Below are positions 1 to 64,000 of a stretch of DNA of 64,000 bases, one piece after another (within the stretch, counting starts at the first letter, position 1; the number at the start of each line of letters is the position of its first letter). Under the pieces are notes generated by a model, which searched no databases, was not told where the DNA came from, and saw nothing but the letters and a program-made list of their open reading frames with translations. Source of the stretch: Limnobacter thiooxidans (GTDB taxonomy: Bacteria; Pseudomonadota; Gammaproteobacteria; Burkholderiales; Burkholderiaceae_B). The position numbers and the translations under genes were made by a program. The stretch lies in NCBI RefSeq assembly GCF_036323495.1, contig NZ_AP028947.1, positions 62,001-126,000 of the forward strand. The letters run 5' to 3'.

Positions 1-1653
1 CGTCAGGCCCTAATGACTCGACCTTTCCAGCAAATTGAGCCCGATCCGGATGACCCCGAAGAAAGGCTGTACATGCGAGTGGTGGTGCCGATTGCGCCTC
101 CCTTGACCAGCTTTGATCTGGGTCAGAGGTATGTGCAAATCATGCACCCGGTGCCCACCACCCTTTCCCAACGGGCCAATGCCGTACAAAGCGTGTACCG
201 GGACTACCAGGAATTGCAGTTGTCGCGTTCCGGTTTGCGCAAGATTTATGGCATCACCTTGACGCTTGCGCTGTTGCTGACCGTGTTTGTATCGGTGGCC
301 GCCGCATTCTGGTTGTCGTCACGCTTGTCTTCGCCCCTGTTGTGGTTGGCGGAAGGCACCAAGGCCTTGGCCAGTGGCGACTTCAAAACCATGCAGCCAG
401 TCAATGCCGATGACGAGTTGCGCGAGCTGGTCGATTCCTTCAACACCATGACCCGGCAGTTGTCGGAAGCGCAGCGGCGTTTGCAGGCCAACCAGAACCA
501 GCTGGCTGCCAACAACGACTTCCTGCAAAGCTTGCTCACCAGTCTGTCGGCCGGGGTCCTGGTGCTGGACCACAAGCTACGCCTGAAAATGTACAACGAT
601 GGCGCCCTGCGGATTTTCGACCGGTCACTGGCCGAGAACCAGGGCCACACGCTGGATGAAATGCCCGGTCTCGAAGGCTTTGCAATGGCGGTGCGCGCAA
701 GCGTGGCAGACCACCAGGGCACTGAGGGTGAGGACAGCGGGATCTGGCAAAAGCAGCTTGAAATTCCCCGCGCGTTTGATTCCCAAAGTTCAAAGTCCAT
801 CCTGGTCAGGGGTTCTCGCCTGCCTGGCGAAAAGGCGGGCTATGTGCTGGTGTGCGATGACATCACTGCGCTGATTTCCGCCCAGCGCACGGCGGCCTGG
901 GGTGAAGTGGCCCGCCGCCTTGCCCATGAAATCAAGAATCCGCTAACGCCCATCCAGTTGTCTGCAGAGCGCCTGCAAATGAAACTGGCCGACAAGCTGC
1001 AGGAACCTGAATCGGGCATTTTGCAGCGGGCCACGCGGACTATCGTGAATCAAGTGGAGTCACTGAAGCGGTTGGTGAACGACTTCCGTGATTACGCACG
1101 CTTGCCGCCCGCCGACCTGAAACCGCTGGACCTGAACGACTTGGTGGTGGATGTATTGGCGCTGTACGATGTGCATGTGGGCATGGAAGAACAACTGGAC
1201 ACGCGCTTCATTCCGAAATTGACTGAAAATTTGCCGCTGGTGGCGGGAGATTCGTCGCAGTTGCGCCAAGTGATCCACAATTTGTTGCAAAATGCATTAG
1301 ACGCTTGTGCGGATTGCGATCAACCTCGTGTGGAGTTGAGAACCGAGGGCTTGAAATCGCCGGAAGGTGATCAAGACCAACTGGTCGGTGTGAAATTGGT
1401 GGTAGCCGACAATGGCCCCGGGTTTAATCCGGACTTGTTGGCCAAGGCCTTCGAGCCGTACATTACCACCAAGACCAAGGGTACCGGTTTGGGTTTGGCC
1501 ATCGTGAGAAAAATCGCCGACGAACACAAAGCGCGAATTGCCATACGCAACAGGGTAGATGCACAAGGACGAGTGGTTGGTGCGGCGGTGGAACTGACCT
1601 TCCCTGTCTTGCAAAACACGTTGAACAATGCCGAACATAGTCAGGCCGCATAA
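1..1653 (+). CDS. NtrY-like sensor histidine kinase, 5' truncated by window edge
   Basis: The reading frame is already open at base 1, so the N-terminus lies outside the window; 550 residues are visible. In order there is a periplasmic-type stretch, a transmembrane segment (about residues 80-105), a HAMP linker, a PAS-like region (about 170-295), a HisKA domain with the phospho-acceptor in RRLAHEIKNPLTPIQL, and an ATPase domain with NLLQNALDA, DNGPGF and GTGLGLAIV. The long H-box with NPLTPIQLSAERL is typical of NtrY. It should autophosphorylate and pass phosphate to the regulator that starts 18 bases downstream. The signal sensed cannot be read from the sequence; NtrY family members link nitrogen or redox state to transcription. 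Confidence 0.9.
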   Translation, partial: RQALMTRPFQQIEPDPDDPEERLYMRVVVPIAPPLTSFDLGQRYVQIMHPVPTTLSQRANAVQSVYRDYQELQLSRSGLRKIYGITLTLALLLTVFVSVAAAFWLSSRLSSPLLWLAEGTKALASGDFKTMQPVNADDELRELVDSFNTMTRQLSEAQRRLQANQNQLAANNDFLQSLLTSLSAGVLVLDHKLRLKMYNDGALRIFDRSLAENQGHTLDEMPGLEGFAMAVRASVADHQGTEGEDSGIWQKQLEIPRAFDSQSSKSILVRGSRLPGEKAGYVLVCDDITALISAQRTAAWGEVARRLAHEIKNPLTPIQLSAERLQMKLADKLQEPESGILQRATRTIVNQVESLKRLVNDFRDYARLPPADLKPLDLNDLVVDVLALYDVHVGMEEQLDTRFIPKLTENLPLVAGDSSQLRQVIHNLLQNALDACADCDQPRVELRTEGLKSPEGDQDQLVGVKLVVADNGPGFNPDLLAKAFEPYITTKTKGTGLGLAIVRKIADEHKARIAIRNRVDAQGRVVGAAVELTFPVLQNTLNNAEHSQAA

Positions 1654-1671
1654 CAAAGGAACTCTCTAACC

Positions 1672-2382
1672 ATGGCGACCATTCTCGTTGTTGATGACGA
1701 AATTGGAATTCGGGAATTGCTGTCTGAAATTCTAGGTGACGAAGGACACGCGGTGCTGCTTGCAGAAAATGCAAGCCAGGCCAGAACTTTGCGTGAGCAG
1801 GAGCAGCTTGACCTGGTACTGCTCGACATTTGGATGCCTGACACCGATGGCGTGACCCTTCTGAAAGAATGGTCCGTGAAGGGCCTTTTGACCATGCCCG
1901 TCATCATGATGAGTGGTCACGCCACAATCGACACGGCCGTGGAGGCCACACGCATTGGCGCACTGGATTTTCTTGAGAAACCCATTTCACTGCAAAAACT
2001 GCTAGGTGCTGTTGAAAAGGGCCTGGCTCGCGGAAAAATGGTGCAGTCTGCGCGCGCTTTGATGCAGGCCCAACCCAAAACCGGCACCGCGCAAGGCTTG
2101 GGCGCAACGACCTCCGGGGCTCCGGCCAGCGGGGTATCCACACCAGACACCAGCCCCTTGGGTCTTGCCCTGGCTGAATTGTCCACGCTCGACTTGGACG
2201 CCCAGTTGCGCGATGCCCGCGATTCCTTCGAACGTATTTACTTTGAGTACCATTTGCGCCTTGAAAATGGCAGCATGACCCGCCTGGCCGAGCGCACGGG
2301 CATTGAACGTACCCACTTGTATCGCAAGCTCAAACAACTCGGCGTGGAAGTGGGTCGCACCGCGCGCAAAAACATCGCATGA
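1672..2382 (+). CDS. NtrX-like response regulator without an AAA+ domain
   Basis: This 236-residue protein has a receiver domain (1-120) with the acidic pocket VVDDE, phospho-acceptor D52 in LLDIWMPD and K103 in LEKP. A Gly/Ala/Thr/Pro-rich linker (about 135-165) follows, then a C-terminal Fis-type helix-turn-helix (about 195-232, MTRLAERTGIERTHLYRKLK). Classical NtrX has a sigma-54 ATPase domain of about 240 residues between these parts; here it is absent, so it probably cannot activate sigma-54 promoters. It follows the NtrY-like kinase closely and its stop overlaps the trkA start (ATGA), so the pair and the potassium genes look co-transcribed. Confidence 0.9.
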   Translation: MATILVVDDEIGIRELLSEILGDEGHAVLLAENASQARTLREQEQLDLVLLDIWMPDTDGVTLLKEWSVKGLLTMPVIMMSGHATIDTAVEATRIGALDFLEKPISLQKLLGAVEKGLARGKMVQSARALMQAQPKTGTAQGLGATTSGAPASGVSTPDTSPLGLALAELSTLDLDAQLRDARDSFERIYFEYHLRLENGSMTRLAERTGIERTHLYRKLKQLGVEVGRTARKNIA

Positions 2383-3755
2383 AAATCATTATTGTTGGTG
2401 CTGGGCGCGTGGGCGCAAGCCTCGCGGAAAGCCTGGTGTCTGAACACAATGACATCACCTTGATTGACCCGGACCCGGCAGTGCTGGCTGATTTGCAGGA
2501 TCGTTTCGATCTGCGCACCATTGCAGGCAACGGTGCCATTCCCCGTGTGTTGAAACAGGCTGGTGCCGAAGACGCAGACATGCTGGTGGCCGTAACCCGC
2601 AACGACGAAACCAACCTGGTGGCTTGCCGCATGGCGGCGTTGATGTTCAATGTGCCCCGCCGCATCGCGCGGGTGCGATCACCTGAAATGCTTGAACAAG
2701 GTAATTTGCATGGTGATGAAGGCTTCAATGTAGACCACGTGATTTGCCCCGAGCAAAGCGTGACCGACCACATTGAACGGCTGATTGAATTTCCCGATGC
2801 CTTGCAGGTCCTTGATTTTGCCGATGGCAAGGTGACACTGGTTTCCGTGCGTGCCTACGCCGGCGGGCCATTGGTGTCGCATCCGATTGAAGACATACGC
2901 AAGCACCTTCCCAAGGTTGATGTGCGCATTGTGGCCCTGTTTCGCGAAAACCAGCCAGTGGCCGTCGAAGGCTACACCACCATTCAGCCTGGGGACGAGG
3001 TGTTTTGCCTGTCTGCCACAGAGCATGTGCGAACTGTGATGGCTGAGCTTCGGCGCATGTCCAAGCCAGTGACCAAGGTGATGATTGCAGGTGGCGGGAA
3101 TATTGGGTTGAGGCTTGCCAAAAGCCTGGAAGAAAACTACCAGGTGAAGGTGATTGATGCAGACCGCAAGCGTTGCGAAGACCTGGCCAGCCAACTGGGT
3201 TCGCGCACGCTGGTGTTGTATGGCGATGCCACCGATGAAGACTTGCTGGCCGAAGAAAATGTACAGGATGTGGACACCTTCATCGCACTGACCAACGATG
3301 ACGAGAACAACATCATGTCCTCACTTCTGGCCAAGCGCATGGGCGCACGCCGGGTCATCGCGCTGATTCAGCGCAAGGTGTATGCCGAGCTGGTGCAGGG
3401 TGGGCAAATTGACATTGCGCTGGCGCCTTCAAATGCCACGTTGAGCGAGTTGCTCAAGCACATTCGCCGTGGTGATGTAGTGGCGGTGCACCGGCTTCGC
3501 CGCGGCGTGGCTGAGGCCATTGAAACCATTGCCCATGGCGATTCCAAGTCGTCAAAAGTCGTGGGGCGTAGTATCGAAAAGATCGACATGCCCAAAGGTG
3601 CGGTGATTGGTGCCATTGTGCGCGGTGACCAGGTCATCATGGCGCACCACGACACGGTCATTGAAGCAGAAGACCACATCATCACTTTTGTTGAAAACCG
3701 CAAACTGGTGCCGCAGGTAGAAAAGTTGTTTCAGGTTGGTGTGGGGTTCATCTAA
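2379..3755 (+). CDS. trkA: Trk potassium uptake regulatory subunit TrkA
   Basis: TrkA is the cytoplasmic NAD-binding gating subunit of the Trk K+ uptake system. The 458 residues show the usual duplicated arrangement RCK_N-RCK_C-RCK_N-RCK_C. The first Rossmann motif is VGAGRVG near residues 6-12 and the second is AGGGNIG near 237, each followed by an acidic residue at the end of beta 2 (LIDPD, VIDAD). The length matches the family. The start codon overlaps the regulator's stop, and trkH begins 15 bases downstream, so the two transporter subunits are made together. Nothing looks degenerate. Confidence 0.97.
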   Translation: MKIIIVGAGRVGASLAESLVSEHNDITLIDPDPAVLADLQDRFDLRTIAGNGAIPRVLKQAGAEDADMLVAVTRNDETNLVACRMAALMFNVPRRIARVRSPEMLEQGNLHGDEGFNVDHVICPEQSVTDHIERLIEFPDALQVLDFADGKVTLVSVRAYAGGPLVSHPIEDIRKHLPKVDVRIVALFRENQPVAVEGYTTIQPGDEVFCLSATEHVRTVMAELRRMSKPVTKVMIAGGGNIGLRLAKSLEENYQVKVIDADRKRCEDLASQLGSRTLVLYGDATDEDLLAEENVQDVDTFIALTNDDENNIMSSLLAKRMGARRVIALIQRKVYAELVQGGQIDIALAPSNATLSELLKHIRRGDVVAVHRLRRGVAEAIETIAHGDSKSSKVVGRSIEKIDMPKGAVIGAIVRGDQVIMAHHDTVIEAEDHIITFVENRKLVPQVEKLFQVGVGFI

Positions 3756-3770
3756 AGTGGCGCACCCGCG

Positions 3771-5231
3771 ATGAGAAGCTCAATTTTTCCGGTTGTCACC
3801 GTTCTGGGCTTTGCTACGGCGCTGTTCTCCGTGTCTTTCCTCGTTCCGCTGGCCTATGCTTTTGCAACGAACGAGCCTACAGTGGACTCGTTTGCAACCG
3901 GATTCCTGATCACATTTTTCGTGGGTCTTGCTGCGCATTTTTTAACCCGGCGGTTCAAGCGGGAATTGCAGCCACGTGACGGATTCTTGCTGGTGTCTGC
4001 TGTGTGGTCGCTGATTCCGGCCTTTTCCACCATTCCCCTGGTTCTGTTTTTTGATGACCTTAGTTTCACGGACGCCTACTTCGAGACCGTATCCGGCTTG
4101 ACAACCACCGGCGCCACCGTGTTGACCGGTTTGGACACCATGCCAGCCAGTATCAATATATGGCGCCACTTGTTGTCTTGGATTGGTGGCATGGGCATCC
4201 TCGTGCTGGCGGTGGCCATTTTGCCCCTGTTGGGTGTGGGCGGTTCACAGGTATTCAAGGCCGAAACACCAGGCCCCATGAAAGACAGCAAACTGACCCC
4301 CCGAATCACTGAAACAGCAAAGTCGCTTTACCTGGTTTATGTCGCACTGTCTTTGGCCTGTGCGGTCAGTTACAAACTGGCGGGCATGACCTGGCTGGAT
4401 GCGTTCATGCATTCGGGAACCACCATGTCGCTTTCCGGGTTTTCTTCCCACGACGCCAGTTTTGCCTACTTTGATTCACCAGCCATTGAAATGGTGTCGG
4501 TCGCCTTCATGTTGATTTCAGGCGTCAACTTTGCAATTCATTTTCTGGCCTGGCGTGGCAAGTCATTTCGTCCCTATGTGATGTGTCCGGAGACCAAGTG
4601 GTTTTTGGTGTTGATGTTGGTGTCGGTGCTGTTGATTGCAACTTTCCTTTTGGCGCACCAGCAGTACACGACATTCAGTGAGGCCTTCCGTTTTAGTCTG
4701 TTCAATGTGGTGTCGGTGGCAACTACCACTGGTTTCGCCAATACCGATTTTGGCCAGTGGCCTATTTTTGCGCCCCTGTTCATGTTGTTCCTCAGCGTAT
4801 TTGCCTCTGCGGCCGGTTCAACCGGCGGTGGCATCAAAATGCTGCGTGCGGTCATCCTGTTTCAACATGCGGTGGGCGAATTGTCGCGAACCCTCCACCC
4901 GCGAGCGGTTAACCCGGTTCGCATTCGCGACACCGTGGTAAGTTCCCAGGTCATTTCCGGCGTGCTGGCGTTTATGATGATGTATGGGATGAGCATCATC
5001 ACCATCACCATGATTCAAATGTTCACTGGCCTTGAACCGATTGCTGCATTGACTGGCACGATTGCCATGATTAACTGCACCGGGCCAGGGCTGGGTGTGC
5101 TGGGCCCTGCGTCCAATTACTCAAGTCTTGGAGATTTTCAGACGTGGGTGTATTCCTTTGCCATGCTGTTGGGACGACTGGAAATGTTCACCATTCTCGT
5201 GTTGTTCACCCCCGCTTTCTGGCGCAAATGA
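3771..5231 (+). CDS. trkH: Trk potassium uptake transmembrane subunit TrkH
   Basis: TrkH forms the K+ permeation pathway of the Trk system in the inner membrane. The 486-residue protein is almost entirely hydrophobic helices with four short pore-like segments containing the filter-type sequences TTTGATVL, SGFSSH, ATTTGFANTDFG and NCTGPGLG. The motif GSTGGGIK before the third pore repeat and the Arg-rich RLEMFTILVLF end are family hallmarks. It follows trkA with a 15-base gap, and its last codons overlap the ATG of the next gene. Confidence 0.96.
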   Translation: MRSSIFPVVTVLGFATALFSVSFLVPLAYAFATNEPTVDSFATGFLITFFVGLAAHFLTRRFKRELQPRDGFLLVSAVWSLIPAFSTIPLVLFFDDLSFTDAYFETVSGLTTTGATVLTGLDTMPASINIWRHLLSWIGGMGILVLAVAILPLLGVGGSQVFKAETPGPMKDSKLTPRITETAKSLYLVYVALSLACAVSYKLAGMTWLDAFMHSGTTMSLSGFSSHDASFAYFDSPAIEMVSVAFMLISGVNFAIHFLAWRGKSFRPYVMCPETKWFLVLMLVSVLLIATFLLAHQQYTTFSEAFRFSLFNVVSVATTTGFANTDFGQWPIFAPLFMLFLSVFASAAGSTGGGIKMLRAVILFQHAVGELSRTLHPRAVNPVRIRDTVVSSQVISGVLAFMMMYGMSIITITMIQMFTGLEPIAALTGTIAMINCTGPGLGVLGPASNYSSLGDFQTWVYSFAMLLGRLEMFTILVLFTPAFWRK

Positions 5232-5635
5232 AAACCCGTGTCTTTCTGGTTTCTGGGCGCAATCCGGAACATCGGGCGCAGCGGATTGAACAATTGCTGA
5301 CTGAGCAGGATGGCCATGGAAAAATCACCCTGATGGGGAGCACCGAGTTTTTTTCAATTGCCTCTGTGCAGGCCCAGGCCGATTTGTTCCGGCTGGACGA
5401 AGCGCGCAAAGCCCAAGGCATTCATGTGTTGCGGCTCAGCCCCGGTTGTTTGTGTTGTTCCTCTAAATTGGTGCTATCAACCCACCTAGCTCGTACCTTA
5501 AGATTGAATCAACCCGATGTATTGTTACTTGAACTGGAAAGCCAAAGTCATCCCGAACAAGTGATAAAGTTGCTGAAAGAGCCTCAATGGACTGATTGGT
5601 TTGCCGATATAACTCTCGTGGAGGTTGTTGCTTAA
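5228..5635 (+). CDS. Small CobW/COG0523-like protein lacking a P-loop
   Basis: This 135-residue protein starts at an ATG that overlaps the trkH stop (ATGA). Its middle (about 72-105) has SPGCLCCSSKLVLSTHLAR followed by QPDVLLLELES, matching the CxCC region and the later beta strand of the CobW/COG0523 GTPase domain. In normal family members the N-terminus carries GxxGxGKT; here the matching position reads VSGRNPEHRAQR, with no Walker A lysine-threonine pair. GTP binding is therefore doubtful, while metal binding by the CLCC cysteines is possible. It may be a regulatory relic or a metal-binding accessory protein; its position suggests a link to the Trk operon, but the role is unknown. Confidence 0.7.
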   Translation: MKTRVFLVSGRNPEHRAQRIEQLLTEQDGHGKITLMGSTEFFSIASVQAQADLFRLDEARKAQGIHVLRLSPGCLCCSSKLVLSTHLARTLRLNQPDVLLLELESQSHPEQVIKLLKEPQWTDWFADITLVEVVA

Positions 5636-5645
5636 GGGGTTTGAC

Positions 5646-5710
5646 GCCACGCGCGTGGCCTTGAAATTGCTATAGAGATCACCATATTCAACCTGAAAGT
5701 ATTATTTGGA
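5646..5710 (+). promoter_or_regulatory. Palindrome and possible sigma-70 promoter before DUF3567
   Basis: A perfect 14-base palindrome GCCACGCGCGTGGC (5646-5659) follows the CobW-like gene. It is followed by TTGAAA (5662-5667) and, 17 bases on, ATATTC as a weak -10. A strong ribosome site GGAGGT precedes the DUF3567 ATG. The palindrome may be an operator or a weak hairpin; no T-run follows it, so it is not a standard terminator. Confidence 0.35.
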
Positions 5711-5718
5711 GGTTTGCG

Positions 5719-5967
5719 ATGTTAATGATGATTGATAGCCCCTTTTACTGCGTGGTGGATTTGGTCATGAGCGAGGGGCAACCCAGCCTTGGCATTGAAA
5801 TCGTGGACAAGAACAATCAGCGCGAACTCTTTTTGCAGGGTGATGCGGCTGAACGATTCCGCGAAGAGGTGAAATACCTGGCCGCCCAGGAACCTGATAT
5901 TGATGACATCGAAGCCTTTATTGAAGGTTACAAACCCTGGATGCAACATCCGGTTACGTTGCATTAA
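5719..5967 (+). CDS. DUF3567 family protein
   Basis: An 82-residue soluble protein with a strong GGAGGT ribosome site seven bases before its ATG. The start (MLMMIDSPFYCVVDL), the central IEIVDKNNQRELFLQG, the FREEVKYL helix and the HPVTLH ending match what I recall of DUF3567, a small protein of Burkholderiales with no assigned function. No signal peptide, membrane segment or cysteine motif is visible apart from C11. It appears to be transcribed alone between the Trk cluster and a convergent MFS gene. Confidence 0.85.
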   Translation: MLMMIDSPFYCVVDLVMSEGQPSLGIEIVDKNNQRELFLQGDAAERFREEVKYLAAQEPDIDDIEAFIEGYKPWMQHPVTLH

Positions 5968-6108
5968 CTAAGCCCTGTCTTGAGCGACCGAGGGCTACTT
6001 CAGCATCTCGGCGCTCCATCCTCTATACTCTCTTCTGTAAAGCTGCATTGTCCCCCTGACGCGCTTTGCCACTTCCCTACCTGCTTGCAACAACGGCGTT
6101 GCTTGACT

Positions 6109-6325
6109 CATTGAACTGTTTTGACTTTTGCGCTGAGCCCGCAGTGTCCCATCTGACCGAAAACTTGGCTTCTCGACTTTGCATGTTGAGTCGTACTAAG
6201 CCAAGCCCTCCAAAAAAGAAGGTCGGGTCTTGGCTTTTGCTGTCGCGACCGTTTGAACTCAACATACAAAGTCGGCAAGTTTTCTGATTGGTCAGCCGCG
6301 ACAATTTCGACGTTCAGCTCAACGT
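6109..6325 (-). repeat. Long hairpin element, copy E of family II
   Basis: This fills most of the 420-base gap between the convergent DUF3567 and MFS genes. Read on the minus strand it has a closing stem TGACC/GGTCA (6290-6294 with 6154-6158), a 5-base one-sided bulge, and the core stem GAAAACTTG/CAAGTTTTC (6276-6284 with 6159-6167). A nearly perfect 18-base stem follows (6257-6274 with 6174-6191), then a small GTCGCGAC palindrome (6242-6249) and an apical hairpin (6225-6236 with 6198-6208) with a T-rich loop. The order of parts matches copies A-D. Outer weaker pairing extends to about 6109 and 6325. No protein-coding signal is convincing here. Confidence 0.8.
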
Positions 6326-6387
6326 CCTCGGCCCGAAGCTTCCGCACGCCAAGGATCGTGCATCGTGTGTGGCGCGGTGTTCACTGG

Positions 6388-7674
6388 TCACGCAAACCGT
6401 GGTTTAGCGTGCGTTTCACGGCTTAGCAGCAAGGTCAGTGTGGAGCTTGCAATCCACACGGCCAGCACCAGCATGCACACTGTCATGCCCGCTTTTGAAT
6501 ACGCACCGGTGATGTTTTCCGCGGTGGCGTAGTAGTCCAGAATGGCACCCAGCAGCGGTTGCTGCACCAGTGGGCCAACCATCACACCCAAGTTGACGAT
6601 GCCTACCGCTGTAGCACCCAGGTGGTGCGGAACCGATTCCTTTACATACCCAAAACTGAGCACCATGGACCCGCCACCAAATGCGGAAATCCACAGCAGC
6701 ACAGACACGGCAAGTGCGGGCAATTCGGGCTGCAGGCCCAGCACAAGAAAGCCGCTGATTGAGCAAGCAGCCCCAAGCAAATAAGGCAGTTTTCGTTGCT
6801 TGAGTTTGTCGGACAGTGCACCGAAAAACAGGCTGCCCGCGGCAAAGGCGACCAGCATGCCGGTAACGATGAGGGAAGCTTCTTTCACGGACAGGCCGTG
6901 CCAGGTGGTGAGGTAGGGCACGCCCCACAAGCCGGTGAATGTCAGGATGGCACCGCACACCCCGCTGGGAATCCAGAAAATCAGCCACACCGCTGGAAAA
7001 CGAAGGGTGTGCCCCAGCGCGGTGAGCAGCGGCAATTGAACTTCTGTATCGGGCCGCTTGGCCACGTGGTTTTTGTAGCCGCGCTGCGTGGGCATGTCGC
7101 GAACATAAATCCAGATCAGTACACCCAGTAACAGCGCGACAATGCCACTGCCTGCCATTACGATTCGCCAGCCAAAGAGTTCCGAAAGCGCGCGCAATGG
7201 AACCCCGGCCAGCACGGCACCCATGGTACCCACAGCCAGGCTAACGCCCGACATGCTTGCAAAACGACTCGGCGAGAACCATTGCGCCACCAGCATCAGC
7301 ATTGACACCCAGGCCACAGCCACTGAACCACCCACAAGGCCGCGACCCACCGCAGCCCAGCCAAGGGTTGGCGCAAAACCAAACATCAGTGCACCCAAGC
7401 CACCTAGAATGCAGCCCACGGTCAAAATTTTGCGTGGCCCGATTCGATCCACCAACAAGCCGACCGGAATTTGCATGGCCGCATAAAAGTAGAAGTAAAA
7501 CGCGGACAAGTTGCCCAAGGCTGCGCGGCTGAGGTCAAACGTGGCGCTGAGTTCTTCGGTCAATACACCCGGGGTGACACGCTGAAAAAAACCAAACAGG
7601 TAAAACGCGGCGGCCAGGCCCCAGATTATGAAAGACATCCGCAATGGGGGCGGGCTATGAAGGGTGGAGGACAT
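6388..7674 (-). CDS. Major facilitator superfamily transporter
   Basis: The 428-residue protein has about 12 transmembrane helices in two six-helix halves. The MFS signature between helices 2 and 3 reads LLVDRIGPRKILTVG, and its counterpart in the second half is GALSDKLKQRK. It should be an inner-membrane secondary transporter, probably proton-coupled; the substrate cannot be inferred. I chose the ATG at 7674 (MSSTLHSPPPLRMSF) because the upstream extension is low in hydrophobic content and runs into repeat A. No good ribosome site is seen, so MSF eleven codons later is an alternative. It converges with DUF3567. Confidence 0.85.
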   Translation of the reverse strand: MSSTLHSPPPLRMSFIIWGLAAAFYLFGFFQRVTPGVLTEELSATFDLSRAALGNLSAFYFYFYAAMQIPVGLLVDRIGPRKILTVGCILGGLGALMFGFAPTLGWAAVGRGLVGGSVAVAWVSMLMLVAQWFSPSRFASMSGVSLAVGTMGAVLAGVPLRALSELFGWRIVMAGSGIVALLLGVLIWIYVRDMPTQRGYKNHVAKRPDTEVQLPLLTALGHTLRFPAVWLIFWIPSGVCGAILTFTGLWGVPYLTTWHGLSVKEASLIVTGMLVAFAAGSLFFGALSDKLKQRKLPYLLGAACSISGFLVLGLQPELPALAVSVLLWISAFGGGSMVLSFGYVKESVPHHLGATAVGIVNLGVMVGPLVQQPLLGAILDYYATAENITGAYSKAGMTVCMLVLAVWIASSTLTLLLSRETHAKPRFA

Positions 7675-7741
7675 GGTGTTGTTCTTGTGAATGTTGGGTG
7701 AAAGTGTGGCATGCGAGGTGAGTGAATGCCACTTGGGTGTA

Positions 7742-7983
7742 ACCCGAGTTTGGTTAACTCGCCTGCTGGTTAAATGCCCATTCAGCGCGAATTTCAATCG
7801 CTCGCCTGAAAACCTGTAGATCCCTTTTTGAAATTCACATTGACTCAACACACTCGACAAAAAGGACGGTCGAGTGTGTTGTCGGCTTGCAGCCGAACGC
7901 TGCATGTTAATTCAAACGGGCAGGTTTTCTTGAATGGCGAAGCTATTGGAACCTCGCTGCTGAATGGGCTGAAACTTGGTGGC
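7742..7983 (-). repeat. Long hairpin element, copy A of family II
   Basis: This sits just upstream of the MFS start. On the minus strand a 15-base terminal stem (7954-7969 with 7776-7790) leads to the closing pair CGCC/GGCG, a one-sided TTCAA bulge and the perfect 9-base core stem GAAAACCTG/CAGGTTTTC (7921-7929 with 7808-7816). Two apical hairpins follow: CGGCT/AGCCG (7883-7895) and a perfect 12-base stem (7869-7880 with 7847-7858) with loop CGTCCTTTTT. The h1 region and the core are close in sequence to copies C and D, while the second stem is unrelated in sequence but still pairs. Weaker pairing of CCGAGTTT with AAACTTGG suggests the outer limits. Confidence 0.85.
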
Positions 7984-8139
7984 GACTGATTCGCGATTGA
8001 TCGTGTTTGCGCCAACGCAGGCAATCAATCCACCGCGTCTTGGTGCGTATCGGCGTTGACTAAGCCACTAGCGCTGAAGCGCACTGCATTTCCAAGGGCC
8101 TTTGTACAGTGGTCGCCACGCCGCTGCATTTTCGCGCAA

Positions 8140-8384
8140 GAACCGGCTGCTTCAAGGTCTTCCCGGCAGTGCGCTTGCCTGTTCCGCACATCCAGGAAAA
8201 CCGCCCCGTTTGAAACAAGGCTTCAATGCTCGCCAGAAGGTGAAACCGAGGGCGACACATCAACCCGACCGTCTGTTTTGTCGGGTTGACGTGAATGCAA
8301 AGCCTTGTTTCAAAAAGGGATGAGCGGTTTTCTGTGCGGGATCGGGCAAGGCACGCCGGGGAGGCCTAAACAGAAGCCTGGTTC
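8140..8384 (+). repeat. Long hairpin element, copy B of family II
   Basis: On the plus strand a roughly 50-base interrupted stem (8140-8189 with 8334-8384) ends in CCGCAC/GTGCGG. An ATCCAG bulge and core stem GAAAACCGC/GCGGTTTTC (8196-8204 with 8324-8332) follow, then a perfect 15-base stem TTTGAAACAAGGCTT (8209-8223 with 8300-8314). The apical hairpins are TCGCC/GGCGA (8230-8255) and TCAACCCGAC/GTCGGGTTGA (8260-8289) with loop CGTCTGTTTT. A short direct repeat GGGATCGGGCAAG occurs at 8339 and again near 8392. With copy A this explains most of the 760-base gap 7675-8434; 7984-8139 shows nothing I can name. Confidence 0.85.
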
Positions 8385-8434
8385 AAATGGGGATCGGGCA
8401 AGACACGGCTAGTCAGGGCAAACTGCATTCAGGG

Positions 8435-9139
8435 TCATACCAACACGGTTCCATTCCATGCCGCCACAGCCTGCTCCGCGCGTTGTTGAACCACTTTGGC
8501 TACATCGGTAACATTGTCCAGCCCTGCGGTCAGCCAAGTGCCACCCACCGCTTGCACCGCCTTGATTTCACGCCACTGCGGCAGGTTTTCAAGTGTCACA
8601 CCACCTGTGGGTACCACAAGTGCTGCTGCCAGTGGTGCAGTGATGCCCGCCAGCGCTTTGGGTCCACCTGCTGCCATGGCAGGGAAAAACTTCAGCAACT
8701 CGAAGCCCAGCTCAAGCCCGCGCATCATTTCCGATGCTGTGGCCACACCCGGCACCCAGGCATACCCCTTTTCTAACGCATGGTCAGCCAGTGTTTCAGT
8801 GAGCCCGGGTGAAATGAACAGCGTGGCGCCTTGGTCGGCACTTTGATCAAATTGCTCAGCCGTCAACACAGTGCCTGCGGACAGGCGCATTTCGGGAAAG
8901 CGCTTTGCAATGTCGCCCATGGCTTGCATGGCGGTTGGCGTGCGCAGGGTAATTTCAATTTGCGTGATGCCTCCAGCGCAAAGGCCTTCGGCAATTTCAA
9001 GGCCCTGCTTCACGCTGGAAATCACCACGACTGGCAGAACGCCTTGGCGAAGCCAGTTTCGGGTTCGTTCAATTCGATCAGCGTCCTGCTCAGTGTCTTG
9101 TTCGGTGCCGGGCTCACTGTGGTTTGAAGAATTTTGCAT
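8435..9139 (-). CDS. eda: KDPG/KHG aldolase (Entner-Doudoroff)
   Basis: Eda splits 2-keto-3-deoxy-6-phosphogluconate into pyruvate and glyceraldehyde-3-phosphate. The 234-residue protein has the class I aldolase features: catalytic Glu in IEITLRT, the GTVLT strand, the Schiff-base Lys in ELLKFFPA and the phosphate-binding VPTGGVTLEN. A polar N-terminal extension of about 25 residues (MQNSSNHSEPG...) is longer than in E. coli Eda (213 residues). The ATG lies 13 bases after the edd stop with CAGGAGC as ribosome site, so edd and eda form an operon. Confidence 0.95.
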   Translation of the reverse strand: MQNSSNHSEPGTEQDTEQDADRIERTRNWLRQGVLPVVVISSVKQGLEIAEGLCAGGITQIEITLRTPTAMQAMGDIAKRFPEMRLSAGTVLTAEQFDQSADQGATLFISPGLTETLADHALEKGYAWVPGVATASEMMRGLELGFELLKFFPAMAAGGPKALAGITAPLAAALVVPTGGVTLENLPQWREIKAVQAVGGTWLTAGLDNVTDVAKVVQQRAEQAVAAWNGTVLV

Positions 9140-9152
9140 GGGGTTGCTCCTG

Positions 9153-10946
<1,794 letters not shown>

Positions 10947-10986
10947 CGCACAGACCTTGATAAGATGGCTTGTAGAGGTGAAGTGT

Positions 10987-11003
10987 TTGTAACATAATTA
11001 CAA
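10987..11003. promoter_or_regulatory. HexR-type operator between edd and zwf
   Basis: TTGTAACATAATTACAA is a 17-base site with perfect TTGTAA/TTACAA arms, centred between the divergent edd and zwf starts. It matches the known HexR operator layout (TTGTAA-N5-TTACAA). HexR releases DNA when KDPG accumulates, which would induce both operons together. A half-like AATGTAAC lies 20 bases on. No hexR gene is in the window. Confidence 0.75.
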
Positions 11004-11040
11004 AAAACAAGCAATTAATGTAACTGACCTGGATGCCAAC

Positions 11041-12507
11041 ATGACCGACAATTCTCCCCTGCCCGTAGGCTCGTTCACATTTGTGTTGCACGGTGCGGGT
11101 GGCGATCTGGCCAAACGCAAAATCATTCCTGCGCTGGCCCATTTGGCCAAATCCGGTTACTTCGCTGCTGAATCAAAAATCATCTTTGCACAGCGGGAAG
11201 CCTTGAGTCCAGCAGAGGCCTTGGCCCAGGTAGATGCTTTCCTGCAGGCGGCGGGCGATGAAGCCGCTCGTCAGTCCATTTCCGCCCTGCTGCCTTTTTT
11301 GCAAACCCTGCAGGTGGTACTGGGCACGGCACAATCGTGCGTGGCCATGGCCAGTGCAGTCGCAAATTGCCCGGAACCGGTGGTGCATTACGCGGCCCTG
11401 CCTTCTTCCCGCTTTATTGACCTGATCAATTGCATACCCACAGTGCGTGACCCTGCCCGCTTGCGCCTGGTATTGGAAAAGCCGTTGGGCTTCAATGCCA
11501 AAGAATCGGCTCTGATTGAGGAAGCTGTGGCGGCCAAGCTGGATGAATCGCAGGTGTATCGAATTGACCATTATTTGGGCAAGCAGGCGGTGCAAAACCT
11601 GTTGGCCTTGCGTTTGGGTAACCGTATTTTCGAACCCCTGTTGACCCGCGAACATGTGGCCCATGTGCAAATCACCGTGGCCGAAGACCTGGGTGTCGAA
11701 AACCGCGCCGGTTTTTACGAACATGCCGGTGCACTGCGTGACATGGTGCAAAGCCACATGTTGCAGTTGTTGGCCACTGTGGCCATGGAGCCGCCCGTAT
11801 CCCTGGAAGCAAATTCGCTGCGCGATGAAAAACTGAAAGTGTTGCGTTCACTGAAAGTGCCGCAGGTCAGCGGTATTCCCGAAATTGTGGTGGGCCAGTA
11901 TTGCGAAGGCTATGTGAAAGGCCAGCCTGTGCCCAAGTACCGTGATGAAAAAGGTGTGGCGGCCAATTCAACCACTGAAACTTATGTGTCGTTTCGCACC
12001 GAGGTGCAAACCTGGCGCTGGGCCGGTGTGCCCTTTCTGATTCGAACGGGCAAGCGCATGCCGCGCCGTTTTGCAGAAATCGTGATCCAGTTTCGCGATG
12101 TGCCCAAGCCCTTGTTTGAACCGGTGGGCGGGCAATGGGTGGGCAACCAGTTGGTGATTCACCTCCAACCCGAAGACAAACTGGAATTGAAGTTGCTCGC
12201 GAAAACACCCGGTGAACGCGAACGCTTGAAGCCAGTGTCACTCGATCTGGATTTTTTCAACACCTGGCGCATTCCGGTGCGCGATGCTTATGAGCGCCTG
12301 ATTACCGACATTCTGCGTGGCCGCTTGGGCCTGTTTTTGCGTCGGGATGAAGTACAAACCCAATGGCAATTTGTCGATCGAATTTTGAATGATCTGAAAA
12401 GCCATGGCATGGAGCCTGTGCCCTACACCAGCGGCACGTATGGCCCCTCATCGGCCACAGCCATGGCCATGCGGGCAGGCGCAATTTGGTCGGAGGACGG
12501 ACTGTGA
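11041..12507 (+). CDS. zwf: Glucose-6-phosphate 1-dehydrogenase
   Basis: Zwf oxidises glucose-6-phosphate to 6-phosphogluconolactone with NAD(P)+ and feeds the Edd-Eda pathway encoded on the other strand. The 488-residue length is normal. The N-terminal nucleotide fold shows GAGGDLAKRKIIPAL, with Gly where most homologues have Thr. The substrate and catalytic region RIDHYLGKQAVQNLLALR is intact, as is the C-terminal SYEAL-like region. No clear ribosome site precedes the ATG. Its last bases overlap the GTG start of ppc. No 6-phosphogluconolactonase gene (pgl) lies between them, although it often accompanies zwf. Confidence 0.96.
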   Translation: MTDNSPLPVGSFTFVLHGAGGDLAKRKIIPALAHLAKSGYFAAESKIIFAQREALSPAEALAQVDAFLQAAGDEAARQSISALLPFLQTLQVVLGTAQSCVAMASAVANCPEPVVHYAALPSSRFIDLINCIPTVRDPARLRLVLEKPLGFNAKESALIEEAVAAKLDESQVYRIDHYLGKQAVQNLLALRLGNRIFEPLLTREHVAHVQITVAEDLGVENRAGFYEHAGALRDMVQSHMLQLLATVAMEPPVSLEANSLRDEKLKVLRSLKVPQVSGIPEIVVGQYCEGYVKGQPVPKYRDEKGVAANSTTETYVSFRTEVQTWRWAGVPFLIRTGKRMPRRFAEIVIQFRDVPKPLFEPVGGQWVGNQLVIHLQPEDKLELKLLAKTPGERERLKPVSLDLDFFNTWRIPVRDAYERLITDILRGRLGLFLRRDEVQTQWQFVDRILNDLKSHGMEPVPYTSGTYGPSSATAMAMRAGAIWSEDGL

Positions 12508-15251
12508 ACATCGAAGACAAAGACCAGCAACTGCGCGACGACATTCGCCTGCTGGGTGCCCTGCTGGGTGAAATCATTGCCGAGCAACAGGGCCAGCCCG
12601 TGTTTGCAGCCATTGAGGAAGTGCGGCAGTTGTCAGTGCAGTACCGCCGCTTTGATGACAAGGCAGCCCGTGCGCAGCTGGAGGCACGGCTGGAAGCCTT
12701 GTCGCAAGACGAAACCATTTCCTTGATTCGCTCGTTCTCGATTTTTTCTATGTTGAGCAACATTGCGGAAGACTGCCACTTGATTCGCCGCAACCGACAG
12801 CATGAACTGGCTGGTATGCCAGCCCGTGAAGCCAGCCTGGATTACACCATTCCCGAATTGAACCGGGTGGGCGTGAACCGTGACAACTTGTTGGCGCGTT
12901 TGAAGCAAACCGAATCGGTGCCGGTGTTGACTGCGCACCCGACGGAGGTGCAACGCAAAAGCGTGCTGGACGCACAACAAAGCATTATTGCCCTGATCCG
13001 CCAACGCGATGAAATTCAGCTGACCAAGGAAGAAGCACAAGCCTGGCGCGATGAATTGAAGGCCGCCGTGCAACGCCTGTTCCTGACCCGTCTGCTGCGC
13101 AGAAACAAGCTGAGCGTGATTGATGAAGTGAACAACGCCCTGGCCTATTTCGATTCCACTTTTTTTGCTCAGGTGCCGCAGGTGTACCGCAAGCTGCAAA
13201 GCCTGCTGAACCTGCCCAGCACCGACAATTTCTTACCCGTTGAGGAAGACCCACTGGGCAAGGTGCTGACCGTGGGCTCGTGGATTGGTGGCGACCGCGA
13301 TGGGAACCCATTTGTGACTGCACAGGTTTTGGATACCACCCTTAAAATTCAAAGCAGCAAAGCGCTTGTTCATTACCTTGAAGAAATGAATTGCCTGATC
13401 CGCGAATTCAGCGTGACCGACTATTTCCTGAAGCCCAACCCACCGCTGACTGCACTGGCCAACACCTCGGGTGAAGACTCTGCCCACCGCTTGGATGAAA
13501 CCCTGCGCCGCGCTTGCGTGGCCATTCAAAAGCGGCTGGAGGCAACCTTGCAACAGGCGCAGCAGGGCGAATGCGTAGTACAAGCCTATGCCAGCCCGGC
13601 GGACTTGCTGCTTGATTTGAACACCTTGTTCAGTGCCTTGAGCGAGAACGGCATGCAGCGCATTGCCGAGGGCCGTTTGGCCTTGTTGGCCCGCAAAGTG
13701 AAAGTGTTCGGGTTTTCGCTCATGGCACTGGACCTGCGGCAAAACAGCGATGTGTTTGAAGATGTAGTGGCCGACCTGTTCAAACAGGCTAGCCTGGGCT
13801 GTACCGATTACCTGGCGTGCACTGAAGCTGAACGTGTTGAGTTGTTGTGCAATGAATTGCGCACACCCCGTTTGTTGTTCAGCAATTCGCTGCACTACAG
13901 CGAACGCACGCATTCTGAAATGGCGATTTTTCGCAAAGCCAAGCTGGCCCACGACATGCTGGGTGCCGCCGCCATTCAAAACTGCATCATTTCCAAAACA
14001 GCGTCGGTCAGTGACCTGCTTGAACTGGCTGTGTTGTTGAAAGAATCGCATTTGCTGAATGTCGCCACCCGCGAATTGGCGGTGAATGTGGTGCCGCTGT
14101 TTGAAACCATTGAAGACCTGCAGGCCGCACCCGCCATCATGGACCAGTTGTTTGGCATCGCCGAGTATCGGGCCTTGGTGGCCTCGCGCAGCGATGTGCA
14201 GGAAGTGATGTTGGGTTATTCAGACAGCAACAAGGATGGTGGTTTTGTCACATCCGGCTGGAGTCTGTACCAAGCAGAAATCGGCTTGGTGGACGTGTTT
14301 GCAAAGCATGGCGTGAACATTCGCCTGTTCCATGGCCGAGGCGGGTCAGTTGGGCGTGGCGGTGGTTCCAGTTACCACGCCATTCTGGGCCAGCCTCCCG
14401 GTGCGGTGGATGGGCGAATTCGCCTGACCGAGCAGGGCGAAGTGATTGCCGCCAAGTACGGCATTGAGTCGCTGGGCCGGCGCAACCTGGAAGTGCTGGT
14501 GTCGGCCAACCTGATGGTTTCCGAGCACACGGAGCTGACGCGTGACGTGCCCGGCCACTACCTGGATTTGATGGCGAAGTTGTCGGATTTGGCCTTCAGT
14601 GCTTATCGTGAGTTGGTGTACAACACGGATGGATTTCTGGAGTATTTCAAGCAGTCTACAGTGATTTCCGAAATTGCCAGTTTGAATATTGGCAGCCGCC
14701 CTGCTTCACGCAAGGCCGACTGGACGATTGAAGACCTGCGGGCCATTCCCTGGGTGTTCAGTTGGGCGCAAAGCCGGGTGATGTTGCCCGGTTGGTACGG
14801 CTTTGGCACGGCGGTGGCCACACTGCGCGACACGCTTGCTCTGGGTGAGCGGGCGGAGCTTCAGGCGATGGCAAAGACATGGCCTTTCTTCAACACCATG
14901 CTGTCCACCTTGAACATGGTGCTGGCCAAGGCCGACATGGCGATTGCTTCGCGTTATGCTGCGCTGGTGGAAGACGTTGCCTTGCGTGAAAAGGTGTTTG
15001 GGCAGATTGCAGCCGAGCACGCGCGCGCTGTGGACGGTTTGTTGTGGTTGACGGGGCAAAATGAATTGCTGGCCGACAACCCCCTGCTCAAGCGGTCTAT
15101 TGAAGCGCGCTTTCCTTATGTGGACCCACTGAACCATGTGCAGGTTGAACTGCTGCGCAGGCACCGGCAAGGCGAGCTGGACGAGCGCGTGGCCCGGGGT
15201 GTGCACCTGTCGATCAATGGCATTGCAACAGGGTTGAGAAACAGCGGGTGA
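12504..15251 (+). CDS. ppc: Phosphoenolpyruvate carboxylase
   Basis: Ppc carboxylates phosphoenolpyruvate to oxaloacetate, the main anaplerotic step. The 915 residues carry all core motifs: VLTAHPTEVQRKSVLD with the catalytic His, GSWIGGDRDGNPFVT, LGYSDSNKDGGF, and the mobile loop FHGRGGSVGRGGG. The C-terminus ends INGIATGLRNSG, close to the usual GxRNTG. I start it at GTG 12504, which overlaps the zwf stop (GTGA) and has CGGAGGA five to eleven bases upstream. This overlap implies translational coupling with zwf, so its expression probably follows the HexR-controlled promoter. Confidence 0.96.
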   Translation: MNIEDKDQQLRDDIRLLGALLGEIIAEQQGQPVFAAIEEVRQLSVQYRRFDDKAARAQLEARLEALSQDETISLIRSFSIFSMLSNIAEDCHLIRRNRQHELAGMPAREASLDYTIPELNRVGVNRDNLLARLKQTESVPVLTAHPTEVQRKSVLDAQQSIIALIRQRDEIQLTKEEAQAWRDELKAAVQRLFLTRLLRRNKLSVIDEVNNALAYFDSTFFAQVPQVYRKLQSLLNLPSTDNFLPVEEDPLGKVLTVGSWIGGDRDGNPFVTAQVLDTTLKIQSSKALVHYLEEMNCLIREFSVTDYFLKPNPPLTALANTSGEDSAHRLDETLRRACVAIQKRLEATLQQAQQGECVVQAYASPADLLLDLNTLFSALSENGMQRIAEGRLALLARKVKVFGFSLMALDLRQNSDVFEDVVADLFKQASLGCTDYLACTEAERVELLCNELRTPRLLFSNSLHYSERTHSEMAIFRKAKLAHDMLGAAAIQNCIISKTASVSDLLELAVLLKESHLLNVATRELAVNVVPLFETIEDLQAAPAIMDQLFGIAEYRALVASRSDVQEVMLGYSDSNKDGGFVTSGWSLYQAEIGLVDVFAKHGVNIRLFHGRGGSVGRGGGSSYHAILGQPPGAVDGRIRLTEQGEVIAAKYGIESLGRRNLEVLVSANLMVSEHTELTRDVPGHYLDLMAKLSDLAFSAYRELVYNTDGFLEYFKQSTVISEIASLNIGSRPASRKADWTIEDLRAIPWVFSWAQSRVMLPGWYGFGTAVATLRDTLALGERAELQAMAKTWPFFNTMLSTLNMVLAKADMAIASRYAALVEDVALREKVFGQIAAEHARAVDGLLWLTGQNELLADNPLLKRSIEARFPYVDPLNHVQVELLRRHRQGELDERVARGVHLSINGIATGLRNSG

Positions 15252-15327
15252 TCTATGCAGTGGTGATTGCAGTGGGGATCACCCCGCGCCAGAGAGGTTG
15301 CCTGGCTGGGGCAGTAGGCAGAAATAT

Positions 15328-16557
15328 TTACCTGCTTTCCTGCCTGTACTCTTCCAGCTTGTTGCCCCGATAAATCTGCTTGAAGAAAATCGGGGTCAGG
15401 AAGGTGGTCACAATGCCCATCAATACCAATGTGGAGAACATGGTGGGCCCAATGAAACCATTCTGGTAGGCGATGCCCGCGACCACCAGTTCCATGACGC
15501 CACGGCCGTTCAACACAGCACCCAAGCCCATGGCCTCCCGGTGTTCCATGCCCACCATCAAGCCGCCCAGCCACCCGGCAAACAGCTTGGTGACAATGGA
15601 TACAACGATGACGATCAATGGGAACTCCCAATCGCTGAGGCTGACCAGTTGCAGTTCAAGGCCAAGGTAGGCAAAGAAGATCGGACCCAGAAAGCCATTG
15701 GTGACTGAACCAAGGGTGCTTTGCAGATCCTTGTAGCGCGAGGCAATGAAGTGCTTCTTGTCCAGAAACAGCGCACCAAAAAATGCGCCAATCACGAAGT
15801 GGAAACCCAGCGCTTCACTGATGGTGCCAAATATCAGCACAAACACAATCACGATGCCAAACAGCGCTTCAGGACCAAACACGCGAATCATGGCCTCCGG
15901 CAGGGCCTGAACGTTGACGTTGCGTTTTTCAAGCCAGTTCAGCAGCTGGTTCAAGCACAACACCACAAGCCCCATTGCAATCAGCTTCAGCGTGGCAATA
16001 CCCACGGCTGAGCTCGCGTCTCCCAGGGTCAATGTTTCAGGCAGGTTCAGCACAATGCCCAGAATGAACAGGGCTGCCACGTCGTTGACCACTGCAGTGG
16101 CTAATGAAAATTTGGCAATGGGTGTGTGAAGAATACCCAAGCTGTCCATCAACTTCACAGCGACCGGCAGTGCGGTGATGGAAATGCACAGGCCCAGAAA
16201 AATCATTCGCATGATGTCTTGCTCGAATGCGGCAGCCACCAGCACGCCGCCCCCGAACGGAATGAAAAAGCTGATGGCTGCCAGCAGTAGGCCACGGCCT
16301 TTCATCGCACCAAAGATGTCGGAGAAGCGCATTTCAAGGCCAGCATTTAGAATGATCAGGAATACGGCCAGTTCAGTAACCCCAGCCAATGCTTTGTTGG
16401 GCTCGATCAAACCCAGAAGGGCTGGGCCCAGCAACACGCCAGCCAGAATTTCACCGATCAGTTCGGGCTGGTTGTAGCGCGCAAACAGCCGCCCGAACAA
16501 ACGGGCCACCACGATAAGCAATAGAAGGCTGGAAAGCAGAGACATAGGAGAATTCAT
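15328..16557 (-). CDS. CPA2-family cation:proton antiporter (KefB/NapA type)
   Basis: A 409-residue membrane protein with about 12-13 helices and no C-terminal TrkA-N domain. The family core is visible: QPELIGEILAGVLLGPALLG in helix 2, and the ion-binding TAVVNDVAALFILG, where the conserved acidic residue follows Asn, as in electroneutral or electrogenic CPA2 antiporters. Later comes LNGRGVMELVV. It likely exchanges K+ or Na+ for protons across the inner membrane. It converges with ppc; a GC-rich imperfect hairpin (about 15245-15288) spans the junction. It is divergent from the Nudix gene. Confidence 0.9.
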   Translation of the reverse strand: MNSPMSLLSSLLLLIVVARLFGRLFARYNQPELIGEILAGVLLGPALLGLIEPNKALAGVTELAVFLIILNAGLEMRFSDIFGAMKGRGLLLAAISFFIPFGGGVLVAAAFEQDIMRMIFLGLCISITALPVAVKLMDSLGILHTPIAKFSLATAVVNDVAALFILGIVLNLPETLTLGDASSAVGIATLKLIAMGLVVLCLNQLLNWLEKRNVNVQALPEAMIRVFGPEALFGIVIVFVLIFGTISEALGFHFVIGAFFGALFLDKKHFIASRYKDLQSTLGSVTNGFLGPIFFAYLGLELQLVSLSDWEFPLIVIVVSIVTKLFAGWLGGLMVGMEHREAMGLGAVLNGRGVMELVVAGIAYQNGFIGPTMFSTLVLMGIVTTFLTPIFFKQIYRGNKLEEYRQESR

Positions 16558-16651
16558 AAAAGGCTGGCGATTGAGTTTACCACCGGCAAGTCTAGGGTTA
16601 ACACCGAGAATTCAATGTGATCAAATGCGAGACTTGTTCCACTGACAATTC

Positions 16652-17200
16652 ATGACCATGCCCAATTCAGAAAAACACCTTGAAGAAACCTGCATCACCA
16701 GCACGCGCGTGTTTGATGGACAATTGATGAAAGTAAACCGTGACACGGTGCGCCTGCCCAACGGGGAGGAGTCGGTGCGCGAATACACTGTGCACCCCGG
16801 CGCTGTGGCCATTATCCCGATTCTTGACGATGGTCGTTTTGTGATGGAACGGCAATTTCGCTACCCCTTGCACCGAGTATTTCTGGAATTCCCCGCTGGC
16901 AAAATTGATCCTGGTGAAGACCCTGTGGCCACGGCCCACCGCGAATTGCTTGAGGAAACAGGTTATGTGGCCCAGTCGCTGGAACACCTCACCACCATTC
17001 ACCCGGTCATTTCCTATTCAACCGAGAAAATAGAGTTGTATGTGGCGCGTGGCCTTACGCTGCAGGAACGCAAGCTGGATCACAACGAATTTCTGGATGT
17101 TGTGCTGGTAGAGCCTGCGGAGTTGATGAAGCAGATCAAGGCCGGCGAAGTGAGCGATGTCAAAACCATCATCGGGGCGTTTTGGGTGGGGCAGGAATAA
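16652..17200 (+). CDS. Nudix hydrolase, ADP-ribose pyrophosphatase type
   Basis: The 182-residue protein contains a complete Nudix box GX5EX7REUXEEXGU spanning G83 to about Y105 (GKIDPGEDPVATAHREL and LEETGY). The preceding REYTVHPGAVAIIPIL and RQFRYP segments are typical of ADP-ribose pyrophosphatases (NudF-like), which cleave ADP-ribose to AMP and ribose-5-phosphate. It would act in the cytoplasm on toxic or signalling nucleotides. It converges with an MBL hydrolase eight bases away. Exact substrate preference is inference. Confidence 0.9.
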   Translation: MTMPNSEKHLEETCITSTRVFDGQLMKVNRDTVRLPNGEESVREYTVHPGAVAIIPILDDGRFVMERQFRYPLHRVFLEFPAGKIDPGEDPVATAHRELLEETGYVAQSLEHLTTIHPVISYSTEKIELYVARGLTLQERKLDHNEFLDVVLVEPAELMKQIKAGEVSDVKTIIGAFWVGQE

Positions 17201-17208
17201 AGCGCGAC

Positions 17209-17853
17209 CTAGAACTGCAAATCACGAACATAGGGGTTGCGGCGGCGTTCTTCACCAAAGCTGCCTTCTGGCCCGTGGCCCGGAATGAACACAGTTTCAT
17301 TGCCCATGGGCCACAGGCGGTTGCGGATGCTGTCAATCAGGGTGTCGTGGTCGCCACCGGGAAAGTCGGTTCTGCCCATGCTGCCTACAAACAGCACATC
17401 GCCCACAAAAGCGCGTTGAGCTTCTGGGGAATGAAACACCACGTGGCCCGGTGTGTGGCCGGGGCAATGGCGAACATTCAAGGTGGAATTGCCGATTTGA
17501 ACCGTGTCACCATCAACCAGCCAGCGGTTGGGTGTGAAGGGTTTGGACAAGGGGAAATTGAACATGCGGCTTTGGTCTGCCAGCCGGTCGATCCAGAACT
17601 GGTCGCCCACGTGCGGGCCGATAATGGGCAGGTTCAGTTTGCTGGCCAGTTCCGCCACGCCGCCTGCGTGGTCAATGTGCGCATGGGTCAGCCAAATGGC
17701 TTCGAGCTGCAAATTGCGATCGGCAATGGCCTTGGTGAGCTTTTCAAGATCACCACCCGGGTCGATGATCGCTGCCTTGTTGGTTTCACTGCACCACACG
17801 ATGGAACAGTTTTGGGCAAACGGGGTGACCGGGATGGTGAGGTACTGAAGCAT
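17209..17853 (-). CDS. Metallo-beta-lactamase fold hydrolase, glyoxalase II-like
   Basis: A 214-residue protein with the dinuclear metal motif THAHIDHAGG, a downstream HCPGHTPGH, the bridging Asp in FVGDVLFVGSMGR and a last His in IPGHGPEG. This order is that of short glyoxalase II-like hydrolases (YcbL type), which hydrolyse thioesters such as S-lactoylglutathione. The ATG at 17853 (MLQYLTIPVTPF) aligns with the usual family start, so the eleven upstream codons are ignored. It is in the same direction as the next small membrane gene. Confidence 0.9.
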   Translation of the reverse strand: MLQYLTIPVTPFAQNCSIVWCSETNKAAIIDPGGDLEKLTKAIADRNLQLEAIWLTHAHIDHAGGVAELASKLNLPIIGPHVGDQFWIDRLADQSRMFNFPLSKPFTPNRWLVDGDTVQIGNSTLNVRHCPGHTPGHVVFHSPEAQRAFVGDVLFVGSMGRTDFPGGDHDTLIDSIRNRLWPMGNETVFIPGHGPEGSFGEERRRNPYVRDLQF

Positions 17854-17927
17854 GGTGCTGGCTTTTGAATTGAACGGATGATGCACATGGTAGTGAATGT
17901 TCCAGGGCGAATCAATTCTGCACAGGC

Positions 17928-18305
17928 TCAGCGTTTGAGAAAAAACAGTTCATTCAACAGCCCGATCACGAGAAACACGATGAGTACCCAGTCAATTTTG
18001 GCCACCCTGACTACCAAGGCGTTGTAGTGCTCAAAAGGCATGGCCAAAACCACAAAGCCCACCGTGCTTATAAGCCCTAGCACCAGTGCAAACACACGGT
18101 AGTCTGGTTGAAACAAGGCGTACACAAAAACCAGGGCAACCACGCCGAACAACAAGGCGCGGTGTTGCATCAGCAGCAGGGTATTGGGCTCGGAAAACTC
18201 AATGCCGTACAGTTTTTGTAGCCAGGTGGCCCCAAGCGCACCTGTGACTGGCAAGGCATGAATGATTGTGCCCAGCAAAAGGCTGAGGGTGGTGATCCAG
18301 GTCAT
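17928..18305 (-). CDS. Small four-helix membrane protein, unknown function
   Basis: A 125-residue hydrophobic protein with four predicted transmembrane helices (about 1-24, 45-66, 69-90, 103-122) and a short basic tail FFLKR. The only polar cluster is around residues 30-47 (LQKLYGIEFSEPNTLLLMQHR). I do not recognise a family with confidence; similar small integral proteins of proteobacteria have no assigned role. It lies 74 bases upstream of the MBL hydrolase on the same strand and is divergent from an AraC regulator. Confidence 0.7.
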   Translation of the reverse strand: MTWITTLSLLLGTIIHALPVTGALGATWLQKLYGIEFSEPNTLLLMQHRALLFGVVALVFVYALFQPDYRVFALVLGLISTVGFVVLAMPFEHYNALVVRVAKIDWVLIVFLVIGLLNELFFLKR

Positions 18306-18384
18306 TGGGTTTCTCCATCGGCAAGTGACATCAGTTATTGTGCTTGAACGCGCGCAGACAAACTTTTAAAAAGTGCCTGAGAAA

Positions 18385-19101
18385 ATGAAACTGTTGATTG
18401 GTCCCTCAAGAGCAGCCTACATTGGCCCCGGTTTGAATCTTGAGCCTCATCTGAATGCAGCTTGCACCCTGGCGTTCTCGCTGAATGAGCCCATGTTGTT
18501 GCGCACCTGGTCAAAAATGAAGGGTTGGAGTGATTGGAACCAGGTTTCTGCAGCATTGATTCCCGGTGGCACCCTTCACCATTTGAAATGCAGTGATCAG
18601 GCGAAGATGGTTTTCTATTACCTGGACCCTCTGCAAGACAAAGCCCGACTGGTCACAGAAACCTTGTTGCATGAAGCACGAAATACCTTGTGCGGAATCG
18701 ACAGCGCCCGTTTGTCCCTGAAAGACATTGAAGGGTGTTTTCCCCGATGTAGTCGACCCGAGTCATCTTCAAGAATCAGGCATGTGCTTGAGGAAATCGA
18801 AGCGTGCCCTGCCCAGTTCAATTCGATTGAAGAGGCTGCCAGTCTGGCCTGCCTGTCGAGTTCCCGTTTCAGGGCCTTGTTTGCCCAAGAAGTGGGGCTG
18901 CCTTTCAGGCGGTATCGACTTTGGCGACGCATGGCGCATGTGGCGCAGGCTGTGTCCAAGGGGGCCAGTTTGACTGATGCAGCACTTGGTGCCGGTTTTT
19001 CAGACTCTGCCCACCTGAGTACATCGTTCAAAACCATGTTTGGTATTTCGCCCGGTTTTTTGTTGAGCAAGGATGTGGAGATTTGTTGTGAGGTGGGGTG
19101 A
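18385..19101 (+). CDS. AraC-family transcriptional regulator
   Basis: This protein of about 238 residues has an N-terminal effector-like half and a C-terminal AraC DNA-binding domain (about 145-230) with two helix-turn-helix units: SIEEAASLACLSSSRFRALF and SLTDAALGAGFSDSAHLS. The tail FKTMFGISPGFLL is the standard AraC ending. The ATG at 18385 is preferred; a GTG four codons earlier is possible. Its target is unknown; the divergent membrane gene and the downstream region are candidates. Confidence 0.88.
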   Translation: MKLLIGPSRAAYIGPGLNLEPHLNAACTLAFSLNEPMLLRTWSKMKGWSDWNQVSAALIPGGTLHHLKCSDQAKMVFYYLDPLQDKARLVTETLLHEARNTLCGIDSARLSLKDIEGCFPRCSRPESSSRIRHVLEEIEACPAQFNSIEEAASLACLSSSRFRALFAQEVGLPFRRYRLWRRMAHVAQAVSKGASLTDAALGAGFSDSAHLSTSFKTMFGISPGFLLSKDVEICCEVG

Positions 19102-19122
19102 GTGCCCACTGCCCCTGCAGAA

Positions 19123-19357
19123 TTAACAGTATTTCCCTTCAAACAGGTGCCGCACTTTTTCTGTCATGCCTTTGACACCCTCGCGCCTGAAAAAAGTCCA
19201 CCAATGTTTTTACGCCTGGCGCAAAAGGCATCGACAGGCCAGCCCTGTTGATCAGGCAGTCAACAAAGCTTTCGAGATACACCAGGGCCCGCTGGTGCAC
19301 CTTACCTGACCTGAGACGTTCTCTGAGCAGGGCCCAATCAGTTGTGGGTGGGTAACA
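19123..19357 (-). pseudogene. Frameshifted, 5'-truncated gene remnant
   Basis: On the minus strand a coherent protein segment runs from a stop at 19358-19360: DWALLRERLRSGKVHQ, then about 35 residues to GVKTLVDFF. The frame then breaks at a run of six T (plus-strand A 19190-19195). One base shift restores RREGVKGMTEKV and RHLFEGKYC before a TAA at 19123. About 78 residues are recovered. No start codon with a ribosome site is seen, so the 5' end is missing. I do not recognise the family. The frameshift could be real decay or a homopolymer sequencing error. It fills most of the 341-base gap between AraC and the antiporter. Confidence 0.45.
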
Positions 19358-19442
19358 TCACTTACCTTTGTCGCCACAGTTTAAAGCGCTTGGCTGTCCA
19401 TCCATTTGTCCAGGTCCACACAATGTTTCTTGCAGGACGACA

Positions 19443-20747
19443 ATGTCAATTGAATTGTGGTTTCTTCTCATCGGTTTCCTGATGTTGAGCAGAGGACTCG
19501 GTAGTCGATATCTGCTGCGGCTTCCTTTCACCCCGGCAATTGTTTATCTCGCCGTTGGTCTTTTGTTAGGGCCGACTATTCTCAACTTGTTTTATTTCGA
19601 TCCGGTCAAGCAATCATCCGTTCTGGAAATGCTGACGGAGATTGCGGTGCTCATCTCCCTGTTTTCAGCCGGCGTCAAAATGCCGGTACCGGTTCAAATT
19701 GCGGATTGGCAAGCGCCGCTACGTCTGGCTTCTATCTCCATGGTGGTAACGGTATCTCTCATTGCAGCCTGTGCTTACATCGTACTCAAATTGCCGCTAG
19801 GTGCTTGCGTCTTGCTGGGCGCGGTGCTTGCCCCCACCGATCCAGTGTTGGCAGCCGATACGCAATCCCGCTATCCGGGCGACAAGGATCAACTCCGGTT
19901 CACACTGACATGCGAAGCCGGTATGAATGATGGCGCGGCCTTCCCATTCGTCATGCTTGGCTTGGGGCTGCTTGGCTTGCACGATTTGGGAGGCACGGGA
20001 TGGCGCTGGCTTGTCGTCGATGTGGTGTGGGCGACCGCTGTTGCGATTGGGATAGGCGTGTTAAGCGGCGTTGCAATCGGAAAACTCGTGTGGCGGCTTC
20101 GCGGTGCCAACGCAGAGCATGATGTACTCGATGACCTGGTCGGCTTGGGGTTGATTGCGATCGTTTATGGGTTAAGCGAGGTTTTGCAGGCTTGGGGATT
20201 TCTTGCTGTGTTTTTCGCTGCTGTCGCGTTGCGCCATACCGAACTCAAGCTTGCACGCGCCATTGGTGTGAAGCCTGAGCAACTCGGCGCAGGCGTTGCC
20301 GAACCGGTTGTTGCAGGCGATGATTCCGGCGCGGCGACGCCGCCGATTGTGAGCGGCGAAGCACTGGTGTTCAAGGAACATTTAGAGCGGCTGTCGGAGC
20401 TGATGCTGGTTCTTCTTGTAGGCGGCATGCTTTTTTTAGATTACTGGAACTGGCAATCGGTCAGCCTCGCGGTATTCGTGTTTGTCGTGGCACGCCCGGT
20501 CAGTGTTGCCATTGGATTGATCGGCACCCAGACGTCGTGGCGAGTGCGCGGCATTGCAGGATGGTTTGGCGTGCGCGGAATCGGCTCCGTGTATTACTTG
20601 ATGTATGCGATTCAACACGGTCTTCCGGAAGCACTGGCACGCGAGCTAACTTACCTAACCTTGATTGTCATTACGTTGTCAATTGTCGTGCACGGCACCA
20701 GTGTCAAACCCTTGCTCAATTTGCTGTGGCGTCGACACGGCAAGTAG
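19443..20747 (+). CDS. CPA1-family sodium:proton antiporter (NhaP-like)
   Basis: A 434-residue membrane protein with about 12 helices. Family features are FTPAIVYLAVGLLLGP near the N-terminus, GAVLAPTDPVLAAD, the ion-binding CEAGMNDGAAFPF (Asn-Asp pair) and RGIAGWFGVRGIGSVYYL near the C-terminus. These are the NhaP-type CPA1 motifs. A Gly/Ala/Pro-rich cytosolic insert (about 280-315) separates the last bundle. It should extrude Na+ in exchange for H+. ATG 19443 gives a start (MSIELWFLL) directly at helix 1. Codon choice looks somewhat different from neighbours, and it sits between a gene remnant and RidA, which hints at acquisition. Confidence 0.9.
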   Translation: MSIELWFLLIGFLMLSRGLGSRYLLRLPFTPAIVYLAVGLLLGPTILNLFYFDPVKQSSVLEMLTEIAVLISLFSAGVKMPVPVQIADWQAPLRLASISMVVTVSLIAACAYIVLKLPLGACVLLGAVLAPTDPVLAADTQSRYPGDKDQLRFTLTCEAGMNDGAAFPFVMLGLGLLGLHDLGGTGWRWLVVDVVWATAVAIGIGVLSGVAIGKLVWRLRGANAEHDVLDDLVGLGLIAIVYGLSEVLQAWGFLAVFFAAVALRHTELKLARAIGVKPEQLGAGVAEPVVAGDDSGAATPPIVSGEALVFKEHLERLSELMLVLLVGGMLFLDYWNWQSVSLAVFVFVVARPVSVAIGLIGTQTSWRVRGIAGWFGVRGIGSVYYLMYAIQHGLPEALARELTYLTLIVITLSIVVHGTSVKPLLNLLWRRHGK

Positions 20748-20783
20748 CTCGACTCTGCCTGAAGGGTTGGGCACCTGCATGGA

Positions 20784-21302
20784 CTACTTCGGTTTGACTT
20801 CGATCGTAGCCTTGAGCGTCAGGGGCACACCGTTGCGTAGGGTGTAGACGCCAACGACCGAGCGGGCATGTAGGCCAGAAGGGCCAAATATCTCGACCAG
20901 GAGATCGGAGGCACCGTCTAGGACCCGCGCATGATCTTCGAACTCTGGAACGGTGCAAAGCGAACCCTGGATCTCCACAAATTTGGCTACCTGATCGAGA
21001 GACTGCAGTGCGCTCTTAACCGTGGCTAGCAGATTGATGCAGGCCGAGCGTGCAAGAGCGTAGCCCTCTTCCGTCGAGTATTCTTTGCCGAGGCGGCCTT
21101 TGGGCACCTTGCCGCCAATGGGAAGTGGTGCTTTGCCTGAAACAAAAAGCAAGGTTCCTGACTGAACGGCGGATACGTAACTTCCCGCGGGGCCGCTTTC
21201 GACGGGAAGTTGAATGCCAAGACTCTCGATTCGCTGATCTGCACTCGTGTGGCTGTGATGGTTCGGATGCGGCACTTTCAGGTTCCTGACTTGATTGATC
21301 AA
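20784..21302 (-). CDS. RidA/YjgF-family protein
   Basis: The protein carries the RidA fold: RIESLGIQLP, GTLLFVSGKAPLPIGG, the segment ARSACINLLATVKSAL, and the C-terminal ARSVVGVYTLRNGVPLTLKA with the Arg that binds the carboxylate of enamine substrates. RidA proteins deaminate reactive 2-aminoacrylate-type intermediates; this branch (about 150 residues, COG0251 relatives with an xSGxxP motif) may act on other imines. The true start is unclear: TTG 21302 gives 172 residues, while GTG 21275 fits the usual length better. It converges with the antiporter. Confidence 0.85.
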   Translation of the reverse strand: MINQVRNLKVPHPNHHSHTSADQRIESLGIQLPVESGPAGSYVSAVQSGTLLFVSGKAPLPIGGKVPKGRLGKEYSTEEGYALARSACINLLATVKSALQSLDQVAKFVEIQGSLCTVPEFEDHARVLDGASDLLVEIFGPSGLHARSVVGVYTLRNGVPLTLKATIEVKPK

Positions 21303-21812
21303 ACAATAACGGTGATATCCATTTAACCGAATATCGCCAGTTTTTTCTTCAACTCAACTATTTTAAATGTTTGCCAAGGATTGCATGAAGAGGATGAAAA
21401 ATAAACCCTGGTTATACGCCGACAAAAGGAGAGCTTAGATTTCAATTCTGAAGGACCGGATCATTATCAAATCCGGTTAGATGTTTCAAGGTCGGCTTCT
21501 TACCAGAACTCAGACGCCTCACCGGTTAGTCCAAATGCCGGTAATGGCCGACTAAAAGCCACCCCACAAATTTCCCGCATCCTCCAGACCCAACCCAAAG
21601 TTTGGCCACGCCACCCAGCGGTGTTTATATTGGGGTGATTGAATTGCAAGGTGCGCTAGACATTTTGAATACATGGCGGTTGTCGGCAAAACCCAACGTG
21701 TTTTGACAAATGGATGTCGCCCTTGTATTTCAATCACTCCAGGCAAGACCTTTCCAACACATCCTGGTTGCCCCCGGTGGGTTGCTCGGGAAACTCTCAA
21801 CAGGAGGACCTC
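21303..21812. other. 510-base gene-poor region with hairpins
   Basis: The first 200 bases are AT-richer than the surroundings and probably hold the RidA promoter. A small hairpin ACCGGAT/AATCCGGT lies near 21452-21475. A longer inverted repeat is listed separately at 21632-21740. No open frame here has a ribosome site, family motif or convincing codon pattern. A strong CAGGAGG site ends the region, serving the next gene. Confidence 0.5.
21632..21740. repeat. Imperfect inverted repeat upstream of the PNPOx-like gene
   Basis: The left arm (21632-21664, beginning GGGGTGATTGAATTGCAAGG) pairs imperfectly with the right arm (21714-21740, ending CCTTGTATTTCAATCACTCC). An internal hairpin CAAAAC/GTTTTG with loop CCAACGT lies near 21696-21713. 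The layout recalls the family II elements at other loci but lacks their core stem and T-rich loop, so I keep it apart. It may be an mRNA leader structure for the next gene, which starts 73 bases downstream. Confidence 0.5.
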
Positions 21813-22229
21813 ATGGAAAAATCTCAAGAGTTCGCTGACGTGGCCAAAACGATGGCCAAAATCGATGTTTGCATGATGCAAACCGTCGGAGAGCATGGTG
21901 TGAACACGCGCCCCATGTCCAACAATGGTGAAGTGGAATACGACGGAGACAACTGGTTCTTCGCCAAATCCGATTCAACCAAAATTGCCGAACTGGCCGA
22001 AGACGACCGCGTGCAACTGACTTTCGCTGATCATGATGGCCCCAACTTTATTTCTGTGTGGGGCACCGGCGCAGTGGTGGACGATGTTGAACTGAAGAAA
22101 AAACTGTGGCACGAGGGCCTGGAACAGTGGTTTGACAACGGCCCCGAACACCCCGAAGTGGCGCTGATCAAGGTGACAGCCAACAAGATACAAACCTGGG
22201 GTGACATCGGCGAGCGCGTTATCGAGTAG
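21813..22229 (+). CDS. Pyridoxamine 5'-phosphate oxidase-family (general stress) protein
   Basis: A 138-residue split-barrel flavin-binding type protein. Features are VCMMQTVGEHGVNTRPMS near residues 17-34, DGDNWFFAKSDSTKIAELAEDDRVQLTF, and a C-terminal IKVTANKIQTWG. This is the layout of the general stress protein 26 / PNPOx-like group, which binds FMN or related cofactors. Substrates are generally unknown. ATG 21813 has CAGGAGG 7 bases upstream, which decides the start against a longer upstream frame. Confidence 0.85.
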   Translation: MEKSQEFADVAKTMAKIDVCMMQTVGEHGVNTRPMSNNGEVEYDGDNWFFAKSDSTKIAELAEDDRVQLTFADHDGPNFISVWGTGAVVDDVELKKKLWHEGLEQWFDNGPEHPEVALIKVTANKIQTWGDIGERVIE

Positions 22230-22275
22230 TTCGTAACGTGCTTTGGGCAGCGTTCGCTATCGCTGCCCAGCCTTG

Positions 22276-22479
22276 CTATCTGGCTTCTTCAGTTTGGCGT
22301 TTGTAGTCGTCGTGCGAATTTTGGTTGCCTTGCATGCACCGATTTCTCTCGTGCACATCGACGATCTTGTTGCATTCATTTTTCTTCCACTCTTGGCCCG
22401 CGCTGTAAAGCTGTTGAGAACTACAGCCCGACAAGCCTGATATCGCCAGGAACACCAGAACAATGAATGTGAAGCGCAA
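22276..22479 (-). CDS. Small outer-membrane-type lipoprotein
   Basis: A 67-residue protein with a clear lipoprotein signal: hydrophobic MRFTFIVLVFLAISG and lipobox LSGC, making C19 the acylated residue. The mature part is short and charged (SSQQLYSAGQEWKKNEC, then a second Cys in NRCMQGNQ). Short lipoproteins with the YSAGQEWKKNEC pattern occur in many proteobacteria without assigned function. The SD-like GGAG precedes the ATG. It is convergent with the PNPOx-like gene. Confidence 0.75.
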   Translation of the reverse strand: MRFTFIVLVFLAISGLSGCSSQQLYSAGQEWKKNECNKIVDVHERNRCMQGNQNSHDDYKRQTEEAR

Positions 22480-22556
22480 GGGAAAACTCCTTCGTTTAAA
22501 CTAGCCCTTAGTTTGCCTGACCAGCCACGCCGTATGTTGAACAAGTATCCAACCCA

Positions 22557-23039
22557 ATGAGCGTATTGCCTGACGTACTTCAAGCCGGGCTAAACATTGT
22601 GTTCTGTGGCACAGCCCCAGGCACGGTTTCAGCCATGCAGCAAGCCTATTACGCAGGCCCCGGAAACAAGTTCTGGCCCACCCTGTTCGAGGTTGGGCTG
22701 ACACCCCACCGCTTTACGCCGGCCGAATACCCTGCACTATTGCCACTGGGAATAGGGCTGACCGACTTGGTGAAACACACATTCGGTGCCGACAGCGTGT
22801 TGTCCTCTTCCGACTTTGGTCGTGAAGAACTTCAGGCGAAAATACTGCATTACCAACCGCGAATTCTGGCCTTCACTTCCAAGCGTGCGGGGCAGGAGTT
22901 TTTGGGTGGACCGCTTCAGTATGGTCCGCAGGAAAGGAAAGTGGGCGATACCCTGCTTTTTGTGTTGCCTTCACCTTCCGGTTTGGCACGCAGGTTCTGG
23001 ACTGTAGAGCCGTGGCGTGAATTGGCGATGTTGCTTTGA
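22557..23039 (+). CDS. Mug-type mismatch-specific DNA glycosylase
   Basis: A 160-residue protein of the Mug/TDG branch of uracil-DNA glycosylases. Motif 1 reads VFCGTAPGTVSA, followed by YYAGPGNKFWPTLFEVGLTP and LGIGLTDLVK; motif 2 is LPSPSGLARRFW. In E. coli Mug motif 1 is GINPG with a catalytic-water Asn; here Thr-Ala-Pro-Gly occupies the site, a form I recall from other proteobacterial members. It likely removes uracil or etheno-cytosine opposite G. The missing Asn makes the chemistry less certain. ATG 22557 is preferred on the match to the family N-terminus. Confidence 0.8.
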   Translation: MSVLPDVLQAGLNIVFCGTAPGTVSAMQQAYYAGPGNKFWPTLFEVGLTPHRFTPAEYPALLPLGIGLTDLVKHTFGADSVLSSSDFGREELQAKILHYQPRILAFTSKRAGQEFLGGPLQYGPQERKVGDTLLFVLPSPSGLARRFWTVEPWRELAMLL

Positions 23040-23044
23040 TTGCG

Positions 23045-23464
23045 CTAAGCAGGCTTTCTTGTTGCTTCGAGCAACAACCCATACCAAACGAACCAAAGCG
23101 TTGAATCACTCTTCAAGAGGTGCGCAATAAAAAACTCGCCTTCACATTCAAGGTTTAAAACCTGAGTATTCTTGGGGAACTGGGTGCTGGCATCCAATCT
23201 ATAAAGTTGCAGGAACTCTGTGACAGTTTGTTCGCCCTGTTTGATTTCGTCGTATTGACAAACCTGATTTTGAAGTTGGATTTGGTGCTGGGAAATCACC
23301 AGCTTTTCATTTATCAGCGCTGAGGATTCCTCCTCTCCAATGCCAACAATTTGAGCAGCTGATTTCTCTTTCCGGATGGACCAGTTTCCATGTAGGTCGT
23401 CCACCGATAAATTGTTTGAGCAAGCCGTAAGGCTGAGGAACAAAACGAATATCAACTTGTTCAT
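23045..23464 (-). CDS. Putative lipoprotein, possible partner of the adjacent lysozyme
   Basis: A 139-residue protein with a lipoprotein signal MNKLIFVLFLSLTAC (Cys 15). The mature part starts SNNLSVDDLHGNWSIRKE and looks like a small beta-rich domain with further Cys residues (NQVCQYDE, LECEGEFF) that could form a disulfide. The phrase DLHGNWSI resembles lipocalin-like or lysozyme-inhibitor-type openings but I cannot assign a family. It lies 28 bases downstream of the lysozyme gene on the same strand, so an inhibitor/immunity role is plausible inference. Confidence 0.65.
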   Translation of the reverse strand: MNKLIFVLFLSLTACSNNLSVDDLHGNWSIRKEKSAAQIVGIGEEESSALINEKLVISQHQIQLQNQVCQYDEIKQGEQTVTEFLQLYRLDASTQFPKNTQVLNLECEGEFFIAHLLKSDSTLWFVWYGLLLEATRKPA

Positions 23465-23492
23465 TATGAGAAACCTCGGTCAGATTTTAAAC

Positions 23493-24017
23493 TCAAGGCT
23501 GCGCTTGAAAAGGCACAATTTCCCGTTTGCGGCGATTGGCAAGTCCATTGGAGTACTGTTTTTTACTCGGTTTGCCATCTTTACTTTTCTGGGTAATGTA
23601 AACAAAACGATTCATTTCTTCAGCCACCAGTTTGTGTTCACCCTTGTTGGCCAAAGCAAGCACGCCACGTGCATTTCCCACGCCGGTGTTAAATACAAAG
23701 CTGGTTAAGCTATCAAATTGCGCCTGGCCCAATTCAGTTTCCCTTACATAAAACCGAACATATTTTTGTGCTTCTTCAAGCCGATCGTGAAAAGTCGCGT
23801 TCAATTTAGCCAAGTCATACCTGGTCTTTTTCTGTTTTTCCGTGCATGGACTGTAACTGAGCAGAATCCCGATACCCACCGTGCAATTGCCAGCGATATC
23901 GTCGTAGGGCATGGCAGAAAAACCTTCATCTTTGGATATGTGGTCAATTCCTGCTTTTGAAATGGTCATTGTGGCGTTTATTGGCTTTTGAATTGCAACA
24001 TTTGACATGATAGGCAT
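23493..24017 (-). CDS. Phage-type lysozyme, GH24 family
   Basis: A 174-residue muramidase. The catalytic triad spacing of T4 lysozyme (Glu, +9 Asp, +15 Thr) is kept as E31, D40 and T46 in KDEGF, YDDIAG and CTVGIG. Further family motifs are QFDSLTSFVFNTGVGNARG and NGLANRRKREIVPF. There is no obvious signal peptide, and no holin or phage structural genes are near. The start could be ATG 24017 or 24008; GCGAG upstream favours the first. Together with the downstream lipoprotein it could be a prophage relic or a secreted effector with its immunity protein. The pair is AT-richer than its surroundings, suggesting transfer. Confidence 0.85.
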   Translation of the reverse strand: MPIMSNVAIQKPINATMTISKAGIDHISKDEGFSAMPYDDIAGNCTVGIGILLSYSPCTEKQKKTRYDLAKLNATFHDRLEEAQKYVRFYVRETELGQAQFDSLTSFVFNTGVGNARGVLALANKGEHKLVAEEMNRFVYITQKSKDGKPSKKQYSNGLANRRKREIVPFQAQP

Positions 24018-24170
24018 CAACTCGCTAGGGTGTTGTGGCCAGCAAGTCTAATTCGAGTGTGCAAGGTCCTCAAAACAGTACCTTGATCAGGTTAATCATG
24101 AATCGCACTTGCAAGGACAGCATTGGAATAAAATTCAAGACCATTCACATAGCAAACACTTACTCCCCCA

Positions 24171-24674
24171 ATGAAAAACCTGCTGATTATTTACCACTCC
24201 ATCACCGGTGGCTCCAGGGCCATGGCGCAGGCATTGGCTGAAGGGGCGGCGGAAGAAATGGACGCTGAAGCGGGAATCCAATCTTTGCTGCTTCAAGCGA
24301 GTGAGGCCACTGAACAGCATGTGCTTCAGGCCGATGGTTATGTTTTCATTACCCCGGAAACTTTGGGGTCAATGGCGGGTTTGATGAAAGACTTTTTCGA
24401 CCGGACCTATTACCCGGTGCTGGACAACATCAACGGCCGGCCTTATGCCGTACTGGTGTGTGCGGGCAGTGGCGGGCAAGGTGCGGTCAAGCAGATTCAG
24501 CGCATTGCCATGGGTTGGCGTTTGAACCTGATCGCCGAACCCATGATTGTTTGTACCCATGCACAAACACCGGGTGACATTCTTGCTCAAAAAATAATCA
24601 ACCCAGGCGATTTGGAGCGCTGCCGTGAACTGGGTGCCGCTTTTGCCAGTGGTTTGGCTATGGGTTTGTTCTAA
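24171..24674 (+). CDS. Flavodoxin-family / NAD(P)H-dependent FMN reductase-like protein
   Basis: A 167-residue flavodoxin-fold protein. The N-terminal phosphate-binding loop reads IIYHSITGGSRAMAQAL, and the FMN-contacting loop is ITPETLGSMAGLMKDFFDR, matching WrbA and flavodoxin-like reductases. VLVCAGSGGQGAVKQI forms the third flavin loop. It is likely a cytoplasmic FMN-dependent oxidoreductase or electron carrier; partner unknown. It converges with the TRIC-like channel gene 20 bases away. Confidence 0.85.
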   Translation: MKNLLIIYHSITGGSRAMAQALAEGAAEEMDAEAGIQSLLLQASEATEQHVLQADGYVFITPETLGSMAGLMKDFFDRTYYPVLDNINGRPYAVLVCAGSGGQGAVKQIQRIAMGWRLNLIAEPMIVCTHAQTPGDILAQKIINPGDLERCRELGAAFASGLAMGLF

Positions 24675-24694
24675 CCACTACTCATTTTCGCTAC

Positions 24695-25339
24695 TTAGTT
24701 TCTCCACTCCGGCAGACGCACGTTGCGCCACACGGCAAAGGCGCGCAGGCCCACGGTGACCAGTACACAGCCCAGCATGTTGACGTAAGCGGGGTTGTCC
24801 AATTCGCGAAGGGCGATGTAGGCCCAACCACCAAAGAAAGCGCAAATGGCATAGGGGCGGTGGTCTTTGAAGGCCTGTGGAATTTCGTTACACACAATGT
24901 CGCGCAGCACGCCGCCGAACACGCCAGTGATTACCCCCATGAATACCGCAACCAGGCTGGGCAGGCCCGCTTGAATGGCCGCAAACACGCCTGCGGCGGT
25001 GAACAGCCCCAGCCCTAAGGTGTCGGGCCAGGCGATGGCTTTCTCGGTGAAATGAAAATGTCGCTGCCGCATGAACAGCATGGCCACCAGGCAAAGCACG
25101 AACACGGCCCACAGCAGTTCAATGTGCTTCACCCAGAAAAAGGGGCGCACATCCAGCAAAAAGTCGCGCAGCGTGCCGCCACCAAACGCGGCCAGAAAAG
25201 CGACCACGCAAACCCCCACCGCATCCAGCCGCTTGCGTGCGCCTTCCAGAATGCCGCTGAGCGCGAAGGCCAGTGTGGCCACCACCTCAATAAGCAGTTG
25301 AATATTGTGGCTTAGCTCGCCAGCGTTGATGGGGTCCAT
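24695..25339 (-). CDS. TRIC-type / YicG (UPF0126) membrane channel protein
   Basis: A 214-residue protein with seven transmembrane helices in two repeats of the family unit. Each repeat has the glycine-rich signature: FLAAFGGGTLRDFLL and VFMGVITGVFGGVLRDIV. These match UPF0126/YicG proteins, the prokaryotic relatives of TRIC trimeric cation channels. It likely conducts K+ or other monovalent ions. ATG 25339 begins one base after the stop of the cupin gene, so they are an operon; a TTG eight codons upstream would overlap the cupin gene. Confidence 0.88.
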   Translation of the reverse strand: MDPINAGELSHNIQLLIEVVATLAFALSGILEGARKRLDAVGVCVVAFLAAFGGGTLRDFLLDVRPFFWVKHIELLWAVFVLCLVAMLFMRQRHFHFTEKAIAWPDTLGLGLFTAAGVFAAIQAGLPSLVAVFMGVITGVFGGVLRDIVCNEIPQAFKDHRPYAICAFFGGWAYIALRELDNPAYVNMLGCVLVTVGLRAFAVWRNVRLPEWRN

Positions 25340-25340
25340 A

Positions 25341-25706
25341 TTACTTGATCGCTTCGCGATCAATGATCACGTAATGTTTGCGCACAGGCTCCAGCACTTC
25401 AAATACGCCGGTGAAATCAGCCGGTATAACTCCGGCATCACCAGGGCCAAATTGTTTCGCTTCTCCTTGGGCATCGGTGATTTGAATTCGCCCCTCCAGC
25501 ACATGAAAAAACTCGTCTTTCCCAGCGGCAAAGGCAATGCGCCACGCCCCGGTTTCGCAAGCCCATATACCTGCATTCACGCCATTGCTGTTGTAATGGT
25601 TCAGGGTGGTGCGCAGGGGGTTGCCCTTTTCCAGCCGGTCAGGGCGGGGGCGGTCGTATTCCGGCGGCGTCTGGGTGTCCGCAAATGAAAGCAGTTTCAC
25701 TGGCAT
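25341..25706 (-). CDS. Cupin-domain protein (cupin_3 type)
   Basis: A 121-residue single-domain cupin. Metal-site-like residues occur in NAGIWACETGAWRIAFAAGKDEFFHVLEG (Glu/His) and the second motif FGPGDAGVIPADFTGVFEVLEP. The pattern GxWxxxxGxWxxxxxxxEFxxxLEG is that of the (S)-ureidoglycine aminohydrolase-like cupin_3 group, most of which are uncharacterised. It is the first gene of a two-gene unit with the TRIC-like channel. Confidence 0.85.
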   Translation of the reverse strand: MPVKLLSFADTQTPPEYDRPRPDRLEKGNPLRTTLNHYNSNGVNAGIWACETGAWRIAFAAGKDEFFHVLEGRIQITDAQGEAKQFGPGDAGVIPADFTGVFEVLEPVRKHYVIIDREAIK

Positions 25707-25787
25707 GAATTGAACTTTGTATTGAATCGTGGTCTATTGTAAATGCAGGCAGATTGGCCGCCGCTTTATTTTCCAACGGAGTATTTC

Positions 25788-25913
25788 ATGAAAGCAGTTG
25801 TAGCAAAAACCAGTGTATTCCTGACCAGCGTATTGGCCGCCACCTATGCATTCGCAGGTTCATGCTGTGAAGTGGGTGCCGTGTGTTGTGCCCTCAGCAT
25901 GCCTTGCTGCTAA
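25788..25913 (+). CDS. 41-residue exported Cys-Cys-rich peptide
   Basis: ATG 25788 has CGGAG 7-11 bases upstream. The peptide has a basic N-terminus, a hydrophobic core (VFLTSVLAATYAFA) and a signal peptidase I site AFA-GS. The mature part is 18 residues ending SCCEVGAVCCALSMPCC: three Cys-Cys pairs spaced 4 and 5 residues apart, with no charged residue except one Glu. Such a product could bind soft metals such as Cu(I), form a disulfide knot, or be a precursor for modification. It is the nearest upstream gene to a B12 radical SAM enzyme, 74 bases away on the same strand. I do not recognise the family. It is short enough to be missed by gene callers. Confidence 0.7.
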   Translation: MKAVVAKTSVFLTSVLAATYAFAGSCCEVGAVCCALSMPCC

Positions 25914-25987
25914 ACCCCAGGCTTGCATTTGTTAAAAATACAGACCACCGGGTGTAGAATCTAGCCACATTCTGCCCGAGGTTTACT

Positions 25988-27892
25988 GTGTCTACTGCAT
26001 TCCGTGTGTTGTCGTTCATCCCGCCGATGACACAGCTCAACACACCCTACCCGTCTACCGCTTACATCACCGGCTTTCTGCGCAAGCAGGGCATCGATTC
26101 CGTGCAAGCTGACATTGCGCTGGGCCTGGTGCTGACCCTGTTTTCCCCGGAAGGGCTGGACCGAATTGCCGCAGAAATTGAGCAATACGAGGAAGTGACC
26201 GAGCGCGTGGCCCTTTTCATGGACCAGTTCAGCCGATACCGCGCCACCATTGCGCCCACCATCCGCTTTTTGCAGGGTGGCGATTCCACCCTGGCCCACC
26301 GCATCAACAGCCGCGGCTTTTTACCGGAAGGCCCCAGGTTCGAAACGCTGGATGTGTATGTGGACGAAGACGGTGGCGACCCGCTGGCCTGGGCCTTTGG
26401 TGCCTTGGGCGCGCAAGACAAGGCCCGCCACCTGGCCACGTTGTATCTGAACGATTTGGCCGATGTGATTGCCGACGCAATTGATGAACGATTCGAATTT
26501 GTTCGCTATGCCGAGTCCCTGGCGGGCAGCCAGCCCAGCTTCGACCCCTTGGCGCAGGCGCTTGAACAGCCTTTCACCCTGATTGATGAAATTCTGGTGG
26601 AGCTGACGCTGGCTGAGTTCAAACGCCAGCAACCCCAACTGGTACTGTTGTCCGTGCCTTTTCCGGGTGCGGTGTATGCCGCCCTGCGCATGGCCCAAGC
26701 CATGAAAGCAGAAAACCCGGCCGTCAAAATTGGCTTGGGTGGCGGCTATGTGAATACCGAGTTGCGCGAACTGGCCGAGCCCCGCCTGTTTGATTTTGTT
26801 GATTTTGTCACGCTTGATTCTGGCGAGCGCCCTTTGCTGTGCCTGATCGAACACTTGCAAGGCAAGCGCGGCCCGCAACGCCTGGTGCGCACGTTCACCC
26901 GCAACGCAGAAGGCCAAGTGCAGTACACCAACTGGGCTGAACCCGATGTGCCGTTTGGCGATGTAGGCACCCCAACCTGGGATGGCCTGCCCTTGGCCCA
27001 ATACCTCAGCCTGCTGGACATGCTCAACCCCATGCACCGCCTGTGGAGCGACGGGCGCTGGAACAAGCTGACCGTGGCGCACGGCTGTTACTGGAAAAAG
27101 TGCAGCTTTTGCGATGTGTCGCTGGACTACATTTCCCGCTATGAAAATGCCACGGCTACCGAGTTGGTCAATCGCATTGAAGCCATTGTGGCTGAAACGG
27201 GCCAAACCGGTTTTCATTTCGTGGACGAGGCTGCACCCCCCAAAGCCTTGAAGGCCCTTGCGCTGGAGCTGATTGAGCGGCAAGTTTCCATTTCTTGGTG
27301 GGGCAATATCCGGTTCGAGAAATCCTTCACGCCCGAGCTGTGCCAGTTGCTGGCCGACAGTGGTTGCATCGCCATCAGCGGCGGGCTTGAAGTGGCTTCC
27401 GACCGGCTGTTGAACTTGATGAAGAAAGGCGTGTCGGTGGAACAGGTGGCCCAAGTCACCAAGGGTTTCACCGATGCTGGTGTGCTTGTGCATGCCTACC
27501 TGATGTACGGTTTCCCGACCCAGACCGTGCAAGACACGGTGGACGCACTGGAATACGTGCGCCAGCTGTTTGCTGCTGGTTGTATACAGTCAGGCTACTT
27601 TCACCGCTTTGCCTGCACGGTTCATTCGCCGGTGGGCAAAAACCCCGAGGAATACGGTATTCAGTTGAAACCCATGCCGCAAGGCACTTTTGCCAAAAAC
27701 GACATCGGCTTTATCGACCCGACCGGCGTGGACCATGGCGCACTGGGTGAAGGCTTGAACAAGGCCCTGTACAACTACATGCATGGCATTGGGCTTGACC
27801 AGAATGTACGCAGCTGGTTTGACCAGAAAGTGCCCCGCCCCACAGTGGCCAGGGATTTCATTGATCGCGCGCTAAATATTGACAGTATGTAA
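25988..27892 (+). CDS. B12-binding domain radical SAM protein
   Basis: A 634-residue protein with a long N-terminal region (1-200), a cobalamin-binding-like Rossmann part (about 205-300: QLVLLSVPFPGAVYAAL, KIGLGGGYVNT) and a radical SAM core (about 350-560). The cluster motif is HGCYWKKCSFCDVS, that is CX4CX2C rather than the usual CX3CX2C. GGLEVASDRLLNLMKKG is the later SAM-binding glycine/ribose motif. The B12 part lacks the DxHxxG histidine, as in several B12 radical SAM methylases. Substrate unknown. GTG 25988 is used because GAGG lies 7 bases upstream; an ATG at 26028 is an alternative. The neighbouring Cys-rich peptide and DsbA-like protein suggest peptide modification, but this is inference. 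Confidence 0.85.
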   Translation: MSTAFRVLSFIPPMTQLNTPYPSTAYITGFLRKQGIDSVQADIALGLVLTLFSPEGLDRIAAEIEQYEEVTERVALFMDQFSRYRATIAPTIRFLQGGDSTLAHRINSRGFLPEGPRFETLDVYVDEDGGDPLAWAFGALGAQDKARHLATLYLNDLADVIADAIDERFEFVRYAESLAGSQPSFDPLAQALEQPFTLIDEILVELTLAEFKRQQPQLVLLSVPFPGAVYAALRMAQAMKAENPAVKIGLGGGYVNTELRELAEPRLFDFVDFVTLDSGERPLLCLIEHLQGKRGPQRLVRTFTRNAEGQVQYTNWAEPDVPFGDVGTPTWDGLPLAQYLSLLDMLNPMHRLWSDGRWNKLTVAHGCYWKKCSFCDVSLDYISRYENATATELVNRIEAIVAETGQTGFHFVDEAAPPKALKALALELIERQVSISWWGNIRFEKSFTPELCQLLADSGCIAISGGLEVASDRLLNLMKKGVSVEQVAQVTKGFTDAGVLVHAYLMYGFPTQTVQDTVDALEYVRQLFAAGCIQSGYFHRFACTVHSPVGKNPEEYGIQLKPMPQGTFAKNDIGFIDPTGVDHGALGEGLNKALYNYMHGIGLDQNVRSWFDQKVPRPTVARDFIDRALNIDSM

Positions 27893-27936
27893 ATATCAGG
27901 CGAAAGTGCTGTAAAACAATAACCAGAGACAGCACC

Positions 27937-29295
27937 ATGAGCCTGAAAACCCTGTTGATGCCCGCCATCACTCAAAGGCGTTTTGCACGCAGCACCTTGT
28001 TGGCCAAGCGAGCCAAGGCAGAAAAGGCTCGGCAAGCCGCCCGGCGTCCTCACGAGGTGCATTACTTTCATCAGATCGATGACCCTTACAGCCACTTGCT
28101 GGCGCAGGCTTTGCCTAGGTTTCTGAGCCTTTACAACATTCAACTGATTCCGCATGTGGTCAGCCCGCCGCCCGACTCAGCGGCGCCCGAGCGTGAAAAA
28201 CTGGTCGCCTACAGCCGCGTGGACGCAGCCCTGCTGGCCCAGCGCCATGGATTGAAGTTCACCGACCCCGGCTACCAGCCCAATGCGCAGCGGTGCGCGC
28301 AAGCCAAGCACACTTTGGTGGCTGCCATTTTCGCTGGACAGTTTGGCGAGCATGCGGCTGCGATGGGCCAATGGTTGTGGGCCAGCGATGAAACACGGGT
28401 TCCACCCGAGCAAGTCAATGGCTTGAAACCGGTGTCCAATGAAGAGGTACAAGCCCACATTGCACAGGCGGATGCCTTGCGGCAAAAGCTGGGGCATTAC
28501 CTGGGCGGCATGCTGTATTACGAAGGCGAGTGGTACTGGGGAATTGACCGGCTGTACCACCTGGAGCAACGCTTGCAGGAACTGGGTGCCCAGCGCAGCG
28601 GGTCAGGTGGCGTGCCCGATTCCGTGTTGTTTGCACCCGATGACGGGTTGGCGCAGGCCAACGCACTGACCAACCCACTGAGCAACCCACCTGCCATTGA
28701 TTTCTTTTTCTCCTTCCGCAGTCCTTATTCCGCCATTGTGGCGCCCCGGGTATTCGAACTGGCCCGTCAAACAGGTGCGAAAGTGAACTTGCGCTATGTG
28801 CTACCCATGGTGATGCGGGGCTTGCCCGTGCCCAAGGTAAAGCGCGAATACATTGTGGTTGACACCGCCCGCGAAGCCCATGTTCGCAACATTCCGTTTG
28901 GTCGCCTGAATGACCCTGTTGGCAAACCCACCGAGCGCGGCCTGGCTCTGATTCCGTTTGCGGAAATGCACAGCTGTGGGCCGGAGTTTGTATTGTCTTT
29001 CATGCATGGCGTGTGGGCTGAAGGTATTGATGCGGGCAGCGACAAAGGCCTGCGAGCCATTGTGGAACGCGTTGGCTTGCGTTGGGAAGGTGCCCAAGTG
29101 GCCCTGCTTCACACGGCCTGGCGCGAAGTGGCGGCAGCCAATAGGGAAGAATTGTTTGCTGCTGGTTTGTGGGGTGTGCCCTCCTTCAAGGTGGGCGACA
29201 CGGCAGTGTGGGGCCAGGATCGCCTGTGGGCAGTGAAAGCAGCCTTGGAAGCGGCTGCAGGCAAGGCGTCGCGGGGACGGTCAAAAAAAGCTTGA
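27937..29295 (+). CDS. Tandem DsbA-like / HCCA isomerase-fold protein
   Basis: A 452-residue protein made of two thioredoxin-fold DsbA-like domains. Domain 1 (about 38-225) has VHYFHQIDDPYSHLL and domain 2 (about 245-435) has IDFFFSFRSPYSAIV and the C-terminal GLWGVPSFKVGDTAVWGQDRL. The SPYS/DPYS positions replace the CXXC of true DsbA, as in 2-hydroxychromene-2-carboxylate isomerase and kappa glutathione transferases. A basic coiled stretch opens the protein (about 12-38) and the tail is Lys/Arg-rich. No signal peptide is seen. It lies 44 bases after the radical SAM gene and is probably co-transcribed. Function is likely glutathione-dependent but unproven. Confidence 0.8.
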   Translation: MSLKTLLMPAITQRRFARSTLLAKRAKAEKARQAARRPHEVHYFHQIDDPYSHLLAQALPRFLSLYNIQLIPHVVSPPPDSAAPEREKLVAYSRVDAALLAQRHGLKFTDPGYQPNAQRCAQAKHTLVAAIFAGQFGEHAAAMGQWLWASDETRVPPEQVNGLKPVSNEEVQAHIAQADALRQKLGHYLGGMLYYEGEWYWGIDRLYHLEQRLQELGAQRSGSGGVPDSVLFAPDDGLAQANALTNPLSNPPAIDFFFSFRSPYSAIVAPRVFELARQTGAKVNLRYVLPMVMRGLPVPKVKREYIVVDTAREAHVRNIPFGRLNDPVGKPTERGLALIPFAEMHSCGPEFVLSFMHGVWAEGIDAGSDKGLRAIVERVGLRWEGAQVALLHTAWREVAAANREELFAAGLWGVPSFKVGDTAVWGQDRLWAVKAALEAAAGKASRGRSKKA

Positions 29296-29368
29296 CCTTG
29301 CCACCTTGTCAGGGTTTCCAATACAGTGGTTCTGTAGACGTTTTTAACCACCGCAAGGAAGACCTGAC

Positions 29369-30025
29369 ATGCCCGGTTGCAATCACAGCCATTCTCATGA
29401 AGCGGCCGCCTCAGCGGCCAATCCTGGTTTCCGCAAGGTGTTGTGGATCGCCCTGATCGCCAACGCAGCCATGTTTTTTCTGGAAATAGGTGCGAGCTGG
29501 CAGGCAGGTTCCGTGTCGCTGTTGGCGGATTCGCTCGATTTCGGCGGAGACGCTGCCAACTACGCACTCTCGCTGTTCGTCTTGGGCATGGCCCTTCAAA
29601 CCCGCGCCAAGGCGGCTTTGCTCAAAGGCGTGTCCATGGGGCTGTACGGGGTGGGCGTGCTGGGTTTTGCGCTGTACGCGGCGTTCAATGGGGAAGTGCC
29701 TTCCTACACCACCATGGGTGTGGTGGGGGTGTTGGCGCTCGCTGTGAATGTGGGTGTGGCTGCCTTGCAATACCGTTACCGCAATGGCGATTCCAACATG
29801 CGTTCAGTGTGGCTTTGCAGTCGAAACGACGCCATAGGCAACCTGGCTGTGCTGGGTGCAGCTGTGTTGGTGGGCGTAACCCAGGCCGCCTGGCCCGACC
29901 TGGTGGTGGCCGCCTTGATGGCCTCGCTGGGTCTATCTGCCTCGGTCAGTGTAATCCGGCAAGCCCGGGGTGAATTACGTGGTGAACCACCAAGGGTTGC
30001 GAATGAACATGGACATTCACACTGA
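29369..30025 (+). CDS. Cation diffusion facilitator-type efflux transporter
   Basis: A 218-residue membrane protein with six helices. The CDF metal-site helix reads SVSLLADSLDFGGDAANYALSL, and the matching helix 5 site is SRNDAIGNLAVLG. His-rich ends (CNHSHSHE at the start, NEHGHSH at the end) suggest metal capture. It lacks the C-terminal cytoplasmic domain of classical CzcD. It probably exports Zn2+, Co2+ or similar out of the cytoplasm, complementing the RND efflux pump downstream. It starts 73 bases after the DsbA-like gene and opens the metal island. Confidence 0.88.
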   Translation: MPGCNHSHSHEAAASAANPGFRKVLWIALIANAAMFFLEIGASWQAGSVSLLADSLDFGGDAANYALSLFVLGMALQTRAKAALLKGVSMGLYGVGVLGFALYAAFNGEVPSYTTMGVVGVLALAVNVGVAALQYRYRNGDSNMRSVWLCSRNDAIGNLAVLGAAVLVGVTQAAWPDLVVAALMASLGLSASVSVIRQARGELRGEPPRVANEHGHSH

Positions 30026-30126
30026 AGGTCACATGGACGTGCACACCAAGCCATGGCAAATGCTTGGTCCAACCTGTCCCATATTCTGGTTTTGAACCTT
30101 TTTCGGCCTGTGTTAATCTCACGCTC

Positions 30127-30450
30127 ATGAAAAAGTGGTTTCTTCTTTTGCTGATGATGGTTCTACCGCTGCAAAGCCTGCTGGCTGAGGGGCAGTTTTT
30201 CCATGCACTCGAGGACACGCATTCACACACTCATGTGCAAACGTTGCCTACCGATGGCCATGTCCAAACCACTGAAGACAATTCCGCAGAGACCGACCAC
30301 CACCACCATTGCCCAGGGCATTGTACGGTGGTGTTGTCCAGCCTGCCCGCCAATGCGCACCCCGACCTGACCTACGCCGAGTTTTCCCCTGAGCCAACAC
30401 TGGCCACCTCTTTTTTCAATTCCCGAATAGAACGCCCCAACTGGTGTTGA
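30127..30450 (+). CDS. czcI: CzcI-like periplasmic metal-resistance protein
   Basis: A 107-residue exported protein with signal peptide MKKWFLLLLMMVLPLQSLLA, then a His-rich region (HALEDTHSHTHVQTL, ETDHHHHCPGHC) and a conserved-looking end SRIERPNWC. Small His-rich proteins ending in an ERPxW motif precede czcCBA operons and are named CzcI, a proposed periplasmic metal-binding modulator. ATG 30127 begins exactly at the signal peptide. It is 63 bases upstream of the czcC start. Confidence 0.75.
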   Translation: MKKWFLLLLMMVLPLQSLLAEGQFFHALEDTHSHTHVQTLPTDGHVQTTEDNSAETDHHHHCPGHCTVVLSSLPANAHPDLTYAEFSPEPTLATSFFNSRIERPNWC

Positions 30451-30513
30451 ACCTGCTTTGACCTGTGCCCCTGCATGCAGGGGGATTTTCACTTGTTCAC
30501 GGAGTTTTTCACC

Positions 30514-31761
30514 ATGAATTCACCACTGCGCGTGGTGCTTTGGGCGTGCGTCGGTTTTGCCGCCGCGCCTTGGGCACACGCTCAAGAAGCCACTGTGCCG
30601 CTTGCACAGGTTTACCAATCGGCGCTTGCGCACAACCCGGCTTTGCTGGCCCAAGGCCAGCGCATTGCAGCACTGAAAGCCGGGCGTGAAAATGCCAACA
30701 GTTTGACTGCTGCACCCCTGGCACTTGAAGGGTCGTATCGAAGCGACCGCAACCGGGACAACCAGGGTTTGCGGGAAACCTCGCTGGGCCTGAGCGCACC
30801 CCTTTGGTTGTGGAATGAACGCAGCACGAACCAGAACCTTCGCCAGCTTGAACTGGCCGCTGGCGAGCAGCGTGCAGCCGAGTTGAAACTGGAACTGGCC
30901 GGGCAAGTTCGGCAGGTGTACTGGAACGCGCTGGCTGCGCAGCTTGATGTTGACCTCGCGCAGGCGCGTGTCATTTCGGCTGACAGGCTGATGGCTGATG
31001 TAAAGCGCCGGGTGGATGCCGGTGATCTGGCCAAGGTTGACCTGCTGCAAGCCACTGCACTGCGAGCGCAAGCCCATGTTGAGCTTGGCCGTGCCATGTC
31101 CACCTTGTCCACTGTGGGTTCCGAGTTTGCGCAGCTTACCGGCTTACCCGTCACTGTGCTGAATGCCCATGGCCGTGCCTCGACAGAAACGCTGCCCAAT
31201 GAAACCACGCTGAACATTCAGGGACATCCGCTTTTTCAGGCAGCGCAAAACGAGGCACTGCTCAATGGCAGCCGGGCAGACCTGGTTGCCATTCAACGGC
31301 GTGAAAACCCCGAGGTGGGGCTGGCATTGATCAACGAGCGCGCGGCTTTCGGTGCGCCGAATGAAAAGTCGCTGCTGCTTTCCACCCGAATTCCCTTGGG
31401 CTCCCGGACAGCGCATGCCAGCCGATTGCTGGCAGCGCGTGCGGATGAAACCGAGGCTCAGGAAACGCTCAAGCGTGTGGGCACCCGCATCAAGGCGCAA
31501 GCGACTGCCGCGCAGGCCAATGTGGAGTGGTTTGAAAAGCTGCAAGGCAATGCGCAGGCACAGGCGGAACTGGCCCGACAGGTTTATACCTTGCATCAAA
31601 AGTCATTTGCACTGGGTGAAACCGATTTCCCCACGCTGTTGCGTTTCGAGCAGCAGGCCTTTGAGGCTGAGCGTTTGGCCAAAAAATCCACCATTGAATT
31701 CTCGACCAAAGTGTCTGCCTTGTTGCAGGCGCTGGGTCTGTTACCCGAGCAAGCACCATGA
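30514..31761 (+). CDS. czcC: Outer-membrane efflux protein, CzcC-like
   Basis: A 415-residue TolC-family outer-membrane channel of a tripartite heavy-metal pump. The signal peptide MNSPLRVVLWACVGFA with AHA-Q cleavage is followed by two repeats of the outer membrane efflux domain with long coiled-coil helices (about 60-200 and 270-400). AHNPALLAQGQRIAALKAG is the usual first helix. ATG 30514 with GGAG upstream is preferred to an ATG 13 codons earlier. Its last codons overlap the next gene's ATG by four bases (ATGA). Confidence 0.9.
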   Translation: MNSPLRVVLWACVGFAAAPWAHAQEATVPLAQVYQSALAHNPALLAQGQRIAALKAGRENANSLTAAPLALEGSYRSDRNRDNQGLRETSLGLSAPLWLWNERSTNQNLRQLELAAGEQRAAELKLELAGQVRQVYWNALAAQLDVDLAQARVISADRLMADVKRRVDAGDLAKVDLLQATALRAQAHVELGRAMSTLSTVGSEFAQLTGLPVTVLNAHGRASTETLPNETTLNIQGHPLFQAAQNEALLNGSRADLVAIQRRENPEVGLALINERAAFGAPNEKSLLLSTRIPLGSRTAHASRLLAARADETEAQETLKRVGTRIKAQATAAQANVEWFEKLQGNAQAQAELARQVYTLHQKSFALGETDFPTLLRFEQQAFEAERLAKKSTIEFSTKVSALLQALGLLPEQAP

Positions 31762-32315
31762 AAAAACCTGTCACTGTTTTGTTGTTATGCGCCATGCACA
31801 CACTGGCCTTGGCTGGCCCCGGCCACGACCATGGCGATGAAGCCTCTGTTGCGGCAGGGGCTGTATTGCCCCGTGTTGTCATGGAATCCGATTTGTTTGA
31901 AGCCGTGGGCGTATTGAATGGCCGCACGCTTGAAATTTTTGTCGACCACGCCGCCACCAATGCACCGGTGCAAAACGCCACTCTTGATCTTCAATTGAAC
32001 GGGCAAAAAGTACCGCTTGAATTGCACGCTGAGGGTGAGTTCGATGCCGTGTTGCCCGAATCCGGATTGGGTGAGCAACTGGCGGTGGCCTTGCAGGTCA
32101 GCGTGGGTGATCAAAGCGAGGTGCTGACTGGCACGTTGCTGTTGGCAGATCAAGGCCATGCGCACGAAGGCCATGAGGAACACGCTGACCACGCAGGCCA
32201 CGAAGAGCATGGCCCGCACGGTGTTGAATATTGGGTGGTGGTGGGCGCTGCTGCGCTGCTGGCCTTGGGCCTGATTGCCTTCTTCATCAAACGCCGCAAC
32301 AAGGGAGTGAAATAA
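31758..32315 (+). CDS. His-rich membrane-anchored periplasmic protein of the metal operon
   Basis: A 185-residue protein. It has a signal peptide (MKKPVTVLLLCAMHTLALA), a GPGHDHGDE metal-binding start, a beta-rich domain (about 35-130), a striking His/Glu run (about 130-155: GHAHEGHEEHADHAGHEEH) and one C-terminal transmembrane helix (about 160-178) with a KRRNKGVK cytosolic tail. It probably captures metal in the periplasm for the CzcCBA pump. Such an extra component between CzcC and CzcB occurs in some betaproteobacterial czc clusters. I know no established name for it. Confidence 0.75.
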   Translation: MKKPVTVLLLCAMHTLALAGPGHDHGDEASVAAGAVLPRVVMESDLFEAVGVLNGRTLEIFVDHAATNAPVQNATLDLQLNGQKVPLELHAEGEFDAVLPESGLGEQLAVALQVSVGDQSEVLTGTLLLADQGHAHEGHEEHADHAGHEEHGPHGVEYWVVVGAAALLALGLIAFFIKRRNKGVK

Positions 32316-32317
32316 TC

Positions 32318-33475
32318 ATGAAACTAGTCATTTCACGTTCATCCGTGTTCACCTGCGCATTGGCCTTGCTGGCGCTGAATTTCTCAAACAACACCACTGC
32401 CTGGGCTGGGCCTGGGCATGACCATGGCGAAGAGCACGACAATGCGCAAGCGCAGGCAACACCTGATGTCGCGATGGGCAACAGCCCGCGCCGCCTGCCC
32501 ACTGGCGAGGTATTTTTACCCAAGCCCGCACAGCGGCAACTCAACGTGCGCACCACTCCTGCAGTGCTTCAGGCGCATGCGAAAGTCATTGAACTGAATG
32601 GCAAGGTTGTTGTTGATCCGCAAACCGGCGGGCTAGTGCAAACCACCGCAGGTGGGCGTTTTGAAGCCCCACCCAAAGGCATCCCGCAGATGGGTCAAAA
32701 GGTGACAAAAGGCGAACTGCTGGGCCATGTGCTGGCCAGCCATGGCACGCTGGAGCGGTCTGCCCAGCAGGGTCAACTGGCGCAATTGAAATCGCAACTG
32801 AATCTCGCTGAAAGCAGGCTTCAACGAGTACAGCAGCTTCAAGACACTTTGCCAAGGAAAGAACTGGACGCCGCCAATGCCGAGGTGCAGGGTTTGAAAG
32901 GCCAGGTTGCTGCCCTGGCGGGTGGCATCGGCGCGAAAGAAGCATTGCGAGCACCAGCCAGTGGTGTTGTATCGAGCAGCCAGGCCATTTCGGGCAAAGT
33001 GTTTGACGCGGGTGCGCTGGTGTTTGAAGTGCTTGATCCTTCGGTGGTGCGCATCGATGCCACGTGGGCCAGCGGCGGCGTTCCCCCGGGTTTCAGTGGC
33101 GCAACAGTGGTGCTGGGCGACCAAACCATCCAATTGAACTACGTGGGTGCAGCGGGTGCCGTGCGTGATCAATCGCTCACCCTGGTCTTTGAAAACCGCA
33201 AACTGGAGCAGACGCGGTTTTTCACCGGGCAACTGGTGAAAGTGTTCGCCGCGCTGGCTGATCAAACAGAGGGTGTTGCCATACCCAGTTCAGCCGTGGT
33301 GAAAAACGCGGCGAACCAAACCATGGTGTGGGTGAAAACCGAACCCGAAACCTTTCAGCCACAGGTGGTAGTGACAGAACCACTCGATGGGCAGCGCGTG
33401 CTGGTGAAAAGCGGCTTGACGACCTATGACCGCGTGGTGACGCAAGGCGCAACCTTGATTAACCAGGTTCGCTAA
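32318..33475 (+). CDS. czcB: RND efflux membrane-fusion protein, CzcB-like
   Basis: A 385-residue periplasmic adaptor linking CzcA and CzcC. After the signal peptide comes GPGHDHGEEHDN, a His/Asp-rich metal-binding start shared with the upstream protein. Then follow a barrel-sandwich half (GGRFEAPPKGIPQMGQKVTKGELLG), an alpha-hairpin coiled coil (about 150-205), the second lipoyl half (LRAPASGVVSS) and beta-barrel regions. ATG 32318 lies two bases after the previous stop, so the genes are translated in series. Confidence 0.9.
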   Translation: MKLVISRSSVFTCALALLALNFSNNTTAWAGPGHDHGEEHDNAQAQATPDVAMGNSPRRLPTGEVFLPKPAQRQLNVRTTPAVLQAHAKVIELNGKVVVDPQTGGLVQTTAGGRFEAPPKGIPQMGQKVTKGELLGHVLASHGTLERSAQQGQLAQLKSQLNLAESRLQRVQQLQDTLPRKELDAANAEVQGLKGQVAALAGGIGAKEALRAPASGVVSSSQAISGKVFDAGALVFEVLDPSVVRIDATWASGGVPPGFSGATVVLGDQTIQLNYVGAAGAVRDQSLTLVFENRKLEQTRFFTGQLVKVFAALADQTEGVAIPSSAVVKNAANQTMVWVKTEPETFQPQVVVTEPLDGQRVLVKSGLTTYDRVVTQGATLINQVR

Positions 33476-33487
33476 AGGGAGAACAGC

Positions 33488-36400
33488 ATGTTTCAGTTTT
33501 TACTCGACAGCAGCCTGAAAAACCGGCTGCTGGTGTTGTTCGGTGCCTTGCTGCTGACGGCTTATGGGGCATTCACACTGACCCAAACCCCCGTGGATGT
33601 GTTTCCCGATTTGAACAAGCCCACAGTCACGGTGATTACCGAGGCTGGTGGCATGGCTTCCGAGGAAGTGGAGCAGCTGATCACCTTTCCGCTGGAAACC
33701 ACGTTGAATGGGTTACCTGGTGTGGAGGTGATCCGTTCCGTGTCCAGTGCTGGGCTTTCATTCATTTACGTCACTTTCAATTGGGATGTGGAAATTTACC
33801 GCGCCCGGCAGATGGTGTCTGAACGCCTGACCAGCATGGAAGAATCCATTCCGGCCGGGTTGACACCCACGATGGGGCCTGTCAGTTCCATCATGGGTGA
33901 GATCATGCAGATCGCCATTCCGATCGACACACAAAAGCTGTCCCCGATGGCGGTGCGCGAGTACGCAGACTGGGTGCTGCGGCCCCGTTTGCTGTCCATT
34001 CAGGGCGTGGCACAGGTCATCCCGATTGGTGGTGAGGTGCGTCAGTTTCAGGTGCAGCCCGATTTGCAGCGCATGGTTGATCTGGGCATCACGATTGAAC
34101 ACCTGCAAGCTGCACTGAAAGGTTTTGCGTCCAACACATCGGGCGGATTTTTGTCATTGAATGGCCGTGAATACCTGATTCGTCATCTGGGCAGAACATC
34201 TTCGCTGGATGATTTGCGCAATGTCGCGGTGGGGGTTCGCAATGGCCAGCCTGTCTTGCTGATGCAGGTGGCCCAGGTTGAATTTGCTGCAGCGGTGAAG
34301 CGGGGGGATGCCGGTTTTGAAGGCAGGCCAGCCGTTATTCTGGGCATTCAAAAACAACCCGATGCCGATACCCTGGCATTGACCCGCGCCATTGAAGAGG
34401 CGCTGGCTGGCATGAAAAACAGTTTGCCAGAAGGCATGGAACAACCACGCGTCACCTTCCGGCAAGCCAGTTTTATTGAAGCGTCCATCACCACCTTGCA
34501 GGGCAAACTGATTGGGGCTTCGGTGTTTGTGGCGGTGGTGCTGTTTCTGTTTTTGGGCACGCTGCGTCCCACGGTCATTGCACTCACCGCCATTCCAGTG
34601 TCCATTTTCATGACAGCGCTGGTGTTCAAGTACTTTGGCCTGTCGATCAACACCATGACACTGGGTGGCTTGGCCATTGCCATTGGTGGTCTGGTTGACG
34701 ACGCCGTGGTCGATGTTGAAAACATTTTGCGGCGCCTGAAAGAGCAACGGGCCAGAAACCCTGGTCAGCCTTTCGACTGGGTGGCGCTGGTGCGCAAGGC
34801 CAGCCTTGAAGTGCGCGCCGGTATTGTGGTTGCCACGGCCATTGTGGTGCTGGTGTTCATTCCCCTGTTCGCATTGCCCGGCATTGAAGGCAAGTTGTTT
34901 GTGCCTCTCGGTATTGCCTTTATTGTGTCCACACTGGCCTCACTGGTGGTGTCGGTCACAGTGACGCCGGTGTTGTCGTATTACCTGTTGCCCGGCATCA
35001 AGAACCTTGACCATGGCGACACCCGGGCGCTGGCCTGGCTAAAGGCACGTTACCGGGGCAGCTTGCAGGGTGTGTTGAATCAACCTAAAAAAGCCATTGG
35101 GGTGGCTCTGCTTGCTGTTGTTGTGGCAGCCGCTTCGGTACCGTTTTTTCCGAAAACCTTTTTGCCGCCCTTCAATGAAGGAACGTTGTTGATCGGTTTA
35201 CGCCTGAACCCCGGTGTTACGCTGGAAGATTCATCTTCACTGGCCACCCAGGCCGAACAGCTGTTGGCGGGCGTGCCCGAGATTACACACATCGGGCGCA
35301 GAAGCGGCCGCGCAGAACTGGACGAACATGCAGAGGGGGTGCATGTGTCGGAACTGGACATTGGCTTGATCCCTGTTTCGGAAATGACCCGGCCCATGGA
35401 TGAAGTGAATGCCGACATTCGCGCGCGCCTGCAAAATCTGCCTGCAGCCATTGCCTTGGGGCAACCCATTTCCCATCGGATAGACCACATGCTTTCTGGC
35501 GTGCGTTCACAAATTGCCATCAAGGTGTTCGGTGAAGACCTGGACACCTTGCGAGGCACAGCGGAACAGTTGCGCATGCAACTGGCCGACATTGATGGGT
35601 TGGTTGACCTTGAAGTGGAAAAGCAGGTGCTGGCGCCTGAAATCAAGGTGCGGGTGAATTACGCCGCAGCCTCGCAATACGGGGTATCGGCCACTGACAT
35701 TTTGCTGGGCCTGCAAACCCTGGTCGAGGGTGAAAAAATCACCCAGATCGTGGAGGGCAACCGTCGCTTTGCGTTGGTGCTCAAGCTTGCAGACCGTGAC
35801 AGAAGCCTGGAGCAGCTTCAACAACTGTTGATACAAACGCCCAGTGGTGCGGTGCCTTTGTCCGCACTGGCTGAGGTTGAGGACAGTGATGGCCCCAACC
35901 AGATCAGCCGCGACGATGGCAAACGCCGCATCGTGATTTCTGCCAATGCGCAAGGTAGGGCTTTATCGGCGGTGGTCGAAGACATTCGCACTGTGGTGGC
36001 ACGGCAGGCGCTGCCTGAGGGCTATTTTGTGGTGTTGGGCGGCCAGTTTGAGGCGCAGGAAACAGCCACTCGATTGGTCGGTGTTTTGTCAATTGTGTCG
36101 CTGGGGCTGATGTTTGCTGTGCTTTACAGTCGATATCAGTCGGTAAAGCTGTCGCTCATTATCATGGCCAATATTCCATTGGCCTTGGTGGGGGCGGTGT
36201 TCGCATTGTGGCTGTCGGGCCAACCCCTGTCGGTGGCGGCACTGATCGGCTTTATTACACTGGCGGGAATTTCTGTCCGCAATGGAATATTGAAGGTAAG
36301 TCACTACATCCACCTGATGCGTTTTGAGCAAGAGCAATTCAGCCAATCCATGATTGTACGCGGGTCCATCGAACGCTTAAGCCCCGTACTGATGACAGCC

Positions 36401-36613
36401 CTGGTCACCGCATTTGCGCTTGCTCCCCTGCTGTTTGAAGCCGAGAGGCCGGGCACAGAAATACTGCACCCCGTGGCGGTGGTGATCTTCGGAGGCTTGA
36501 TCAGTTCGACCTTGCTGGACAGCTACATCACCCCCGCACTGTATTGGTTAAGTGCACGCGCTGACATTCACCCGCGCCTTCAGCCGGGTGACCAGCAAAA
36601 ACAGGCCACCTAG
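33488..36613 (+). CDS. czcA: Heavy-metal efflux RND permease, CzcA-like
   Basis: A 1041-residue inner-membrane proton-driven pump of the HME-RND group. It has helix 1, a large periplasmic domain (about 35-335), helices 2-7, a second periplasmic domain (about 535-860) and helices 8-12. The proton-relay helix 4 reads [21 protein letters not shown], with two adjacent Asp residues. [22 protein letters not shown] is a typical porter-domain segment. It should export divalent cations such as Co, Zn or Cd, or monovalent Cu/Ag; helix-4 residues alone do not settle which. The 3' end overlaps the convergent ubiB-like gene by 66 bases. Confidence 0.93.
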
Positions 36614-37906
36614 TTTGCGGTGGATGAACAGGCAGTCAATGGGCGGGGCATGCCAGAATTTTCTGTCCTCGCCCAGCTCAAAGCCCTTGTCACGAATGCG
36701 TGCGGCAAGGTCTGTATTGCCAAAGTCAAAAGTACCTTTGGTGCACAGGGGCTCGCAGGCCATTTCCATCAGGTCCAGTACCAGTTCCCGGTGGTGGGCT
36801 TGCGTGGTGCTGTCAAAGTAGCCAATTTGTCGGGCCGCTGCATCCATTGCGCTGCGGCTGCCGGCTTGGGCCGCGTTCATCACGGCGACATAGCCATCAA
36901 TAAGTGCTGCGTCGAAGCCCCGGGTGGCCCCGAAGTCAAGTAACACCACCTTGCCGGTTTTTGGGTTGTAGCGGTAGTTGGCAAAATTGGGGTCGGTTTG
37001 CATCAGGCGCATGCCCAGCAATTCCTTGAACATCAACTCGAACAGGGTGGTGGCAATTGTGTCGCGAACTGGCTGGGTTGCCTGTGCCATGGATTCAATT
37101 GGCACACCTTCCACAAATCGCATGGCCAAAATACCCCGAGTGGTCAGCACTTCATTCACGGTGGGTATTTCAAAACGGTCATCCTGACCCAACGCAGCGG
37201 TGTACTGCACGATGCACTGCGCTTCCCGCAGGTAATCGGCTTCCTCGTGCAACTGCTTTTTGGCCTCGGTCAACAACGCGGCCAAATCAAATGTTTTGGG
37301 TACCAGGCCAGTGAAACGCAAAATGGTGGCCACGTTGTCGATGTCGCTGTCGATGCTGTCGCGTACCCCCGGGTATTGGATCTTGATGGCCAGTTTTTCG
37401 CCTTCCAGCGAAATGGCTTCATGCACCTGGCCAATGGACGCTGCGGCGATGGGGGTCAAATTGAATTCCCGCACTCGGTCGCGCCACTGTGCGCCCCACT
37501 CGCTTTCCAACACTTTCAACAATTGCGCGCGGGGCATGTGCTTGGCGTCTTGCCGAAGTTTGGCCAGAATTTCAGCCAGTTGGGGTGGCAGCATGTCGCC
37601 TGCGTCCATCGACACCAGCTGACCCAGTTTCATGGCCGCACCGCGCAGTTGTGCCAGTTGATCAGCCACGCGCAAGGCGTTTTTCGGGGTCAGCAAAAGG
37701 CTGCTCAACTTGGGGCGTTTGCCTTGGGCCAGTTGCTTGGTGCCGTTTTTAACGACAGAACCTGCCACGGTGGTTGCCAGCGCCCCAAACCTGCTCAGGC
37801 GGGCGAACCTCCCGGAGGGCACTGCCATTTCATTCGGGTTGTTTTGTTCGGAGGGTGATTTTTTGGAAGGCATTTGGACACTGCTTGATGCGGGGCTGAG
37901 CTTCAT
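36548..37906 (-). CDS. UbiB/ABC1 (AarF) kinase-like protein
   Basis: This protein of about 452 residues belongs to the ABC1/ADCK/UbiB atypical kinase family. Motifs in order are the KxGQ helix [12 protein letters not shown], the Ala-rich loop [11 protein letters not shown], the lysine strand [10 protein letters not shown], the [12 protein letters not shown] catalytic loop and the LLDFGATR metal motif. The QTDPNFANY form is nearer to eukaryotic COQ8 than to E. coli UbiB (DPHPGN). Members support ubiquinone biosynthesis or lipid handling. A terminator ends only four bases before ATG 37906, so the true start may be ATG 37873 (MPSKK) or later. Its 3' end overlaps czcA. Confidence 0.85.
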
Positions 37907-37918
37907 CTTAAAACAAAA

Positions 37919-37946
37919 GGCGCCTGTGCGGGGAATCACAGGCGCC
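37919..37946 (-). terminator. Rho-independent terminator after the DUF4148 gene
   Basis: A perfect 10-base stem GGCGCCTGTG/CACAGGCGCC with an 8-base loop. In the minus direction it is followed by TTTTGTTTT. It ends transcripts from the DUF4148 gene just before the ubiB-like gene. Confidence 0.85.
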
Positions 37947-37991
37947 CTTTGAAAACCGTCAATCAGACCAGTTTTTTGACAAATTCAGTGC

Positions 37992-38303
37992 TTAGCTGGC
38001 ATCGCCTTCGGTCAAGTTGGCACCCATGATCTTGCCCAAAACTTCAGCGCGGGTGGCGTTGGACTTGCCAACCTGCATGGCCACGCTGGCATCGCCGCTT
38101 ACTGGGCTCAATTGGCCAGACTTCACGGCTTGTTGATATTCATTCAACACGGTTTGGCGTGTGATCTGGTCACGCTGCTGGCTCACGCTGTAAACATGCG
38201 ATGTGCCATCGCCTTGCTGGGTTGCTGGGCTGGCCATTACAACAGCGGGTACGGTAGCGGAAATGGCGAGTACGGAAGTGGCGATCAATTGACGTGCGTT
38301 CAT
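37992..38303 (-). CDS. DUF4148-like exported small protein
   Basis: A 103-residue protein with a signal peptide (MNARQLIATSVLAISATVPAVVMA-S) and a mature part containing SQQRDQITRQTVLNEYQQAVKSGQL. The pattern of a polar region followed by a TRxxVxxEyxxAxxxGxL helix is that of DUF4148, common in Burkholderiales and often found near metal-response regulators. ATG 38303 with AGGAGAT upstream is clear. It is divergent from the czcR-like gene across a region with a palindromic operator and may belong to its regulon. Confidence 0.8.
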   Translation of the reverse strand: MNARQLIATSVLAISATVPAVVMASPATQQGDGTSHVYSVSQQRDQITRQTVLNEYQQAVKSGQLSPVSGDASVAMQVGKSNATRAEVLGKIMGANLTEGDAS

Positions 38304-38409
38304 GGTAAATCTCCTGAATGGATTGTTTTTTAACTGTTTGCCGCAGCATTGTTGCGTTGGCATGAGTTGTACTTTACGCATCCATGCATGACCAAGCCCC
38401 CACAGAAAC

Positions 38410-38425
38410 ATTACAAATTTGTAAT
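38410..38425. promoter_or_regulatory. Palindromic operator, Cus/Cop-box-like
   Basis: ATTACAAATTTGTAAT is a perfect 16-base palindrome in the divergent DUF4148/regulator promoter region, followed by an AT-rich stretch. It resembles boxes bound by copper/heavy-metal OmpR-type regulators (TGACAANNTTGTCA-like). It is the likely binding site of the adjacent response regulator. Confidence 0.65.
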
Positions 38426-38492
38426 TTAAAAAACAGGGCCACCCTTCTATACTTCAAAGCTTGTCCATCCTTCGCAAAGCGATCTGCCCGCC

Positions 38493-39194
38493 ATGAAAAT
38501 TCTGGTCATTGAAGACGAAAAAAAACTGGCGAGCTATTTGCAAAAGGGCCTGAACTCCGAAGGCTTTGTGGTCGATGTCGCGCATCGCGGTATCGATGGT
38601 TTGCACTTGGCCACCGAGGGGCACTATGAACTGATCATTCTCGATGGCATGTTGCCTGACCTTGACGGTTTGGGCGTGTTGGCAGCCTTGCGCCAAACCA
38701 TGGACATTCCCGTTTTGATGCTGACCGCGCGCGCCATGGTGGAAGACCGGGTGAAGGGCCTGCAGGCTGGCGCGGATGATTACCTCACCAAGCCCTTTGC
38801 CTTTTCCGAACTGGTGGCCCGTGTTCATGCGTTGGCGAGGCGTGCGCAAGGCAAGCCCAGTGCAGGTTCGGACAGCAGTCACTTGAGCCTGGCTGACCTG
38901 GAACTGGATGCCGTGAAACGCCAGGCCCGCCGCGCTGGGCAGGATTTGCGCCTGACCGCCAAGGAGTTCAGCTTGTTGTGGTTGTTGCTGCGCAGGCAGG
39001 GTGAAGTGTTGTCACGAACTGAACTGGCTGAGCTGGTGTGGGACATGCACTTTGACAGTGAAACCAATGTGGTCGATGTGGCTGTTCGGCGCTTGCGCGG
39101 CAAAATGGATGAACCGTTTGACCAGCCCCTGCTGCACACCGTGCGGGGCATGGGCTATGTGCTTGAGCAACGCGCCGTGGAGAATGGAGCGTGA
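38493..39194 (+). CDS. OmpR-family heavy-metal response regulator (CzcR/CusR-like)
   Basis: A 233-residue regulator. The receiver has the acidic pair in VIEDEK, phospho-acceptor D51 in LIILDGMLPD and K100 in YLTKPF. The C-terminal winged helix (about 130-228) carries RLTAKEFSLLWLLLRRQGEVLSR and VVDVAVRRLRGKMD, the recognition helix of the CopR/CusR/CzcR group. Its stop overlaps the kinase start by four bases. It is expected to switch on the upstream metal-efflux genes, although no clear operator was found before czcI. Confidence 0.92.
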   Translation: MKILVIEDEKKLASYLQKGLNSEGFVVDVAHRGIDGLHLATEGHYELIILDGMLPDLDGLGVLAALRQTMDIPVLMLTARAMVEDRVKGLQAGADDYLTKPFAFSELVARVHALARRAQGKPSAGSDSSHLSLADLELDAVKRQARRAGQDLRLTAKEFSLLWLLLRRQGEVLSRTELAELVWDMHFDSETNVVDVAVRRLRGKMDEPFDQPLLHTVRGMGYVLEQRAVENGA

Positions 39195-40513
39195 AAAGAC
39201 ATTCGATGGCCTGGCGCTCGGCCTTGCAAATGTCGATATTCAGCACGCTGGGTGTGGCGATGATTGCCATCATCAGTTTTCAGGCCATCCACATGTGGCA
39301 AGACATGCGCCATCAGGACACCATGACCCGCGCCGCTTTAAGTATCGAACAAGTGCTGGCCAGAAACAGCGAGCTGGAGCCCACCGACATGTGGGGTCGT
39401 GTCGATGAATTGTTGTTGAGCCTGGGCAATTTACGAGCCAAGGTGCACGGCAACGCTGGCCAGGTGTTGTATGGCCCGCAAGTGCTGTTAAGCAGGGTCA
39501 AGCACAAGGCCACCTACATGCACTCGCTGCACAATTTGGGTGGCACCATGCCCATGCGGGACCTGGAGCTGGCGCTGGACGTGTCAGAAGACAAACGGTT
39601 CCTGAATTTCGTTGCACTGCTGTTTGCCGGTGTCACCGTGGTGTGGGGGTTTGTGATCATGATGGTCAGCGGCACGCTGGCCCGCTTCGAATTGAAGCCC
39701 TTGAATACATTTGGCCGCCGGATTGCCGACTTTGACCCCTCGGATTTGCGGGCCCGCATCAAAAGTGACAACGAGCCCGAAGAGCTTTATCCGGTCATTG
39801 AACAGTTCAACAAGCTGATGGGCAAGGTGGGGTATTTTCACGACCAGTTGCGTTCATTCAATTCCAATGTGGCGCACGAGTTGAACACGCCGCTGTCTAG
39901 CCTCACTGTGAGCCACGAGCTGTTGCTGCGTGAAAAAACGCTCGACCCCGAGCAACTTCGGGAGGCATTACACAGTCACCTTGAAGAATTGCAGCGCATG
40001 AACCGCATCATCCAGAGCATGCTGTTTTTGTCGCATGCAAGCCAAGGGCAATACAACAATTTCCGCTGGGTCGACAAACTCAGCGAACCGGTAATGACAG
40101 TGGTGGATTACATGGAAGCCATGCTGGAAGAAAAGCAGCTGAGCTTTGAGATTCAGGGCGACGCGGCCGTACGTGTGGATTCAGAATTGATCAAGCGGGC
40201 CCTGTCCAACCTGTTATCCAATGCCGCACGGTATGCACAGGAAGGCAGCGTGATCCAGATCAGGATCGACAAGACCATGCCTTCAGGGCAGGTTCGCATC
40301 ACCGTCAGCAACAAGGGCGTGTGTATTCCCGAGCCCAGTATTCCGCACTTGTTTGAGCCATTTTACCGGGTAGATCAATCTCGCAATGAAAGTGGACACA
40401 ACCATGGCTTGGGCCTTGCCATTGTGGCCGCCATCGCACGGCTTCACGGTGGTGAGCCTTTTGCACACTGCGACGGGGATTGGGTACGAATTGGATTCAC
40501 GATTCAGGCTTGA
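39191..40513 (+). CDS. Heavy-metal sensor histidine kinase (CzcS/CusS-like)
   Basis: A 440-residue kinase with two transmembrane segments (about 18-35 and 137-160) enclosing a periplasmic sensor of about 100 residues, then HAMP, a HisKA domain with NVAHELNTPLSSLTVSHELLL, and an ATPase domain with NLLSNAARYA and HGLGLAIVAAI. The periplasmic part is shorter than in typical CusS and lacks an obvious His/Met cluster. The start codon GTG at 39191 lies in the GTGA overlap with the regulator, indicating coupled translation. Confidence 0.92.
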   Translation: MKRHSMAWRSALQMSIFSTLGVAMIAIISFQAIHMWQDMRHQDTMTRAALSIEQVLARNSELEPTDMWGRVDELLLSLGNLRAKVHGNAGQVLYGPQVLLSRVKHKATYMHSLHNLGGTMPMRDLELALDVSEDKRFLNFVALLFAGVTVVWGFVIMMVSGTLARFELKPLNTFGRRIADFDPSDLRARIKSDNEPEELYPVIEQFNKLMGKVGYFHDQLRSFNSNVAHELNTPLSSLTVSHELLLREKTLDPEQLREALHSHLEELQRMNRIIQSMLFLSHASQGQYNNFRWVDKLSEPVMTVVDYMEAMLEEKQLSFEIQGDAAVRVDSELIKRALSNLLSNAARYAQEGSVIQIRIDKTMPSGQVRITVSNKGVCIPEPSIPHLFEPFYRVDQSRNESGHNHGLGLAIVAAIARLHGGEPFAHCDGDWVRIGFTIQA

Positions 40514-40561
40514 ACAAGGCGGTATACCCCGATAAGGTTGCTGCCTTCACCCAATCTGATG

Positions 40562-40575
40562 ATACAAATTTGTGT
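40562..40575. promoter_or_regulatory. Second TACAAATTTGT operator-like site
   Basis: ATACAAATTTGTGT shares the 11-base TACAAATTTGT core with the palindrome at 38410. It lies 155 bases upstream of the orphan membrane gene at 40730, so that gene may be under the same regulator. The rest of the 216-base gap holds no recognised element. Confidence 0.45.
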
Positions 40576-40729
40576 GCTTGTGCATGCCCCGCAAAGCCAG
40601 GCCCCGCGGCTGTTTTCTGTAAAAAATTCCTTCCGGAACTGCTCACGGGTAAACGCAGACCGACCTGTCACGTTGAGAAAGATATGACTTCATTGTCAAA
40701 CTCTTTACTTCTCATCAACAGGTTTCGCC

Positions 40730-41245
40730 ATGTTCAACCAACGCAACAGGTCACGCTCCTTGTCTTTTGACTCGCACCGCAATCGCGGATCGTTTGTCGG
40801 CAAGCTGGGCAAGTTTCTTTTCGTCGTGTTCAGTTTGATGGTGATCGCGGCCGTGACCTTGTTCGGCGTATCGTCTTGCCAGAACAAGGCCGCCCATCAG
40901 CAAACACTGGCGTATGTGTCAAAAAACGATTGTGAGTTTCGTTTTGAAGGGGTGGGCTTGACCCTGATTGAAAACCATTGCGGAAAAGACGCCGGGGTGT
41001 ACTTCATGACCCCGGATGGCTTGCACACCGCTCCCTTGATCGACCCCGCGGTGTCGCAACTGGTGCAGCGCCATGGCTGCGAGGCCCCCAACCGCTGTGC
41101 CTTTAACCTGGAAGTCAAAGGTCAATCGGTCAGCGGGCAATTCGATTACACCATCAATGGGAAGGAAGGCTTTTACAGTTTTGAATGGCCGGATGACGAA
41201 CAACCCCGCCTGGTTGAATCGAGCAACAGTTCAAACAAGTCTTGA
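40730..41245 (+). CDS. Single-pass membrane protein, unknown function
   Basis: A 171-residue protein with a basic N-terminal tail (MFNQRNRSRSLSF), one transmembrane helix (about 28-50) and a periplasmic domain of about 115 residues. The domain has four Cys residues, in DCEFRFEG, ENHCGKDAG, RHGCEAP and NRCAFNLE, which could form two disulfides. The C-terminal tail is Ser/Asn-rich. I do not recognise a family. It lies between two two-component systems; a shared operator-like core upstream hints at metal or stress control. A CATCAACAGG stretch precedes the ATG. Confidence 0.65.
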   Translation: MFNQRNRSRSLSFDSHRNRGSFVGKLGKFLFVVFSLMVIAAVTLFGVSSCQNKAAHQQTLAYVSKNDCEFRFEGVGLTLIENHCGKDAGVYFMTPDGLHTAPLIDPAVSQLVQRHGCEAPNRCAFNLEVKGQSVSGQFDYTINGKEGFYSFEWPDDEQPRLVESSNSSNKS

Positions 41246-41297
41246 CTCCCGTTTTTTAAGCTTTGGTTCAGGTGGATGGTTTAAAGTAGCTTCCACC

Positions 41298-41615
41298 ATG
41301 AAAACCCGCGCCCTCCTTCTCCTGTTGCTTGGTTCCGCAATGGCCTGTGCAGTTGCACTGGCGCCGCTGGCCCATGCCGACGACGATGACAAACGCATTC
41401 GCCGATTGCAACGCAGTGGCGAAGTTCTGTCCCTGGACCAGATATTCAACCGTGCCCGCGCTGTGAAACAAGGCCGTATCCTGGACGCCGACCTGGATGA
41501 AGACGACGGCCGGCTGGTTTATGAAATAGAATTGCTGGACGCCCGTGGGCGCGTCTGGGAAATGAAGCTGGATGCCAGGACTGGGCGCTTGATTGAACTG
41601 GAACAGGACGACTGA
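41298..41615 (+). CDS. PepSY-domain exported protein
   Basis: A 105-residue protein with a signal peptide (MKTRALLLLLLGSAMACAVAL...AHA-D), an acidic DDDDKRIRRLQ start and a C-terminal PepSY repeat (about 55-103: ILDADLDEDDGRLVYEIEL, then MKLDARTGRLIELEQDD). Small periplasmic PepSY proteins often sit beside PhoPQ/QseBC-type systems and may modulate proteases or the sensor. It lies five bases before the response regulator, so they are an operon. The divergent-end partner at 43629 has the same domain. Confidence 0.85.
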   Translation: MKTRALLLLLLGSAMACAVALAPLAHADDDDKRIRRLQRSGEVLSLDQIFNRARAVKQGRILDADLDEDDGRLVYEIELLDARGRVWEMKLDARTGRLIELEQDD

Positions 41616-41620
41616 AGGCC

Positions 41621-42289
41621 ATGCGATTGTTGTTGGTGGAAGACGACCCGGTACTTGGTGCACAACTGCACAAACAGTTGGGCAAGGCTGGTTATGCCGC
41701 CGATTGGGTGCAAGATGGCCGCGAGGCGCAGGCACAGGGCAGCATAGAGCCTTATGACCTGGTGGTGCTTGATTTGGGCTTGCCCGGAAAGCCAGGTCTG
41801 GAGGTGTTGAAAGCCTGGCGAGCGGAGGGCCTGAAATTGCCCGTGATTGTACTGACCGCGCGGGGCACCTGGCAGGAAAAAGTGGAAGGCTTCAACGCCG
41901 GGGCCGATGACTATGTGCCCAAGCCTTTTCAAACGGAAGAATTGCTGGCCCGCATCAGCGCTGTTTTAAAACGATCCATCGGCAATGCGCCTGACACATT
42001 GAATGCCAGGGGTCTGGTACTGGACGAAACCCAACAAACCGTGCAGGTGCAAAGCGACCCACCGCAGCAACTGACCGCCACCGAATTCCGCCTGTTGCGC
42101 TACTTCATGCTGCACGCCGGCCAGCCCTTGAGCAAAACCCGGTTAACCGAGCATGTGTATGAATACGATGCCGACAAAGACAGCAATGTGATGGAGGTGT
42201 ATGTGAACCGCCTGCGCAAGAAAATTGGCCCACAGTGGATACAAACCCGCAAAGGGCAAGGTTACGTGTTTGCTGAGCCTGCGCCTTGA
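41621..42289 (+). CDS. OmpR-family response regulator (PmrA/QseB-like)
   Basis: A 222-residue regulator. The receiver shows LVEDDP, phospho-acceptor D51 in VVLDLGLPG and K101 in YVPKPFQTEELLAR. The winged helix (about 125-218) has QLTATEFRLLRYFMLHAGQPLSK and SNVMEVYVNRLRKKIG. It resembles PmrA, QseB and PhoP regulators. The kinase begins in a TTGA overlap at its stop codon. Possible targets are the flanking PepSY genes. Confidence 0.9.
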   Translation: MRLLLVEDDPVLGAQLHKQLGKAGYAADWVQDGREAQAQGSIEPYDLVVLDLGLPGKPGLEVLKAWRAEGLKLPVIVLTARGTWQEKVEGFNAGADDYVPKPFQTEELLARISAVLKRSIGNAPDTLNARGLVLDETQQTVQVQSDPPQQLTATEFRLLRYFMLHAGQPLSKTRLTEHVYEYDADKDSNVMEVYVNRLRKKIGPQWIQTRKGQGYVFAEPAP

Positions 42290-43632
42290 ATTCACTGCGC
42301 AACCGTTTGTCTTTTGGTTTGATTCTCAGCCTGCTGGTGCTGTTGCTGGCCCAGTGGTGGCTGTCGTCCCAAGCCATTGAACGACTGCTGGAAAACCAGT
42401 TTCTGGATCAGCTTCAACAGGACAGCGAGGTGTTGCTGGCTGGTATCGAGTTTGATGCCGAAGGTCAGCCGACGCTGAACAGCACCCGCCTGCCACCTGC
42501 TTATCAGCAACCCTATTCCGGCAGTTACTTTGCCTTGCAGTTTGGAGCGGATACCCGTTATTCCCGTTCACTGTGGGGGGCTGATTTCAGTTTTCCAGAC
42601 CCGACAACCGAGCTGGCCGTGACTGCCCGCCAATCGGGCCCGGACGGCCAGCGTTTGCTGGTGCACGCCCGCACTTACCAGAAAGACCGCCAACAGTTCA
42701 CCATCGCAATGGCCCGTGACATCACGCCCCTCTTGAACAACCTGTCCGATTACAAACTGGCCAATGCCGGTTTTTCAGCCTTGTTCCTGTTGGCATTGGT
42801 GCTTATTCAACGCTGGATTGTGCTCAACACGCTCAAGCCGCTGAACGATGTGCAGTCGGCATTGGTGCGTTTGCAGCAAGGCGAGATTGCCCAGCTTGAA
42901 TTTCGCGGCCCGGATGAAATCAAGCCTTTGGTGACCGAGTTGAACCGCCTGTTGACTGCCATCGATCAACGCCTGAAACGGTCCCGTGAGGGCATGGGCA
43001 ACCTGGCGCATGCCTTGAAAACCCGCCTGGCCCGCTTGTCGCAATTGAGTGAGGGCGATGAGGCAGGTACAGCCGGTTTTGCCCTTGAAGTACAAACACT
43101 TAACCAGGAAGTGGCCCGCCTGATTGACCGTGAAACAGCCCGTGTGCGCGTGGTGGGCGACTTGCGGCCTGGCCAGCGTGTGGACCTGCGTGAAATTCTG
43201 GATGCGTTGGTCAACAGTTGCCGGGCCCTGTACCTGGACAAATCACTTCAATTTGTTGTGGAGCTGCCCCAAGGCACCAAGTTGCTCGGCGATCGGGAAG
43301 ACCTGTTTGAGTTGTTTGGCAACCTGCTCGACAACGCGTCCAAGTGGGCTTACCGCGAGGTTTACATCGTGATGGAAGGGAACACCTTGACGGTGGCAGA
43401 CGATGGCCCGGGCTGCCCTGCCGAAGCCTTGGCTGAATTGACTCAGCGCGGGTTTCGTGCCGATGAATCCACGCCAGGAAGCGGGCTTGGCCTGGCCATT
43501 GCACAGGACATTGCTGGCACCTACGAGGCTCGGCTGGAATTTCGGTCACCAGGCCGTTTGGCCACAAGTGGTAGCACCAATCGGCCCGGGCTTGAAGTGA
43601 GCGTGCACTTCAAGCCCGGTGTGCTGCTTTAG
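42286..43632 (+). CDS. Sensor histidine kinase (PhoQ-like)
   Basis: A 448-residue kinase starting at TTG 42286, overlapping the regulator stop. It has two transmembrane helices (about 8-27 and 160-180) around a periplasmic domain of about 130 residues, then HAMP, a dimerisation helix with MGNLAHALKTRLARL as the phospho-acceptor H-box, and an ATPase domain with NLLDNASKWA, DDGPG and GSGLGLAIAQDI. The NLAHALKTPL-type H-box is that of the PhoQ subgroup, often sensing cations or antimicrobial peptides. Its stop overlaps the convergent PepSY gene by four bases. Confidence 0.9.
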   Translation: MNSLRNRLSFGLILSLLVLLLAQWWLSSQAIERLLENQFLDQLQQDSEVLLAGIEFDAEGQPTLNSTRLPPAYQQPYSGSYFALQFGADTRYSRSLWGADFSFPDPTTELAVTARQSGPDGQRLLVHARTYQKDRQQFTIAMARDITPLLNNLSDYKLANAGFSALFLLALVLIQRWIVLNTLKPLNDVQSALVRLQQGEIAQLEFRGPDEIKPLVTELNRLLTAIDQRLKRSREGMGNLAHALKTRLARLSQLSEGDEAGTAGFALEVQTLNQEVARLIDRETARVRVVGDLRPGQRVDLREILDALVNSCRALYLDKSLQFVVELPQGTKLLGDREDLFELFGNLLDNASKWAYREVYIVMEGNTLTVADDGPGCPAEALAELTQRGFRADESTPGSGLGLAIAQDIAGTYEARLEFRSPGRLATSGSTNRPGLEVSVHFKPGVLL

Positions 43633-43958
43633 AACCAGTCTTTGTCCACTTTCAGGACCTTGCCAGTTTTCGCATCCAGATCCACTTCCACTTCCTTGCC
43701 GTCGGTATTCACCACTTCCACTTCCCATTTCCAGCCCTTGCCATAATCGCGGTCATCGAGTTCCAGTTCGGTGACTACACCAGGAAATTCCTTCAAGGCG
43801 ATTTCACGAGCCTGTTCAGCGGAGATCAGGCCAAAGGTTTTCACGATTTCTGCATCGCGCTGGCCGTTGCTGCGGTGGTCGCTATCGGCATGCGCTGCGA
43901 AAGGAATGGCAGCCGCAATGGCCAGGGCTGACAGGGTTTTGATCCATGTATTTTTCAT
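43629..43958 (-). CDS. PepSY-domain exported protein, convergent with the kinase
   Basis: A 109-residue protein with a signal peptide (MKNTWIKTLSALAIAAAIPFAAHA-D) and one PepSY repeat (about 45-108: ISAEQAREIALKEFPGVV, WKWEVEVVNTDGKEVEVDLDAKTGKVL). It is a second small PepSY protein next to the same two-component system, on the opposite strand. ATG 43958 has GGAGTTT upstream. Likely periplasmic; it may act as feedback input or protease modulator for the kinase. Confidence 0.85.
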   Translation of the reverse strand: MKNTWIKTLSALAIAAAIPFAAHADSDHRSNGQRDAEIVKTFGLISAEQAREIALKEFPGVVTELELDDRDYGKGWKWEVEVVNTDGKEVEVDLDAKTGKVLKVDKDWF

Positions 43959-44087
43959 TTTTAAACTCCAGTGTGTGACTCGATGGTTCCCAGTGTAGTG
44001 AGCCCACCTGAAACCAAGCTGAAAAACACCGCACTGTGATGTCACTGGCTTGATTACAATGTGGCACGCCTTTTAAGTTGTGTTGAA

Positions 44088-44963
44088 ATGAATCAATCCA
44101 CCCTGTTGCGCAATGCCAGCCTGGCTTTTCCCTTTGTGCTGATCTGGACGAGTGCTTTTCCAGCCGCAAAAATTGGCCTGATGGATAGCCCGCCCCTGCT
44201 GTTTCTGGCATCGCGTTTTCTGGTTGCCGGCGCGTTGATGCTGGCTTGGGCCCATTGGCGTGGCAGCTTGCGCGTAATGAGCTTGCAGGAGTTGGCCGTA
44301 CTGGCCACACTGGGCTTGCTTAACCATGCCTTGTACCTGGGGTTGAGCTGGACCGGCATGGGCAGTTTGTCCTCGGGGTTGTCTACTATTCTGATCAGTG
44401 CCAACCCGATCGTGGTGGCTGTGTTGTCGACCTTTCTGCTGCGCGAACCGCTGACCCGCCAAAAGCAGCTGGGACTGGCCTTGGGCTTTCTGGGTGTGGC
44501 CTACATTGTGCGCAATCGAATGGGGTCGACCACCGACACGCTGGAAGGTTTTTTACTGGTCTTGGCGGCTTTGCTGACCTTGGCCTGTGGCACCGTGTTG
44601 TACAAAAAATGGCCTGTAAAAACCGATGTGGTGACCGGCACCGGCTTTCAAATCCTGATCAGTGGTGTGTTGTTGCTGCCAGTTGCCCTGTGGTTTGAAG
44701 ACCCTTCGGCCATGGCGTTGACGCCTTCATTTTTGGGTGCATTTGCCTGGTTGGTGCTGGTGGTGTCCATCACCGGGTACCAGCTCTGGTTCAATTTGCT
44801 GGAGCAAGGCAGTGCCAGTGCCGCCAGTGTGTGGTTTTTCCTCACTCCCCCCTTGGGGCTGCTGGCCGGCGCATGGCTGTTGAATGAGCCTTTGAACTGG
44901 GCTGACTTTCTGGGCATTGTGCCGGTGGTGCTGGGCATTGTGCTCGTGACGCGGTCCAAATAA
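44088..44963 (+). CDS. EamA/DMT-family exporter
   Basis: A 291-residue membrane protein with ten helices in two EamA repeats. Family marks are FPFVLIWTSAFPAAKIGL in helix 1, LSWTGMGSLSSGLSTILISANPIVVAVLS, and in repeat 2 EQGSASAASVWFFLTPPLGLLAGAWLLNEPLNW. DMT members export amino acids, metabolites or drugs; the substrate is not evident. ATG 44088 aligns with the family start, so a GTG nine codons upstream is ignored. A hairpin terminator follows the stop. Confidence 0.9.
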   Translation: MNQSTLLRNASLAFPFVLIWTSAFPAAKIGLMDSPPLLFLASRFLVAGALMLAWAHWRGSLRVMSLQELAVLATLGLLNHALYLGLSWTGMGSLSSGLSTILISANPIVVAVLSTFLLREPLTRQKQLGLALGFLGVAYIVRNRMGSTTDTLEGFLLVLAALLTLACGTVLYKKWPVKTDVVTGTGFQILISGVLLLPVALWFEDPSAMALTPSFLGAFAWLVLVVSITGYQLWFNLLEQGSASAASVWFFLTPPLGLLAGAWLLNEPLNWADFLGIVPVVLGIVLVTRSK

Positions 44964-44966
44964 AAA

Positions 44967-44989
44967 TGGCGAACCAGTCAGGTTCGCCA
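44967..44989. terminator. Hairpin terminator between convergent EamA and fasciclin genes
   Basis: A 9-base perfect stem TGGCGAACC/GGTTCGCCA with loop AGTCA, flanked by AAAAA on the left and CTTT on the right. It can serve both strands, better in the minus direction. An 11-base direct repeat ATTGCTCAAGA follows near 45018-45045. Confidence 0.7.
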
Positions 44990-45038
44990 CTTTAGCAATC
45001 GCGATGAAGACGATCAGGGATTGCTCAAGACTTATTGC

Positions 45039-45605
45039 TCAAGAATTAGGGAGCAACACACTGTCCACCACGTGAATCACCCCGTTGGACTGATACACAT
45101 TGGCAATCGTGACCTGGGCCGTGCCGCCTTTTTCGTCGGTCAGTATCACTTTGTCGCCATTCAACATGGCACCCAGTGAACCACCCGAAGCGGTTTTCAC
45201 TTTCACCATGCCGCCAGCCTGCACAATCAGATTGCTCAGGTCGGCTGCGGAAATCTTGCCGGGCACCACATGGTAAGTCAGCACCTTCTGCAAGGTGGGC
45301 TTGTTCTCAGGCTTCAACAGCGTGTCCACAGTGCCGGGAGGCAATTTGGCAAATGCATCATTCGTGGGGGCAAACACGGTGAAAGGCCCTTTGCTTTTCA
45401 AGGTGTCGACCAAACCAGCGGCTTTTACTGCAGCCACCAGGGTGGTGTGGTCTTTGGAATTCACCGCATTGTCGACAATGTCTTTGTTGGCGTACATGGC
45501 TGCACCGCCCACCATGACATCCGCTTGCGCAGGCAGGGTGATGGCTGCTGCAGAAAGGGCCAGGCCACTGATCAGTGCGGTTTTCGTGAATTTTGACTTC
45601 AACAT
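45039..45605 (-). CDS. Fasciclin-domain exported protein
   Basis: A 188-residue secreted protein. It has a signal peptide ([21 protein letters not shown]...AQA-D), a short linker with [23 protein letters not shown], and one FAS1 domain with the conserved [31 protein letters not shown] and the C-terminal [20 protein letters not shown]1 proteins mediate adhesion or matrix interaction; bacterial single-domain forms are often induced by stress. ATG 45605 is preceded by TTGGAGGT, a strong ribosome site. The leader contains an inverted repeat. Confidence 0.93.
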
Positions 45606-45630
45606 TCTTATAACCTCCAATTTGGAATTT

Positions 45631-45685
45631 CGAACTAAAGATCTTCCATACGCTTCGGTGTACAAACCGGAATCGTTTTAGTTCG
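45631..45685 (-). promoter_or_regulatory. Inverted repeat in the fasciclin gene leader
   Basis: CGAACTAAA (45631-45639) and its complement TTTAGTTCG (45677-45685) are 37 bases apart, starting 26 bases upstream of the fasciclin ATG. They could form an mRNA leader stem or a spaced operator. The remaining 128 bases up to the next gene show nothing recognised. Confidence 0.45.
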
Positions 45686-45813
45686 AGGCCATTAGGGGCA
45701 GTAAGTTCAAGTATTTGCAATCAAGTTTTGTGAAGTCTTTGTTTCGTGACCAAAAACGCGCACTTGGTCCGGGTCTCCAGTTCATGGTCACTACATCATG
45801 CCCATAGCGGCGA

Positions 45814-46392
45814 TTACAGGGTGTCTGCCCGCACCCGACCCAGTACCGTCACCTCGCCGTTGGGCAAAAATTTGAACAGCACCACCTCGCCCGAGTCTGG
45901 ATAAACCCCGGTCAGTGCGGTGGTGTTGACCTGGTGGCTGACATACAGCACCTTGTCACTAGGTTTCAGAGTGGCCAGGTGTTTCTTCAAGGCCGCTGTG
46001 TGTTCAGCGCTGTTACCACGCCCTTGGAAAAACGAATTCAGTGCGGGCAGCTCCCGGACCTTTCCTACATCCAGTTCTTCGGCGGTGTGCAGGCACCGGC
46101 ACCACTGGCTTGAATACACAGCGGTCAGTGCAATGCCCTTGTCGCGGATGGCTCTGCCCAGAACTCGGGCCTCTTTGCGGCCAGTCGCATTCAAGTCACG
46201 CTGCGTGGCGCAGTTACCAAGAACAAAGCCTTCGGGATCGCCAAAACCAGGCGCGGTAGCATGCCGCATGATGGCGTGAACACCCGGTTGTTTCCACAGT
46301 TGCCAAGGATCGGTGGCAGTTTGTGCCAAGGCAAAGCAGGGAAATAAAGCGAAGAAAGGGAGTAAAAAAACGCGCGCAATTCGGTACAGCAT
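45814..46392 (-). CDS. Exported histidine phosphatase-family protein
   Basis: A 192-residue protein with a signal peptide (MLYRIARVFLLPFFALFPCFALA-Q) and a histidine phosphatase domain. The catalytic RHG motif is present as AIMRHATAPGFGDPEGF, the second Arg region as AVYSSQWCRCLHTAEEL, and the late His as LYVSHQVNTTALTG. It is related to SixA/phosphoglycerate-mutase-like periplasmic phosphatases. Substrate unknown. ATG 46392 has GAAGGTGAATTC before it. It is downstream of the TerC terminator and has its own promoter by inference. Confidence 0.88.
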   Translation of the reverse strand: MLYRIARVFLLPFFALFPCFALAQTATDPWQLWKQPGVHAIMRHATAPGFGDPEGFVLGNCATQRDLNATGRKEARVLGRAIRDKGIALTAVYSSQWCRCLHTAEELDVGKVRELPALNSFFQGRGNSAEHTAALKKHLATLKPSDKVLYVSHQVNTTALTGVYPDSGEVVLFKFLPNGEVTVLGRVRADTL

Positions 46393-46432
46393 GAATTCAC
46401 CTTCTTCATGAAATTTTCCGCATTCGGAAAAC

Positions 46433-46460
46433 AAAAAAGCCAGTCTACACTGGCTTTTTT
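46433..46460 (-). terminator. Strong bidirectional terminator after the TerC gene
   Basis: A perfect 12-base stem AAAAAAGCCAGT/ACTGGCTTTTTT with loop CTAC. It is T-run terminated on both strands and lies 24 bases after the TerC stop. Confidence 0.92.
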
Positions 46461-46483
46461 GCATTTCACAACAACCTGAAAAA

Positions 46484-47251
46484 TCAGGCTTTGGCTTGTG
46501 CTGCCTCGTCCAGCAAACGCTGGCGCTTGGCTTTCGAGCGCAGGTTGAGCAACTCAACCAGCAGTGAAAAGCCCATGGCGCTGTACAGGTAGGCTTTTGG
46601 CACATGCTGGCCGAAGCTTTCCGCGATCAGCAGCATACCGACCATCATCAGGAAGGCCAGGGCCAAAACCTTGACAGAGGTGTGTGCTTCAACGAATTCA
46701 CCAATGGATTTGGCAAATACCATCATCACGCCTACGGCAACCATGACGGCTGCAATCATGACTTCGATGTCATCGGCCATACCCACGGCGGTAATGACGG
46801 AGTCCAAGCTGAATACGATGTCCAGAATACCAATCTGAATAATGGAATAAATAAACAGTTTCTTGCCGGTTTGCTGCGCGGCAGCGCCCAAGGCCAGCTC
46901 GTCCTCGTGTTTTTGAGGCGCTTCAACTTCCTCGTAGATTTCCTTGGATGCCTTGTACAAGAGGAACAGGCCACCAAAGAACAAGACAAGGTCCCTGCCG
47001 GTGATTGACGCCCCCATCACTTCAAACAGTGGTTCAGTCAGGCCGATGATCCAGGACAGCGAGAACAGCAGGCCCACGCGGGTCACCATGGCGAACATCA
47101 GGCCGAATTGCCGCACGCGGTCGCGAATGTCTGCCGGCAGTTTGGATACCAACACCGTGATGAACACAATGTTGTCAATGCCGAGCACAATTTCCAAAGC
47201 CGTCAAAATCGCAAAGGCGATCCAGACGTTTGGATCCATCAGTAATTCCAT
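46484..47251 (-). CDS. TerC-family integral membrane protein
   Basis: A 255-residue protein with seven to eight helices. The metal-related conserved segments are ALEIVLGIDNIVFITVL near the start and FSLDSVITAVGMADD in the middle, both with the family's Asp residues. It belongs to the TerC/YoaE branch, tied to tellurium resistance and to Mn2+ export during exoenzyme metalation. ATG 47251 has GGAG seven bases upstream; a GTG four codons earlier overlaps that site. It is monocistronic, ended by a strong terminator. Confidence 0.92.
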   Translation of the reverse strand: MELLMDPNVWIAFAILTALEIVLGIDNIVFITVLVSKLPADIRDRVRQFGLMFAMVTRVGLLFSLSWIIGLTEPLFEVMGASITGRDLVLFFGGLFLLYKASKEIYEEVEAPQKHEDELALGAAAQQTGKKLFIYSIIQIGILDIVFSLDSVITAVGMADDIEVMIAAVMVAVGVMMVFAKSIGEFVEAHTSVKVLALAFLMMVGMLLIAESFGQHVPKAYLYSAMGFSLLVELLNLRSKAKRQRLLDEAAQAKA

Positions 47252-47321
47252 AGAAAACTCCACTTTTGAATCAAGAGATCAACAGGCCGCTATTCTGCAC
47301 CACATTTCGCATTGTGGGTGG

Positions 47322-50300
47322 TCATTTCGTATTCTGGCTACTGATTGCCAAGCGATTTAACAACAAATTGAACTGGATCGGCTTGGCAAAATGGAAGTTA
47401 AAACCCGCTGTTTGCGCTTTGTGAATGTCGGTGTCGAAAGCATAACCTGTCAGGGCAGCCATTTCACACTGTTGATTGGGGCCAGGGGTATTGCGGATTT
47501 CCACAGCGACCTGATAACCAGACAATTTCGGCATGTCGATGTCGAGCAATATGAAGTCGAAAACCCCATTTTTGGCTTTTTCCAGGGCCTGTTGTCCGTC
47601 CCGGGCAATTTCCACAGTGTGACCATCCTTTTTCAGAAACACCTCGAGCAGTTTGATGTTCAACGGCATGTCGTCTGCAACCAGCACACGGAGCGCGCGC
47701 TTGGGCAAGATCCGCTCTTCACTGTGTTCTTTGAGTGCGGTTTCCCGCTTCAATGAAACTGAAAAGGTCACTCGCGTACCCTTGCCGGTTTCGGACTGCA
47801 GGTGAATTTCCCCACCCATGGCACCGACCAGGCTTTTTACAATCGACAGTCCCAGCCCGGTGCCACCAAAGCGGTTGTCCCGGTCGACATGTACCTGTGA
47901 AAAGGGTTTGAACAGTTGGCTGAGCTTGTCGGCCGGAATGCCCAGACCCGTGTCGATGACTTCAAAGGTTAGTCGGTAGAAGCCATCGTTTAAGGGTGAC
48001 TTGCTTGCTTTTAATGCTACTTTGCCGTGAGAAGTGAATTTGATCGCATTGGAAAGCAGGTTCTGAATAACTTGCCGCAGGCGGCCTATGTCGCCACGAT
48101 AAATTTGATGTTCACCCAGGTTGTTTTCAATTTCAAAGGCCACCCCCTTGGATTCGCAATTCAAGCGCGACAGTTCCGAGCTGCCTTTGAGCAATTGATC
48201 CATCACGAAGGGTGATTCGGTCAGGGTAACCATTCCCGATTCCAGCTTGGAGAAGTCCAGAATATCGTTCAGGATGGTTGACAGTGTTTCTGACGATTGA
48301 ACCAGATACCCCGCTTGTTCCTTGAGCTCGCCCGCAGGCAGGTCTGCTTCGAGCAAACGGGAAAAGCCCAAAATGCCGTTCAAGGGTGTGCGGATTTCAT
48401 GGCTCATCGTGGCCAGAAAGCGACTTTTTTCAGTGTTCGCATCTTTTTCCGCTTTGGCGGCGATGGCTGTTTCGCGCAGCTGGCTCTCCAGTGCCAGTTG
48501 AACAGTGCGGTCCAAGTGTGTACCGACCACGCGGGTGGGCTCTCCCAATAGGTCACGCACAATCAGGGCTTTGGACAGGATATTGACCCAGTGCCCGCTT
48601 TTGTGGCGCATTCTGAATTCGGCTTCATACGACTTTTTCTCCGGGTCCTGGAGTGCTTCGGTCAGTCTGCTCTTGGCCATTTCAAGATCGTCTGGTGCAG
48701 TGAGCCGCTCCCAGGTGCTGAAACAGTTTTCCAGTTCATGGTCCTCATAGCCCAGCAGGCGCTTCCAGCTTGGAGAAAAATAAACTGTACTGGCGTGTAT
48801 GTCCCAGTCCCAAAGCCCGTCGTGGGAGCCTTCCATCGCGAGCTTGAAACGTTCCTCGCTCTCCGCCAGGCTATCGCGTACCTGCCTTTCTTCCGTGACG
48901 TCTTTACACATCACGATAATGCCGCCACGTTGGCCGTCGGGCTTGAGCCAAGGCTCAATGGCCCAGTCCAGCCAAATGGTGTCTCCTTCAGGGCTGGTCC
49001 ACGGGTCGGACGTAGCTGAAATGCTTTCGCCCGCCAAGCCAGCCTGGTGGGCCTGGCGCCAGCGCTCGTGCAGGTTCTCCACCACATCGTAGTGATTTTT
49101 CCCCACGAGGCTGCCAGGTGTGCGCGTGAAGGTTTGCGCCCAGCGGGACGAAGCTGCCACGTAGTTCATTTCGGTGTCGAACATGGCAATTGGCACAGGC
49201 GCTTGAACAATCAATGCTTCGACAATCCAGTAGCTTTCCTTGGTGGACCTCAGTGCTTTTTCCAGTGACTTGCTCTTCTCGGTCAGCCCGCGAGTCAGGT
49301 CCAGAATGTCCCGGGCAATCGGCTGCAATTCGGTTGGCAGTTCGTTGAGTGAGCGGGCCAGTGACTTCTCGTCATTTTTGCGCACCAGCTCCAGGTAGGC
49401 TGTGGCCTTGTTAGACAGGCTGCGCCCAAGGCCCAATACCAGCAAAAGCGTCGACAGGGTACCAATAATCAGGGCGAGAATGGCGCCCATCAAGGCTGTA
49501 GAAATTGGGGAGGACACTGCGTTCAGTGGCGTAAGGGTGGCCGACACCCAACCCAGGCTGTCGGTTTCCGCGCTTTTGTTGGGCGCAAAGGCAATCAGGT
49601 AGCTTTCCCCGTCGCTCAAGGTTTCAATGGACCAGTTGCTTTTGCCGTTCACTGCCTGTTGAAAACCCTGCATGGCTGTCCAAGCGGTGCTGTCCTGAAG
49701 GTCTGCCAATTCCAGGCGATTGCCCATTCTCAGGGTACCGTCTTTGGCAAGAATGACCGTGGGCGCGGAAGGGTTGATGGTGTTGAAGACATCTTGCTCG
49801 ATTTCAGAAATGAAGTATTTCCAGTCCAGGTGAATGCCGATCACGCCGATGATTTCATCGCGCTGGTTCTTCAGGGGGGTGGTGAAGTCGATGAACTGGT
49901 ACTTCTCTTCGGCCCGGGCTGGCAACAACGCAGCGAGCAAGGCGGCTTCGTGCACGTCCATGATTGCAGGGGAAATCAGGCCTTGTTTGAACCAAGGACG
50001 TGCAGCAACACTCTTGCCTACGAGAAGGTCATCCAGCGCGGCCAATACCGTGCCGTCCGGGGAGGCGACACCGATCCAGAGATAGCCGGGTGTGTTTTGC
50101 CGCATGATTTGCAGCAGGGCAGTTTGTTGCTCGGCAGAGAAATTGCCAAAGGACTGCTCAATTTTGCTGGTGTAGATCAGGTCGCGCAGGTGTTCCTTCA
50201 AATGCCGATTCACCGATTGGGCTATCTGCTCGGTCTGTGCCAGTGCATTGGCCCCGGCCTTCTCAATGGTACTGTTGCGCAAAATCCAGTGCGCGGTGAT

Positions 50301-50390
50301 GGCCACCGGGATGGACAGCAGGAACAGGGCGATCAGACTTCCGGCGATGAGGCGGCTCGTGAAGCTTGCCCGAACGTTGAATTTCAGCAT
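47322..50390 (-). CDS. Hybrid sensor histidine kinase with Cache, PAS and receiver domains
   Basis: A 1022-residue membrane kinase. It has helix 1 (about 10-32), a large periplasmic double-Cache-type domain (about 35-285, with TPGYLWIGVASPDGTVLAA), helix 2 (about 295-320), two PAS/PAC domains (about 400-640), and a HisKA with FLATMSHEIRTPLNGILGF. The ATPase domain has NLLSNAIKFTSHG and GTGLGLSIVKSL. The C-terminal receiver has D in FILLDIDMPKLSG and K in HFAKPIQ. No HPt domain is visible, so phosphate goes to another protein. ATG 50390 is chosen because it starts at the first helix. Cache domains bind small metabolites; the ligand is unknown. Confidence 0.9.
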   Translation of the reverse strand: MLKFNVRASFTSRLIAGSLIALFLLSIPVAITAHWILRNSTIEKAGANALAQTEQIAQSVNRHLKEHLRDLIYTSKIEQSFGNFSAEQQTALLQIMRQNTPGYLWIGVASPDGTVLAALDDLLVGKSVAARPWFKQGLISPAIMDVHEAALLAALLPARAEEKYQFIDFTTPLKNQRDEIIGVIGIHLDWKYFISEIEQDVFNTINPSAPTVILAKDGTLRMGNRLELADLQDSTAWTAMQGFQQAVNGKSNWSIETLSDGESYLIAFAPNKSAETDSLGWVSATLTPLNAVSSPISTALMGAILALIIGTLSTLLLVLGLGRSLSNKATAYLELVRKNDEKSLARSLNELPTELQPIARDILDLTRGLTEKSKSLEKALRSTKESYWIVEALIVQAPVPIAMFDTEMNYVAASSRWAQTFTRTPGSLVGKNHYDVVENLHERWRQAHQAGLAGESISATSDPWTSPEGDTIWLDWAIEPWLKPDGQRGGIIVMCKDVTEERQVRDSLAESEERFKLAMEGSHDGLWDWDIHASTVYFSPSWKRLLGYEDHELENCFSTWERLTAPDDLEMAKSRLTEALQDPEKKSYEAEFRMRHKSGHWVNILSKALIVRDLLGEPTRVVGTHLDRTVQLALESQLRETAIAAKAEKDANTEKSRFLATMSHEIRTPLNGILGFSRLLEADLPAGELKEQAGYLVQSSETLSTILNDILDFSKLESGMVTLTESPFVMDQLLKGSSELSRLNCESKGVAFEIENNLGEHQIYRGDIGRLRQVIQNLLSNAIKFTSHGKVALKASKSPLNDGFYRLTFEVIDTGLGIPADKLSQLFKPFSQVHVDRDNRFGGTGLGLSIVKSLVGAMGGEIHLQSETGKGTRVTFSVSLKRETALKEHSEERILPKRALRVLVADDMPLNIKLLEVFLKKDGHTVEIARDGQQALEKAKNGVFDFILLDIDMPKLSGYQVAVEIRNTPGPNQQCEMAALTGYAFDTDIHKAQTAGFNFHFAKPIQFNLLLNRLAISSQNTK

Positions 50391-50705
50391 GGGGCTTGGG
50401 ATGGTTTGCAGTTGGGGATGAGTCACTGTAACGCAGGGCGGTGAATGGTTCAATCTTTCGGTTGGGCGATGTTCCCTCACTCGGTGTTGTGTAACGCAGG
50501 CTTTGTTCTGTGTTCGTTGCTTCTCATCTCGCCTTGCCCTCAATCGGCAAGATGATGCAGCAAACGAACACCTCTGAAGGCTGCTCACTTGCGCAGGTGA
50601 AAGAGCGGGTACTCAGCACTCTGCCGCCCCTGCGACGAAATGTCGCAGCCTATGCGCGTTGACATGCGCCACAATCGCAAATTGTTTTTTCAGGTTTGCT
50701 CAACT
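50391..50705. other. Divergent leader region between hybrid kinase and PepSY gene
   Basis: This 315-base region contains the reduced family I repeat described at 50500-50600 and must hold promoters for both genes. A candidate minus-strand leader covers 50391-50500. Just before the PepSY gene, GTCGCAGCC and CAATCGCAAATTG are seen. A similar TGTCGCAGCC occurs 75-85 bases upstream of the TonB receptor start at 54835, possibly a shared site. No gene is supported. Confidence 0.4.
50500..50600 (+). repeat. Family I structured repeat, internally deleted copy
   Basis: A long hairpin pairs TGTTCGTTGCTTCTCATC (50511-50528) and GCCTTGCC with GGCAAGATGATGCAGCAAAC and GAACA (50546-50570). Compared with the copies at 52.2 and 56.9 kb, the whole middle is missing: the join falls exactly at GCCTTG, which in the 56.9 kb copy occurs twice, 117 bases apart. 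A small hairpin TCACTTGCGCAGGTGA follows. So this copy looks like a deletion between short direct repeats. Confidence 0.75.
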
Positions 50706-52202
50706 ATGTCGTCGTCATCCAATAAGTCTGTACCCACCCAGTTCAAGGTCCGTATGCTGAAGTGGCACCGCCGCCTGGCCTGGCTTGGTTTTGCGGCCTT
50801 GTTGTTGTGGGGTGGTTCGGGTTTGCTGCACTCGTGGTTGACCTTGTTTGGTGTACAACCCGCCGTGTTCGCCCCACCGCAGCGGGTATTGAGTTTGTCT
50901 GCGGCGCAGCCATTCCGGGACATTCTGACCAAAGCCGGTATTCAGAAGGCAGTGGCCGTGAAGGTGGTGGTGGGTGAAGCAGACAATCTACTTCAAGTCA
51001 CAGAAGAACAAGGCAAGCCTCGTCGTTACTTTGACCTGAAAACAGGGGTTGAGCTGCCCAATCATGACAAGGCGTACGCCGCCTTTTTGGCCCGGCACTA
51101 CATGAACTTGCCTTACGAGAACATTGCTTCAGTGCAGTGGATCGACCAGTTTTCATCCGACTATCACCCCGTGAACCGGCTGTTGCCTGTTTACCGCGTC
51201 ACTTTCGACCGTGCCGATGGTTTGAATACGCTGGTGTACACCGAAACAGCCTCGCTGGCTGGCGTGTCCAATCACACCAAGGACTGGGTTCAGACCGGGT
51301 TCCAGTGGTTTCACACTTGGGGCTGGATGCCAAAATCTGCCGAAACCCCACGCGTGATATTAATGGCAGTGTTGGTAGGTGCCTTGGTGTTGATGAGTCT
51401 GACCGGCCTCTCGATGTTGATTCTGATTCGTCGCAAGGTGCGCGCTGCGGGCGCCAAAGGGTGGCATCGCATTGCTGGGTACGTGCTGGTGTTGCCGGTG
51501 TTCATGTTTTCTTTCAGTGGTTTTTATCACCTCATTCAGCATGGCTGGCCAAGCGACACCTCGTACTTGAGCATGGGCAAGCCAATGGACATCTCGCGTT
51601 TGCAGTTTCCGGTGAATTCCGAGTGGGTCGCTTTGACTGAAAATCTGACCGTGTCGGGGGTTTCACTTGTGGCCAATGAATCGGGCAACACTTTTTACCG
51701 CTTGGCGCTTCCTGTTCCCAAGGGGCAGGTGCCGATCGGTGATTCTGCCATTCGCAACGCGCGATTCGATGGTGTACAACCCACCGGCCCCGCGCTCTAT
51801 GTTGATGCGGCAGACGGCAAGGTATGGCCTGAAGGCGACCGGGAATTGGCCTATCAATTGGCTGCTTACCACACGGGGTTGCCACGTGAAGCCATTCAAA
51901 ATGCCACGCTCGTGACGCGGTTTGGCCCCGACTATGATTTTAGAAACAAACGCTTGCCGGTGTGGAAGTTTGAGTACGCACAACCCTTGAATGCCAGTGT
52001 TTTTATCGACACTGCCACGGGCGTGATGGCCGACAAGGCGCTGAATTCAGCCAAGCCGGAAACCTGGAGTTTCAGCATGCTGCACAAGTGGAACTTCATG
52101 TTCCCATTGGGCAGGGAAATCCAGAACATCGCAATGGCCGTGTTTGTGATTCTGTCGATCGTGTTGATGGCGGGGTTTGGATTGCGAAGCAAGTTTCGCT
52201 GA
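50706..52202 (+). CDS. PepSY-associated transmembrane protein (reductase-like)
   Basis: A 498-residue inner-membrane protein with four to five helices: one near 25-45, a pair near 220-245 and 260-280, and one at the C-terminus (about 475-492). PepSY-type periplasmic segments lie between them. Conserved His residues in MLKWHRRLAW, GWHRIAGYVLVLP, FSFSGFYHLIQHGWP and MLHKWNFMFP could ligate heme, as in PiuB-like iron-uptake reductases. Its position convergent with a TonB receptor supports a role in reducing or processing an iron complex. ATG 50706 (MSSSSNKS) is preferred to an ATG 22 codons earlier. Confidence 0.82.
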   Translation: MSSSSNKSVPTQFKVRMLKWHRRLAWLGFAALLLWGGSGLLHSWLTLFGVQPAVFAPPQRVLSLSAAQPFRDILTKAGIQKAVAVKVVVGEADNLLQVTEEQGKPRRYFDLKTGVELPNHDKAYAAFLARHYMNLPYENIASVQWIDQFSSDYHPVNRLLPVYRVTFDRADGLNTLVYTETASLAGVSNHTKDWVQTGFQWFHTWGWMPKSAETPRVILMAVLVGALVLMSLTGLSMLILIRRKVRAAGAKGWHRIAGYVLVLPVFMFSFSGFYHLIQHGWPSDTSYLSMGKPMDISRLQFPVNSEWVALTENLTVSGVSLVANESGNTFYRLALPVPKGQVPIGDSAIRNARFDGVQPTGPALYVDAADGKVWPEGDRELAYQLAAYHTGLPREAIQNATLVTRFGPDYDFRNKRLPVWKFEYAQPLNASVFIDTATGVMADKALNSAKPETWSFSMLHKWNFMFPLGREIQNIAMAVFVILSIVLMAGFGLRSKFR

Positions 52203-52420
52203 GGCGCTTCGTTGCGCAGGCTCTTTTCGGTGTTCGTTGCAGTTCATCTTGCCTTGGACAAGCCTGATTTCCCGTCTTGTTGATTCTTGCTTGGGGAATA
52301 CGAAACGCGTGGCGTCTTCGCATCGATTGCTTGCGCAATCGCCCCTCGCTGCGAATCAGCCGGGAAGCCCTGCCCCGAATCGGCAAGATGATGCAGCAAA
52401 CGAACACCTCACAGGCTGCG
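52201..52420 (+). repeat. Family I structured repeat, full copy
   Basis: Outer arms GTTCGTTGCAGTTCATCTTG (52232-52251) and CAAGATGATGCAGCAAACGAAC pair as a long stem. An inner stem CTGATT...GATTC with GAATCAGCCGGGAAG follows, and two small hairpins fill the centre: TACGAA/TTCGCA and CGATTGCTTGCGCAATCG. The copy at 56.9 kb has the same plan with many changes. Just outside, GCGCAGGCT and AGGCTGCG extend the pairing. It starts at the end of the PepSY gene, in the 545-base gap before the convergent TonB receptor gene. Confidence 0.8.
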
Positions 52421-52464
52421 AACTTCCGCTGGAGGAAGGCCGGTGATTCAAGAAACACCGCAGG

Positions 52465-52498
52465 TTGCAGGTCGCAGGTCGCAGGTCGCAGGTCGCAA
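52465..52498 (+). repeat. Short tandem repeat GCAGGTC x4
   Basis: The 7-base unit GCAGGTC (GTCGCAG) is repeated about four times in direct order, with degenerate flanks GCAGGTT and GCAAGCT. The matching place in the 57.1 kb block has only CAAGTCG twice. It lies between the family I and family II elements and looks like slippage-expanded spacer. Confidence 0.8.
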
Positions 52499-52502
52499 GC
52501 TG

Positions 52503-52745
52503 CAAGCCTCAGGCGTAGAGCTCCTTCAAGTTTGCAAAGGCAGCATGGCCCTCGTAACGCCATTCAAGAAAGCCTGCCCGTTTTGAATTCACACGCCACG
52601 TTCGGCTGCAAGCCGACACCGTGTTCGGCCATTCCTTTTGCCGAACCACGGTGAGTCGGTGTGAGTTTAAAAAAGGGAAAGACAGGCTTTCTGGCGGAAG
52701 TAGGGCATGCGCCTTGCAAACTAAAGAAGGTCATGCGCCTTGAAG
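52503..52745 (+). repeat. Long hairpin element, copy C of family II
   Basis: Outer arms AAGTTTGCAAAGGCAGCATG (from 52529) and the complementary CATGCGCCTTGCAAAC region (about 52707-52722) pair. The closing stem CGCCA/TGGCG (52558-52562 with 52692-52696), a TTCAA bulge and the core stem GAAAGCCTG/CAGGCTTTC (52568-52576 with 52683-52691) come next. Hairpin 1 is TCGGCT/AGCCGA (52602-52616). Hairpin 2 is CCGTG-TTCGGC with GCCGAA-C-CACGG (52619-52651), loop CATTCCTTTT. It ends two bases before the TonB receptor stop codon. ORFs across it on either strand are shadows of the palindrome. Confidence 0.88.
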
Positions 52746-52747
52746 CT

Positions 52748-54835
52748 TCACCATTTGACTTCCACACCTGCAAACACGCTACGGCCTTCCCCTGGGGCAA
52801 ATTGGGCGACATCTGCTCCACCAGCGTTAATAACCACACCAGTTGTCGCAGCATAATTTTTGTCAGTCAAGTTTCTTCCATCCACAAAGAAGCGAAGTGT
52901 CTCACTCGCTTTGTAAGAAGCACTCAGCCCCACCAGAAGGTAGGGGTCACTGGCGAAGGTGTTTCTCAGGTCTACGAAATAACCCTGTGGCACATATTCC
53001 AGATTTGGGGAAACGGTCCAGCCCTTGGGGTGCGTGTAATCCAGTTTCGCGCGAACGTACTCTTCTGGAATACCGGGAATGGCAGCATTACCGTACACGC
53101 TGTCATTGTCGAAGCGGAAGCGACCGAATGTGTAGGCCAGTGTCCAGTCCAGTTTGTCACCCTGCGACAGTGCATTTTTTGCGAAGGGGCCAGCCAAACC
53201 AATTTCAACGCCCTGGTGGCGTGTGTTGTCGGCATTCAAAATGGCTGGTTGCATGGCCGGCAACTGATAGGTTACAAACTCGTTATTCAGTCGGCTGTGG
53301 TAAACACTGATGTCCCATTTAACTTCTTTCAGGTTTCCGCGTGTACCTAATTCAAACGTGGTTGATTCTTGAGCCTCCAAAGCACGCACGGGGCTGGTCT
53401 CGGAAAACGTGGGGGGTTCAAATGCACGGCTCAAGTTGGTGTAGATTTGAATGTTGTCAGCGGCTTGCCACAGTGCTCCCACCTTGGGACTGAACTGTGC
53501 ATAGCGGCGTTCATAGCTGCCGTTCCCGTCGCTAAGCAATTGATCATCTGATGTGCGCTTGGCGTGTGTCCATTGCAGACCGGTTATGAATTGAAAGCGA
53601 TCATTCAGATGTAATCGGCTTTCTCCGTAAAGCTCGATGTTCCTGGCTTTCTGATCATCGTAGGCATGAAGCCTTACCCGCTCTCCGCGAACATGATCAA
53701 AGTTCCTGTTCTCGGTCATGCCCTTGACATAGTTGTATCCCACGGTTGCGTTGTGTCGGTAGCCAAACAATTCACTTTCACTGATGCGACTGCCAAAAAT
53801 TCCTACATCACGGTTTTGCTGGTCAATCAATGCTGGCCGTGGCGGATTTGGGTTGCCTTGCACAATGTTGGGAAAGGTCAGTGGGTGATACAGGTTCTTG
53901 TTGACCGCATAGACACCGGCGTTGTATTCCACCCCATTGGGTGAAATCCACGTGGTCTTGTTTGCAACACGGGTAATCAGGAAATCGCGTTGGGAGTTGT
54001 TCGATGAAGACACAGAGTTTGCCTGAGTTCGGTCAGCCTGCATCTGTGCCTTGGTCAGGCTACCAGGCAGTTCCTGATTCATGTCGCCGTGGATCACGTA
54101 AAAACGGGTTTCAAGCTGTGGGCTGATTTTCAGGCCGACATTGGCATTCAAGCGGGTGTTTTTCTGTCCGCTGAACTGGCGGAACCCGTCTGAACGAAGT
54201 TGCGAAATCGAGGCGAAGTAATCCCAGTTGCCTACTACATCACCTGTTTTGAACTGTGCACGGGCAAACTCGTTACTACCGGCGTCTACGCGTACCACGC
54301 TGTTGGGCGTGGTGTAGCCGGTCGGTGTCACAAAGTTGATGGCACCCCCGAGGCTGGCTGCGCCGTATTGCAGCGCGTTCGCGCCCTTGTAAACTTCAAT
54401 GTGCTGAAGGGCCAGCGGGTCGATGTCCTGGAAGTCTGAACCGCCATCGGCCAGGTTGATGGGAATACCATCCTGTAACAGGCGAATGCCACGCATGTGG
54501 AATGTGCGTGACAAACCGGATCCCCGAATGCTCAAGCGCGATTCTTCATTCACCCGGCTTTGAGAAAAAACACCCGGTGTGAAATCCAGCATGTCCTTGA
54601 TGGTCACCGCCTTACCGGCTTCAAAGGTTTTCGCATCCACCACAGCGGCACCGCCCGGAATCTGTTCCAGTTTTTCAGTGGCCACACGCACGTTGGCCGC
54701 GCTCAGCGCTTCGCGTTGTGCCTTCACTTCAACATCGGCAAGATTTGTTTGGGCGTGAACATGGCCTTGCGAAAGGGCAAACAACAAAGCTGCTGGAACA
54801 AGGCGAAGGGCGTGGGGTGGGCGAATTGGCATCAT
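52748..54835 (-). CDS. TonB-dependent outer-membrane receptor
   Basis: A 695-residue receptor. It has a signal peptide (MMPIRPPHALRLVPAALLFALSQGHVHA-Q), a plug domain with DMLDFTPGVFSQSR, LSIRGSGLSRTFHMRGIRLLQDG and LGGAINFVTPTGY, and a 22-strand barrel (about 200-695) ending in FAGVEVKW with the terminal aromatic. The start TNLADVEVKAQRE may be a weak TonB box. Related receptors import ferric siderophores, heme or other large ligands; ligand unknown. The convergent PepSY reductase-like protein supports iron uptake. Two adjacent ATGs at 54835/54832 are the likely start. It is divergent from regB-like across 142 bases. Confidence 0.92.
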   Translation of the reverse strand: MMPIRPPHALRLVPAALLFALSQGHVHAQTNLADVEVKAQREALSAANVRVATEKLEQIPGGAAVVDAKTFEAGKAVTIKDMLDFTPGVFSQSRVNEESRLSIRGSGLSRTFHMRGIRLLQDGIPINLADGGSDFQDIDPLALQHIEVYKGANALQYGAASLGGAINFVTPTGYTTPNSVVRVDAGSNEFARAQFKTGDVVGNWDYFASISQLRSDGFRQFSGQKNTRLNANVGLKISPQLETRFYVIHGDMNQELPGSLTKAQMQADRTQANSVSSSNNSQRDFLITRVANKTTWISPNGVEYNAGVYAVNKNLYHPLTFPNIVQGNPNPPRPALIDQQNRDVGIFGSRISESELFGYRHNATVGYNYVKGMTENRNFDHVRGERVRLHAYDDQKARNIELYGESRLHLNDRFQFITGLQWTHAKRTSDDQLLSDGNGSYERRYAQFSPKVGALWQAADNIQIYTNLSRAFEPPTFSETSPVRALEAQESTTFELGTRGNLKEVKWDISVYHSRLNNEFVTYQLPAMQPAILNADNTRHQGVEIGLAGPFAKNALSQGDKLDWTLAYTFGRFRFDNDSVYGNAAIPGIPEEYVRAKLDYTHPKGWTVSPNLEYVPQGYFVDLRNTFASDPYLLVGLSASYKASETLRFFVDGRNLTDKNYAATTGVVINAGGADVAQFAPGEGRSVFAGVEVKW

Positions 54836-54977
54836 TGGCTCAGGTAGTTTGAAAATTAATGTCGACTTGGACTTATACCCCTGAGTAACATGAGAGTGAA
54901 TGCGGCATATTGTCGCAGCCGTCATCAGACCCCACCAATTCCCGGCAGCCACGCGAGAAGCCCCTTAAAATAAGCAC

Positions 54978-56324
54978 ATGAAATCAACACCAATTCCTGA
55001 TCAAGCGGCATCACCCCAAGCCAGTGCAGAAGGACTGCATGCTCCGGCATGGGTCAAAGGACTGAAGGATCAAACCGCCCCTTCGGTGCGCCGGCAACAG
55101 CTGGTCACCGTGCTTTGGATGCGTACTTTGGCTTTGTGCGCGCAGGTCATGCTGCTTGCTGTGGTCGGTTTACTGTTGAAAGTCTCTTTGCCCTGGCTGA
55201 CCTTGATGGGCATTTTGGGCGCTTTGGCTTTACTGAACGCGCTGACCTTCATCCGTTTGCACAAGGGTCAATCGGTTGGCAGTTTTGAAGTGGCGGCACA
55301 GCTTTTTGCAGACCTAGCCGCGTTCAGTTTTGTACTCTATTTCACCGGTGGTGTGACCAACCCTTTCGTGTCGCTCTATTTGCCCCTCCTCGGGTTGGCT
55401 GCGGCCTTGTTGCCTTGGGTGCAGGTTGCACTGCTGGCCATTTTCAGTGTGTTGGCTTACACCGTGTTGATGACCAACTACCTGCCACTGGTATTGTCCA
55501 ATCCCGACGATGGTGTTCATTTCCACTTGGTGGGCATGTGGGTCAACTTCATGGTCAGCGTCCTGATTCTGGTGGGTTTTGTGGCACGGCTGAGTTCGTC
55601 CATTCGCAACCGTGACCAGGCCCTGGGCAGGGCCCAGAATCGATTGACAAGCGAGGCTCGGCTAGCCGCTTTGGGCAATCAGGCGGCATCCATTGCGCAC
55701 CAATTGGGCACGCCAGTATCAACCATTTCAACCATCGTTTCAGATTGGCAGCACGAGCCCGCCATGCAGGCCCATGCAAGGGAAATGGCCATTTTGAGCG
55801 CGCAGGTGAAGTCGATTACCGACACTTTGAGCCAATTGCGGGCGCAAATCGAGGTCGACCCCCGCCACATTGCCGATGCCCAGCTCATCAAGCCCAGTGA
55901 GTGGTTTGAGCGCACCTTGTCCACATGGCGTACGCGCAATCCCCAGCACGAGGTCCGTTTGATGCCCAGCCTCGCCTCGATTGCCGGTGAGTTCAAGGTC
56001 AGGAAGGAATTGCTCGAATTGGGTCTGACGACACTGCTCGACAACGCCGCCCAAAGCCAGCAGCGCGCGGGTGTTCAGGCGCCCTTGCAGGTGGGCATGC
56101 AATGTGACAACAATTGCATGACGCTGTTCGTGAATGATTCCGGTGGTGGCATTGATGCCGAGTTGTTGCCCAAGATCGGACAGCAGCTGTTTCAGGCCAA
56201 TGGACAGGGCATGGGTTTGTTCCTGTTGTCGAACCTGCTTGAAAGGGAAGGCGGCAAGTTGAGCTTACGCAACCTTAATCCGGGTGTTTGCGCCAGTTTG
56301 AGTTTGCCGGTGCTGCCCGCATGA
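54978..56324 (+). CDS. RegB/PrrB-type redox sensor histidine kinase
   Basis: A 448-residue kinase with six transmembrane helices (about 45-200). The RegB signature GGVTNPFVSLYLPLLGL between helices 3 and 4 is the quinone-sensing GGXXNPF motif. The H-box is SIAHQLGTPVSTISTIV. The ATPase domain is short (LLDNAAQSQQ, NDSGGGID, GQGMGLFLLSNLL). Classical RegB has a redox-active Cys just after the H-box; I see none in the matching place, so sensing probably depends on the membrane domain. RegB/RegA systems control respiration and carbon or nitrogen fixation by redox state. It overlaps the regulator gene by four bases. Confidence 0.9.
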   Translation: MKSTPIPDQAASPQASAEGLHAPAWVKGLKDQTAPSVRRQQLVTVLWMRTLALCAQVMLLAVVGLLLKVSLPWLTLMGILGALALLNALTFIRLHKGQSVGSFEVAAQLFADLAAFSFVLYFTGGVTNPFVSLYLPLLGLAAALLPWVQVALLAIFSVLAYTVLMTNYLPLVLSNPDDGVHFHLVGMWVNFMVSVLILVGFVARLSSSIRNRDQALGRAQNRLTSEARLAALGNQAASIAHQLGTPVSTISTIVSDWQHEPAMQAHAREMAILSAQVKSITDTLSQLRAQIEVDPRHIADAQLIKPSEWFERTLSTWRTRNPQHEVRLMPSLASIAGEFKVRKELLELGLTTLLDNAAQSQQRAGVQAPLQVGMQCDNNCMTLFVNDSGGGIDAELLPKIGQQLFQANGQGMGLFLLSNLLEREGGKLSLRNLNPGVCASLSLPVLPA

Positions 56325-56863
56325 ACAGATCAATCCTGATCGTGGATGACGACGAAGCGTTTGCGAACACCCTGGCAAATTCCATGGAGCGAAAGCAGCT
56401 TCAGACCTGCGTGGCGTTGACCCGCGAGCAGGCCATACTTGCAGCCAGCCAGCGCGCCTTCACTGACATTACCCTGGATTTGAATCTTGGCGAACAGTCT
56501 GGCCTTCAACTGATTACCCAGCTGCGCGCCCTGCAACCCCAGGCCAGTTTGCTGGTGCTGACTGGGTATGCAAGCATTGCAACCACGGTTCAAGCCATCA
56601 AGCTGGGTGCGGATAACTACCTCGCTAAACCCGCCGACAGCACTGCCATATTGCGTGCGCTAGATGAAGATGTGGCCGACGCTGAGGTTGTTGAACAGGA
56701 CACCTCGGAGTTCCAGACCATGTCTGTGTCGCGGCTTGAATGGGAACACATTCAGCGTGTGTTGAATGAGAACGAGGGCAATGTGTCTGCTACTGCGAGA
56801 GCCTTGAACATGCACCGGCGGACCTTGCAACGCAAGCTGGCCAAGAAGCCGGTTGGGCGCTAG
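56321..56863 (+). CDS. RegA/PrrA-type response regulator
   Basis: A 180-residue regulator. The receiver has VDDDE, phospho-acceptor D53 in ITLDLNLGEQSG and K103 in LAKP. A short linker leads to a C-terminal Fis-type helix-turn-helix (about 137-180, WEHIQRVLNENEGNVSATARAL and MHRRTLQRKL), the RegA recognition region. ATG 56321 overlaps the kinase stop (ATGA). Length fits RegA/PrrA/RoxR. It is expected to control redox-linked operons, perhaps including the flanking TonB receptor genes. Confidence 0.92.
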   Translation: MNRSILIVDDDEAFANTLANSMERKQLQTCVALTREQAILAASQRAFTDITLDLNLGEQSGLQLITQLRALQPQASLLVLTGYASIATTVQAIKLGADNYLAKPADSTAILRALDEDVADAEVVEQDTSEFQTMSVSRLEWEHIQRVLNENEGNVSATARALNMHRRTLQRKLAKKPVGR

Positions 56864-56879
56864 ATTCCACTGGCTTTGC

Positions 56880-57070
56880 TCGATGTTCGTTGCTGCTCAT
56901 CCTGCCTTGGTCAAGGCTGATTTCCCGGCTGGTTGATTCTGGCTTGGGGAATGCGAAACGCGATCGCGTCTTCGCATCGATTGCTTGCGCAATCGCCCCG
57001 CGCTGCGAATCAGCCGGGCAGCCTTGCCCTGAATCGTCAAGATGATGCAGCAAACGAACATCTCGCAGGC
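56880..57070 (+). repeat. Family I structured repeat, full copy
   Basis: Arms GTTCGTTGCTGCTCATC (56885-56901) and GATGATGCAGCAAACGAAC (57041-57059) form the base stem. CAAGGCTGATTTCCCGGC pairs with GCCGGGCAGCCTTG in the middle. ATGCGAA/TTCGCAT encloses the palindrome ACGCGATCGCGT, and CGATTG/CAATCG forms the second hairpin. Direct repeats GCCTTG at 56904 and 57021 match the deletion junction of the 50.5 kb copy. It lies in the 540-base gap between regA-like and the convergent TonB receptor gene. Confidence 0.8.
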
Positions 57071-57134
57071 CGCGAACTAGCGCCGGAGATGGGGCCAGTG
57101 ATTCAGTGGACGCTGCAAGTCGCAAGTCGCTCAC

Positions 57135-57375
57135 AGCGATTAACAGGCGCTGCCCGTTCAGTTTGCAAAGGCAGCATGGCCCTCGTACCGCCATTCAGGA
57201 AAGCCTGCCCGTTTTGAATTCACACGCCACGTTCGGCTGCAAGCCGACAACGGGTTCGGCCATCTGTTTTGCCGAACCCGGTGAGTCAGTGTGAATTTCA
57301 AAAAAGGGAAATACAGGCTTTCTGGCGGAAGAGGGCATGCGCCTGAGCAAACTAATGAAGGGCATGCACCAAGTG
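57135..57375 (+). repeat. Long hairpin element, copy D of family II
   Basis: Very close to copy C in the arms. The closing stem is CGCCA/TGGCG (57189-57193 with 57323-57327) and the core stem GAAAGCCTG/CAGGCTTTC (57199-57207 with 57314-57322). Hairpin 1 is TCGGCT/AGCCGA (57233-57247). Hairpin 2 is a perfect 10-base stem CGGGTTCGGC/GCCGAACCCG (57251-57280) with loop CATCTGTTTT. The outer arm AGTTTGCAAAGGCAGCATGG pairs with the downstream GCATGCGCC-GCAAACT region. Differences from C in hairpin 2 are compensated on both sides. Confidence 0.88.
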
Positions 57376-57403
57376 CAAAAGACTCGGTGCACGCGCGCTT
57401 CGT

Positions 57404-59590
57404 TTAGAACTTCACATTGATACCCGCAACAACCTGCCGTTGCCTTCCCGGCTGAATACCGTTGGTGCGTGCAGAAATATATTGCTTGTCAGTCAGGTTC
57501 TCCGCATTCAGGAAATAGCCAACCTTGCTGCCTGCAGGCTGAAAGCTGACGGATGCATTCAACAAGGTGACCGCTTCAACTTCGCCAGCCAGTCCGCAGA
57601 ACAGGTCGTTGGCTGGGTCGTCTCCATTGGGGCAAAAACCTTGAGGGCTCGTCCCGCTGAAATTGTCAGTGTTGGCGAACTGCTTGCTGATATGGGTGGC
57701 ACCCAGGCGCGCGTTCCACTGCTGTGTTTCATAAGACAAGTTCAACGCCAGGGTTTGTTTTGGTGCGTATGGCAAGCGGTTACCGGCCTGGTAAGCGCCA
57801 TAGCCGTCTTCACCTTCACCGCCAACAATACCCGAGTTCTTGAATTTGGCTGTAAACAGGTTCGTGTAGGCCACGCTGACAAAGAAAGGATTGGCTTTTT
57901 CGCTGAACAGTTCGCCCAGGTTCAATTTGCCGCCCAACTCCAGGCCGGTGTGCTGTGCTTCACCTTCATTGCGGAACACGCCGCCTGACTGCACCACGAT
58001 GTCCTTGATGTCCATGTTGAACAGGGTCGCTTCCAATGTGCCAGCCTTTACATTTCGGCGAATACCCAGCTCAGTCACCGTGGCCAGTTCAGGCGTTACA
58101 CGTTGAAGTATATTGTTGTCCACATCCCGGTCAGGGCGTGGGGGTGCGAACCCTTTGTGTATTCCACCAAACACGGTGGTGTTGTCCAGTCCGTTCCAGG
58201 TGAAACCGATGCCGGGCAATGTTTCGGTTTCACTGCTTTGCAATCTGTCGGCCTGGGCAAACCCCAGTGGGTTGCCTGCATCTTCGATAAACAGTGTCTT
58301 GTTCAGTTCAATGCGCTCAACACGCAGGCCTGGTGTCACTGTCCAGTTGCCAGCGATAAAGGTGTTTTGGGCATAAAATGCAGTCGCTTCAACATCGGCC
58401 AGCAAGCGTTCGTCAAAGTTGGTTACGTTTCCATTGACTGAATCAAGCAGGAACTTCTTTCTGTCGATGTCTTCAGTGTGATAACGCATCCCGATGATGG
58501 CTTCACTGGGCAAGCCGAATGCAGTGTGCGTGAATTCAAGTTTCGGTTCGATTCCAAAAACAGAATACTCACGGGGTCGAGTTGCAAATGCATCGGTTTC
58601 CAGTTCGCCCAAGCCAAAAGTAGTGGGGTCGGCGGGGTCAAACTCAGATTCGAATTCCCTTGAACGTCTGGAGGTTCGATCCGTTTTAGAGTGATAGACC
58701 TGCGTCGTCAGTTTCGCTTTTTCACCCAGTTTCCAGCCGTGAATCAGCTGAATGGTGTCGCGTTCCATCTCGTATCGCTCGCCTTCACTGCCCGGAACAG
58801 AATAGGGATTGGCAAGATACTCCGCAGCGGTCTGACCCGTTTCACTGAACAGAGAGTCTTCTTCAAAACGAGTGTACTTGGCGGTCAACGAATGCTGGCT
58901 GTTGATATTCAACTGCCCTTTGATGGTGACATCCTGCACATCAAAATCATGTTGTGCACGTATACCGTCGCCTTGTCGTTTCAGCAGGTCAATCATGACA
59001 CCGCCCTGCTCTGAACCCGTGCCCATGTTCAAGTGTGTGCCACGGTAACCCTGGTTGCCAACCGACAGCTTGGCGGAGCCTTCGAAGCCGTCCTTGGGCA
59101 CAGGCTTGGTCACAAAGTTGACCATGCCCCCCAATGTTTGCGGGCCATACAGAATCTGGCCTGATCCTTTCAAGACCTCAACTCGTTCGATCCGCTCCAA
59201 TGGAGTCGAATAGTGCGCCGAGGGGTCGCCATAAGGTGCAAAAAATACGGTAGGGGCTCCATCCTCCAGCAGCAACGTCCGCGAACTGCGGCGCGGGTTC
59301 AATCCGCGCAAGCCAATATTCAGGTGTGTACCTGCAGCATCTTCCGACACCACATGCAAGCCAGGTACTTCTCGCACCACTTCCAGAATTGAAAATGGCT
59401 CGCGCTTGTCCAGGTCGTCCCGTGTCAAGACGCTCGAGGAGCCAGGCAGGTTTTCGATATTGGATGGCAAAATACTGCTGCCTGACACTTCAACGCCTGG
59501 CAATGCTGCGCTCTGTGCCTGACTGAATGTGGTGTACCCCATCGCTACCAGTACGGCACCGGCTACTGCGGTAATTCGAAATGCTTGCAT
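57404..59590 (-). CDS. TonB-dependent receptor, FecA/siderophore-type
   Basis: A 728-residue outer-membrane receptor. It has a signal peptide (MQAFRITAVAGAVLVAMGY...SQA-Q), a plug with VLTRDDLDKREPFSILEVV and the RGLNPRRSSRTLLLEDGAP segment, IERVEVLKGSGQILYGPQTLGGMVNFV, and a barrel ending in QVVAGINVKF. The plug sequence resembles FecA and catecholate-receptor relatives, but there is no FecA-type N-terminal signalling domain. It should import a ferric chelate with TonB-ExbBD (not in this window). ATG 59590 has GAGAGGGA before it. It is divergent from the antiporter at 59862. Confidence 0.92.
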   Translation of the reverse strand: MQAFRITAVAGAVLVAMGYTTFSQAQSAALPGVEVSGSSILPSNIENLPGSSSVLTRDDLDKREPFSILEVVREVPGLHVVSEDAAGTHLNIGLRGLNPRRSSRTLLLEDGAPTVFFAPYGDPSAHYSTPLERIERVEVLKGSGQILYGPQTLGGMVNFVTKPVPKDGFEGSAKLSVGNQGYRGTHLNMGTGSEQGGVMIDLLKRQGDGIRAQHDFDVQDVTIKGQLNINSQHSLTAKYTRFEEDSLFSETGQTAAEYLANPYSVPGSEGERYEMERDTIQLIHGWKLGEKAKLTTQVYHSKTDRTSRRSREFESEFDPADPTTFGLGELETDAFATRPREYSVFGIEPKLEFTHTAFGLPSEAIIGMRYHTEDIDRKKFLLDSVNGNVTNFDERLLADVEATAFYAQNTFIAGNWTVTPGLRVERIELNKTLFIEDAGNPLGFAQADRLQSSETETLPGIGFTWNGLDNTTVFGGIHKGFAPPRPDRDVDNNILQRVTPELATVTELGIRRNVKAGTLEATLFNMDIKDIVVQSGGVFRNEGEAQHTGLELGGKLNLGELFSEKANPFFVSVAYTNLFTAKFKNSGIVGGEGEDGYGAYQAGNRLPYAPKQTLALNLSYETQQWNARLGATHISKQFANTDNFSGTSPQGFCPNGDDPANDLFCGLAGEVEAVTLLNASVSFQPAGSKVGYFLNAENLTDKQYISARTNGIQPGRQRQVVAGINVKF

Positions 59591-59656
59591 GTCGTCCCTC
59601 TCGTGAACTGTATAAGTAGTCCTGCGAGTGTAGGAATGTTGACCGGTGGTCACATA

Positions 59657-59762
59657 GGGAATTTTTCCCGAAATGCAGTGCTGCTCAAGGGAATGTCTCT
59701 AGGCTATTCATGGATTTGTGGCCATTCTGATGAAATTCCCTTTAGATAGTGAAATAAGGGAA
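59657..59762. promoter_or_regulatory. Cluster of GGGAA/TTCCC repeats between TonB receptor and antiporter
   Basis: Five GGGAA or TTCCC pentamers occur within 106 bases: 59657-59661 and 59665-59669 (as GGGAATTTTTCCC), 59689-59693, 59736-59740 and 59758-59762. Two inverted pairs result. This region is AT-rich and holds the promoters of the two divergent genes, so operator sites for a regulator are likely. Confidence 0.45.
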
Positions 59763-59861
59763 CTTTAATGGTGTGATAGGCTCTTTCTATCAACCCTGCT
59801 GAATTCCGGGCGTTCTAGGCCCGACCAGTGTCCTTTCAAACCCACAAAAAAAGAACCCGAC

Positions 59862-61136
59862 ATGACTGCAACGACCATCCAGTGGATAGCCGCCTTTCTC
59901 TTTGCCGGCGCACTTGTACATACTTTTTCTGCCAGCTACTTTGAGCGCTTGGCCCACACCAGCAAGCACCACAGTGGCTTGTTTCACCTGCTTGGCGAAG
60001 TTGAAGCGGTCTTCGGCATCTGGGCCCTGTTCCTGGTCATTGCAATGGCTTTCAGTGTCAATCTTGATTCCGCAGTGGAATATGTCGACACGCGCAAATA
60101 TGTAGAACCCCTGTTTGTCTTCGTCATCATGGTGGTGGCTGCCAGCCGCCCGGTGCTGGATGCTTCGCGCTTACTCGTTGAAGGGCTGGCCAGGCTGATG
60201 CCAGTGAGCAAGGGTGTTGCATTCACGTGGTTGGGTTTGTTCATGGTCCCGTTGCTGGGCAGCCTGATTACCGAACCTGCTGCAATGACGCTTGCTGCAC
60301 TGTTGTTGCGCGATGTGTTGTTCAACAAGGCCGTACCCAATTTCATTCGTTATTGGGGCTTGGGCGTGTTGTTCGTCAATATTTCAATTGGCGGTGTGCT
60401 GACTTCGTTTGCCGCGCCCCCCGTGTTGATGGTCGCGGGTACCTGGGGCTGGGACACACCGTTCATGCTCGCCAACTTTGGCTGGAAGGCTGCAGTTGGC
60501 GTATTCATCAACGCCACCGTGTTCATCTTCTTTGCGGCCAAACATTTGGGTGCCGAAGTCAAAACGCCTGAAGCCCTGGGTGAAGATGGCCAACCCCTGG
60601 CCCCTGTGCCTTGGTGGGCCATGGTGATTCACCTTGCCTTTTTGGGCGCTGTGGTGCTGTTTGCACACCACCCAGCGGTGTTCATGGGTATTTTCTTGTT
60701 CTTTCTGGGTTTCACGGCTGCTTACAACTCCTTCCAGTCGCGCCTTCTGTTGAAGGAAGGTCTGCTGGTTGCCTTCTTCCTGGCCGGTCTGGTGGTGCTG
60801 GGGGGCATGCAGCAATGGTGGTTGCAGCCTGCGGTCAGCGATCTGGATGACGGTGTGTTGTTTGTTGCAGCCATGGCGCTAACAGCCATTACCGACAATG
60901 CGGCTCTGACCTACCTTGGTTCCTTGATTGAAGGCACCTCAGAAAGTTTCCGTTATGCCTTGGTGGCCGGTGCGGTAGCGGGCGGTGGCTTGACTGTGAT
61001 CGCCAATGCACCAAACCCGGCTGGTTTGTCACTGCTCAAACGCCAGTTTCCCGGCGAAGCAGTGTCCGCAGGCGGGCTGCTTGCTGGGGCTTTGGCGCCC
61101 ACAGCAGTAGCAGCCTTGTGTTTCTGGTACTTGTAA
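59862..61136 (+). CDS. Putative Na+/H+ antiporter (Na_H_antiport_3 type)
   Basis: A 424-residue membrane protein with about 11 helices. Distinct segments are HHSGLFHLLGEVEAVFGIWALFL near residue 37, SLITEPAAMTLAALLLRD, GVLTSFAAPPVLMVAG and ITDNAALTYLGSLIEG, a set I associate with the putative Na+/H+ antiporter family PF07399. It should exchange cations for protons. ATG 59862 directly precedes helix 1. It converges with the NnrU-like gene twelve bases away. Confidence 0.85.
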   Translation: MTATTIQWIAAFLFAGALVHTFSASYFERLAHTSKHHSGLFHLLGEVEAVFGIWALFLVIAMAFSVNLDSAVEYVDTRKYVEPLFVFVIMVVAASRPVLDASRLLVEGLARLMPVSKGVAFTWLGLFMVPLLGSLITEPAAMTLAALLLRDVLFNKAVPNFIRYWGLGVLFVNISIGGVLTSFAAPPVLMVAGTWGWDTPFMLANFGWKAAVGVFINATVFIFFAAKHLGAEVKTPEALGEDGQPLAPVPWWAMVIHLAFLGAVVLFAHHPAVFMGIFLFFLGFTAAYNSFQSRLLLKEGLLVAFFLAGLVVLGGMQQWWLQPAVSDLDDGVLFVAAMALTAITDNAALTYLGSLIEGTSESFRYALVAGAVAGGGLTVIANAPNPAGLSLLKRQFPGEAVSAGGLLAGALAPTAVAALCFWYL

Positions 61137-61148
61137 ACCCCTGAAGCT

Positions 61149-61736
61149 TTAACGGCTAAAGGGGCTGACTCCGATCAGTTGCACGTGCAGCCAGGCTGCA
61201 AACACCAGCCAGGCGAGTACGCCCACCACCACGGTCATCATGGTGCCGACCTTGGTGGGGCCGTCTCCGCTGAAACTCATCGGAATAGCCCTTTTGCGTG
61301 CGCTTTTGAACAGCAGAACAGCCCAGGCCAGGAAGGAGCCAAACAACAGGATGTCGGCCAAGGTGCCATTGGACAGCAAGTGTGCCAGCGCCCAGACCTT
61401 GACTGCCAGCGTCATGGGGTGTTGAAGCCTGGCCTTGATGTGATTCATCGGCACATAGCAAGCAGCCAGCAGAATCATCGAGAACAGCATCAGCAGGGCT
61501 GCAATGTGTCGTGTGGCTGCAGGTGGGCTCCACACGAAAATCGGGTCCAGTCGGGCTTGTCCGTAACCGTAAACAATCAATACCAAACCGGTAATTGACA
61601 AAACCGTGTAAATTCCCCGGTACTTGTTTTTCCCCCAACGGGCAATCATGCCAGCCCTGCGTTGCTCATCTGGAATGCGTACAGCGTGCATACCCAAAAA
61701 CAGCACCAGGCCGGTAACCAAAATCAGCAAGCCCAT
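61149..61736 (-). CDS. NnrU-family membrane protein
   Basis: A 195-residue protein with six helices. The NnrU pattern is visible: LFLGMHAVRI near the start, GKNKYRGIYTVLSITGLVLIVYG, and ARLQHPMTLAVKVWALAHLLSNGTLADILLFGSFLAWAV. NnrU was first linked to nitrite/nitric oxide metabolism; related proteins are tied to carotenoid isomerisation. Here it is the last gene of a three-gene run with the fatty acid hydroxylase and a FadR regulator, so a lipid role is plausible. Confidence 0.9.
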   Translation of the reverse strand: MGLLILVTGLVLFLGMHAVRIPDEQRRAGMIARWGKNKYRGIYTVLSITGLVLIVYGYGQARLDPIFVWSPPAATRHIAALLMLFSMILLAACYVPMNHIKARLQHPMTLAVKVWALAHLLSNGTLADILLFGSFLAWAVLLFKSARKRAIPMSFSGDGPTKVGTMMTVVVGVLAWLVFAAWLHVQLIGVSPFSR

Positions 61737-61776
61737 TCAATTCTCCTTGTTGTGTTGGGGCGATTATGTCACAGGC

Positions 61777-62358
61777 TCAGGCGGTGCGCTGTTGCGCTGT
61801 TTTTGAGGTTACTTTGCCAAGCATTACCGGTTTGGGCAATGCGCGTTCCAGCCAGGCCGGTATTTTTTTCAACCCCAGCACATTGGTTTCGCGCATGCCA
61901 TCTTCGGTAAAAACTCGCGTTCCCATGATGTAGTCAAACCATGGGCGGGTTACGCACCAGTTGGCACTTGGGTTGTTGCCCATGTGGTGGTCATAATGCC
62001 AAGGTACCCGTAGTTCACCCCAGGCCGGGTTCATGTGGCTCTTCTTGTGAACCCGGTAGTAGTTAAAACCGCTGTACCACAGGGTACCCACAAAAAATGG
62101 AGCCACTGGAAACAGCGGTGCGATAGCCACTGCACTGGCAATCAGCGCCCAGGCCTCTTTGCCTTGTGCGTGAAGTCCCAGAGGAAATTTTTCATAGTTG
62201 GGGTCGCAATACCCATGTTGGCGTACTTCCTTGTGGTGCTCATGAAAATGAAACGCCCAGAACGTGCCCCGTTTCTTGCCCAAGCCGTGCAGCACGTAGC
62301 GGTGCATGCCCCACTCCACCGCGTTGGCAGTGAAAAGGCCCAATGGAATTCCCAGCAT
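61777..62358 (-). CDS. Fatty acid hydroxylase / sterol desaturase-family protein
   Basis: A 193-residue membrane protein with the di-iron histidine motifs of the fatty acid hydroxylase superfamily: EWGMHRYVLHG, FHFHEHHKEVRQHG, HKKSHMN and PWHYDHHMGNNPSANW. It likely hydroxylates or desaturates a lipid chain at the membrane. The tail is basic and not conserved-looking. It lies 21 bases after the FadR-like gene and 40 bases before nnrU-like on the same strand. Confidence 0.9.
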   Translation of the reverse strand: MLGIPLGLFTANAVEWGMHRYVLHGLGKKRGTFWAFHFHEHHKEVRQHGYCDPNYEKFPLGLHAQGKEAWALIASAVAIAPLFPVAPFFVGTLWYSGFNYYRVHKKSHMNPAWGELRVPWHYDHHMGNNPSANWCVTRPWFDYIMGTRVFTEDGMRETNVLGLKKIPAWLERALPKPVMLGKVTSKTAQQRTA

Positions 62359-62379
62359 GAGATGTCTCCGTCACTTGTT

Positions 62380-63099
62380 TTAATTGTTTGAATTGGTTTT
62401 GCTGAATGCGGCGCTCAAAGCCCGGCTGCCCAACTCGATGTGTTGCCGTGCCAGCACTTCGCTGCGGCGGTGTTCCCCGGCACCAATGGCGTCTGCCAAT
62501 TGCGCCAGGGTGACAACGTCACGAAATTCTTCCTGCATCACCTGGGTCAGGCTGTGCCAGGCGGCCAGGTAGGTCTGGTTCATGGAATTGAAGGCCAGTT
62601 TGAAGACCACATTTCCACTGCCTTGAACCACATGTCCCCAAAACTCGAAGGCCAGTTGCTGCAAGGTCTCCAGTTCAGTCGCAGCCTGCATTTTGTGGAC
62701 GATTGGACGAAGCTGTTGTGCCAGCACTTCACCCCCGTGCACTGCGGCGTGTGCCGCCACTGTCGGTGCAATCGCCTTGCGCAGCGCGATGATGCCCAGC
62801 GCCACTTCAAGATTCACCTGGCCTTTTGCGGTGCTCATCAGGCTGGGCAGCAGTTCAAGCCCGCCTTCTGATTCAAAGTTCTCAACCTGGGTTGCACCAC
62901 CATGCCTGACACGTACCAAACGGGCCTGTTGCAAGCGTTTGATGGCCTCACGCACCGCACCTCTGTTCACCCCGAGAGTTTCAGCCAGTTCACGTTCGGA
63001 TGGCAGCTCCGCGCCTGTGGGCAAGGAGCGGCTCAGAATTCGCTTGCGCAGCTGCAAGTAGACTTGCTCCGAAATTGACGTTTTTTGTATGGAATCCAT
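62380..63099 (-). CDS. FadR-subfamily GntR transcriptional regulator
   Basis: A 239-residue regulator. The N-terminal winged helix (about 10-75) has RILSRSLPTGAELPSERELAETLGVNRGAVREAIKRL and VRHGGATQV. The C-terminal all-helical FCD-type domain (about 95-225) has several His residues in helices that may bind a metal or acid ligand. It is first in the run with the hydroxylase and nnrU genes. A perfect inverted repeat 32 bases upstream is the probable autoregulatory operator. Its sequence is closer to lipid-related FadR than to GntR proper, by inference from context. Confidence 0.9.
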   Translation of the reverse strand: MDSIQKTSISEQVYLQLRKRILSRSLPTGAELPSERELAETLGVNRGAVREAIKRLQQARLVRVRHGGATQVENFESEGGLELLPSLMSTAKGQVNLEVALGIIALRKAIAPTVAAHAAVHGGEVLAQQLRPIVHKMQAATELETLQQLAFEFWGHVVQGSGNVVFKLAFNSMNQTYLAAWHSLTQVMQEEFRDVVTLAQLADAIGAGEHRRSEVLARQHIELGSRALSAAFSKTNSNN

Positions 63100-63130
63100 G
63101 GTCTCGCATTGCCTAATTTAAACTCAGACT

Positions 63131-63155
63131 AACTGGTAAACTCATCATACCAGTT
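63131..63155. promoter_or_regulatory. Likely FadR-type operator
   Basis: AACTGGTA and TACCAGTT are perfect 8-base inverted arms separated by 9 bases (ACTCATC-core), lying 32 bases upstream of the regulator start. TGGT/ACCA half-sites are typical of FadR-type regulators, although their usual spacing is shorter. Confidence 0.6.
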
Positions 63156-63190
63156 AAGAGGGCTTGGCGATATTGACTTGACTACCTAAG

Positions 63191-64000
63191 TCACGCGGGT
63201 TTGCTGTGTTTTAGAAGTGGGCAAATTTGATGCTCAACAAAACCCAGGTTGGGGTGGCTGCCTCGGGTTACCAAGGCGATGGTCCGCACCGGGTGGGGGG
63301 AGCCCAGTGACACCTCTTTCACATCCGTACCCTTCAAAATACCAGCCTGAATCGCCATGGCCGGCAGCATCGCACTGCCAAGGCCCGAGTTTACCAACTG
63401 CACAATCGTGCTCAGATTCGTGACTTCTACCAAACCATGGTCTCTCAACCCATTTTTTCCAGCATCTGTGTTGCAAGCAGACAAGGTGTGGTCGCGAAGG
63501 CAGTGTCCTTTTTCGAGCATTAGCAGTTTACTTGTATCAATTTCTGTCAAATGCCGCTTTTTTCCATTGAAAAGGGTGTCCTTTTGATGGGCCACCCAGT
63601 GCAGTTTCTCGTCAAACAACTTGAATGCCTGAAGTTTTCCCAACGCGAAGGGAAGCGCAATCAAGGCTGCGTCCAGTTCGCCGTTCTCTACTTCATCGAG
63701 CAAAGCACGGGTCTGGCTTTCGCGGACGTTAAGCCGCAACTCCGGGAATTGGGTGCGTATCTCGCTCAAAACAGCACCAAGCAAAAAAGGCGCAATTGTC
63801 GGTATTACCCCCAGCGTGAAATGGCCAAGGGCTGGGTCAACAGCCTGCCCCGCTTTGGCCACCAGGTCGTTGCCCGCCGACAAAATGTCTTGCGCACGCC
63901 GGGCGGTTTCCAAGCCAATGGGAGTCAAGGCCACATACTGCCTGTCCCGTTCAACCAGTTGCACGCCCAGCGTGCGTTCCAGTTCAGCAATGCCGCCTGA
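63191..64000 (-). CDS. oxyR: OxyR-like LysR-family regulator, N-terminus cut by window edge
   Basis: The frame stays open to base 64000, and the visible 269 residues begin inside the helix-turn-helix (AELERTLGVQLVERD). The effector domain has the two OxyR redox cysteines with the E. coli spacing of eight residues: GHCLRDHTLSAC. Reversible disulfide formation by peroxide would switch the regulator on. LGVIPTIAPFLLGAVL and NSGLGSAMLPAMAI are further OxyR/LysR marks. No katG, ahpC or similar target is in the window. Confidence 0.9.
   Translation of the reverse strand, partial: SGGIAELERTLGVQLVERDRQYVALTPIGLETARRAQDILSAGNDLVAKAGQAVDPALGHFTLGVIPTIAPFLLGAVLSEIRTQFPELRLNVRESQTRALLDEVENGELDAALIALPFALGKLQAFKLFDEKLHWVAHQKDTLFNGKKRHLTEIDTSKLLMLEKGHCLRDHTLSACNTDAGKNGLRDHGLVEVTNLSTIVQLVNSGLGSAMLPAMAIQAGILKGTDVKEVSLGSPHPVRTIALVTRGSHPNLGFVEHQICPLLKHSKPA

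Follow-up and report, generated by a model that had tools for sequence, protein, structure and literature searches.

Long two-bulge hairpins with changing stems, mostly in back-to-back pairs, scattered through Limnobacter genomes

A hairpin of about 240 nt lies between genes at positions 57135 to 57375 of a 64,000-nt stretch of the Limnobacter thiooxidans genome (the window, hereafter), and the question it raises is what could hold a fold in place whilst the letters of its stems change. The first-pass annotation had claimed five intergenic copies of one family in the window, A to E, with a common layout of an outer stem, a one-sided 5' bulge, a core stem beginning GAAARC and two apical hairpins, and had proposed that the fold and not the sequence was under selection. 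All five were found at the coordinates it gave and all share the design, although E proved to be only distantly related (41 bits with the covariance model R1, 78.6 bits with R2). Copy D itself (+ strand, D type, core stem GAAAGCCTG/CAGGCTTTC) has its two-bulge core at 57193 to 57323 (+), where a structure-only scan and the consensus place the 5' bulge, core stem, 3' bulge and two apical hairpins; D, the one copy of the five that was z-scored, had fold z values of -9.4 (own strand) and -9.6 (opposite strand), none of 200 shuffles being as stable. Copy C (52503 to 52745, +) is a further D-type hairpin. Copies A (7742 to 7983, -, A type, GAAAACCTG/CAGGTTTTC) and B (8140 to 8384, +, B type, GAAAACCGC/GCGGTTTTC) form the left and right halves of an A-B unit, and E (GAAAACTTG/CAAGTTTTC) lies at 6109 to 6325 (-), with no partner hairpin seen. 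The placing of A and E on the - strand, with R1 matches at 7794-7943 and 6145-6298, corrects the first reading. Copy D has a divergent partner of F type, alike in layout and different in sequence, at 56885 to 57059 (-), and C has one at 52232 to 52405 (-); both were recognised by folding the antisense strand, D's partner also by alignment with the relative G009, and neither is itself listed by R1 or R2.

What stays constant across the types is a core stem of about 9 bp with a 5' bulge (mostly ATTCA) at its foot and, above it on the opposite strand, a 3' bulge 4-6 bases long, together with the two apical hairpins. The layout as first described is present in alignments made from sequence alone, and so is the T-rich loop of about 10 bases on changing stems, which was recovered both from 43 own cores and from 12 B-like cores. 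This loop is usual in types A, B, D and E and not in F; the F hairpins by C and D have the 5' bulge GATTCA and the 3' bulge GGGAAATCA in common with D, and little stem sequence. Across the types aligned here, the two bulges and the layout are conserved more than the loop, which the first reading had missed.

A DNA search of the single-contig genome (3,536,915 bp) with D as query gave 50 matches, 40 of 82 candidates being scored. Covariance models, the check that the annotation had suggested, found 86 copies (R1) and 97 copies (R2, trained on 95 own matches), in each case among the best 150 candidates scored. The expectation of further copies in related genomes was borne out by R1, which matched 12 of the 15 congeners, G014 among them with no better than E 7e-4. 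Pattern matches fell in records of L. parvus, L. alexandrii, L. sp. MED105, L. sp. 130 and L. sp. CACIAM 66H1. On the sequence evidence, then, about a hundred long hairpins with one two-bulge shape and changing stems, mostly in back-to-back pairs, are scattered in Limnobacter genomes. Outside the genus, R1 had matches in none of 298 genomes of the order, and R2 in one of 252 genomes of the family (G504, at 40.7 bits); these absences are weak because about ten candidates per genome were scored and strict filters applied. No plasmid match was obtained for D, and viral spread was not supported, none of four exact pattern matches in viral contigs being matched by R1 at E<=0.1. Rfam 15 gave no match at gathering in the window, and at E<=1 it gave one for the F-D unit (E 0.82, far below its cut-off) and none for the A-B unit. 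Among the matches listed from the open-access literature, the best of many thousand and most of them without Limnobacter, the excerpts hold no account of Limnobacter hairpin repeats.

The usual unit, as read from neighbouring matches, is two hairpins of the same shape and different sequence pointing apart, an arrangement absent from the first reading. Own-genome R1 neighbours within 1.5 kb were divergent in 27 of 28 cases and tandem in one, and in 80 stretches of other genomes all 42 near neighbours were divergent, or 41 of 41 once L191, a single palindrome matched on both strands, had been dropped. Thirty of the 86 own R1 matches had no neighbour inside 1.5 kb, and several of these gained a divergent partner at a lower threshold. 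Pair members are unlike in sequence (A with B, A with E-like, D with F), and the A-B partner types recur in 14 of the 15 pairs looked at. For the 13 units common with G009, those for which a G009 stretch was available, the median identity is 0.89 for the hairpins (n=26) and 0.49 for the spacers (n=13). In two cases a long-gap hairpin pair encloses genes: at L035:2848-3799 (genome 3291847-3292798) those of an NlpC/P60 protein and a 163-aa protein, and at L025:24-1186 those of a Peptidase_C92-like (C92-family) protein and a 204-aa protein. The G009 counterparts of both pairs have gaps of 138 and 104 nt; the junction of the NlpC/P60 site, read against G009, has GCAAT on each side of the insert, and a third genome (L139) has related genes there. 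A separate observation concerns tandem arrays (period 15 or more), which start near the 3' edges of 35 of 94 own hairpins (94 of the 95 matches), e.g., at L003:1251-1461; they reach 11.7 copies of 25 bp, and the D-type repeat unit is the outer stem arm.

Many of these sites are common to several species. For 39 of 57 own clusters, some other genome has both flanks together in a single stretch that carries an element, with identities of 71-99%, and the same is true of 24 of the 28 clusters of a - and a + hairpin; the comparison covered element-bearing stretches only, with vacant sites uncounted. The 57 are 61 clusters minus four without both neighbours called, and three of them are halves or neighbours of one unit (L035 twice and the second hairpin of L004). 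The longest interval between clusters, 450 kb at genome 2186-2642 kb, is without an R1 or R2 match.

At particular sites hairpins have been replaced or lost. The flanks of the D site were matched in seven of 16 genomes searched: our genome and G009 carry F plus a hairpin in the D position, with different top halves, G005 and G012 retain F next to what is left of a broken D, G011 has a single hairpin oriented the other way, G006 has a scar and G008 nothing, so that the hairpins are not essential at this site, G008 and G006 being without them. At the C site, matched in 10 of 16 genomes, G009 has F only, G011 a single other hairpin and G008 an F-like hairpin in opposite orientation, whilst there is no intact readable hairpin in G005, G006 and G013 and other downstream DNA in G007, G014 and G015. 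The single hairpins in opposite orientation, in L278 (G011, D site) and L287 (G008, C site), may be inversions via the hairpin's own arms. At a third site, followed through seven genomes, A is missing from one genome and B from another, while one carries an A with a different core; short direct repeats, unequal in length, border both losses, which look like slippage. No clean vacant site with a fixed target duplication, of the kind expected of a MITE, was seen at the three sites read. At locus 166920 and the D site, comparison with G009 shows near-identical arms and core stem with the top half replaced, and at only 10 of the 27 sites with an available G009 stretch is the orthologous hairpin closer than the best own paralogue, from which it follows that copies exchange material. 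The persistence of the hairpins at shared sites, together with their being better kept than the spacers, suggests a role in place.

Whether the fold itself is maintained was asked of alignments built from sequence alone, A2 with 43 own cores (39 A/C/D-like and four with a B-like core stem) and A3 with 12 B-like cores, for which structures were hand-written from folds and RNAalifold. In A2, 27 of 50 pairs were changed on both sides and 94.5% of cells were paired; in A3 the values were 19 of 53 and 95.4%, and none of 500 shuffles reached the values of either. With the structures slid along the alignments the paired cells drop to 28-46%, a control that is partly circular because the aligned copies helped define the structure. 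A further alignment, A4, of 114 R1 matches in 80 pattern-hit stretches of other genomes (some stretches being without a match) had 42 of 50 pairs double-changed, again with 0 of 500 shuffles, in an alignment fitted to the model. Double changes grew with more copies, the opposite of the outcome that would have counted against the first reading.

The order in which these changes arise can be followed by divergence. Among changed pairs the double-changed numbered 0 of 34 at 96-99% identity, 9 of 166 at 93-96%, 126 of 789 at 90-93%, 299 of 1209 at 87-90% and 454 of 1253 at 85-87%, the copy pairs in this series not being independent of one another. Single-sided changes come first and doubles follow with divergence, and stepwise compensation therefore fits better than instant templated repair. 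This bears on the reading in which the hairpins have no function, being long palindromes that owe their perfect pairing to template-switch repair and their likeness to one another to gene conversion. Such a process would be at home with the few sites at which the orthologue is nearest, with the replaced top halves, and with the slippage-like deletions and tandem arrays. However, templated repair should yield doubles from the start, whereas the changes at high identity are single-sided; repair also acts equally on both strands, contrary to the mismatch excess described below, and would not retain two one-sided bulges, so that we regard this reading as very improbable.

Mismatches also bear on which strand folds. 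Model-fitted counts were set aside because they are biased towards G-U, and a strand-symmetric count of single mismatches inside otherwise perfect helices was used. It gave 135 G-T against 68 A-C, or 93 against 48 distinct contexts (p=2e-4, only a guide because the cells are related by descent), with 36 GG+TT against 38 CC+AA as the composition control. The other genomes contributed 75 G-T against 30 A-C (27 vs 13 in the A/D class, 38 vs 16 in the B-like and 10 vs 1 in the remainder), and the own copies 60 against 38 (22 vs 21, 16 vs 11 and 22 vs 6, respectively). The sequence-only alignment A3 had 27 G-T and 8 A-C, and the sequence-aligned A2 no excess (32 vs 29). With G-T over A-C at about 2:1, it is probable that one strand folds. 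The claim that the fold is kept rather than the sequence is strengthened by the rise of double changes with divergence and by this excess on the hairpin's own strand, which stands overall and fails in the own A/D class taken alone. In 35 of 48 units (p=0.002, post hoc) the own A/D hairpin strand is co-oriented with the replication fork, oriC having been put close to position 1 on the basis of dnaA, DnaA boxes and GC skew; replication polarity is given no weight here because it was noticed before testing and related sites are not independent. A mutation bias between replication strands would be a poor explanation of the excess, given that partners lie on opposite strands, that both other-genome classes lean alike and that the own B-like hairpins run mostly against the fork (8 of 27 with it), though the excess in these own B-like copies taken alone is small (16 vs 11).

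An excess in the A/D-like and B-like hairpins of other species, on opposite strands, is what would be expected if each pair were transcribed outward into structured RNA of a dedicated family, with ordinary duplication as its only mobile history, and the stepwise compensation would also suit such a family. We nevertheless consider this unlikely. No sigma-70 promoter pattern was found in the F-D and A-B units, nor a conserved promoter in the spacers of one locus across seven genomes; the spacers are poorly conserved, Rfam gave no match at gathering, and the own A/D class has no excess.

The genes around the hairpins, called with a home-made ORF and codon-usage caller, point to where a role in place might lie. 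Convergent genes flank 36 of the 57 own clusters and divergent genes one, where the background has 30 convergent cases among 190 pairs of adjacent genes. Single-hairpin clusters between co-directional genes show no sense preference, with four sense and four antisense, two of these eight being halves of the L035 cargo pair. The role in place suggested above would most simply be exerted in transcripts running off convergent genes. The same location might be explained by bidirectional intrinsic terminators, and the F-D unit does contain three terminator-like sites where 0.8 are expected, one of them inside D (57243-57260, +) with the conserved T-rich loop as its T-tract. However, the A-B unit has two against 1.1 expected, neither unit has such a site at its 3' foot, a perfect alternative stem ahead of the T-rich loop occurs in just 22 of the 142 copies with a recognisable loop (of 209), and G008 does without hairpins at the convergent site of D. 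That the hairpins are terminators is thus extremely improbable in our estimation.

A stronger competitor is the view that the hairpins are purely mobile, marking the two ends of a non-autonomous element that a putative recombinase moves in the form of folded single-stranded DNA, the convergent-gene excess then reflecting tolerance and the single hairpins being remnants. It would take in the pair as the usual unit and the recurrence of A-B units with the same partner types, the two long-gap pairs that carry genes where G009 has short gaps, the alignment of the A/D strand with the fork (itself post hoc) and the strand-specific G-T excess. Against it, the clusters at shared flanks give little sign of recent movement and the hairpins are better kept than their spacers at fixed sites. 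The search for a mobiliser, which covered the Y1 transposase and reverse transcriptase families, found no Y1 transposase (PF01797) in 15 of 16 Limnobacter genomes including our own, the exception being G009, in a search whose control was positive in five of 14 named genomes; reverse transcriptase (PF00078) was absent from our genome and present in five of 16. Mobilisation by a RAYT/Y1 enzyme is thus unsupported, as is a retron or other reverse-transcribed RNA. We regard movement alone as a possible explanation and a rather doubtful one.

REPs and REPINs are the nearest parallel among known systems. In PMC3116915, PMC8266576 and PMC3733652 they are described as intergenic palindromes of high copy number, often in inverted doublets with singlets as remnants, found mostly where the neighbouring genes are unidirectional or convergent; recognition of E. 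coli REPs depends on both the mismatch bulge and the strand, and compensatory stem changes are reported for REPINs. The Limnobacter hairpins resemble REPINs and BIMEs, so far as those descriptions go, in being intergenic, many-copy and in inverted doublets (27 of 28 own, 41 of 41 elsewhere). The same papers give REPs a size of 20-40 bp and a GTAG or CGTC tag, the GTAG REPs accompanying RAYT transposases (PMC3116915, PMC8266576, PMC3733652). By that description the Limnobacter hairpins differ in their size of about 230 nt, their two bulges and two apical hairpins, the sequence-unlike partners and the lack of a Y1 transposase in the own genome. As for tags, no GTAG and one CGTC were found at the outermost folded pair in 94 of the 95 own matches, a pair that lay mostly in flanking DNA (median span 354 of about 370 nt) and so did not mark the foot of the hairpin. 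We do not class the family as REPIN because of its size, the missing Y1 transposase and the sequence-unlike partners. The CGTC-1 dimers of H. neapolitanus are described as two short hairpins in a longer palindrome, with the stem GAAAaACC/GGTaTTTC and an unpaired stretch on the 3' side; that palindrome is 41 bp long and from another bacterial class, and the comparison is by description only, so that kinship is a lead (PMC3733652).

We tentatively favour, at a little under even chances, the reading, built from the sequence patterns set out above, that the Limnobacter units are REPIN-like paired foldback elements now kept as 3'-end structures in transcripts. The paired unit would first have spread as mobile foldback DNA in the manner of REPINs, with a mobiliser other than the Y1/RAYT transposase, and would now mostly persist where it is, as a structure carried by transcripts that read through the 3' ends of genes, where the divergent arrangement would give each direction of transcription one hairpin in sense. 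The two bulges flanking the core stem may be what a host protein recognises in the folded single strand, and top halves may be exchanged between copies by recombination or gene conversion.

Integron attC sites likewise consist of a folded single strand in which some bases are extrahelical and the terminal structure varies, with structure conserved over sequence. The attC sites sit in cassette arrays, whereas the Limnobacter hairpins are dispersed and mostly in divergent pairs, and the likeness is by analogy only. Repeats of the ERIC, YPAL and NEMIS type are generally single palindromes of one sequence family; the Limnobacter units differ in being unlike hairpins in divergent pairs, with mainly the layout and bulges in common. 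Those repeats are intergenic hairpins of 100-200 bp that have been likened to non-autonomous mobile elements.

If the layout matters more than the letters, relatives may be sought by shape. A scan for a 5' bulge of 4-7 bases, then at least six stacked pairs, then a 3' bulge of 4-6 bases found 11 hairpins in 264 kb of our own genome, all known members, where the model knows 13; both members in L044 were missed. It matched in only one of eight G014 stretches containing R2 matches, and its misses therefore carry little meaning. In 584 kb of G504, which belongs to another genus of the same family, it gave seven matches: five that share the layout and have A(T/G)TCAG as their bulge letters, one that is an antisense reading of one of these, and one weak. 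Among the five is a divergent pair with folds (z -11.0 and -13.0) of the architecture seen in Limnobacter, and a scan without the length limit added one long candidate in L317. Outer-arm arrays stand on both sides of a G504 hairpin at L314:1740-2340. The same scan of 400 kb of G017 gave no matches, and that of 400 kb of G016 gave seven, six of which resemble a different long-palindrome family. In G016, of another genus in the same family, dispersed near-perfect palindromes of about 240 nt (e.g., L340:11050-11289 and L347:8131-8370) apparently make up that different family.

We would propose, with more doubt than confidence, a previously unreported class of nucleic-acid modules defined by shape: a core stem of about 9 bp bracketed by two opposite one-sided bulges whose letters are conserved (5' A-T/G-TCA, 3' A-rich), with exchangeable apical domains, arranged in divergent pairs, its folded single strand bound by a putative protein, and present in at least two genera of one family. 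Such a class would have escaped notice because the stem sequences do not align.

The Limnobacter hairpins provide a natural experiment in which one fold is kept whilst its letters change and whole domains swap, at sites that species of the genus have in common and with a strand that can be read from the mismatches. They suggest that dispersed structured repeats can form a shape-based superfamily that sequence searches would almost entirely miss, and that a genome in which no Y1 transposase is detectable can hold REPIN-like doublets. Should a binding protein be found, it would give access to a new system, either of mobility or at RNA 3' ends.
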